NCBI GenBank assembly: GCA_030433275.1
Contig: JAUILK010000035.1
Coordinates: 1 to 35,467, forward strand
Reading direction: 5' to 3'
Source of the DNA: Gammaproteobacteria bacterium
Lineage (GTDB): Bacteria > Pseudomonadota > Gammaproteobacteria > Nitrococcales > Nitrococcaceae
Length of the DNA: 35,467 nt
The translations under genes and the position numbers were made by a program. A model generated the notes under the pieces. The model made no database searches. It had not been told where the DNA came from and was given only the letters and a program-made list of their open reading frames with translations. Shown piece after piece: positions 1-35,467 of the stretch. The stretch's first letter is position 1. Every line of letters starts with the position of its first letter.

Positions 1-73
1 TACCATGGTCCACGTGACCAATCGTCCCAACATTTACGTGCGGCTTGGTACGCTCAAACTTCGCCTTGGACAC
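1..73 (-). CDS. tuf: Elongation factor Tu, second copy (partial, N-terminal 24 codons)
   Basis: This is the 5' end of a tuf gene that runs off the left edge. It starts with GTG at 71-73 and encodes the usual EF-Tu opening ([15 protein letters not shown]) up to the start of the P-loop. EF-Tu is the GTPase that carries aminoacyl-tRNA to the ribosome. An AAGAGG ribosome binding site lies just upstream on the minus strand, and the gene follows fusA by 57 bases, the normal position for the str-operon copy. The visible bases are identical to the other tuf copy. Only the N-terminus can be judged, so whether the gene is intact is unknown. Confidence 0.95.
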   Translation of the reverse strand, partial: MSKAKFERTKPHVNVGTIGHVDHG

Positions 74-77
74 GGCT
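1..77 (-). repeat. tuf duplicate segment, copy 1
   Basis: These 77 bases are identical to 16941-17017, the start of the other tuf gene. Identity ends four bases upstream of the GTG start codon, after which the leaders diverge completely. Exact identity at synonymous positions that stops almost at the gene border is the usual sign of gene conversion between paired tuf genes. Confidence 0.9.
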
Positions 78-130
78 CATACCTCTTAGCTCAAAGCTGT
101 TGCAACCCGATGTTCGCTGCGAACCCACCA

Positions 131-2224
131 TCAGGAGGCCTTCTGAATTATCTCGCTCGCTATATTGGCCGGCGCCTCGGAATAACCACGGAACTCCATT
201 GCGTAGGAGGCGCGCCCCTGAGTGGCAGAGCGCAAATCCGTGGCATATCCGAACATCTCTTTTAATGGCACCTCGGCTCGGATGATCTTGCCAGACAAAC
301 TGTCTTCCATGCCCTGAACCGTGCCCCGACGTCGGCTGATATCGCCCATCACAGCGCCCATAAACTCCTCAGGCGTCACGATCTCCACCTTCATGACCGG
401 CTCGAGCAAAACCGGGTTAGCTTTCATGAAAGCTTCCTTGAAGGCCATGGAACCAGCAATCTTGAAAGCCATCTCAGATGAGTCCACATCATGGTAGGAC
501 CCGTCGAACAATGTCACCTTGAAATCAATCACTGGATAGCCGGCCAACACGCCGTTGTCCATCTGCTCCCGAATCCCTTTGTCCACCGACGGGATATATT
601 CTTTCGGGATCGTCCCACCGACAATGGCACTGACAAACTCATAGCCTTTACCACGCTCTTGCGGTTCCAAACGGAGCCAAACGTGGCCATATTGACCCCG
701 ACCGCCGGTCTGCCGAATAAACTTGCCCTCGGCCTCCGAGTTTCTGCGTATGCTCTCCCGATAGGCAACCTGCGGCTTGCCGACATTCGCCTCAATCTTG
801 AACTCCCGCTTGAGTCGATCGACGATAATCTCAAGATGCAGCTCACCCATACCGGAGATAATAGTCTGCCCCGACTCTTCGTCGGTGCGCACCCGAAACG
901 AGGGATCCTCCTGCGCGAGCTTCTGCAGCCCGATCCCCATTTTTTCCTGATCACCCTTGGTTTTGGGTTCTACCGCGACCGAAATCACCGGCTCCGGAAA
1001 ATCCATTCGCTCCAGGGTAATTTTTTGGCTCGGGTTGCAGAGCGTATCGCCCGTCGCGACATCTTTAAGGCCAATCGCAGCCGCGATATCACCCGCCCTC
1101 ACCTCGTCGAGCTCTTTGCGCTCCTTTGAGTGCATCTGCACGATTCGCCCAAAGCGCTCGCGCTTATCCTTCACCGGATTCCATACGGTGTCACCTGTCC
1201 GGACCACCCCCGAATAAACCCGGAAGAAAGTCAGTGTTCCGACATACGGATCGGTGGCAATCTTGAACGCCAACGCCGCAAAGGGCTCATCGTCAGCAGC
1301 ATGACGTTCGGCAGGCGAACCGTCCTCCAATTCGCCACCAATCGATGCGATATCACGCGGACTCGGCAGATACTCGATCACGGCATCCAACAATGCCTGC
1401 ACACCCTTATTTTTAAAGGCGCTACCACACAGCACCGGCACGATCTCGTTATTCAACGTCCGGATACGCAACCCCTCATTAATCTCCTCACCGGTGAGAC
1501 TTTCTTCGTCGAGGTAACGCTCCATCAACTCTTCGTTTGCCTCCGCAGCAGCCACAACCAGCGCCTCGTGGTAATGCTGGCAGGCCTCAAGCATGTCCGC
1601 CGGCGGGTCATCCTGCTTGTAGGTTGCCCCCTGCGTGGCATCATCCCAATAAATGGCTTTCATGCGAATGAGATCCACAACCCCTGCGAAATCTTCTTCT
1701 GAGCCGATCGGCAGCTGCACGGGAATCGCTTGCGACCCGAGCCGCTGACGGATCTGCTTGACCACCCGCAGGAAATCGGCACCGGCCCGATCCATCTTGT
1801 TGACAAACGCAATCCGCGGCACCTGGTAACGGTTGGCCTGCCGCCAAACGGTCTCGGACTGCGGCTCAACCCCACCGACAGCGCAGAACACACCTACCGC
1901 GCCATCGAGCACCCGCAAGGAGCGCTCCACCTCAATGGTAAAATCCACGTGACCCGGCGTGTCGATAATATTGATTCGGGTCTCTGGATACTGCTGATCC
2001 ATACCTTTCCAAAAGCAAGTAGTGGCGGCAGAGGTAATGGTAATACCCCGCTCCTGCTCCTGCTCCATCCAGTCCATGACGGCAGCGCCCTCATGCACCT
2101 CGCCTATTTTGTGGGAGATACCCGTGTAGAAGAGAATGCGCTCGGTAGTCGTCGTCTTGCCGGCATCGATATGGGCCATAATACCGATATTACGGTAGCG
2201 CTCGATCGGTGTTTTCCGTGCCAC
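131..2224 (-). CDS. fusA: Translation elongation factor G
   Basis: EF-G is the GTPase that drives ribosomal translocation and, with RRF, ribosome recycling. The 697-residue product has the family length. The G1 motif [12 protein letters not shown] is at about residues 17-28, DTPGH at 88-92 and NKMD at 142-145, and the C-terminal domains contain the expected [10 protein letters not shown] and GRGQYGHVW segments. The start is GTG at 2222-2224, 21 bases after the rpsG stop, with only a weak GGGG purine run upstream, so translation is probably coupled to rpsG. It lies in the standard rpsL-rpsG-fusA-tuf order. Nothing suggests that it is the mitochondrial-type or stress EF-G2 paralogue. Confidence 0.98.
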
Positions 2225-2245
2225 AGCTCAATAACCCCGTTGCCG

Positions 2246-2716
2246 TTACCAGCGAAAGTGCGAAAAAGCTTTGTTAGCATCGGCCATGCGATGCGTATCT
2301 TCCCGCTTCTTTGCCGCGGCGCCACGATTCTCTGCAGCTTCCTGCAGCTCGGCGGCCAACCGATGTTGCATGGTCGTCTCGCCCCGTTTACGGGCCGCAT
2401 CGATCACCCAACGCATAGCCAACGTCGTACGCCGTTGCGGCCGAACCTCTACTGGCACCTGATAAGTAGCGCCACCAACCCGACGAGATTTCACCTCGAC
2501 GACGGGTCGCACATTATCCAGAGCGGACTCCAGCACCGTCATAGGCTCTGCCACACCCCGCTCCTTGATGCGGCCCAAAGCACCGTACACGATCTTCTCG
2601 GCCACCGAGCGCTTTCCGTCGCGCATCAACATGCTTACGAATTTGGTCAGCAATTCGCTCCCGAATTTAGGATCCGGAAGCACCTTACGCTTGGGAACTT
2701 CCCTTCGCCGTGGCAT
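2246..2716 (-). CDS. rpsG: 30S ribosomal protein S7
   Basis: S7 nucleates assembly of the 30S head by binding the 3' domain of 16S rRNA, and in E. coli it also represses translation of its own operon. The 156-residue product begins with [18 protein letters not shown] and continues with the family core ([12 protein letters not shown], then the [14 protein letters not shown] loop). Length and N-terminus agree with proteobacterial S7. It starts at ATG 2716, 45 bases after rpsL, and is followed closely by fusA. S7 feedback on the rpsL-rpsG interval is plausible by analogy, but I did not identify a binding site. Confidence 0.98.
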
Positions 2717-2761
2717 CGCCCTTACCTGATTAGCTCGAGATCAAAAAACCGCAGCGCTTGG

Positions 2762-3136
2762 TCAGGCCTTGGGCCGCTTCGCGCCATACTTTGAACGTCC
2801 TTGCCGACGCTTGCTCACCCCCGCCGTGTCGAGTGAACCGCGCACAACATGATAACGCACCCCTGGTAAATCCTTTACCCGGCCGCCTCTAATCAATACT
2901 GCGGAGTGCTCCTGCAAATTGTGCCCTTCGCCACCGATATAGACAGCCACCTCGTAGCCATTCGTCAAACGAGCGCGCATGACCTTGCGCAACGCCGAAT
3001 TCGGCTTCTTTGGAGTTGTCGTATAAACACGCGTGCATACACCACGCTTCTGCGGGCAGCTCTCAAGGGCCGGGACGTTACTTTTCGACGCCCTGCGCGT
3101 GCGCCCCTTTCTGACCAGTTGGTTGGTCGTCGCCAT
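2762..3136 (-). CDS. rpsL: 30S ribosomal protein S12
   Basis: S12 sits at the decoding centre and controls accuracy. The 124-residue product begins [12 protein letters not shown] and has the conserved [14 protein letters not shown] segment and the [17 protein letters not shown] segment. Both lysine positions associated with streptomycin resistance carry the ordinary lysine, so a sensitive-type allele is expected. ATG 3136 was chosen because it gives the standard N-terminus; the frame stays open to 3265 but adds an unrelated extension running through the promoter. A GGCGGAG ribosome binding site precedes it. It is the first gene of the str operon and has its own promoter and a hairpin in the leader. 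Confidence 0.98.
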
Positions 3137-3155
3137 AAACCGTTCACTCCGCCTC

Positions 3156-3190
3156 AAAACAAACGACAGGCCGGTCGATCCGGCCTGTCG
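3156..3190 (-). terminator. Rho-independent terminator or attenuator in the rpsL leader
   Basis: A perfect 11-bp stem (CGACAGGCCGG with CCGGCCTGTCG, 3164-3190) closes a five-base loop. On the minus strand it is followed by TTTGTTTTG, an imperfect U tract. It lies between rpoC and rpsL but downstream of the rpsL promoter, about 4 bases after the predicted transcription start. It could therefore end read-through from rpoBC, and would also sit at the very 5' end of the str mRNA. Confidence 0.75.
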
Positions 3191-3200
3191 AAGGTGCGCT

Positions 3201-3229
3201 AGTTTAGACTTGCACGTCAGGAGTGTCAA
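3201..3229 (-). promoter_or_regulatory. Sigma-70 promoter for the rpsL-rpsG-fusA-tuf operon
   Basis: On the minus strand, TTGACA (3224-3229) is a perfect -35 box, followed by a 17-base spacer and TAAACT (3201-3206) as -10. The discriminator AGCGCACC is GC-rich, as in growth-rate and stringently controlled promoters. The start point is inferred near 3194, giving a leader of about 58 bases before the rpsL ATG. Confidence 0.75.
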
Positions 3230-3242
3230 CCGACATCCTACA

Positions 3243-3256
3243 GGTAACCGGTTACC
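3243..3256. repeat. Perfect 14-bp palindrome next to a C9 tract
   Basis: GGTAACCGGTTACC is a perfect palindrome 17 bases past the rpoC stop and 14 bases upstream of the rpsL -35 box. It directly abuts a run of nine C (3255-3263). It has no loop and no U tract, so it does not look like a terminator. It could be a protein binding site or a chance element. Confidence 0.5.
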
Positions 3257-3272
3257 CCCCCCCATTTTACCC

Positions 3273-6200
3273 TTATTGCTCGGATCCAGAATTTCCTTCG
3301 GGAATGGGGGAGACCTCCTCCTCGATCCGTTCCGTACGAGCAGCCGGGGTTAAAGTCGGCTCAGGCAGCACATCTCGGGCACGCTGACGCTCAGCGTGAT
3401 AGGCAAACCCAGTTCCTGCCGGGATAAGCCGACCGACGATCACATTCTCTTTAAGTCCACGCAAATCATCACGTGCACCACGCACGGCGGCTTCAGTGAG
3501 CACCCGAGTAGTTTCTTGGAAAGAGGCTGCCGATATAAATGAATCGGTTGCCAACGAGGCCTTAGTAATGCCAAGTAATATCGGCTCCAGTTTGGCCGGC
3601 TCCTTATCGGAGCTTTGCAGACGCTCATTCTCCTCCGCAACGCGCCCCCAATCGAGTTGCTCGCCGCGCAAATAACGTGTATCGCCGGGATCCTTGATTT
3701 CGACCTTGCGCAGCATCTGGCGCAAAATCACCTCAATGTGCTTATCGTTGATTTTCACACCCTGAAGTCGGTAGACATCCTGAATCTCCTTGACCAAGTA
3801 TGCTGCCAACTCGGTGACACCCAGCAGCCGCAAGATATCATGTGGATTGGGCTCACCATCGGCGATGACCTCCCCTTTCTCCACGTGTTCGCCCTCGAAG
3901 ACGGTTACGTTGCGCCACTTTGGGATAAGCTCCTCGTAAGTCTCCCCGTCTGCCTGTGTAATGACCAAACGCTGCTTGCCCTTGGTGTCCTTGCCGAAGC
4001 TAACCGTCCCGGAGACCTCTGCCAAAATAGCCGGTTCCTTCGGCTTGCGCGCCTCGAACAGATCAGCAACCCGAGGCAACCCTCCTGTTATATCACGGGT
4101 CTTCGACGACTCCTGCGGGATGCGGGCAATGACGTCACCCACGTCCACATCAGCATTGTCGGCTACGCTGACGATGGCGCCGGCCGGCAGATAATAATTG
4201 GCAGGAATGTCCGTACCCGCCAAGTTGAGATCATGGCCATCGGCATCGACCAGCTTGATCATGGGGCGCAGATCCTTATGAGCAACACGCTCCTCATACG
4301 GCTTGCCGTCGGCCCCGATCCCCGAGCGACGATATTCGCCGTTGCCGCGTGTTTTGGGATCCGTCACGACCAAGCTACTCAAGCCGGTCACTTCGTCGAA
4401 CTGGCGATTAACCGTCACGCCCTCGACAAAATCATAAAATCGCAACCACCCCTTCACCTCGGTAATGATGGGATGGGTATGAGGATCCCAGCTCGCAACT
4501 ATTTGTCCGACAACGACAGCGTCGTTGTCGGCAACCGAGATGGTCGCACCGTAGGGCACCTTGTAGCGCTCTCGCTCCCGACCATGCTCATCCATAATGG
4601 TGATCTCGCCGGAGCGGGATACCGCAACCAGATTGCCACTGTGGTGTTTAACGGTCTTAATATTGTGCAGCCGCACAACACCGGCAGATTTGGCCTGGAC
4701 ATTGCTTACCGACGCCGACCGCGAAGCGGCGCCCCCAATATGGAAGGTCCGCATAGTGAGCTGAGTACCGGGCTCGCCGATCGATTGTGCCGCAATCACC
4801 CCTACCGCTTCACCGATGTTAACCCGGTGACCGCGGGCCAGATCGCGCCCATAACAGGTTGCGCATACTCCATAGCGCGCCTCGCAGGTGATGGGAGAGT
4901 GAACCCACACCTCATCCACACCCTCAGACTCGAGGTGATCGACTAGATTTTCATCCAGTAACGTACCGGCCGCCGCCACGATCTCATCCCCGCCGGGCTG
5001 CAGAATATCCTGTGCTACCGCGCGCCCAAGGACACGTTCCCGTAGCGGCTCGACCACATCGCCGCCCTCGATCAGCGGTGTCATCCTCAGGCTACGACGA
5101 GTACCACAATTGATCTCGGTCACTACAAGATCCTGAGCCACATCCACCAAACGCCGGGTCAAATAGCCGGAGTTGGCGGTCTTGAGCGCCGTATCCGCAA
5201 GCCCCTTTCGAGCCCCATGCGTCGAGATGAAATACTGCAAAACATTCAAACCTTCCCGAAAATTCGCCGTAATGGGCGTTTCTATGATGGAACCATCCGG
5301 TTTGGCCATCAGCCCACGCATGCCAGCAAGTTGGCGAATCTGGGCCGCGCTACCGCGCGCTCCGGAATCAGCCATCATAAAGATCGAATTAAATGACTTC
5401 TGCTCGATCTCATTGCCTTGAAGGTCGACATTAACCTCTTTGCCGAGCTTTTCCATCATCGCCCGGGCCACTTGATCGTTGGTATGCGACCAAATGTCGA
5501 CCACTTTGTTGTAGCGCTCGCCATTGGTCACCAGACCCGAGGCATACTGATCCTCGATCTCTTTGACCTCCTCTTCAGCGCGTTTGAGTATCGCTTCCTT
5601 TCCATCTGGGATCACCATGTCATCCACACCGATGGAAACGGCCGCACGGGTCGACATATAGAAGCCGAGATACATCAAGCGATCGGCGAAGACCACCGTT
5701 GCCTTGAGACCAAGGCGACGATAGCAAGCATTGACGATCTCAGAGATGGCCTTTTTCGTCATGTCACGATCGACCATCTTGAACGGCAGCCCCGTCGGCA
5801 CGATATCGTAGAGTAACGTACGCCCCACCGTGGTACTTACCCGTCGAAAACTCTCCTGCAACACGCCATCGTCCTGCAGATCAGTCTCGCGGATGCGCAC
5901 CTCGACACGCGCCTGCAGATCCACTTGCCGCCCTTCATAGGCACGGTGCAGCTCCGTGGTATCGGAGAACCTCATCCCCTTGCCCCGCGCGCCGACACGC
6001 TCGCGGGTCATGTAGTACAAGCCGAGCACGATATCCTGCGTGGCACCGATGATCGGCTCACCGTTGGCCGGCGAGAGCACATTATTGGTGGACATCATTA
6101 GCGCCCGTGCCTCGAGCTGCGCCTCCAGCGAGAGCGGCACATGGGCGGCCATCTGATCCCCGTCAAAGTCGGCATTGAACGCCGGGCAAACCAGAGGGTG

Positions 6201-7550
6201 CAGCTGGATCGCCTTGCCTTCGATCAGCACCGGTTCAAACGCCTGAATCCCTAAACGATGCAAAGTCGGAGCCCGGTTGAGCAGCACCGGATGCTCGCGG
6301 ATGACCTCCTCAAGAATGTCCCAGACTTCCGGCGCCTCGCGCTCGACCATCTTCTTGGCCGCTTTGATTGTTGTCGCCAAACCCTGACGCTGCAGCTTGC
6401 TGAAGATAAAAGGCTTGAACAGCTCCAACGCCATACGCTTGGGTAGGCCGCATTGATGCAGCTTGAGGGTCGGCCCAACCACGATCACCGAACGACCGGA
6501 ATAGTCTACCCGCTTGCCGAGCAAGTTCTGACGAAAACGCCCCTGCTTGCCTTTAATCATGTCGGCCAACGACTTCAAAGGCCGTTTGTTGGTTCCGGTA
6601 ATGGCCCGACCACGCCGACCGTTATCGAGCAGAGCATCCACAGCCTCCTGCAGCATGCGCTTCTCGTTGCGCACGATGATATCCGGAGCGGAGAGCTCCA
6701 GCAGCCGCTTCAACCGGTTGTTGCGATTGATCACCCGTCGATAGAGGTCGTTCAGATCTGAGGTCGCGAACCGGCCGCCGTCCAAAGGCACCAAGGGCCG
6801 GAGATCCGGTGGAAGAACCGGCAACACAGTTAAAATCATCCACTCGGGATAGTTCCCCGAATCAAGAAACGATTCCATCAATTTCAAGCGCTTAGACAAA
6901 CGCTTGATCTTGGACTCGGAGTTGGTTGCGTTAATCTCTTCCCGCAGGCGAACCGCCTCCTCGCCCAGACTGCCGCTATGCAACAATTCAAGTACGGCCT
7001 CGGCGCCCATCCGCGCATCGAACTCATCGCCGTATTGCTCGACTGCATCGAGATAGTCCTCGTCGGTCAACAACTGACCCCGCTCAAGTGGGGTCATGCC
7101 GGGATCAATGACGACGAAAGCCTCAAAGTAGAGGACACGCTCGATATCGCGCAAAGTCATGTCCAGCAACAGACCGATGCGCGAAGGCAACGACTTCAAG
7201 AACCAGATATGAGCGACCGGACTGGCCAGCTCGATATGACCCATACGCTCACGGCGCACTTTGGCGAGTGTCACTTCGACGCCACATTTTTCGCACACCA
7301 CGCCCCGGTGCTTAAGCCGTTTGTACTTGCCGCACAGACATTCATAATCCTTCACCGGTCCGAAAATTTTGGCGCAGAACAAGCCGTCGCGCTCTGGTTT
7401 GAATGTGCGGTAGTTAATGGTTTCCGGCTTTTTGACCTCACCATAGGACCAAGACCGAATCATATCCGGTGAAGCCAGACTGATTCGAATGGCGTCAAAA
7501 TCGTCAAGCTGCGCGCCAGGCTGCTTGAACAAATTGAGCAAATCTCTCAT
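3273..7550 (-). CDS. rpoC: RNA polymerase beta-prime subunit
   Basis: Catalytic largest subunit of RNA polymerase. The 1425-residue product has the N-terminal zinc site ([13 protein letters not shown] with VCEKC), the active-site motif NADFDGDQM that binds catalytic magnesium, the trigger-loop region ([11 protein letters not shown]) and the second zinc cluster ([19 protein letters not shown]). Length is in the gammaproteobacterial range. ATG 7550 is chosen because [10 protein letters not shown] is the conserved N-terminus; the frame stays open to 7703, but the extra 51 residues look unrelated and have no ribosome binding site. The site before ATG 7550 is itself weak. It follows rpoB by 189 bases, longer than usual, and is followed by the separate str promoter. 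Confidence 0.98.
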
Positions 7551-7739
7551 AACCGCGGCCCGTCCAAGCTTGAATTCATATAGGGTTGACAAGCGCTCGA
7601 AGCGCCGTAGCGGCTTACTGCCGCTACCGTGGCCAGCAGAAGGAAGACACTCCTTCTCGCAGACTCTGTCAATTACCGCGCTCGGCCGCCGAGATGGCGG
7701 CAAGCGGCACGACTATTGGGCGATTTGACTATGTCACGC
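7551..7739 (-). other. Long rpoB-rpoC spacer with three hairpins
   Basis: This 189-base spacer carries several minus-strand hairpins: an 8-bp perfect stem GTAGCGGC/GCCGCTAC with a 5-base loop (7607-7627), a 7-bp stem AGAAGGA/TCCTTCT (7638-7657) and a short GCGCT/AGCGC stem (about 7593-7605). None is followed by a clear U tract. The rpoC frame is open through most of it. It may set mRNA processing or the rpoB/rpoC ratio; no promoter is convincing. Confidence 0.5.
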
Positions 7740-10700
7740 TCAGTCCTGCTCCAGCTCAATATCAATACCGAGCGAACGGATCTCCTTGACCAGCACATTG
7801 AAAGACTCCGGCATACCGGCTTCCATCCGATGGTCACCATCCACGATGTTCTTGTACATTTTGGTCCGGCCTGAGACGTCATCTGATTTCACGGTCAACA
7901 TTTCCTGCAGCGTGTAGGCTGCACCATAGGCCTCGAGTGCCCATACCTCCATTTCACCGAAGCGCTGGCCACCGAACTGAGCCTTGCCGCCCAACGGCTG
8001 CTGCGTCACGAGACTGTAAGGACCGGTCGAGCGAGCGTGAACTTTGTCGTCCACCAAGTGGTTAAGCTTCAGCATGTACATGTAGCCGATGGTAACAGGG
8101 CGATCGAAGGCTTCCCCGGTACGGCCATCGTACAAACTAGCCTTGCCTGATTCCGGCAGACCAGCAAGCCGCAACATGGTTTTGATCTCATTTTCATGAG
8201 CACCATCGAAGACCGGCGTGGCCATGGGCACACCGCTACGCAGATTATCCGCGAGTTCGGTGAGCTCCTGACTAGAGAATGAGTCCAAATCTTCTTCGCG
8301 ACCGCTGGAGTTATAGATTTGTTGAAGGACCTCCCGCAACTCGCTTATGTCAGCATGGGCATCCAGCAAACCAGCGATCTTGCGGCCCAATGCCTTGGAG
8401 GCCCACCCCAAATGGGTTTCGAGCACCTGCCCGACGTTCATACGTGAAGGCACGCCCAGAGGGTTAAGCACGATATCCACCGGTGTACCATCCTCGAGGT
8501 ATGGCATGTCTTCCACCGGAACAATGGTAGAGATCACACCCTTATTGCCGTGGCGACCCGCCATCTTGTCACCAGGCTGCACTCGACGCTTGACGGCCAA
8601 ATAAACTTTGGCCATTTTGAGCACGCCTGGAGCCAAATCGTCGCCCGCGGTGATCTTGGCCTTCTTCTCTTCATACCGGCTATCGAAGTTCTCGCGCTGT
8701 GCCTTGAGCTGCAACTGCACGGCCTCAAGTTGCTGATTGACCTCCTCATCACGCATGCGGATTTCGAACCAGCGCTCACGCGCGATACCCGCGAGGTAAG
8801 CACGACTCACCTCGGCACCGCTGCCCAAACCATCGGGACCACCCGCAGCGACCTTACCCTCAAGTAAGCGCTCGAGGCGGGCGAATGCATCATCTTCAAA
8901 TATCCGATATTGATCGTTGAGATCCTTGCGGACATCGGCCAATTGACTGGCTTCGATGGATAACGCCCTCTTATCCTTCTTGACCCCGTCGCGAGTAAAG
9001 ACCTGAACATCAATCACGGTGCCATCCATTCCAGTCGGCACACGCAGCGACGTATCTTTCACATCGGAGGCTTTCTCACCGAAGATAGCGCGTAGCAGTT
9101 TCTCCTCCGGGGTCAGCTGGGTCTCTCCCTTTGGAGTAACCTTACCCACCAAGATATCGCCGGCCTTGACCTCGGCACCAATGTAGACGATGCCCGACTC
9201 GTCCAACTTGGACAATGCGCTCTCGCCGACATTCGGAATATCCGCCGTGACCTCCTCCGACCCCAGCTTGGTATCCCGGGCCACGCAGGTAAGCTCTTCA
9301 ATATGGATCGTGGTATAGCGATCCTCCTGCACCACTCGCTCCGAGATCAGGATGGAGTCTTCGAAGTTGTATCCATTCCAAGGCATGAAGGCGACCAGCA
9401 TGTTTTGGCCCAGAGCCAACTCGCCCATGTCCGTCGACGGGCCATCGGCCAATACATCGCCCCGCGCCACCCGCTCGCCGGGCCGCACCAAAGGACGCTG
9501 ATTAATACAGGTGTTCTGGTTAGAGCGCGTGTACTTCGTCAGATTGTAGATGTCCACGCCCGGCTCGCCCGGCACCGCTTCCTCATCGTTGACCCGGACC
9601 ACAATGCGCGCGGCATCCACTTGCTCCACAGCACCGCCACGCTCGGCGATCACGGTGACACCTGAGTCGATCGCCACTGCTCGCTCCATCCCGGTGCCAA
9701 CCAGCGGTTTCTCCGAGCGCAGCGTCGGCACCGCCTGACGCTGCATGTTGGAACCCATCAGAGCCCGATTGGCATCGTCGTGCTCGAGAAAGGGGACAAG
9801 CGACGCCGCCACGGAGACGATCTGTTTGGGAGCGACGTCCATGTACTGAACGCGCTCAGGGGTTGCCATACCGAACTCGTTCTGAAAACGGCAGGAGATC
9901 AGGTCATCCAGCAACCGACCGTCTTCGCTTACCCGCGCATTCGCCTGAGCGATCACGAAGCGACCTTCCTCAATGGCCGAAAGATACTCCACTTCACTGG
10001 TGACTCGACCGTCCACAACTTTCCGATACGGCGTCTCCAAAAAGCCATAACGATTGGTGCGAGCATACACCGCCAGTGAATTGATCAGACCGATATTCGG
10101 TCCCTCCGGAGTCTCGATCGGGCAGACACGCCCATAATGGGTCGGGTGAACGTCACGCACCTCGAATCCTGCCCGCTCGCGGGTCAGTCCACCGGGGCCG
10201 AGCGCAGATACCCGACGCTTGTGAGTAACCTCGGAGAGCGGATTGTTCTGATCCATGAACTGTGAGAGCTGGCTGGAACCAAAGAACTCCTTAATCGCTG
10301 CCGCCACAGGCTTAGCGTTAATCAACTCCTGGGGGATCAGGCCCTCGCTCTCCGCCAAGCTTAACCGCTCACGCACCGCACGCTCGACACGTACGAGGCC
10401 CACGCGAAAGACGTTCTCGGCCATTTCCCCCACGCAGCGCACCCTTCGATTGCCGAGATGATCGATGTCATCCACCTGGCCTTTGCCGTTGCGGATATTG
10501 ATCAGCTCATGCAAAACATCCAGGATATCCTCGTTGCTGAGCGTACCCGAACCGGTCACCTCTTGGCGCCCAACCCGCAGGTTGAACTTCATGCGCCCGA
10601 CCGGTGAGAGATCGTAGCGGTCTTCACTGAAAAATAAATGCTGAAAAAGATTCTCCGCCGCTTCGCGGGTCGGCGGTTCCCCAGGCCGCATCATGCGGTA

Positions 10701-11804
10701 GATTTCGACCAAGGCTTCCAGTTGAGTGGCCGTTGAATCACCACGCAATGTGGCGGATATATATGAGCCGCAATCGAGATCGTTGACATAGAGCGTTTCG
10801 ATCTTCTTGATGCCAGCATCGCGTACCGTCTGTACCAACTCACCGGTCAACTCGGTATTGGCAATAGCCAATATCTCGCCGCTACTCTTGTCCACCACAT
10901 CGTGTGCCAGGATTTTACCGATGAGGTAGTCATCTGACACATCAAGCTCAGTCAGCCCGCCTCGTTCCAATTGCCGGATATGGCGCGCCGTGATCCGCTG
11001 ACCGCTCTCAACCAAAAGCGCACCATCGAGATGGATATCAAAGGAAGCGGTCTCCCCACGCAGCCGTTCGGGAATAAGCTCTAGAACAATTTTGTCTTTT
11101 TTAAGGTGAAAAACATTTTTCTCGAAGAACCGATCCAGAATCTGCTCGTTGTCATAGCCGAGCGCGCGAAGCAATACCGTTGCCGGCAACTTGCGCCGAC
11201 GATCGATGCGCACGAATATCGCATCCTTAGGGTCGAATTCAAAATCCAGCCAGGAACCTCGATAGGGAATGACCCGGGCGGAGAACAGCAATTTTTTTGA
11301 AGAGTGGGTCTTGCCTTTGTCGTGATCGAAGAACACTCCCGGCGAGCGGTGCAACTGCGAGACAATCACTCGCTCAGTACCATTGATAACGAACGTACCG
11401 TTGCGCGTCATAAGAGGCAGTTCGCCCATATAGACTTCCTGCTCCTTGATGTCCTTGACAGTACTCGCATCCTTGTCATAGATCACCAACCGTACCCGCA
11501 CGCGCAGCGGAGCGGCATAAGTTTGCCCTCGCAGCTGACACTCCTTGACGTCAAAGGGTGCCTCGCCAATGCGGTAGCTCACATATTCCAGCACCGCACT
11601 GCCCGAATAGCTCGCAATTGGAAAGACCGACTTAAAAGCCATGTGCAGACCGATTTCCACCCGCTCTTCGACGCGCTTGTCGAGTTGCAGGAACTCACGA
11701 TATGACTCGATCTGGGTAGCGAGAAGGTATGGAACATCCAGGATTTTCGACTGTTTGCCAAAATCCTTGCGGATACGCTTCTTTTCGGTGAACGAGTAAT
11801 CCAT
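7740..11804 (-). CDS. rpoB: RNA polymerase beta subunit
   Basis: Second catalytic subunit of RNA polymerase. The 1354-residue product starts [16 protein letters not shown] after a GAGGAA ribosome binding site. The rifampicin region reads [30 protein letters not shown] in two adjoining pieces ([16 protein letters not shown], then [14 protein letters not shown]), with the usual D, H and S residues, so a sensitive-type allele is expected. [14 protein letters not shown] and the C-terminal [19 protein letters not shown] anchor are present. It follows rplL across a 207-base gap containing an attenuator hairpin, matching the rplJL-rpoBC arrangement in which polymerase genes receive only part of the ribosomal-protein transcription. 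Confidence 0.98.
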
Positions 11805-11942
11805 CGAGGTTCCTCATCAGTCTGATACTATTAGGCATAAGCAAAACACTGAGGACAGCAATTAGCAGCGAAACCCCCTCCCGACGCTAAAGACAGCAGT
11901 CTATGAATTAACTCTCGGCGAGCCACACTTGGCACAAACGGG

Positions 11943-11972
11943 AAAAGGCCGGCAGCTCGATGGCCACCAGCC
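11943..11972 (-). terminator. rplL-rpoB attenuator
   Basis: On the minus strand GGCTGGTGGC pairs with GCTGCCGGCC over 10 bp (three G-U pairs) around a six-base loop, followed by TTTTCCC. It lies 39 bases after rplL and 138 bases before rpoB, the position of the partial terminator known in E. coli. The short U tract fits partial rather than complete termination. Confidence 0.75.
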
Positions 11973-12011
11973 AACTCCACGGCGCTCGCGCGCTCTACGC
12001 GGTGCAGGCCC

Positions 12012-12389
12012 TTACTTGAGTTCGACGCTCGCACCCGCCTCTTCCAGTTTCGCTTTAATCTCGTTGGCTTCCTCTTTTGAAGCACCCTCTTTAATTGGAA
12101 CCGGAGCGCTCTCTACAAGTTCCTTAGCCTCTTTCAACCCAAGGCCGGTAACCGCACGCGCCGCTTTAATCACGGCGACCTTATTAGCGCCAAAGCTGCT
12201 CAAAATAACATCGAACTCGGTTTGCTCCTCGACGGCCTCAGCGGTAGCCGCACCAGCCGCTGGCGCAGCGGCTACAGCAGCGGCCGCTGTTACGCCAAAT
12301 TTCTCCTCCATGGCCTCAATGAGCTCGACGACCTCAATGACGGTCATATTACCGATAGTCTCTAAAATATCCTCTTTGGAAACGGCCAT
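12012..12389 (-). CDS. rplL: 50S ribosomal protein L7/L12
   Basis: L7/L12 forms the dimers of the ribosomal stalk that recruit and activate translational GTPases. The 125-residue product begins [20 protein letters not shown], has an alanine-rich hinge at about residues 37-55, and ends in the conserved C-terminal domain ([20 protein letters not shown]). Two ATG codons are adjacent (12392 and 12389); both lie at acceptable distances from AGGAG, and the second gives the more usual N-terminus. It follows rplJ by 68 bases, and the pair makes the L10-(L12)n stalk base together. Confidence 0.97.
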
Positions 12390-12457
12390 CATTCATTCTC
12401 CTCGGTTGACGCGATATCTTCTGGTTTCAGATCAGCACAGCGCCGAATTCGACCTGA

Positions 12458-12985
12458 CTAACCGTCCTGTTTGGCATCCCGTACGGCAGCCAACGTCCGG
12501 ACCAACTTACTAGGCACTTCGTTGAGCGTCGTCACCAGTTTCTGGACCGGCGCCCGCATGGTAGCCATAAGAAGGCTGAGCGCCTCCTCATAGGTCGGCA
12601 AACTAGCGAGACGGTCTGCTTCGGTAGCCGGGTAGAGTTTCCCACCTATAGCCACCATCTTGACGACGAGCTTGGCATGGTCCTTGGAGAAATCCCTCAC
12701 AACCCGTGCCGCCGATGCTGGATCCTCGCGCGAGAATGCCAGCAGCAAGGGACCTTCAAAACCCTCTGCCATGCACTCGAAATGCGTACCCGCCACCGCC
12801 CGCTTGGCAAGCGTGTTTTTGATAATTTTCAAATAGACGCCAGCCTCGCGTGCCTTGACACGGAGCTGATCCATTTCCGCTGCAGTGAGCCCCCGGTACT
12901 CCGCGGCAAGCGCGGAGTGCGCCTCCGAGGCGACACTCGTCAGGTCCCGCACCATCCGCTGTTTTTGATCCAAACTCAATCCCAT
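12458..12985 (-). CDS. rplJ: 50S ribosomal protein L10
   Basis: L10 anchors L7/L12 dimers to 23S rRNA and is the known translational repressor of the rplJL mRNA. The 175-residue product begins MGLSLDQKQRMVRDLTSVA, typical of gammaproteobacteria, and includes the LRVKAREAGVYLKIIKNTLAKRA core. ATG 12985 is preceded by GGGAG at nine bases; the frame stays open to 13045, but the extension is not family-like. The 423-base gap upstream is the expected place for the L10 autoregulatory leader. Confidence 0.97.
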   Translation of the reverse strand: MGLSLDQKQRMVRDLTSVASEAHSALAAEYRGLTAAEMDQLRVKAREAGVYLKIIKNTLAKRAVAGTHFECMAEGFEGPLLLAFSREDPASAARVVRDFSKDHAKLVVKMVAIGGKLYPATEADRLASLPTYEEALSLLMATMRAPVQKLVTTLNEVPSKLVRTLAAVRDAKQDG

Positions 12986-13408
12986 TCCGAAATACTCCCG
13001 AAATGCGGCTGGTTTACGCAGCCATGCCGTAATGATCCAAATCAATCAGGCACAACCGCGAACGACACCCGCCTTTCCCAACTTGCTCTTCACGTATTCA
13101 GCGGTGGCTTAACGCAGGAAAATGAATGATCCTGTCCCAGCTGCACCGTCTGCGCAGGCGGCCTTTGGATAAACCAATGACCCTTATGCGTTTACACGCG
13201 CCTTGCGGTCTATGACGAGTATCCGTCGAACCAACAGCCTCCCCATTGAGCTATTTATAACTTTCAGGTGGCTACGAAAAGCCCAAGACTCCACCCCAAA
13301 GCGTAAAACACCAGAGCGGAACCATTTAGCGCACCAAGAACAAGGCACGCTTGAGCGATCTTCACTTTAATATGATCACCCGTTTCCGACCCCACACAGA
13401 ATTTGCTT
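12986..13408 (-). promoter_or_regulatory. rplA-rplJ intergenic region, putative L10 leader
   Basis: There is no gene in this 423-base gap. By analogy with other proteobacteria the part next to rplJ should be the RNA leader bound by L10-(L12)4 for feedback repression. A quasi-palindrome, CCGTCTGCGCAGGCGG (13147-13162), could be one leader helix. A TATAAA box (13254-13259 in minus-strand sense) is a possible -10, but no good -35 accompanies it. Position supports the call; I could not verify the L10 kink-turn. Confidence 0.4.
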
Positions 13409-14104
13409 TCACACGTGCAATGATGAGAGTTCGACCTGTAGACCCGGCCCCATAGTGGTGGAAACGGTAACCTTCTTCAGGTAAACCCCTTTCGCCGCAG
13501 CCGGCTTGATCTTGGTCAGGTCACCGATCAAAGCTTCGAGATTCTGTTGCAGCTGCGCCACCTCAAAGGTGATTTTGCCCAAGGTACAGTGAATCAGCCC
13601 GCCTCGATCCGTCCGATAGCGTACCTGGCCGGCCTTTGCGTTGCGTACGGCCGTTGCCACATCAGCAGTAACAGTGCCCACACGGGGATTAGGCATCAAG
13701 CCACGGGGGCCCAAAATCCGCCCTAAACGCCCAACGACGCCCATGGCATCCGGCGCGGCGATCACCACCCCGAAATCGAGCTCCCCACCCTGAATGCGCT
13801 CGGCCAAATCGTCCATACCCACCACATCGGCACCCGCCTCCTTAGCGGCTTCTGCATTCGCCCCTTGAGCGAACACAGCCACTCGCACTGTTTTGCCCGT
13901 ACCATGGGGCAATACGGTGGAACCACGCACAACCTGATCGGATTTTCGGGGGTCAACACCCAGGTTGACAGAGACATCAACCGACTCTGTGAACCCGACC
14001 GTCGAGAGATCCTTCAGCAGCGAGAAGACCTCCGCCACAGGAAACACCGCAGCGCGATCCACCTTCGCGCGGATCGCCTGCTGACGCTTGCTCAGCTTAG
14101 CCAT
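13409..14104 (-). CDS. rplA: 50S ribosomal protein L1
   Basis: L1 forms the mobile L1 stalk that guides deacylated tRNA out of the E site, and it represses its own operon in E. coli. The 231-residue product begins [17 protein letters not shown] and has the signature [20 protein letters not shown] 14104 is used: it gives the conserved N-terminus and overlaps the rplK stop by 8 bases, implying translational coupling. The frame runs open to 14170, but only through rplK sequence in another frame. Confidence 0.98.
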
Positions 14105-14537
14105 TCTCAGAATCCTCAACCGTAATACCCATACTCCGCGCACTTCCGGCAATGCACCGCAGCGCCGCATCCATATCCGAAGCTGTCAAATCTGGCCATT
14201 TGGTTTTGGCGATTTCCGCGACCTGCTCGCGGCTCACAGCACCCACCTTGTTGGTGTTCGGTGTTCCGCTGCCGGATTTTATGCCGGCTGCTTTTTTCAG
14301 CAACACGGCGGCCGGCGGCGTTTTGGTGATAAAAGTAAAGCTGCGATCACTGTATACAGTGATCACCACCGGGATAGGCAACCCGGGCTCCATATCCTGA
14401 GTTTGAGCGTTGAACTGCTTACAAAACTCCATGATATTCACACCCCGCTGCCCCAGCGCCGGGCCCACAGGCGGGCTCGGATTAGCCTGACCAGCGGCCA
14501 CCTGCAGCTTGATGTACGCATCAACCTTTCTCGCCAT
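14097..14537 (-). CDS. rplK: 50S ribosomal protein L11
   Basis: L11 binds the GTPase-associated region of 23S rRNA and is needed for stringent activation of RelA. The 146-residue product begins [20 protein letters not shown], has the [20 protein letters not shown] signature, and ends [11 protein letters not shown]. It is a few residues longer than the usual 142, mainly at the C-terminus where it overlaps rplA. It follows nusG by 86 bases and is the first of the rplKA pair. Confidence 0.98.
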
Positions 14538-14623
14538 CTCGGCCTCCTGGTTTAGGCACTAGCGCATTGTGCCGACAGCACTCTTATCGCAACCGGGCCG
14601 GCCGCTGCAGATGCAGCAGCTCA

Positions 14624-15157
14624 TCACCCCTTCTCGACCTGACTGAACTCCAACTCAACCGGCGTGGATCGGCCGAAAATCAACACCGCCACCCGGAGGC
14701 GGTTCTTCTCATAATTAACTTCCTCGACCACACCGTTGAAATCCGTGAACGGACCGGATATGACCCGAACGATCTCGCCCACCTCAAACAATATCTTGGG
14801 CCGCGGCCGCTCCGCACCTTCTTTGACCCGATTGAGTATCTGATCCGCCTCAGCATCCGAAATCGGCGCCGGACGATCGCTGGTTCCACCGATAAACGCC
14901 ATGACCCGCGGAACATCCCGCACCAGGTGCCAAGTCTCCTCGGTCATTTCCATCTGAACGAGCACATAACCTGGGAAAAACTTGCGCTCGCTGCGACGCT
15001 TTTGGCCCTCGCGCATTTCAACCACTTCTTCGGTCGGCACGAGAATCTCGCCAAACTTGCTTTCCACTCCCTCACGCTTGATGCGCTCCTCCAGCGAACG
15101 CTTCACCTGGTTCTCGAAACCGGAGTAGGCATGAACCACGTACCAGCGTTTCGCCAT
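14624..15157 (-). CDS. nusG: Transcription termination/antitermination protein NusG
   Basis: NusG binds RNA polymerase through its N-terminal domain and links it to Rho or to ribosomal protein S10 through its KOW domain. The 177-residue product begins [19 protein letters not shown], contains [12 protein letters not shown], and ends with the KOW segment ([21 protein letters not shown]). ATG 15157 was chosen for the conserved N-terminus and for GGAGG in the end of secE; the longer frame to 15373 is the secE region read in another frame. It follows secE by 5 bases, the standard pairing. Confidence 0.98.
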
Positions 15158-15162
15158 ATCCG

Positions 15163-15540
15163 TCAGCCTCCAGGATGGAGCAAAAGTTGAATCGCCCAGA
15201 GGAAGAACGTGTCCAGCAACCACAAGAACACACCCACCAGCACGACCACGACCAACACGACCAGCGTGCTCTGCAAAGACTCCTGCTTGGTGGGCCAAAC
15301 CACCTTGCGCAGCTCCTGCCGCGAGTCTCGCGCAAAAGCCCATACTTCGCGCCCAGTGCGAGTGGTCATACAAATGCCCACCGCAACCAAGCTCACCACA
15401 ATCAGCCCAAGCACACGATAGAGCAGCAGCTCATCGGCGTAGTAATAAAAGCCACCGACCCCAACCAAAAAAACGAGGACGGCGACAAACAATTTTACGG
15501 TATCGATAACGGATGATTCGCTTTCGGCTCTAGCATTCAT
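15163..15540 (-). CDS. secE: Preprotein translocase subunit SecE
   Basis: SecE is the small membrane subunit that clamps SecY in the SecYEG channel. The 125-residue product has three hydrophobic segments (about residues 13-32, 36-57 and 90-120), as in the longer gammaproteobacterial form. The conserved amphipathic sequence [16 protein letters not shown] precedes the last segment. ATG 15540 is chosen; a TTG at 15570 in frame would add ten residues. No strong ribosome binding site is visible. tRNA-Trp lies directly upstream, so secE and nusG are probably co-transcribed with that tRNA. Confidence 0.96.
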
Positions 15541-15578
15541 GAGACGGCACTGTAACCAAGGCGCCGGCAATCAGGATA

Positions 15579-15654
15579 TGGCAGGCCAGGAGGGACTCGA
15601 ACCCCCAACCTGCGGTTTTGGAGACCGCTGCTCTACCAATTGAGCTACTGGCCT
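15579..15654 (-). tRNA. tRNA-Trp (CCA)
   Basis: The 76-base gene folds as a cloverleaf. Acceptor stem AGGCCAG pairs with CTGGCCT, the anticodon loop CTCCAAA carries CCA for tryptophan, the T-loop is GTTCGAGTC, and the 3' CCA is encoded. It lies between tuf and secE, as in many gammaproteobacteria. Confidence 0.97.
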
Positions 15655-15736
15655 ATGCTATCTTGCAAGGTAGATAGAGATGATGGCGCAGATAATCTCA
15701 TCGGGCACCCCAACAAGACACAGCCTTAATGCCGCG

Positions 15737-15766
15737 ACTAAACTTTAAATTTTAAACCAACTTCAA
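15737..15766 (-). promoter_or_regulatory. Candidate promoter for tRNA-Trp-secE-nusG
   Basis: On the minus strand TTGAAG (15761-15766), an 18-base AT-rich spacer and TTTAGT (15737-15742), followed by a GC-rich discriminator CGCGGC, form a plausible sigma-70 promoter. It lies in the 168-base gap between tuf and tRNA-Trp. The -10 match is only moderate. Confidence 0.4.
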
Positions 15767-15822
15767 CAGCAAGTGAAGGCCATTTGATTGTTGGCACCCC
15801 CTAATTGCACCTTCTTATTCTC

Positions 15823-17013
15823 TCACTCCAGAATTTTGGAGACGACGCCGGCACCGACTGTACGTCCGCCTTCGCGGATGGCAAAGCGCACGCCCTCCTC
15901 CATCGCGATCGGCGCGATCAGAGTCACCGACATCTTCACATTGTCACCGGGCATCACCATCTCGGTACCCTCAGGCAGATCCACCGCCCCAGTCACATCC
16001 GTCGTACGGAAGTAAAACTGCGGCCGATAACCCTGGAAAAACGGCGTATGCCGGCCCCCTTCTTCCTTGGAGAGCACATAGACTTCACTCTCAAAACGCG
16101 TATGCGGCGTAATGCTGCGCGGCTTGCACAACACCTGTCCACGCTCGACATCATCACGCTTGGTGCCCCGCAGCAGCACCCCGACGTTATCGCCCGCCTG
16201 ACCTTGATCGAGCATCTTGCGAAACATCTCAACACCAGTGCAGATCGTCTTCGTCGTATCCCGAATACCAACGATCTCCACCTCCTCGCCAACCTTCACC
16301 ACACCACGCTCAATTCGGCCCGTGACCACCGTGCCACGCCCCGAAATCGAAAAAACATCCTCAATGGGCATCAAAAACGGCCGATCAATCGCCCGCTGCG
16401 GCTCCGGAATATAACTATCCATCGCCTCCACCAAACGCTCGATCGCCGGCGCCCCAAGCTCCGACTCATCCCCCTCCAGCGCCTTCAGCGCCGAACCGGT
16501 CACAATCGGAATATCATCACCCGGAAAATCATACTGGCTCAAAAGCTCCCGGACCTCCATCTCCACCAGCTCCAAAAGCTCCGGATCGTCCAGCATGTCC
16601 GCCTTGTTCAAAAACACCACGATATACGGCACACCCACCTGACGCGCCAACAATATATGCTCGCGCGTCTGCGGCATCGGCCCATCAGCGGCGCTGACCA
16701 CCAAAATCGCACCGTCCATCTGCGCCGCACCCGTGATCATGTTCTTCACATAATCCGCATGCCCAGGACAGTCTACGTGCGCGTAATGACGCCGCTCCGT
16801 CTCATACTCCACATGCGCCGTGGCAATCGTAATACCACGCGCCCGCTCCTCCGGAGCATTGTCAATCGAGTCAAACGCGCGCGCCTCACCACCGTACCGC
16901 GACGACAATACCTTCGTCATCGCCGCCGTCAACGTCGTCTTACCATGGTCCACGTGACCAATCGTCCCAACATTTACGTGCGGCTTGGTACGCTCAAACT
17001 TCGCCTTGGACAC
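15823..17013 (-). CDS. tuf: Elongation factor Tu (complete copy)
   Basis: EF-Tu delivers aminoacyl-tRNA to the ribosomal A site in a GTP-dependent way. The 396-residue product has the P-loop [32 protein letters not shown], and the tRNA-binding C-terminal domains ([15 protein letters not shown]). The start is GTG 17013, giving [15 protein letters not shown]; the frame continues ten codons further without family similarity. A GGGGG purine run serves as ribosome binding site. It is the tRNA-linked copy equivalent to E. coli tufB, downstream of tRNA-Tyr, -Gly and -Thr. Its first 77 bases match the str-operon copy exactly. Confidence 0.98.
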
Positions 17014-17017
17014 GGCT
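16941..17017 (-). repeat. tuf duplicate segment, copy 2
   Basis: Exact copy of positions 1-77. The match is cut by the left window edge on the other copy, so the true repeat probably covers most of the tuf gene. Confidence 0.9.
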
Positions 17018-17095
17018 TTATCCCCCGTTAATCCGCGCTGCACCTGACATTTTGGTAATCAGGGGCGCCTAACTAAAGCATTACCGCCCTTAAAA

Positions 17096-17171
<76 letters not shown>

Positions 17172-17210
17172 CTTATGCCTGCCACTCTCCTGGTACGACC
17201 ACTTGCAACA

Positions 17211-17284
<74 letters not shown>

Positions 17285-17512
17285 GGAAACGCCCATCATG
17301 CACGGTCTACAAATTGTGCCGGTACAGCAGGGAAAGCAGGAACCGGGCCGGCCGCCCTTCGAGCCATCACACTCCGCAAGGCATTCCAAATCCCCGAGGA
17401 GCGGCTTGGTCGAACCTAATGGTTCTCTCACCCTAGCCCTGCCACAACCCGAACTTGGGCGAGCTCCTCAAGCTTTAACGTCACCATTCACTCGCCCCAT
17501 ACAATACAAATC

Positions 17513-17597
17513 TGGTGGAGGGGGTAGGATTCGAACCTACGAAGGCTGAGCCAGCAGATTTACAGTCTGCCCCCGTTGACCGCTTGGGTACCCCTCC
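17513..17597 (-). tRNA. tRNA-Tyr (GTA)
   Basis: The 85-base class II gene has acceptor stem GGAGGGG/CCCCTCC, anticodon loop CTGTAAA carrying GTA, a long variable arm, T-loop GTTCGAATC and encoded CCA. It is the first gene of the tRNA-tuf unit. A 228-base gap without a recognisable gene separates it from tRNA-Gly. Confidence 0.96.
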
Positions 17598-17680
17598 AAA
17601 AGGCGAACTCAATTGCCACACACGTCACACTTCGCTATTAAGCGACCGCGCGCACTCAATCTATGCTGAAGTGGGCGCAA

Positions 17681-17708
17681 ATTATAATACCTACAGCCGC
17701 AGGCGCAA
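17681..17708 (-). promoter_or_regulatory. Promoter of the tRNA-Tyr-Gly-Thr-tuf unit
   Basis: A perfect -10 TATAAT (17681-17686, minus sense) is followed by a GC-rich discriminator TTGCGCCC, typical of stable-RNA promoters. The -35 TTGCGC (17703-17708, spacer 16) keeps only the TTG core. The -10 lies 83 bases upstream of the mature tRNA-Tyr 5' end. Confidence 0.55.
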
Positions 17709-17746
17709 AGCCCCGACTGCGAAATAACCGCGCCTGACGGGGCCTT
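17707..17746 (-). terminator. Hairpin between the protease gene and the tRNA promoter
   Basis: AAAGCCCCG (17707-17715) and CGGGGCCTT (17738-17746) can pair over 9 bp around a 22-base loop that contains a further GCG/CGC pairing. It lies 39 bases past the protease stop and abuts the tRNA promoter. There is no long U tract, so it is a weak terminator candidate. Confidence 0.35.
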
Positions 17747-17785
17747 GACGTGTGGAACAATTCACGTTTTCAGCCTAATGAACGG

Positions 17786-18586
17786 TTAAGGCCTCACGTC
17801 ACCCTGACCCAGACGATCGAGAAGCTTACGAATATAAATCGATGGCACTGCATAAGAAATCCCGCTCGGCTGCTCGATTGCCGCGGCCAGCGCTGCCTCC
17901 TTAGTCGCTTTGACGAAGACTTTATTAATGACCCCGATCACCGCCCCGCTCTGCGGATCATACAACGGACTGCCACTATTGCCAGGGTAAGCGGTCGCAT
18001 CCAATTGATAGACGCGAAACGGTGACCGCAGACTTTTAATCATTCGAGCGTCGAGCTGGCGCGAATGATCCACCGGTATGGCGACCGGGGTGATTGCGGA
18101 GATGATTCCACGGTGGGTAACGGAATAGAGCCCAAGAATGGCGCCGATAGGAAAGCCGGTAAACGCGTATAGCTCGCCTTCACGCACATGCTTATTTGCA
18201 GCAATCGCCAACGGCGGAAAAGGGGCGCCCGCGACTTCGAGTACAGCCAGATCATGCGCCCGATCGAATTCAATACGTCGCGCCTTACGCACCTCCAAAC
18301 GATCGCTGCGACGTTGGAACACAGCAAGGTATTCGCGGCGCGCCGAGTTCACACTTTTGGGAAGCACATGGGCGTTGGTAATAAGGCGCCGGCCGTTGCC
18401 CACCGCAAACCCGGTCCCCAAAAATTGGGCCGGTGGCCGACGGGTGGATTGGTAGGTCCCCACCCCGACAACGGCGGCCTTGACGCGCTCGACCGTATCG
18501 GCAAGCTCGGCATGAGCATCCATTCCCCCACCCAACAGACCAATCGCGGCAAAGACAATGACGGCAAAGCGTAAAGTAGCCATCAT
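17786..18586 (-). CDS. Exported trypsin-like serine protease
   Basis: Predicted secreted or periplasmic S1-type protease, 266 residues from the double ATG at 18586/18583 (AAGG nine bases upstream). The N-terminus is a signal peptide with a likely cleavage after AHA (residues 24-26). The catalytic triad is visible: His73 in LITNAHV, Asp112 in RAHDLAV, and Ser204 in YPGNSGSP. There is no PDZ domain, so it resembles the protease part of HtrA/DegP without the regulatory module. It is transcribed divergently from the VanZ-like gene and is the first non-housekeeping gene beside the tRNA unit. Substrate unknown. The frame extends upstream to 18706, but that would hide the signal peptide. Confidence 0.8.
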   Translation of the reverse strand: MMATLRFAVIVFAAIGLLGGGMDAHAELADTVERVKAAVVGVGTYQSTRRPPAQFLGTGFAVGNGRRLITNAHVLPKSVNSARREYLAVFQRRSDRLEVRKARRIEFDRAHDLAVLEVAGAPFPPLAIAANKHVREGELYAFTGFPIGAILGLYSVTHRGIISAITPVAIPVDHSRQLDARMIKSLRSPFRVYQLDATAYPGNSGSPLYDPQSGAVIGVINKVFVKATKEAALAAAIEQPSGISYAVPSIYIRKLLDRLGQGDVRP

Positions 18587-18646
18587 GGGATTGTACCTTG
18601 AATATCGGACAACTCGGAGGCTAGGCGTTTTATCCATTAAGCCCAA

Positions 18647-18676
18647 CTGGCACAGCAAAACCATTTCGTATATAGA
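18647..18676 (+). promoter_or_regulatory. Candidate promoter for the VanZ-like gene
   Basis: CTGGCA (18647-18652) and TATAGA (18671-18676) with an 18-base spacer form a modest sigma-70 promoter in the 133-base divergent gap between the protease and VanZ-like genes. Each box matches four of six positions. Confidence 0.3.
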
Positions 18677-18719
18677 ATCATTATCCTCCACAACACAACC
18701 GGGCACAGAGGAGCGTCAC

Positions 18720-20018
18720 TTGCATAACGACAAATCACTCAAGGTGAGGCTGCTGTGTGCCAGTTGTCTGATTCTCATCGTCTATGGGACGCTTTACCCA
18801 CTCGCCGAATGGCGGATTCCAGTCACCAGCCCAGCGCAACTACTACTGGCGTCACACAATGATTACTCCCTCTCAGACATCGTGACCAATTACGTTATCT
18901 ATATCCCCGCAGGTGCCCTGCTCACGGCCTCGTTACCGGGACGTAACCCAATCGGCCGCATTGCCACGGCCATACTCCTGCTCGGCGCACTGAGCCTGCT
19001 ACTGGAACTGCTTCAAACATTGCTGCCCTCCCGCGTGTCTTCTATCAGCGACACCATGCTGAATACCGGCGGCGCGGCAACCGGCGCCCTTCTCGCCCCC
19101 TTTCTACTAAAGTTGTTGGCGCTCGGTGGACGATTACAACAAACCCGCCAGGCGCATCTGCGCGATGAGCCCATGGCTCGGGCAGCTACCGTTGGGCTGC
19201 TCTTGTGGCTGGCCGCGCAATGGAGTCCGTTCGTACCTTATATCGACCTACATGCCATGTGGGGTGCGCTCGAACCACTGCGTATGGTGCTGAATGGGAC
19301 CGAACTCAGCCCTCAACGGATTGCCGAGCACACCCTGGAGCTAACGGCTCTCGGTATGCTACTCAATGCCGCTTTGCGCGACCCTTACATAACCGCCCCC
19401 TCCCTGGCGGCACTGCTAGGACTTGGCCTAGTCGGCAACATACTGATCATCACCCAACAGCTCTATCCAGAACGGGTAATCGGAACAACGCTCGCTATAA
19501 TGCTGACTGCCGTGTTACAGGGCCCGATGAACCAACGCCGCGCGCTAACCGGCCTCACCCTGCTCGGATTGGGTATACTCGTCGGCAAGCTTTGGCCGCC
19601 ATTTAGCAGCGGCGAGGCAACCTTCAACTGGATCCTACTGAAAGGGCAACTCCTGCATCCACTGCTCGGCATCCGGGATCTGCTGGACGATACTTGGCCA
19701 TTTTGTGCTTTAGCCGCATTTGCCGTCGGCGCACTGCCGCGCCGGCTCGCCTGGCGTACCTTCACTGTAGGCGGGTTACTCGTCGTAGGCTATGCCGGGA
19801 GCCTCGAGTGGGCTCAACAATGGCAACCCCATCGCTACCCGGACATCACCGATATCCTGATGGCAAGCGCAGGCTGGGCTGTCGGCCACATGAGCGCAAC
19901 CAGCCTCCGCTCAACGCTACCGTACAAACAAAACCCCACACCGAGACGAGCACTCGCCCAAATGCAACATGACAAAACCTCTCACGTTTCCGCATGCAAC
20001 GCGAATGAAACGACCTGA
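18720..20018 (+). CDS. VanZ-like integral membrane protein with two motif copies
   Basis: A 432-residue membrane protein with about ten hydrophobic segments. The first VanZ signature is complete: SDIVTNYVIYIPAG (about 52-65), then ELLQTLLPSR with SSISDTMLNTGG (about 96-118). A second copy of the E-Q-P-R-D pattern occurs at the C-terminus (EWAQQWQPHRYPDITDILMA, about 363-382). The start chosen is TTG 18720, six bases after AGAGGAG; the frame extends to 18558 but overlaps the divergent protease. VanZ-family proteins occur in glycopeptide resistance and often in polysaccharide loci, where their role is unclear. The downstream acyltransferase overlaps it, suggesting co-transcription. Confidence 0.75.
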   Translation: MHNDKSLKVRLLCASCLILIVYGTLYPLAEWRIPVTSPAQLLLASHNDYSLSDIVTNYVIYIPAGALLTASLPGRNPIGRIATAILLLGALSLLLELLQTLLPSRVSSISDTMLNTGGAATGALLAPFLLKLLALGGRLQQTRQAHLRDEPMARAATVGLLLWLAAQWSPFVPYIDLHAMWGALEPLRMVLNGTELSPQRIAEHTLELTALGMLLNAALRDPYITAPSLAALLGLGLVGNILIITQQLYPERVIGTTLAIMLTAVLQGPMNQRRALTGLTLLGLGILVGKLWPPFSSGEATFNWILLKGQLLHPLLGIRDLLDDTWPFCALAAFAVGALPRRLAWRTFTVGGLLVVGYAGSLEWAQQWQPHRYPDITDILMASAGWAVGHMSATSLRSTLPYKQNPTPRRALAQMQHDKTSHVSACNANETT

Positions 20019-21207
20019 TTTGACCCACAGCAGCGGCGATGCCGCACCTGGCGCCCAGGAGTCCATCCCGATTCAGGACTTGGCTGCAACGCTGCTCACC
20101 CACGAGCGCGATTTTGCTGCTTTACGGACTGAGTGGAACCTGCTCGCCGAAATGCACCCGACCCCCAGCGCTTTTCTCCGCTACGAATGGGCCGACGCGG
20201 CCTGGCAGTGGCAACACATGAATGCCACCTTGGCCTTACTGGCCGTACGCCTCGACAATGGTGACCTAGCCGGGCTGGCGCCTTTGGTGCAAACCCGGGA
20301 TCGAGAAGCGGGTGTCCCATTTCGCCGCCTGGAACTGCTGAGCGTACCGGATAACCAATTTGCCGACATCCTCTTCGCCCCTGGCCATCTCACTGCGGTT
20401 GCCAGAACCATTGCCTGCTGGCTAAAGGAAAATCCCCATCGCTGGGATCAGCTCACCCTGCGACTACTGCATAACGAATCCCCGACGGCGCGGGCATTGT
20501 TCAACGCACTGGAACAGATGGGACTGCTCACAGCCCAACAAACCGGCACGGTGAACTATTCGATCGATCTAACCGGCACCTGGGAAAACTACTATCGCAG
20601 CCGCAGCCGACGTCTCAAAAAAGGCAACAACCTGGTGGCAAACCGACTGCATCGAGCGGGGGAATTGCGACTAACCTGCCTGAAAGGATCGGAGATCGAC
20701 GAACAGACCGGCAACACCCTGCGCCACTTGTCGGCCATCAGCTGGAAACAGACTACCGGCACTACGCTCGATCAACCCGGCCCGAAAGCTTTCTTCGATC
20801 GCCTTCTGCAGCACGGCCGTCGAGAGAAATGGCTCTCCGTATGGCTGCTCACGCTCGATACTCGACCGGTAGCGGCCGAGTTACAGCTCGAGTACAAGGG
20901 CCTCGTACACGGGTTGCGCTCGGACTTCCGCGCCGACCTGGAAGCACTTTCGCCCGGCACCTACCTCAATTGGAAGATCATAGAAGGCCTATTCGACCAA
21001 GGCCTGGAACTTTATTTTCTAGGCCCTGGGGAGAACCCGTATAAGCGGCGCTGGACTGAGACCGGCACCCCATTGACGCGCCTCGATGCCTGGAGCTCCA
21101 GTCTCCGGGGACGGTTGCTGGGAATCCTGCGGCAATGGCTGCGCCCCGCTCTACGAAACGCCCGCGATCGCCTGCAAAAGCTCTACCACCGAACCCGCCG
21201 CTTATGA
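19969..21207 (+). CDS. BioF2/CelD-type GNAT acyltransferase
   Basis: A 412-residue protein of the Acetyltransf_6 (BioF2-like) type found in cellulose and other exopolysaccharide loci. The C-terminal half (about 185-370) has the family pattern: RLKKGNNLVANRLHRAGEL, HLSAISWKQTTG, then RPVAAELQLEYKGLVHGLRSDF and GTYLNWKIIEGLFDQGLE. It probably acylates a sugar or lipid-linked substrate in the cytoplasm; the substrate is not visible. The start is uncertain: ATG 19969 overlaps the VanZ gene by 50 bases, ATG 20005 by 14, and neither has a good ribosome binding site; the second is at least as plausible. It ends convergently with the synthetase gene, overlapping it by 6 bases. Confidence 0.75.
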   Translation: MTKPLTFPHATRMKRPDLTHSSGDAAPGAQESIPIQDLAATLLTHERDFAALRTEWNLLAEMHPTPSAFLRYEWADAAWQWQHMNATLALLAVRLDNGDLAGLAPLVQTRDREAGVPFRRLELLSVPDNQFADILFAPGHLTAVARTIACWLKENPHRWDQLTLRLLHNESPTARALFNALEQMGLLTAQQTGTVNYSIDLTGTWENYYRSRSRRLKKGNNLVANRLHRAGELRLTCLKGSEIDEQTGNTLRHLSAISWKQTTGTTLDQPGPKAFFDRLLQHGRREKWLSVWLLTLDTRPVAAELQLEYKGLVHGLRSDFRADLEALSPGTYLNWKIIEGLFDQGLELYFLGPGENPYKRRWTETGTPLTRLDAWSSSLRGRLLGILRQWLRPALRNARDRLQKLYHRTRRL

Positions 21208-23037
21208 GGCCCCGGACGCCACGGACAAACCGCCACGCTTGATCCCACGCTCCCGCGTTTGGAACCACTGTTCCAGCATCATCAACGTCCACACCAATGT
21301 CCCGTAATAAGCAGGGTGCGCGTGCAGGTGTTGCGACATGAGCTCGTCGAGAAACCGCGGGCGTATGATGGCGCGGCTACGCAATGCCGCCAAACTGTCT
21401 CCCGCCAACTCGTGGAGTGCCGGCTGCTGAGTCAGCCAAACACCGAATGGCAGTCCGAAGCCGTGCTTTTGCTTGCCGATCACAGGCTGCGGCAAAAATT
21501 CCCGTAGCGCGGCTTTGAAAAACGGGCGCAACTTCGTGCGATTCACCTTCCAAGCCGCCGGCAACCGTAGCGAAAGCGCGATGATATCATCGTCGAGCAG
21601 AGGGAAAGCGGTGTCCACCCCCGCCAACGCACAGGCACCACGAACCTTGACCAGATCATCGTCCGCGAGAGTGAACTTAAGATCCCGGGCCAGCATGCGG
21701 TTGAGCATACTTTGCGCCCGCGCCGACCAGTATACGTCCCGAATCATCTCCACTGGTTGGCTCGTATCGAGTTCGGCCAGAAAGTCCGCATGCAAGATGG
21801 TTTCGAGCCCTATCCGCATGAGCAAGTTGTAGCTTTCGAGTCGCTCAGGCATGGGCTGCTGCGCCTGCCGCAAATAGCTACGCAGCTTGCGTACTCCCGG
21901 CCAACCCGGTAGCCGATGCCCGAGGGGACGCAACAAATGCCGCTGCACACCGCCTGGCAGGCGATCCATCAGGGTAAACACCCACTGCTTGGCGTAGCGT
22001 GTATTTCCGCCGAAGAGTTCATCGCCGCCATCACCACCCAGCAAAACCTCGACCCCGCTCTGAAGGGCCAGCTTGGCGCAATAATAGGCCGGAATAACGG
22101 AGGCATTGCCGAAAGGCTGATCGTAACCCGCTGCGATAGTAGGGATAGCGGCCACAACATCCGCAGGCGTCACATAGTATTCATGGTGATCGGCATCGAA
22201 ATGCCGAGCGGAGATCTGCGCATAGCTGGTCTCATCGTAACCTTGAGCGTCAAAACCAATGGAAAAGGTGCGCGGCCGTTCGCCGGTCACCTCCCGCAGC
22301 ATCCCCGTTACAGTCGAACTGTCCGTGCCACCACTGAGAAAAGCCCCAACCGGGCGGCCGTCGAGTGAACGCTCCACAGCTGTATACAAACAGGTTCGGA
22401 ACTCGGCGCCGGTCCGTGACCAGGAAAGGGTGGCGTCCTCGGTGTATTGCGGCCGCCAATAATCCCATACTGAGCAACCGTCCGCGTCGAACTGCAACCC
22501 CTGACCGGGTTGCAGGCGATGCATCCCCCGATAGATGGTCCCAGGCGACGGCACGACATGAAAATAGAGATAGTTCAGGATAGCCTGCGGATCGGGTTCC
22601 GTAGCGAGCGCCGGATGCGCTGCCAGCGCCCCCAAGCTTGTGGCAACTACAAGTCCACCAGCCACTTCGGCATAGTAAAGCGGCCAACGGCCCAAGCGAT
22701 CCACCAACGCCAGCCCGGCGCCGCTGCGCCGATCGAAAAGCAGCAAGGCATGACTGCCCCACAGCGCCTGACAGGCCTCTCGACCACTTTCCCGAAAAGC
22801 CCCCAGAAACGTAGCTGCCGCCTCAGCGCTCGAGCCACCTCCGGTCTGGCCATAGCGCACCCGGCCTACTCCTGCGACTACGAAATCCGCTCGTTCCAGC
22901 CAAAATGCATCCCCGCCGGCTGCCAATCCGCCAGATCCCTCCAAGAGGCTGTACCGCGCCCCTTCGGCAAGCCACTGCCGAGACGCGCCACCTTTCGCAT
23001 CGACCGGCCGCCCCAATTGCCCCCAGGCACCGTACAT
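21202..23037 (-). CDS. Asparagine synthetase-like protein lacking the glutaminase cysteine
   Basis: A 611-residue AsnB-fold protein. The C-terminal ATP-pyrophosphatase domain is intact, with SGGTDSS (235-241) and GGDGGDELFGG (about 334-344). The N-terminal Ntn domain is recognisable (PLYYA, ATSLGALAAHP, YFHVVPSPGTIYRG), but the protein starts MYGAWG where active amidotransferases have MCGI, so the nucleophilic Cys2 is replaced by Tyr. ATG 23037 is firm: AAGGAG sits nine bases upstream. It should adenylate a carboxylate but cannot hydrolyse glutamine. That is the state of lasso peptide C-proteins; use of free ammonia is the alternative. It is divergent from the sulfotransferase and lies near a PqqD/HprK operon. 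Confidence 0.85.
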   Translation of the reverse strand: MYGAWGQLGRPVDAKGGASRQWLAEGARYSLLEGSGGLAAGGDAFWLERADFVVAGVGRVRYGQTGGGSSAEAAATFLGAFRESGREACQALWGSHALLLFDRRSGAGLALVDRLGRWPLYYAEVAGGLVVATSLGALAAHPALATEPDPQAILNYLYFHVVPSPGTIYRGMHRLQPGQGLQFDADGCSVWDYWRPQYTEDATLSWSRTGAEFRTCLYTAVERSLDGRPVGAFLSGGTDSSTVTGMLREVTGERPRTFSIGFDAQGYDETSYAQISARHFDADHHEYYVTPADVVAAIPTIAAGYDQPFGNASVIPAYYCAKLALQSGVEVLLGGDGGDELFGGNTRYAKQWVFTLMDRLPGGVQRHLLRPLGHRLPGWPGVRKLRSYLRQAQQPMPERLESYNLLMRIGLETILHADFLAELDTSQPVEMIRDVYWSARAQSMLNRMLARDLKFTLADDDLVKVRGACALAGVDTAFPLLDDDIIALSLRLPAAWKVNRTKLRPFFKAALREFLPQPVIGKQKHGFGLPFGVWLTQQPALHELAGDSLAALRSRAIIRPRFLDELMSQHLHAHPAYYGTLVWTLMMLEQWFQTRERGIKRGGLSVASGAS

Positions 23038-23205
23038 AGATTCGATCTCCTTGAACCTAACTCCCGTTCAAATAGCAGTACAAGGCTAAACGGGACATTT
23101 TCTGATAGTGTCTCATTATTTTCATGACATCGAGAAGCGCGATCTATTTCATCACGTTTTACTGTAAATTTTTTGCGAGTGCTAAAAGCAGCCAGGCTCT
23201 TAGTG

Positions 23206-23219
23206 ATCCACACGTGGAT
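23206..23219. promoter_or_regulatory. Inverted repeat in the divergent synthetase/sulfotransferase gap
   Basis: ATCCAC and GTGGAT are inverted around two bases, 41 bases upstream of the sulfotransferase ATG. The surrounding 223-base gap (23038-23260) is AT-rich, with a TAATAT-like box (23218-23223) next to the repeat. It could be an operator controlling one or both divergent genes. No convincing -35 was found. Confidence 0.35.
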
Positions 23220-23260
23220 AATATTGCGAAAAACTCACTGTGTACCAGGTACCGATAAAA

Positions 23261-24280
23261 ATGAACTCCAACACCCAGCTCGGACCCATCTTATTATTTG
23301 GAATGCCCCGTTCCGGCACCACTTGGCTGGGAAAGATCTTCGATAGCCACCCTGACACCCTCTATCGCCACGAACCGGATAGCTTTGGCCGATTGAACTT
23401 CATGCCCATAGCACCGGAACCGGATGAAGCTCCGCTTTATGCAAAGCAACTAGAGGATTTCGTGCACACACTGCCCGCACTCCGAGATACCAAGATCGCG
23501 GCCTCTTTGCCTTCATTCGCCAAGTCCTACCTATCCTATCCACAGCACCTGTGGAACGAGTTCGCCATACGGCGGGCAAAGCTAGAAGCCAAGTTCAAAG
23601 GTGAAGCACGTACCCACTTGTGGCTTCCGGCTTCTACCACGCGCCACGCCCGAGTGCTTTGGAAATCCATCGAATCGGTCTCCCGCCTTGGCACCATAAC
23701 CACCGCCTTACCCAAAGCCGTTGGCGTACTCATTATCCGCCACCCTTGCGGCTATGTAGCATCGGTGATCCGCGGAAAGAACCAGAAACAGTTCACCGAC
23801 GGGGAAAGCGTGGGCGAAGATCTTCCTCTGCTTGCCCTACTCACCCGCACCCGCATCGCCAACGAATATGGGATTACTCTGCAGAAGCTACGACAGGCCC
23901 CCCCCATCGAACGGCTCGCCTGGCAATGGGCGCTCTGTAACGATAAGGCGCTGGTCGAAACGACCAGTGAAAACCGCATATTAACAATACGTTACGAAGA
24001 CTTATGCCAGAATCCAGAGGCGGTGACCCGGCGGATGTTCGACTGGACCGGATTAGAATTCAGTGCGCAGACACAGGCCTTTATCAAGGCAAGCACCCGC
24101 ACCCACCAAAGCCGGTACTACAGCGTTTTCAAAAACCCTGAAATAGCCGCCCACAGCTGGCACTCCAGTCTCTCGCAGGAGATACAGCGAGCTGTCCACA
24201 GAGTTGTCGCCAAAACCCGTGCCGGAAGCCTGTTTGTCGATGATAGAAAAAAAGATTTTATTAAAATCTCAAATACTTAG
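23261..24280 (+). CDS. PAPS-dependent sulfotransferase
   Basis: A 339-residue sulfotransferase-family protein, expected to move sulfate from PAPS to an acceptor hydroxyl. The 5'-phosphosulfate loop PRSGTTWLG is at residues 16-24, and the 3'-phosphate region RHPCGYVASVIRG at about 160-172. The rest follows the Sulfotransfer_3 pattern (ILTIRYEDLCQNPEAVTRRM). ATG 23261 is preferred because the PAPS loop then lies close to the N-terminus as usual; a GTG at 23240 is possible, and neither has a strong ribosome binding site. It overlaps the methyltransferase convergently by 4 bases. The acceptor could be a glycan or a peptide, given the neighbours. Confidence 0.8.
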   Translation: MNSNTQLGPILLFGMPRSGTTWLGKIFDSHPDTLYRHEPDSFGRLNFMPIAPEPDEAPLYAKQLEDFVHTLPALRDTKIAASLPSFAKSYLSYPQHLWNEFAIRRAKLEAKFKGEARTHLWLPASTTRHARVLWKSIESVSRLGTITTALPKAVGVLIIRHPCGYVASVIRGKNQKQFTDGESVGEDLPLLALLTRTRIANEYGITLQKLRQAPPIERLAWQWALCNDKALVETTSENRILTIRYEDLCQNPEAVTRRMFDWTGLEFSAQTQAFIKASTRTHQSRYYSVFKNPEIAAHSWHSSLSQEIQRAVHRVVAKTRAGSLFVDDRKKDFIKISNT

Positions 24281-25026
24281 AGGGTAACCGAAGCCGCCCC
24301 CCTCTTAGCATGAATAAGAAATGCATGACTCATCACCCGACCGATCCCGGGCATTCTCCCCAACTGTATCCACTCACTTACAGTTTGAAGCCGCTGCAGC
24401 TTTCGAGGGAAAATAGGCACCCAATCGATGCGCGCGCTGACGCAGCCGGCGGCAAGCAACAGCTGTCGCAGACCTTCGGCATTCTCATAGCGCACCCGCA
24501 ACGGTCGCTGCCGCAAACGATGCATCAGTACCTCTCCTGCATGCAGCGCACAGCCCTGGTTCAGTCCATCAATCCATATCTCGCCTTCGGGCCGCGTGAC
24601 GCGAACAAGCTCATCAACCAAGGCCTCACAATCCGCCAGCGCTTGTGTCACACCAAAGCACAGAACACCAGCAAAGGCCGCCGCTCGAAACGGCAGTCGG
24701 CGCGCATCGCCGGCTAACCATACAGCCGCATCCCCAGAGGTCATGGCCTTGGCCTTCTCAAGGCTGGGGGTGGAGTAATCCAACCCGTAAACCCGCTCCG
24801 CACCCCGCCCCAGGAGCGCCCGCACATAGGTGCCCGCCCCGCAGCCGACATCGAGCCACTCGCCCTGTTGGGCGCCATCGAGCAGCGTTTCGAACGCACG
24901 TAGTCGCGCCGCCAAACCGCTAGCGCTCCAGCCGGCAATCAGCGCATCCGAATCGTAACTCCGACCAAAACGCTCGAATCGACTGCGCCAACGCAACTCG
25001 AAATTGTCGGAGTTTCCCTCTCGCAT
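24277..25026 (-). CDS. Class I SAM-dependent methyltransferase
   Basis: A 249-residue methyltransferase of the Methyltransf_11 type. Motif I is WLDVGCGAGTYVRALL (57-72), with the acidic ribose-binding residue at Asp83 (VYGLDYS), and the motif II/III region is FAGVLCFGVTQALADCEALVDELVRV read across adjoining segments. The substrate is unknown. ATG 25026 lacks a clear ribosome binding site. It is in the same direction as the HPr-rel-A operon and 219 bases below the nucleotidyltransferase, so it may be its last gene. It ends against the sulfotransferase with a 4-base overlap. Confidence 0.75.
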   Translation of the reverse strand: MREGNSDNFELRWRSRFERFGRSYDSDALIAGWSASGLAARLRAFETLLDGAQQGEWLDVGCGAGTYVRALLGRGAERVYGLDYSTPSLEKAKAMTSGDAAVWLAGDARRLPFRAAAFAGVLCFGVTQALADCEALVDELVRVTRPEGEIWIDGLNQGCALHAGEVLMHRLRQRPLRVRYENAEGLRQLLLAAGCVSARIDWVPIFPRKLQRLQTVSEWIQLGRMPGIGRVMSHAFLIHAKRGAASVTL

Positions 25027-25033
25027 ACGATTT

Positions 25034-25249
25034 TCATCTAGCCCAACTGAATGATTTCATCTCAGCCCCAGCCTTGCTTTGGGCTCCCGAATACCGGGTC
25101 TTTCGGCATGCGGCGATCTCAAGTGGCCTGCCCGGATTCTGATGCGCGCCTACGGCAGGCCCGGAGAACTCCACCCTGCGAGGCCGCCACCCATGAACTC
25201 GCCGCGCATTTCCGAGACACACCTCCAGGGCGGTCAAGGTAAGAATCAC
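25034..25249 (-). CDS. Possible small coupled ORF (71 residues)
   Basis: This GTG-started frame overlaps the nucleotidyltransferase stop as GTGA and ends 8 bases before the methyltransferase start, so it would fill the gap in the operon exactly. The product is basic with two cysteines, no signal peptide, and a Trp-Ala-Arg end; I recognise no family. No ribosome binding site is visible, codon third positions are not strongly biased, and an 8-bp inverted repeat (25125-25132 with 25154-25161) lies inside. It may be a real small peptide gene or non-coding leader sequence; a lasso-type leader/core pattern was not seen. Confidence 0.25.
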   Translation of the reverse strand: MILTLTALEVCLGNARRVHGWRPRRVEFSGPAVGAHQNPGRPLEIAACRKTRYSGAQSKAGAEMKSFSWAR

Positions 25250-26346
25250 CGTGGCGCGGGAGTCGCCACTTCGCGTGCCACCGCCTTACGCAGCAGATGT
25301 CGAATCAGGCGCAGCGGGGGCATTTTGAGCCAATGCGAGCGCACGTACAACGCAAAGCGCGCCACGCGTATATCCACTCCATTGCAGCTCGGATGCTGAG
25401 GGCGCAGACCGCGCTGGAGCAGTGCAAGCATCAGACTCCGCTGCAGCGGCGGAGGCGCAAAGACCTCGACCCGTCGCCGTAGGGCCGAAGGCACCGGCGT
25501 ATCCAACAAACTCACCAAACAAGTAATGGCGTAGAACAGCGGGCGCCCGAGCATCAGCTGATCGGCCCGCTTCACAAGCGTGTCCCAAAACGCCGGATCA
25601 GCGGATAATTGCCGCAACAGCAGATCCAAATCCGAGAGATCCCGCAGCCCATAGGCCAACTCACCGTCATGAAAAAGGTGGCTAGCACTGTGCAACACCA
25701 TATCCGGAGGCGAGAGCGTATAGACATCTTCGGTACCTGCCTTGGGCCAAGGCACCACAGCCCTTAGCAAAAGCGCCGCCGAAGGCCGCAGCCGCCCGCT
25801 CAGCGGCAGAATGTTGTGATGAACATCCACCGTGGTACCGCGCTGATGATGCTCCATGGGCGGCAGCTCGTGCATCCACTCCCGATAATAACGCTGGTCG
25901 TAGGCATCGAGGTGGGTAGGCGCCCAGCCAGCCAACATCAGCGCACTCTCCACCGCCGCAAGGCGGTTACGCGGAACCATGATATCCACGTCCTCGAAGA
26001 AGCGACCGTGAACCGGGTTCAAACCAGCATGTACGTAAGCCGCGCCTTTGAGCAGTACCAGCGGTACACCCGCCCGGCGCAGCGCCTGGCGAAGGCAGGT
26101 TATCTCGTAGCGGGTTTCACGGTGGCAGCATTCGGCTTTACGCGCCGCCCAACGCAAGTGGGCACGCGGCGCGGCCGGCAATGGGGCGTTCGGTCCAAGC
26201 TGTCGAGCAAGCCAATCAAGCCGGCCTAGCAGCCCGCTCGCCCGGGCTTGCTGAACGAGCAGATCCCAATCGCCCTCACTGAGCCGAACCATCCGCGATG
26301 GCTGCATCAATACACGAATCAGCAGCGGCTGCGGACGATGCCTCAT
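25246..26346 (-). CDS. Nucleotidyltransferase family protein (HPr-rel-A associated)
   Basis: A 366-residue protein of the NTP_transf_5 type. The core is VLLKGAAYVHAGL (98-110) followed by GRFFEDVDIMVP (114-125), in which Asp119 and Asp121 form the metal-binding DxD pair. Later residues DVHHNI and SPPDMVLHSASHLF also fit the family. Such proteins accompany HprK-like kinases in the HPr-rel-A cassette and in paeninodin-type lasso clusters; their substrate is not generally known. ATG 26346 overlaps the kinase stop as ATGA, indicating coupling; the frame extends to 26442 inside the kinase gene. Confidence 0.8.
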   Translation of the reverse strand: MRHRPQPLLIRVLMQPSRMVRLSEGDWDLLVQQARASGLLGRLDWLARQLGPNAPLPAAPRAHLRWAARKAECCHRETRYEITCLRQALRRAGVPLVLLKGAAYVHAGLNPVHGRFFEDVDIMVPRNRLAAVESALMLAGWAPTHLDAYDQRYYREWMHELPPMEHHQRGTTVDVHHNILPLSGRLRPSAALLLRAVVPWPKAGTEDVYTLSPPDMVLHSASHLFHDGELAYGLRDLSDLDLLLRQLSADPAFWDTLVKRADQLMLGRPLFYAITCLVSLLDTPVPSALRRRVEVFAPPPLQRSLMLALLQRGLRPQHPSCNGVDIRVARFALYVRSHWLKMPPLRLIRHLLRKAVAREVATPAPR

Positions 26347-27260
26347 GAAGCATTTGCCTCGGTCGCCGAGGTAGCCGTAAGCTCGTCGAGCACTATTAAA
26401 GCCTGATCCAAGGAGCCGATGGTGAGAGAGTACGGCTCGCAACGCGCGACCGTATCGGCAAGCAACTCGAAGCCGGTTATCCCAAGCTCGGCATAGTTAA
26501 AAGCGGATTGGGCGGCATTCATAAAAGCGTACGTCCGGCCCAATCGCTGCAGCCGGGTCTTTTCACCAGGTTCGAATTGAGGCACAACGAGCCATCGTGG
26601 CGTGGCAAGTTCCACCAGCCGAGCGACGGCGGGGGTGGGCGGCACCATAAGACGCACGGTGCCCTTCGCTGTATTATGCGATGCTGGCGAGAGCACGGCC
26701 TGGGGGGCGAACCGCCGCACCACCTCGATCGATTCGTTCTTCAAGCTCACGGGCCGGGCCAAACCTTGGACTTTCCCATCCTCCAGACGGAGAAGCGTTA
26801 GCTCGTCAGAGAGTAAACGCCAGCCCGAGAGCGCCAGCCCCGCGGTTAGCGTACTCTTTCCGGCACCGGACGGCCCTGGCAGAATCAGCGCTCCACCGTC
26901 TCTTTCCAAAACCGCGGCATGCAGAATGAGGTAATCCTGCACGTGGTTGGCGATGCACCAATTCAGACCCCACTCGAACATAGGATAAGCTTGGTCGGCT
27001 GGTAACGGCCAGAAAGGCCGCTGCCCATCGAGCTCGAAGACTGCCTGCGGTTTCCACCAACGTCGCGCTCGAATGGTGATGCTGAAATCAGCAAAGGCGC
27101 CATCGGCCAACGGGAAATCAGCGTACATCTGTACCATAGCCGAGGCGAGCGCACGGAACCGGCTATAGAGACGCACGGTAAAGGGAAACAGGCGCAAACC
27201 GAGCCCCTCTCCGCGCAGCCGGCGCCTGAGCTCCGCCCCCCCAAGCTCGCCGATCAGCAT
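26343..27260 (-). CDS. HprK-related kinase (HPr-rel-A type)
   Basis: A 305-residue protein related to the kinase domain of HPr kinase/phosphorylase. It has ILHAAVLERDGGALILPGPSG in adjoining pieces: His114, then Walker A GPSGAGKST (129-137), then the acidic SDELTLL (151-157). There is no regulatory HprK N-terminal domain; the first 100 residues differ. No HPr or PTS gene is in view, so the substrate is probably not HPr. In paeninodin-type lasso clusters related kinases phosphorylate a peptide serine, a possible model here. It overlaps the PqqD gene by 7 bases and the nucleotidyltransferase by 4, so the three are translated together. Confidence 0.85.
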   Translation of the reverse strand: MLIGELGGAELRRRLRGEGLGLRLFPFTVRLYSRFRALASAMVQMYADFPLADGAFADFSITIRARRWWKPQAVFELDGQRPFWPLPADQAYPMFEWGLNWCIANHVQDYLILHAAVLERDGGALILPGPSGAGKSTLTAGLALSGWRLLSDELTLLRLEDGKVQGLARPVSLKNESIEVVRRFAPQAVLSPASHNTAKGTVRLMVPPTPAVARLVELATPRWLVVPQFEPGEKTRLQRLGRTYAFMNAAQSAFNYAELGITGFELLADTVARCEPYSLTIGSLDQALIVLDELTATSATEANAS

Positions 27261-27541
27261 CCTGTTTCCCGGCTTGCAAGTCCCGCTTGTTCCAGCCTTG
27301 TCAACAGCTCCGCTGGCTCCTCATCAACCAATTCGCGGTCAAGTAGCGCGAGGAGGTCGCCGACAGGTACCGGACCAACCGTCAGGCAATCCAGTATTTT
27401 GAATACGACCACATCAAAGCGGAACGTCTCCCCGGAGTCGATCCGGTAGGCAATTAGCCCGTCTTCCCAGCGGCAGGTCCGCACAAGCGGATCAACGCTG
27501 GCACACCAACGCTCCGGCGCGCCCCCGCCAGAACCGCCCAT
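27254..27541 (-). CDS. PqqD-family protein (HPr-rel-A type)
   Basis: A 95-residue PqqD-like protein. PqqD folds bind leader peptides and present them to modifying enzymes (the RRE function). The family pattern is visible in WEDGLIAYRIDSGETFRFD (25-43), followed by VFKILDCL and a helical C-terminus rich in Leu and Glu. ATG 27541 shares one base with the stop of the upstream gene (TAATG). The closest named group from gene order is the HPr-rel-A PqqD protein. It implies that a peptide or protein is modified, but the partner is not proven. Confidence 0.8.
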   Translation of the reverse strand: MGGSGGGAPERWCASVDPLVRTCRWEDGLIAYRIDSGETFRFDVVVFKILDCLTVGPVPVGDLLALLDRELVDEEPAELLTRLEQAGLASRETGC

Positions 27542-28206
27542 TAAGCCCAGGTGGTCTCGAAGTAGCGCTTGATATCCTCAGCGTACCAACGGTCCCCCCC
27601 CGGCGACGGCGAATAATATCCTTGACGGGTCCACTGCCGCCACATTTCCTGCACCGTCTCTACCGGCAACGGCCGCGTCAAACCGCTCTTGGCATTAAGC
27701 ATAGCGGCGACAAAGTATGCCCCCATTCGATAGGGGTCCTCCTTGTCCCCAGGAAGATGCAGCACACTCATAAGGGACAGCTGCTCCGGCCGCGGCACCT
27801 GGAAATGTTCACCCCAGGCAACGAGGTCGAAAAACGGCGTTCCCCCTTCGAACGCGATCTCGGATTGCCCCGACAACATACCCTCCTCGCTGCCCTGAAG
27901 ATCGATGCTCGGAGCACCTCTTCCCCCACCTTCTGCAACGAAGGCCGGCGACCCCGGCTTACAGCTGATAGGCCACTCAGCCGGGTGATTTTTCCAGAAT
28001 CCGGGCGAGCGCCCACTACACGAAGGCGTAGCCTGCGCCGTACCGCTGCCCACCGATGCGTTGGAAGCAGCCGCCCCCAATCGCGGACGTAAAATGAAAA
28101 ACGCTGGGACAGCCGCTGCGGCCGCCGTGGCTACTCGGCGCCGGCTGCGATCAACCGCCCCGCGGTTTGCATCGCCCCCGTTTTCAGTTTGTCGCTCCTC
28201 TGACAT
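27541..28206 (-). CDS. Tat-type exported protein with GFWKNH motif
   Basis: A 221-residue protein and first gene of the four-gene operon. ATG 28206 is firm: GGGAGG lies nine bases upstream; an in-frame GTG at 28239 has no such site. The N-terminus has a twin-arginine pattern (SRRRVAT, 21-27) and then a hydrophobic stretch (about 28-48), so Tat export is likely. The mature part carries CSGRSPGFWKNHPAEWP followed by a second Cys (Cys63 and Cys82), a motif known from various secreted bacterial proteins of unknown role. The C-terminus is rich in Trp and Tyr (EMWRQWTRQGYY, RYFETTWA). No catalytic domain is recognised. Position makes it a candidate substrate of the cassette. Confidence 0.75.
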   Translation of the reverse strand: MSEERQTENGGDANRGAVDRSRRRVATAAAAAVPAFFILRPRLGAAASNASVGSGTAQATPSCSGRSPGFWKNHPAEWPISCKPGSPAFVAEGGGRGAPSIDLQGSEEGMLSGQSEIAFEGGTPFFDLVAWGEHFQVPRPEQLSLMSVLHLPGDKEDPYRMGAYFVAAMLNAKSGLTRPLPVETVQEMWRQWTRQGYYSPSPGGDRWYAEDIKRYFETTWA

Positions 28207-28825
28207 CGAAAGACGCCTCCCGCCTTGAATATCAATCACTAAAATTAACCATCCGCATACCGAAAACCCTCAAGCCCTTCTTCTCATGGCAAGCTTTGTA
28301 AAATTCCGTTCATCCCCAGCCTTCCGACAAGACCTAGACCTGCCTGAACCCGCCGAAGCGCCCAGAGCGAACGGGGCATTTAACAAAAAGCTTCCCTTGC
28401 AGGCATCATATGTTTTCTTTGCAAGAAACAGGCTAAACAAAAAAAATCACTATTAGTCAATAATTTAAAAATTAAAATATGGCCTTACTGTTCCAAACGT
28501 TCAGAATGTGTAAAAGGTTTTGACGCATCGCCAGACGCAAACACAAGATTTCTTTATGCGTTGTGGAAATACTCATCCTACCGCACGGCCCTCCGGCCCT
28601 CTGCAGCCACACAAGCTGCACTCGCGCTCGGAAGCACATGTCGTTACAAGCCGCTGCTGTACCCCGATCGACTCCCCATATACAACCCTCTCCTTCGTAT
28701 TATATAGGCAATACCCGCTTCTTTCGTCACGCCCAGCCAAAACGGGCGGCCAGCAGGGAAAACCAATCTCGCCACGGCATCGCTCGCTACTCTCGATATC
28801 TTTAGTAGCGTACCAAGCCCCCTTT

Positions 28826-28847
28826 CCAGGTGTAACCTGGCATTTTT
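28826..28847 (+). terminator. Small hairpin followed by T tract
   Basis: CCAGGT and ACCTGG pair around a 3-base loop (28826-28840), followed on the plus strand by CATTTTT. It has the form of a weak intrinsic terminator, but no plus-strand gene precedes it in this gap. Confidence 0.35.
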
Positions 28848-28954
28848 AGTGGTCGGAGCCCAACGATTTAACTTTAGTTTGGATTGGCAAGCATTACTAC
28901 AAATTCGTTCGAAGCGGGTTCTTTGCGATCACGACGACCGTTGCTTTGGCCTCG

Positions 28955-28985
28955 GCTGAAGCGCATTGGTGGAACCGGCTTCAGC
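28955..28985. repeat. 8-bp inverted repeat
   Basis: GCTGAAGC (28955-28962) and GCTTCAGC (28978-28985) are perfect inverted repeats with a 15-base loop that itself contains GGTGGAACC. No T tract follows on either strand, so it is not an obvious terminator. Role unknown. Confidence 0.4.
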
Positions 28986-29160
28986 ATAGGTGTTTCGTAA
29001 CATTTACATTAGATCCGACGAGTGGCACCGCAGATGCCGCAGATAGAAAACGACACCACCACCGGCCTTGTATGCACGACACAAAGCCGAGCAGGATACC
29101 CCTGGGAAGGCTTTTTGCGCTGACGGCATGAAACGAGTGCTGTGCGGGTAACACCAGTAC

Positions 29161-30519
29161 TCAGTGGATCAAGCGACGCTGCAAAGATAGGGTACGGCTC
29201 GCTTCGGCGCCGTAATGCACGAAGGCGCCCGCAAATCCAGTATGCCGCGGTGTATTGAAAAAATCCCGGTCAGTCGCCGGATCGGCGCGCAGCGCGCTGG
29301 CCAGCCGTGGACCGCGGAGCTGCCCGGAACGCGGCGACAGGTCAACAATCCCTAACGGCGTTTGGGGCGAGCGAAGATAGTCCGAGGCTTTGCCGAGTGG
29401 CGCCGTGATGTTTGCCCGGCGCTGCATCCGGCCCGCAGTGGGAGTGGCAGCAAAAATCGCATTCGCTTCTGCCACCTGCTGGAATTGACGGTTGGCATTC
29501 CAAACAGCGATCCCGATATCGCTGGCCAACACGGTATTATGAAAAATACTTATGGCCTTCGGCGCCACCCCCTTGTGCGGCATAATCATAATCGCTCGCC
29601 CCACACCCACCGTGTTGACAAAAGCGTTATTGTAGATAGCCACTCGGCCGGTGGCCTGAAAAAGCGCTTCGGTTGGATTCTGATAAAAGAAATTGCCGTA
29701 TACGAGATAGCGATCGAAACGGCCGACTCCCTTCTGCGGTTGGTATCCAAGAAGCACATTCGGGCGCGCCAGCCCCCCTTGGGCACCCCCACCGGCCTTG
29801 CTGAACGCATTGTAGCGCAGGATCGTCACCTGCGGCTGTCGAGGCATGCCGGCAACCTCCTCCCTGGGCTGCTGCTGCTTGATCTCGATGTTGTAGCCGG
29901 TGGTGTTGCGAATCACATTCCCCTCGATCACGCCACCGATAAACGGCGCGGAACCGTCCGAGTCACCGAAATACATCCCGGTGCCCGCGCCATCGATCAC
30001 ATTACTCCGAACCACCCAGCCCCAAGCGGGGCACTTAGTGGAAATGCCGACGATCTGCTGATTAGCGGCATGGTTGGTGATCTTCAGATTCTCGATCGTG
30101 ATATGGTGCGCATAACGTGCGGTTCCTTCGGCTTTGACGCCGTCGGCTGCGAGTTTCTGCCCATCGAGAACCAGGTTCCGGATCGTAACGTAGCCGGCAT
30201 TCTTGATGCTGATCGTATTACGGCCGCCGTGCGCCAGAAACAGCGCCGGATCGCCACGGGCAGGTCCCTCGATCGTGATCCGCCTCCCACTAAACCCGCT
30301 AACGTTGTGCACCGATAGACCATAGCGGTACACGCCGGCTTGCAATCGGAGCGTATCGCCAGGCTCCAGTGTCTGTACCAGTTGCCTATAATCCGCAGGC
30401 TCACCTTCGATCACCGCGGCCGGCACAACACCTGCGAAATGCAAGGCCACCAACCCGACAAACGACACCATGTACACTGCCGACCGCAATGAGGGCTTTG
30501 CCATAGCATCCTTTTCCAT
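29161..30519 (-). CDS. Secreted right-handed parallel beta-helix protein
   Basis: A 452-residue protein with an N-terminal signal sequence (about residues 9-35) and many short repeats of the parallel beta-helix type, such as ITIEGPA, VTIRNLVLDG, ITIENLKITN and VIEGNVIRNT (about 80-330). The fold is shared by polysaccharide lyases and epimerases (NosD/AlgG-like), so it probably acts on or binds the exported polysaccharide; no catalytic set is identified. ATG 30519 follows GGGGG at six bases; ATG 30504 (after AAGGA) is also possible. It lies 31 bases after the ligase gene and is probably co-transcribed with it. Confidence 0.75.
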   Translation of the reverse strand: MEKDAMAKPSLRSAVYMVSFVGLVALHFAGVVPAAVIEGEPADYRQLVQTLEPGDTLRLQAGVYRYGLSVHNVSGFSGRRITIEGPARGDPALFLAHGGRNTISIKNAGYVTIRNLVLDGQKLAADGVKAEGTARYAHHITIENLKITNHAANQQIVGISTKCPAWGWVVRSNVIDGAGTGMYFGDSDGSAPFIGGVIEGNVIRNTTGYNIEIKQQQPREEVAGMPRQPQVTILRYNAFSKAGGGAQGGLARPNVLLGYQPQKGVGRFDRYLVYGNFFYQNPTEALFQATGRVAIYNNAFVNTVGVGRAIMIMPHKGVAPKAISIFHNTVLASDIGIAVWNANRQFQQVAEANAIFAATPTAGRMQRRANITAPLGKASDYLRSPQTPLGIVDLSPRSGQLRGPRLASALRADPATDRDFFNTPRHTGFAGAFVHYGAEASRTLSLQRRLIH

Positions 30520-30550
30520 ACCCAGCCCCCTTCGCGCGGCCACGATGGCA

Positions 30551-31909
30551 TCAGAAATTCCGACGCTGGATTGTTCTCCGCATTCCTGTAGCGGTTACCG
30601 GAACGGCGGCTTCGTCTTCTTCCCTTTCCAAAACCTTGGCGGCCGCGGCCGCCTGGGCCTCCCGCCACTCCCGGTGCAGAATCGCGCTGATTCCGACATA
30701 AGCGTAATACATATCGAAATATGCGAAGCTCAAAAAGGCACCAGAGACCATGAAAGGGAGCAGCGATATCTCCATCGCCTTGGCATAACGACCGATCCAG
30801 GCCATATCCTCCGCGTACTTCATACCCCCCAGCCGATGCAGCCGCCAGAGCGTGCCGATCAGCAACGTCATGAAGAGAAGGAAGCCGGCGATGCCGTGCT
30901 GACCGAGCATCTGAAAATAGATACTATGAGCCGCCCGGGTCTGGTTTTCCCAAGAACCGAGAAAATTGGCATAGCTCAGCCAGCGGACCGAGTTGTTGGC
31001 ATATTCGAAGTTGAACCCAGCCCCCAGCAGCGGCCGGTCTTTAGCGATGTTCCAGGCCACCCCCCAGGCCTGAATCCGCTGCATCGCAGACGTGTCTTCC
31101 TTATAATCGAGCGTGCTCTCCTGCCGCTGCACCCACCGCTCCGGCAGATAATCTTTTGCCAACACCAGCACCAGCGCGGCCACCACGGCTATCAGGAACA
31201 TACGCGCACGATAGCGCCAAAACAAGGCGCCCATGACGATCACCAGGCCGAGGAAAGCGCCCCGCGAATAGGTGAAAATCACTGCCGGCACCGAGAGCCA
31301 GAACACCGCGTACAATGCGATTCGAACCGAGCGCCGCGATTCCTCGCGCGCCACCAACAGGGCCAGCGGTAACGTCATGTTCAGCGCTAGACCGATGCCA
31401 TTGTTATCTCCGATGAATGAATTGCCGGGCCCCCAAACCCGAAAGCTACCGCCGGTGAGTATAGAGAAAAGCCCGCCCTTGACCCCGTAGAACCCGATCG
31501 ACAACGCAATAACCACGAAAAGGAGATGGATCCGGAACCGGCCGAAAATCAACATCATGGTCACGAAAGTGAACAAAAAAATCTTGAACACAGCATTCCA
31601 TTGGACCCAGGCGACTTGCGGATACCAAGCAAAAACGGTCGTCAGCGTGAACCAAAAACCCAACAGCAAAAGCAGCACCGTTTCGAAGGTCAAAGGCGGC
31701 GGTCGGCGGTTCTGCGTGAACAGCAAACCCATGATCGTCGCACCGGCAATCCCCTGAGCAAGCGGGTATTGCTGCGCCGCCCAAGTCAACTTGTGCGGAT
31801 TCATATAGCCGAGCCAGGACCAACCGAGAACGCCGATCCACGGCCGCCGGAGAGCGATAACGGCGAGGACACCGATAATAGCGATGATTACCACATCACG
31901 CAGGCCCAC
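30551..31909 (-). CDS. O-antigen ligase-like protein, exosortase A-associated type
   Basis: A 452-residue polytopic membrane protein of the Wzy/WaaL family. The characteristic GYMNPHKLTWA (about 34-44) and KGGLFSILTGGSFRVWGPG with NSFIGDNNGIGLALNMTLPL match the group that NCBI names putative O-glycosylation ligase, exosortase A system-associated. Such proteins polymerise or transfer lipid-linked glycans at the periplasmic face. The start is GTG 31909, seven bases after AAGGAG. It begins a two-gene unit with the beta-helix protein and is divergent from the glycosyltransferase across a 207-base gap. The cytoplasmic C-terminal tail is rich in Ala, Glu and Arg. Confidence 0.85.
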   Translation of the reverse strand: MGLRDVVIIAIIGVLAVIALRRPWIGVLGWSWLGYMNPHKLTWAAQQYPLAQGIAGATIMGLLFTQNRRPPPLTFETVLLLLLGFWFTLTTVFAWYPQVAWVQWNAVFKIFLFTFVTMMLIFGRFRIHLLFVVIALSIGFYGVKGGLFSILTGGSFRVWGPGNSFIGDNNGIGLALNMTLPLALLVAREESRRSVRIALYAVFWLSVPAVIFTYSRGAFLGLVIVMGALFWRYRARMFLIAVVAALVLVLAKDYLPERWVQRQESTLDYKEDTSAMQRIQAWGVAWNIAKDRPLLGAGFNFEYANNSVRWLSYANFLGSWENQTRAAHSIYFQMLGQHGIAGFLLFMTLLIGTLWRLHRLGGMKYAEDMAWIGRYAKAMEISLLPFMVSGAFLSFAYFDMYYAYVGISAILHREWREAQAAAAAKVLEREEDEAAVPVTATGMRRTIQRRNF

Positions 31910-32116
31910 TGCATTGCTCCTTTTCTGCGCAGTACCGAAACGGCACGCTCAACCGACTGAAGCGGCCAAATCCCGGACAGAACGCGCAACTATAACCTTG
32001 CACCGCCGACAGGAAGGCGGTAGCGTCCATGCAGGCTTTTTGCACTCTCATACGCGGGTAGACTTTTTCATGCCACTTCAGAGGACGCAAGAGAAAAACG
32101 ACATGGAGGTCGTACG

Positions 32117-33451
32117 GTGAGTCCCGACCCAGCAACACGAGAACAGAAAGAAAATCCCCTCAAACGGACCCTGATCGTCGTAGCCTTCCATTACCTGCCG
32201 GACAACACCAGCACAGGCGTCTTGCGCACGCTGAAGTTCACGGACTACTTGCGCCGCTTCGGCTGGCACTCCGAGGTCATTTCCGTACCGGAACGCCTTT
32301 ACGTCCGAACGGACCCGGAATCCGTCCGGCGAATTCCCGCCGGCGTCCACGTCCATCGCCCCTGGGCCGCGGACGTAAAACACCTATTTGGAATCAAAGG
32401 CATCTACCCGGACCCACTTGCAACTCCGGATCGTTACTGGCCATGGGTGCTGCCCGCCTATCGACGCGCGCTGCGGGTCATACGGGAGCGCAACGCCGAA
32501 GCCATCTACACCACTTATCCACCCGCCTCCGCCCATCTGATCGGCTTGTGGCTCAAGCGACGGACCGGCCTGCCGTGGATCGCCGATTTCCGCGATCCCT
32601 GGGTCGAGGACTCCATGCCGAACTGGCGACGACGCGTCGAAGGCTGGCTCGAAGGCCGTATTCTCCAGAGCGCGGACCGAATCATTTGCAACACACCCGC
32701 GATGCGCCGCTGGTTTCTCACCCGATACCCACACCTACCGGGGGAAAAATTCGAGGTAATCACCAATGGCTACGACGAAACCGACCTCGCACACGTGGAA
32801 GCCGAAATACAGGAACATTTCGAGATCCTGTACCCAGGCATGATTTCTGCCGGAAACCGCAATCCACTACCCCTCCTTGACGGCATCAATCTGGCGCGCA
32901 AACGAGGCTTACTGCCGAATGAGGGGGTGCGGCTCACCCTGCTCGGCACCGGAAACTACGGCCGGAGCCAGGAATTTCTCGAGGCCATGCGCAACCGAGA
33001 ACTGACGGAAATGACCGAGGTCATCGCCGATCGCGTCCCTTACCGAGACGCGCTGCGTCGGATGGCCGGGGCCGACGTGCTGGTGATCCTCAGCGAACCG
33101 CTCGGCGAGAGTCCAGCCACCGAAGCAACGCGTGCATGGTCTCACCTGCAAGTCCCGGCAAAGCTTTATGAATACCTTCGTCTAGGACGGCCGTTGCTCG
33201 CATTGGTGTCAGGCGGCGCCGTCGCAGAACTGCTCAACTCACTCGATGCCGGCGCACCCATTCGCCCGGATGATCCGGACGCGATCGCTGCCTTCCTTGG
33301 CGACACCTATCGAGCGCGCGGGGCGCATGCACCTGGCCGCGGCACAAATCCGGCAATTCAAGCATACAGCCGCGAGCACCTCTCGGCTCGACTCGCCGGC
33401 GTCCTAGACGAGTTGGCTTCGGAACACACACGAGCGCTACCAGAGCAATGA
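32117..33451 (+). CDS. Glycosyltransferase family 4 protein
   Basis: A 444-residue GT-B glycosyltransferase of the GT4 group, which transfers sugar from a nucleotide donor during polysaccharide assembly. It has FHYLPDNTSTGVLRTLKFTDY (about 25-45, in two pieces FHYLPDNTSTG and VLRTLKFTDY), WIADFRDPW, ITNGYDETDL and the C-terminal AKLYEYLRLGRPLLALVSGG region. The start is GTG 32117, seven bases after GGAGG. Sugar specificity cannot be read from the sequence. The next gene starts inside its stop codon (ATGA), so the two are coupled. It is divergent from the ligase gene. Confidence 0.85.
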   Translation: MSPDPATREQKENPLKRTLIVVAFHYLPDNTSTGVLRTLKFTDYLRRFGWHSEVISVPERLYVRTDPESVRRIPAGVHVHRPWAADVKHLFGIKGIYPDPLATPDRYWPWVLPAYRRALRVIRERNAEAIYTTYPPASAHLIGLWLKRRTGLPWIADFRDPWVEDSMPNWRRRVEGWLEGRILQSADRIICNTPAMRRWFLTRYPHLPGEKFEVITNGYDETDLAHVEAEIQEHFEILYPGMISAGNRNPLPLLDGINLARKRGLLPNEGVRLTLLGTGNYGRSQEFLEAMRNRELTEMTEVIADRVPYRDALRRMAGADVLVILSEPLGESPATEATRAWSHLQVPAKLYEYLRLGRPLLALVSGGAVAELLNSLDAGAPIRPDDPDAIAAFLGDTYRARGAHAPGRGTNPAIQAYSREHLSARLAGVLDELASEHTRALPEQ

Positions 33452-34206
33452 ACGTCCGAAACCGAATGGATCGCCCACGAATCGTGGTATTCAGCTGCGC
33501 CGGCGCACCACTGAGCGCCGAGACGCTGACAAGCCTCGGTGCCTCCGCACCCGAGATACTCGATCGAATCGTCGGAGTGGTCCTTTCCAAACCGCGTCCA
33601 CGGCCCACGCAAGTGAATCGCACGCATACGGCCGAGGGATGGCGGAAAGAACTCATTTTGGCCCTTGGCTACCGATGGAACCGATGGCAATACGCTTGGC
33701 GCCGACGTAGCAAGGCTCTCGGGCGGCGGATCGGATTGGTGGATGCTCAACGCTGGGCACGGATCGAGGAATTTTGCGACGCGAGAGGGCTACCCCCTCA
33801 CTACACACGCGATCCCAATGCGGCCCCGACTCTCGATTTCGTCCGCAGCCTGGCGCCCGATTTAATCTTGATGATCACATTTCACCACATCCTTCGCAGA
33901 CCGATTATCGAAATCCCACGAATCGGATGCTTCAACGTGCACTGCTCGCTGCTGCCGGATTTCCGCGGACCGGACCCCATCAACGAGGCACTCAAAAACC
34001 GCGTCGACACAACCGGTGTCACGGTGCATTGGGTCGACACCGGAATCGATACCGGAGATGTGGCTGCCCAAACACCGATAGCGATTGCGCCGGGCGATAC
34101 CGAGGCTTCCTTACGGCCTCGACTGGCGGACTCAGCGGGACGATTGCTCGCCGACCTGCTCCGTGCTGGAAAAGGGCAGCCCCCACCTCAGTACAAAAAT
34201 CGATAG
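33448..34206 (+). CDS. Formyltransferase-family protein with altered C-terminus
   Basis: A 252-residue protein with the formyl transferase N-terminal fold. The catalytic Asn163 and His165 are in CFNVHCSLLPDFRGPDP, and the Asp201 in VHWVDTGIDTGDV. It probably N-formylates an amino sugar (the role of related genes in polysaccharide loci), since it lacks the Fmt C-terminal domain. ATG 33448 overlaps the glycosyltransferase stop. The last residues (YKNR and stop) lie in sequence that reads on the other strand as an IS4-type transposase, so the original end was probably replaced by the insertion; the catalytic core is unaffected. Confidence 0.75.
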   Translation: MNVRNRMDRPRIVVFSCAGAPLSAETLTSLGASAPEILDRIVGVVLSKPRPRPTQVNRTHTAEGWRKELILALGYRWNRWQYAWRRRSKALGRRIGLVDAQRWARIEEFCDARGLPPHYTRDPNAAPTLDFVRSLAPDLILMITFHHILRRPIIEIPRIGCFNVHCSLLPDFRGPDPINEALKNRVDTTGVTVHWVDTGIDTGDVAAQTPIAIAPGDTEASLRPRLADSAGRLLADLLRAGKGQPPPQYKNR

Positions 34207-34355
34207 GCCGCCGCCGTGTCCGCCCAGCTCCCGCACGCTCCGGGAATGCTCGCGCCCGGCTTTTGCCCCAGCCGTTCAGCCAACAGCACGGGCTGCTGGT
34301 TCAACCGCTGATCATCCAGGTCAATCGTCTTGAACTCTGCGTTCGCCCAGCCCAT
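34188..34355 (-). pseudogene. IS4-family transposase, N-terminal remnant
   Basis: A 55-codon minus-strand frame opens at ATG 34355 after GGAGG and gives WANAEFKTIDLDDQRL, LLAERLGQKPGASIPGACG and SWADTAAAYRFL. This matches the DNA-binding N-terminal domain (Tnp_DNA_bind) of IS4-family transposases. Homology stops at about 34194, where a TGA follows one codon later and formyltransferase sequence begins, so over 80 percent of the transposase is missing. The start and ribosome binding site are intact, so a short peptide could still be made. Confidence 0.75.
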
Positions 34356-34408
34356 CTTTCCGCACCTCCAGTGGTTCGCCCACTCATATGGTACGAATTT
34401 ATGTGTAA

Positions 34409-34430
34409 TGGGATGGCTCTAACCGTCCCA
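34409..34430. repeat. Imperfect palindrome near the IS4 remnant end
   Basis: TGGGATGG and CCGTCCCA pair over 8 bp (one G-U) around CTCTAA, 54 bases upstream of the transposase remnant start. Placement suggests part of the IS end or a leader hairpin that shields the transposase start from read-through; not confirmed. Confidence 0.4.
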
Positions 34431-34456
34431 TATTTTCGTGTCTGGAGAAATTTGAA

Positions 34457-35347
34457 CTATACAGGAGTGTCTTTCGGTCGCAGCAACTCGATGATAGCGT
34501 ATGACACAAAGTATTCCCCGATTAATGGGACACTCTTCAGCATGCGGCCTATTGCTTGTCGAACATGCGATCCGCCGAAACTATGTAAATCATAGCGTAC
34601 AATCTCAAACCCGGCCTCGTGCGCCAAAACCTGGAATGTCTTAGTATCTAGTTTATTTATGAAAGCCTGCTCTTCGAAGGATGACCATGCGCGCCATTTA
34701 TTCGGCTTCTTGTTTCCCTTCTCATCCAGATCCCAATGTCGCGGCATAAATTCTGGCAAATCATATATCTTCTCGGCAGCACGGAACATTGCACGCTCAC
34801 CAAAAATTACATGAGCCCAAGGGATTGGAATTAGAGCTTCCATATGCGGTCCCCATGGGCCTTTATAAGGAAACCATTCTATGAGGCATCGCCCACCAGG
34901 ACGAATAACCCGATACCAATCTCGCAAAATCGATTTAGGTGCCATCACGTGCTCAAGACAATCAAACGCCAGTAGCGTATCAAATGACTGTTCAGGAACG
35001 GGTAACTGGTCCGTAGCGCCTACTAAGAATTCGACATCTACGTCGGTTGCAATTGGCGTTCGAGTGAGAGTTTTTTTAGCCCGTTCGATTCCCGTCTTGC
35101 TTATATCGACACCCACAACACGTCGAGGATGTTTTTCTTTTGCAAGGAACAAACTTAAGGGCCCGTCGCCACAGCCAAAATCTAATACATCTTTTCCTAT
35201 GACGTTTAAATCAGAAAATGCAGCCCAACTTTTCGAAAGAGAGTCATTACGCCAATCCCCATAAGCACCGTAGTCAACAGTTCGCTCGACAGGGGGGCGC
35301 ATCAATTTTTTGCTGAGTACAAAGCATAGTTGCGTACGAATATCCAT
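34457..35347 (-). CDS. Class I SAM-dependent methyltransferase, AT-rich
   Basis: A 296-residue Methyltransf_11-type protein. Motif I is VLDFGCGDGPLSLFLA (54-69), the acidic residue Asp81 is in VVGVDIS, and motif II/III covers LLAFDCLEHV and VIRPGGRCLIEWFP. The C-terminal half (WDLDEKGNKKPNKWRAWSSF) is specific and unidentified. ATG 35347 has AAGGA six bases upstream, which overlaps the stop of the transposase remnant. Base composition is clearly more AT-rich than the glycosyltransferase and formyltransferase genes next door, and it is flanked by transposase remnants on both sides, indicating recent acquisition. A sugar methylation role is possible but unproven. Confidence 0.8.
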   Translation of the reverse strand: MDIRTQLCFVLSKKLMRPPVERTVDYGAYGDWRNDSLSKSWAAFSDLNVIGKDVLDFGCGDGPLSLFLAKEKHPRRVVGVDISKTGIERAKKTLTRTPIATDVDVEFLVGATDQLPVPEQSFDTLLAFDCLEHVMAPKSILRDWYRVIRPGGRCLIEWFPYKGPWGPHMEALIPIPWAHVIFGERAMFRAAEKIYDLPEFMPRHWDLDEKGNKKPNKWRAWSSFEEQAFINKLDTKTFQVLAHEAGFEIVRYDLHSFGGSHVRQAIGRMLKSVPLIGEYFVSYAIIELLRPKDTPV

Positions 35348-35356
35348 TAAAGTTCC

Positions 35357-35467
35357 TTATTTGTCAGGTCCCGGCTGATTACGAACTTGACGTATAAACA
35401 GATCAGGGTGTTTGTGCTGCCAATCTTTGAGAGCCTGAATGGGCGTTCGGTGCTCAAGTGCCTTCTG
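35357..35467 (-). mobile_element. IS481-type transposase, C-terminal end (cut by window edge)
   Basis: The last 36 codons and stop of a minus-strand frame read ALEHRTPIQALKDWQ, then HPDLFIRQVRNQPG, the usual C-terminus of IS481-family (rve) transposases. The gene enters from beyond the right edge, so it may be intact or a fragment. Its stop is only 9 bases before the methyltransferase start, leaving little room for the IS terminal repeat, which suggests that the right end was lost. Confidence 0.75.

Follow-up and report, generated by a model that had tools for sequence, protein, structure and literature searches.

Among the bacterial pathways in which a protein kinase of the HprK type acts on a genetically encoded peptide, the closest described to the locus reported here are the Linear Polyphosphorylated Peptides (LPP) of Bacillota and the phosphorylated lasso peptides. 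In LPP, according to the accessible part of the published account, a PqqD-like RRE binds the leader in the register of LppA, Ser3 of the core is phosphorylated in a kinase-dependent manner, and no effect of an lppN deletion could be seen (Popov et al. 2026, PMC13381572). In solved complexes of RRE and leader (9X8Z, 9X90), binding is by beta-strand addition. The HprK-like kinases of paeninodin, pseudomycoidin and LPP phosphorylate serine, and those of the lasso pathways modify the C-terminal serine of their peptides (PMC9266682, PMC8498205, PMC13381572). PsmN of the pseudomycoidin pathway reportedly attaches hexoses to the serine once it is phosphorylated, with a prior nucleotidylation step not excluded in the parts of these papers available to us (PMC9266682, PMC8498205).

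The window analysed here, a stretch of 35,467 nucleotides from a gammaproteobacterial contig, contains four overlapping open reading frames at 25246-28206, all on the minus strand. The first (27541-28206) encodes a protein of 221 aa composed of a Tat-type leader and a GFWKNH domain, which is the candidate substrate and is called the precursor below. It is followed by a PqqD-like protein of 95 aa, the presumed leader-binding RRE (27254-27541), by an HprK-related kinase A of 305 aa (26343-27260) and by a nucleotidyltransferase of 366 aa (25246-26346). The coordinates bear out the junctions given in the initial annotation, namely TAATG with one base in common, a 7-base overlap (27254-27260) and a 4-base ATGA, and because the genes overlap they are likely to be translated as one unit. 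We favour the ATG at 28206 as the start of the precursor over a GTG further upstream at 28239 that is likewise open, because several relatives start with M-[ST]-[DE], as the ATG form does.

By its kinase, with PqqD-like and nucleotidyltransferase genes adjoining, the cassette is the one that NCBI names the HPr-rel-A system (TIGR04352, TIGR04353). To our knowledge this cassette has no assigned function, and a literature search on its names found nothing. The assignment of the last three genes to HPr-rel-A stands for the kinase (TIGR04352, E 3.4e-104, 348 bits against a cut-off of 200) and for the adjoining nucleotidyltransferase, a gene that we take to be part of the system and that is also seen in the loci. 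It does not extend to the PqqD-like protein, whose match to TIGR04353 (PqqD_rel_X; E 6e-5, 23.9 bits) lies below the cut-off of 35, so that it is not a member by that rule.

Both enzymes carry the motifs noted earlier, Walker A GPSGAGKST in the kinase and FEDVDIMV in the nucleotidyltransferase, and their catalytic residues are retained. In the kinase H114, K135, D152 and E153 are conserved, the H, K and D being invariant in 21 of 21 aligned sequences, and a kinase profile compared with PDB sequences matched a designed P-loop protein best and HPr kinase (1ko7) second, followed by many ABC ATPases. Divergent kinases (L118-L121) occur without a leader gene. The nucleotidyltransferase matches NTP_transf_5 (PF14907, E 1.6e-53, 182 bits, cut-off 31.2); K100-G101, D119-x-D121 and H176 are invariant in 19/19 aligned proteins, and its model (pLDDT 93) has a MenT-like fold (Z 13.0), with matches to MenT1, ANT(2'')-Ia and LnuA. 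For the PqqD-like protein, profile comparison of the family supports a PqqD-like fold: a profile of 24 members has the lasso RRE TbiB1 as its best PDB sequence match (E 1.7e-4), the profile of a second branch, which accompanies small precursors, matches TfuB1 (E 3.7e-11), and the two branches match each other (hhalign E 5e-11). The Tyr-binding Asp is present in all four small-branch PqqDs and in none of the 37 of the main branch.

The initial annotation had proposed looking for linkage between GFWKNH proteins and the kinase in other genomes, and such linkage is found. The TIGR04352 cut-off was passed in 41/369 sampled genomes of one class and in 61/398 of the phylum. Full-length relatives of the precursor occur in 31 of the 41 kinase-positive genomes of the class and in 0/328 kinase-negative ones, the latter being the informative figure, since the search profile was made from 30 of the 31 positives. 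At 40 of the 41 loci of this first sample the kinase has a precursor gene next to it, the precursors being picked by a pattern of R[RK] plus a hydrophobic stretch; a direct phmmer search with the window precursor recovers 22 of them. The same holds for 79 of 80 named loci, where the leader profile identifies 66 of the precursor genes and the whole class A profile is needed for the other 13; the count becomes 73/74 without overlap, as at least six named loci are on the same contigs as first-sample loci. At eight of these 79 the precursor gene is downstream of the nucleotidyltransferase rather than upstream. In the second sample, drawn from the phylum, a precursor gene is found at 43/48 loci, 13 of the 43 resting on patterns rather than on a profile; the 48 come from 61 kinase-positive genomes, of which 4 belonged to the first sample as well and 9 were left out. 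No precursor is seen at the remaining 5 of 48 loci and 1 of 80. The Fisher tests ignore phylogeny, and L037, near-identical to L036, was left out of A1. The first gene is the fixed partner of the cassette.

At E 0.01 neither Pfam nor NCBIfam has a model that matches the window precursor, and none of 33 precursors scanned matched an NCBIfam model over its cut-off. The leader of the window precursor, from R22 to A46 (RRRVATAAAAAVPAFFILRPRLGAA; 28069-28143, minus strand), belongs to a family seen among relatives. Across 30 aligned relatives the second arginine of the R22-R23 pair never varies and the first is retained in 90% or more, and of 102 class A rows, aligned with [RK]R as the anchor, 98 have RR. 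By this twin-arginine signal, and with TatC encoded in the genome of the window (231 bits), the precursor is predicted to be a Tat substrate. Tat-exported proteins in general (TIGR01409) share with it the [ST]-R-R-x-[FL]-x-K motif and a short hydrophobic stretch, whereas the APVIMTLxSRPxxA stretch marks a specific family: in a two-fold test of a leader HMM (n=109, of which 102 are class A homologues), held-out precursors scored medians of 41 and 36 bits against 4.3 and 3.3 for 26 ordinary Tat signals, of which 6 and 2 reached 10 bits. By these medians, a generic Tat signal was judged an unlikely explanation of the leader. The leader profile does not match 13 of the 80 named precursors, and the proline motif is visible in only 27/102 class A rows.

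In the window, P34 sits 13 residues ahead of a possible G-A-A cleavage site predicted by eye; the rule used for cleavage sites tries the P+12 offset first. The predicted start of the mature protein, S48 to C63 (SNASVGSGTAQATPSC; 28018-28065, minus strand), is the counterpart of C-[ST]-x-S-G-x-x-S-G-N-x-S in the relatives. In the window precursor the first Cys of this motif is gone and little of the repeat is left; S51, S54 and S62 are candidates for the modified serines. The GFWKNH motif follows at G69-H74 (27985-28002, minus strand). An AlphaFold2 model of the domain has a mean pLDDT of 72.5, with blocks of 74-94 over residues 141-220. For this model Foldseek found nothing in the PDB with E <1, none of 354 chains compared reached Z 2, and the best PDB sequence match of the domain had an unconvincing E of 0.46; these searches argue for a known fold no more than for a new one.

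Behind the common leader we find three types of core: the GFWKNH domain, a variable core ending in C-W-x-S-F, and tiny peptides. GFWKNH was tried as the key feature and rejected, there being 44 precursors without it that are distinct in their first 40 leader residues. Since many cassettes have such precursors and the domain also occurs alone in unlinked Sec-type proteins, the shared element appears to be mainly the Tat-type leader. The initial inference of a modifying cassette with the GFWKNH protein as prime candidate is supported, with this shift of weight from the domain to the leader. Class B cores have a conserved serine close to the C-terminus; four members of this class were found through the C-terminal motif itself, and the count without them is 35/40. 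The C-terminal serine was rejected as a class A modification site, as this residue is not conserved among aligned class A proteins. The peptides of class C, which form the small-precursor branch, are 57-90 aa in total length and carry Y-16, P-13 and I/V-11 in 14/14 leaders. An aromatic residue (Y, W or F) at the place of the Tyr is found in 0/27 class A and 0/35 class B rows with the proline motif, and the window leader, reading AAVPAF where LPP has YxxPxV, lacks the Tyr. As class C was detected through the similarity of its leader, its high leader score is not independent evidence; the kinase adjacency of the matches is. The class is rare, since only 7/398 genomes of the phylum sample contain weak matches, and in at least two of these seven the match adjoins a PqqD-like gene and is of the class B type.

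The linkage, the leader in common, the conservation of catalytic residues in both enzymes, the match of the RRE profile and the conserved serines lead us to propose, with a probability of about 70%, that the cassette is a RiPP-like protein-modification system and the proteobacterial counterpart of LPP. According to this model, whose enzymology is drawn from LPP and the lasso peptides, the first gene would encode the substrate, a precursor that carries a signal peptide of the Tat type. The PqqD-like RRE would bind the hydrophobic part of this signal peptide as a leader and present the precursor to the HprK-like kinase, which would phosphorylate a core serine, most probably one not far downstream of the leader. 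The enzyme of nucleotidyltransferase fold would then add a sugar or nucleotide to the phosphoserine, Tat would export the product, and a signal peptidase or a recurrent trypsin-like protease would remove the leader. By analogy with PadeK, PsmK and LppK, phosphorylation seems better supported than nucleotidylation, and the role of the nucleotidyltransferase is less certain because of the lppN result in the available LPP text. Weighing against the proposal are also the TIGR04353 score of the window's PqqD-like protein, the missing aromatic residue and infrequent proline motif of the main branch, the 13 named precursors that the leader profile misses, the eroded serine-rich motif of the window precursor, the few loci where no precursor is seen and, given where lasso kinases act, the unconserved C-terminal serine of class A.

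The window encodes a trypsin-like serine protease at 17786-18706 (minus strand; PF13365, E 9.6e-24), and such a gene is near the cassette at 18/41 loci (the window and one weak match included) and at 20/80 named loci, as raw counts; it is possible that this protease is the processing enzyme. An exosortase is encoded in 38/41 kinase genomes and in 79/328 others, and as further context the window contains, at 30551-31909 on the minus strand, a putative O-glycosylation ligase associated with the exosortase A system (TIGR03097, 439 bits, cut-off 188). The exported product probably serves exopolysaccharide work.

This setting is also what one would expect if the PqqD-like protein were a Tat proofreading chaperone that shields the signal until folding or modification is complete, with the kinase and nucleotidyltransferase acting elsewhere, for instance on a polysaccharide precursor, and the conserved element is indeed a Tat-type signal peptide. 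However, precursors of only 74 and 82 aa (L055 and L264) leave little for folding, serine motifs are conserved in the cores, and in the LPP and lasso pathways, as far as the available texts describe them, the precursor is the target of PqqD-like RREs and of the HprK-like kinases and NTP transferases that accompany them, all of which makes such a chaperone improbable. The neighbourhood of the exopolysaccharide locus might even be the only tie, the secreted protein being a co-regulated structural or matrix protein, and GFWKNH domains do occur alone in unlinked secreted proteins. We give this very little credence, as full-length relatives are absent from all 328 kinase-negative genomes and the linkage survives both a changed gene order and replacement of the core domain.

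HprK enzymes can also take phosphate off. It is thus conceivable that the precursor is the substrate but that its mark is a nucleotide, AMP or similar, added by the nucleotidyltransferase, with the HprK-like protein serving as a reverse phosphorylase or regulator, and the nucleotidyltransferases matched by the model fit such a role. We consider this unlikely, since the related kinases phosphorylate and, for PsmN, hexose transfer onto phosphorylated serine was reported, though within the accessible text an earlier nucleotidylation is not excluded.

If our proposal of an LPP-like modification system is correct, RiPP-style modification reaches from small peptides of Bacillota to whole Tat-exported Gram-negative proteins, and a signal peptide is a dual-use recognition element. 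The analysis proposes a substrate family for HPr-rel-A, gives conserved candidate residues and ties the cassette to LPP and lasso enzymology. One may speculate further that the Tat signal also serves as the RiPP leader, the same residues being recognised first in the cytoplasm by the RRE-guided kinase and nucleotidyltransferase and afterwards by the Tat translocon, which would restrict export to modified protein. A phosphoserine-linked sugar near the new N-terminus would attach small peptides as well as whole secreted proteins to exosortase-associated exopolysaccharide, in a general Gram-negative system of protein-to-polysaccharide tagging present in over a tenth of sampled genomes. This extension is rather doubtful as it stands.

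Among described systems, the RiPPs of the DUF2063/DUF2282 type resemble the cassette in having a precursor that bears an export signal, but their signal is of the Sec type and no specific RRE motif is reported in the accessible text, whereas here a Tat signal would contain the presumed RRE motif (PMC12710340). The phosphorylated lasso pathways, paeninodin and pseudomycoidin with PsmK and PsmN, share the PqqD-like B1 RRE, the HprK-like kinase and the NTP transferase (PMC9266682, PMC8498205), and their conserved serine near the C-terminus is matched in class B cores; in contrast to these peptides, as described in the available texts, the cores are mostly much longer and not Ser-ended. Of the 40 window ORFs of at least 150 aa, many of them overlapping, 20 were scanned against families, and no lasso B2 (transglutaminase-like) peptidase, SipW-like peptidase or MsbA-like transporter was among the matches listed for these 20. 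An Asn-synthase-like protein at 21202-23037 reaches 111.7 bits against the lasso cyclase model NF033535, far below the cut-off of 525, and with no B2 match and no cyclase over threshold among the matches listed for the 20 ORFs a lasso peptide identity was rejected.

LPP are stated, in the accessible part of the report, to be restricted to Bacillota, and rely on a leader peptidase of the SipW type and on an MsbA-like transporter; the LPP paper does not contain the word Tat (PMC13381572). The four-gene cassette reported here, by contrast, includes neither a signal peptidase nor a transporter gene, its leader is of the Tat type, cores can take the form of a domain of roughly 150 aa, and in the main branch the Tyr is missing. 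Both systems, as far as LPP are described there, nevertheless bring together a discrete PqqD-like RRE, an HprK-like kinase and an NTP transferase, place variable cores behind one conserved leader and lie in polysaccharide loci, and the class C branch shares with LPP both the leader register Y-16, P-13, V/I-11 and the presence of a serine shortly behind the leader (PMC13381572).

The window sequence bears out, base for base, the overlaps that the initial annotation had claimed between the four minus-strand genes at 25246-28206. The first encodes a Tat-type GFWKNH protein of 221 aa, here termed the precursor, and the others a 95-aa PqqD-like protein (TIGR04353 at 23.9 bits, under the cut-off of 35), a 305-aa HprK-related kinase that clears the TIGR04352 cut-off of 200 with 348 bits, and a 366-aa nucleotidyltransferase (PF14907, E 1.6e-53). 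The GFWKNH protein matched nothing in Pfam or NCBIfam at E 0.01; with its aligned relatives, 30 proteins in all, Pfam matched none and NCBIfam one, marginally (E 0.0042). The closest named relative of the kinase, at 91% identity, comes from a Nitrococcus mobilis MAG, and TatC was found in the window's own genome. The surroundings form an exopolysaccharide/exosortase-type locus adjoining rpoBC, where family searches identified an exosortase-A-associated ligase (TIGR03097, 439 bits) and VanZ, GNAT, asparagine-synthase-like, sulfotransferase and methyltransferase proteins. The starts of a protease ORF (minus strand) and a VanZ-like ORF (plus strand) overlap at 18558-18706, so one start codon is probably wrong. 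The asparagine-synthase-like protein (21202-23037, minus strand) begins with MYG rather than MCG, as it does in a Nitrococcus MAG (L122), and thus seems to lack the glutaminase cysteine; judging from this N-terminus, it may form amides independently of glutamine. A relative at locus L039 begins with MTM, its start codon being uncertain.

The linkage of such precursors to HprK-rel-A kinases, which the initial annotation had put forward as a test, recurs in other genomes. Of 369 genomes of the class, 41 have a kinase above the TIGR04352 cut-off, giving a sample of the window and cassettes fetched from 40 other genomes. All but one of these 41 loci, the window among the 40, encode a protein with a leader of twin-arginine type just upstream of the PqqD-like gene; in the exception (L062) the contig starts 567 bases ahead of the kinase. 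The precursors of the 40 loci were chosen by pattern, and phmmer with the window protein alone recovers 22. Across those 369 genomes, a profile of 30 precursors gave full-length matches in 31 kinase-positive genomes, 30 of them profile-building members, and in 0/328 kinase-negative ones (Fisher p 9e-37, phylogeny ignored). Matches including the leader occurred in 43 of the 62 genomes with a kinase match of at least 40 bits versus 0/307 others, and domain-only matches in 5 further genomes. Among the best 80 loci of a named-genome scan, at least 6 of which are contigs already in the first sample, a precursor was present in 79 (66 via the leader profile, 13 only via the whole profile of class A, the precursors with a GFWKNH domain) and was not found in one, L200. 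It lies upstream in 71 and, in 8, 2-3 kb downstream, behind the nucleotidyltransferase. In a phylum sample the kinase cut-off was passed in 61/398 genomes, and 43 of 48 loci examined had a precursor ORF (30 by profile, 13 by pattern). That the linkage survives altered gene order counts against mere inheritance of a neighbourhood.

Three loci (L155, L176, L140) carry two class A paralogues each downstream of the nucleotidyltransferase, and several cassettes of this type have prmC-like or hslV-like genes, named by eye, upstream. In one sampled genome (G296) a second full class A precursor (L112, 6075-6590 region, minus strand) lies on a contig separate from the cassette, so that substrates may be encoded in trans. 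At L114, L115, L116 and L117 a lone GFWKNH domain, unlinked to a cassette, forms the C-terminal side of secreted proteins with Sec-like starts. Divergent HprK-like kinase and PqqD-like genes occur at L118-L121, three of which also have nucleotidyltransferase genes; a Tat leader gene was not found at these loci, and the L121 kinase ORF, possibly a fusion, also matches the PqqD profile.

The precursors fall into three classes. In class A (102 members, near-duplicates removed, rows anchored on [RK]R), RR stands at the anchor in 98/102 and C-[ST]-x-S-[GA]-x-x-S-[GA]-N-x-S-C follows just after the leader; its first, second and third serines are kept in 99/100, 96/101 and 93/102 and its cysteines in 96/100 and 94/100. 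The window precursor retains S51, S54 and S62, with serine replacing the first cysteine. Class B, which has no GFWKNH domain and reaches down to 74 and 82 aa (L055, L264), carries C-[WFYLIMV]-x-S-[FLIYA] at most 20 residues from the C-terminus in 39/44 members, or 35/40 without the four found through that motif, against 0/102 in class A and 3/1666 ORFs of at least 150 aa. Class C comprises 14 peptides of 57-90 aa, as many as three per locus, with an invariant Gly-Ser directly after the leader; in 6/10 loci a more distant HprK-like kinase lies next to them.

By its sequence, the precursor leader is probably distinct from a generic Tat signal. When a leader profile was cross-validated in two halves, the precursors left out, mostly class A and hence homologues, had medians of 41 and 36 bits (at least 10 bits in 53/55 and 51/54); the medians of 26 ordinary Tat signals were 4.3 and 3.3, and 6 and 2 of these reached 10 bits (best 13.7). 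The class C median of 22 bits is not an independent test, because that class was found by leader similarity. Class C leaders contain Y-x-x-P-x-[IV] in 14/14, with Tyr at -16 and Pro at -13 relative to an A-x-A/G site predicted by a crude rule that favours the offset yielding P-13. In the Linear Polyphosphorylated Peptides (LPPs) of Bacillota, the RRE, a PqqD-like leader-binding domain, binds Y-16, P-13 and V-11 of the precursor LppA, D70 of LppB holding the Tyr (PMC13381572, in part). This Asp is present in 4/4 class C PqqD-like proteins versus 0/37 of the main branch, the one that accompanies classes A and B. The proline motif occurs in 35/44 class B rows and only 27/102 class A rows, and these 62 rows have no aromatic residue at the Tyr place. 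Class C leaders share the LPP YxxPxV register; its Tyr is absent from the window leader. By the same cleavage rule, the first Ser of the predicted mature part is at position 4 or 5 in 13/14 class C peptides, at 1-4 in 33/35 class B rows and scattered over 1 to 10 in class A (27 rows); the LPP phosphorylation site is given as Ser3 (PMC13381572, in part).

The top PDB matches of the PqqD-like profiles are lasso RREs, TbiB1 for the main branch (E 1.7e-4) and TfuB1 for the class C branch (E 3.7e-11), and hhalign aligns the two branches at E 5e-11. In the kinase, H114, G132, G134, K135, D152 and E153 are invariant in 21/21 sequences, distant branches included, and its profile matches HPr kinase/phosphatase 1ko7 in the PDB (E 1.2e-4, ranked second after a designed P-loop protein); lasso kinases are described as needing a His-Lys-Asp-Asp motif (PMC9266682, in part). 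The nucleotidyltransferase keeps K100-G101, D119-x-D121 and H176 in 19/19. Structural comparison of its model (pLDDT 93) gives Z 13.0 over 179 residues with MenT1 and Z near 10 with ANT(2'')-Ia and LnuA, the best Foldseek E-value being 1.3e-3. The nucleotidyltransferase homologue PsmN is reported to attach one or two hexoses to the phosphoserine of pseudomycoidin (PMC9266682 and PMC8498205, both in part), and deletion of lppN, for the LPP NTP transferase, is reported to have no visible effect (PMC13381572, in part).

Of the 41 kinase-positive genomes, 38 encode an exosortase (PF09721 at an E-value of at most 1e-10), versus 79/328 others; it shares a contig with the kinase in 15, 29-108 kb apart in 12 and more than 0.7 Mb in 3. 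LPP loci are placed in capsular polysaccharide loci (PMC13381572, in part). A trypsin-like protease lies near the cassette in 18/41 and 20/80 loci, as raw counts that include any background.

On this analysis, the probable substrate is the precursor, on which an RRE-guided kinase and nucleotidyltransferase would act. Among the matches listed in literature searches no paper dealt with the cassette, those listed being on lasso peptides, LPPs, RREs and other RiPPs, and the main texts of the RRE-Finder paper and a 2025 RRE survey contain no HPr or kinase term. Neither an over-threshold lasso cyclase nor B2 was seen among the 20 window ORFs scanned. Since some defining features of LPP and lasso systems are absent, we class it as a new variant rather than a member, one that would share its working principle with the LPP and phosphorylated lasso pathways.
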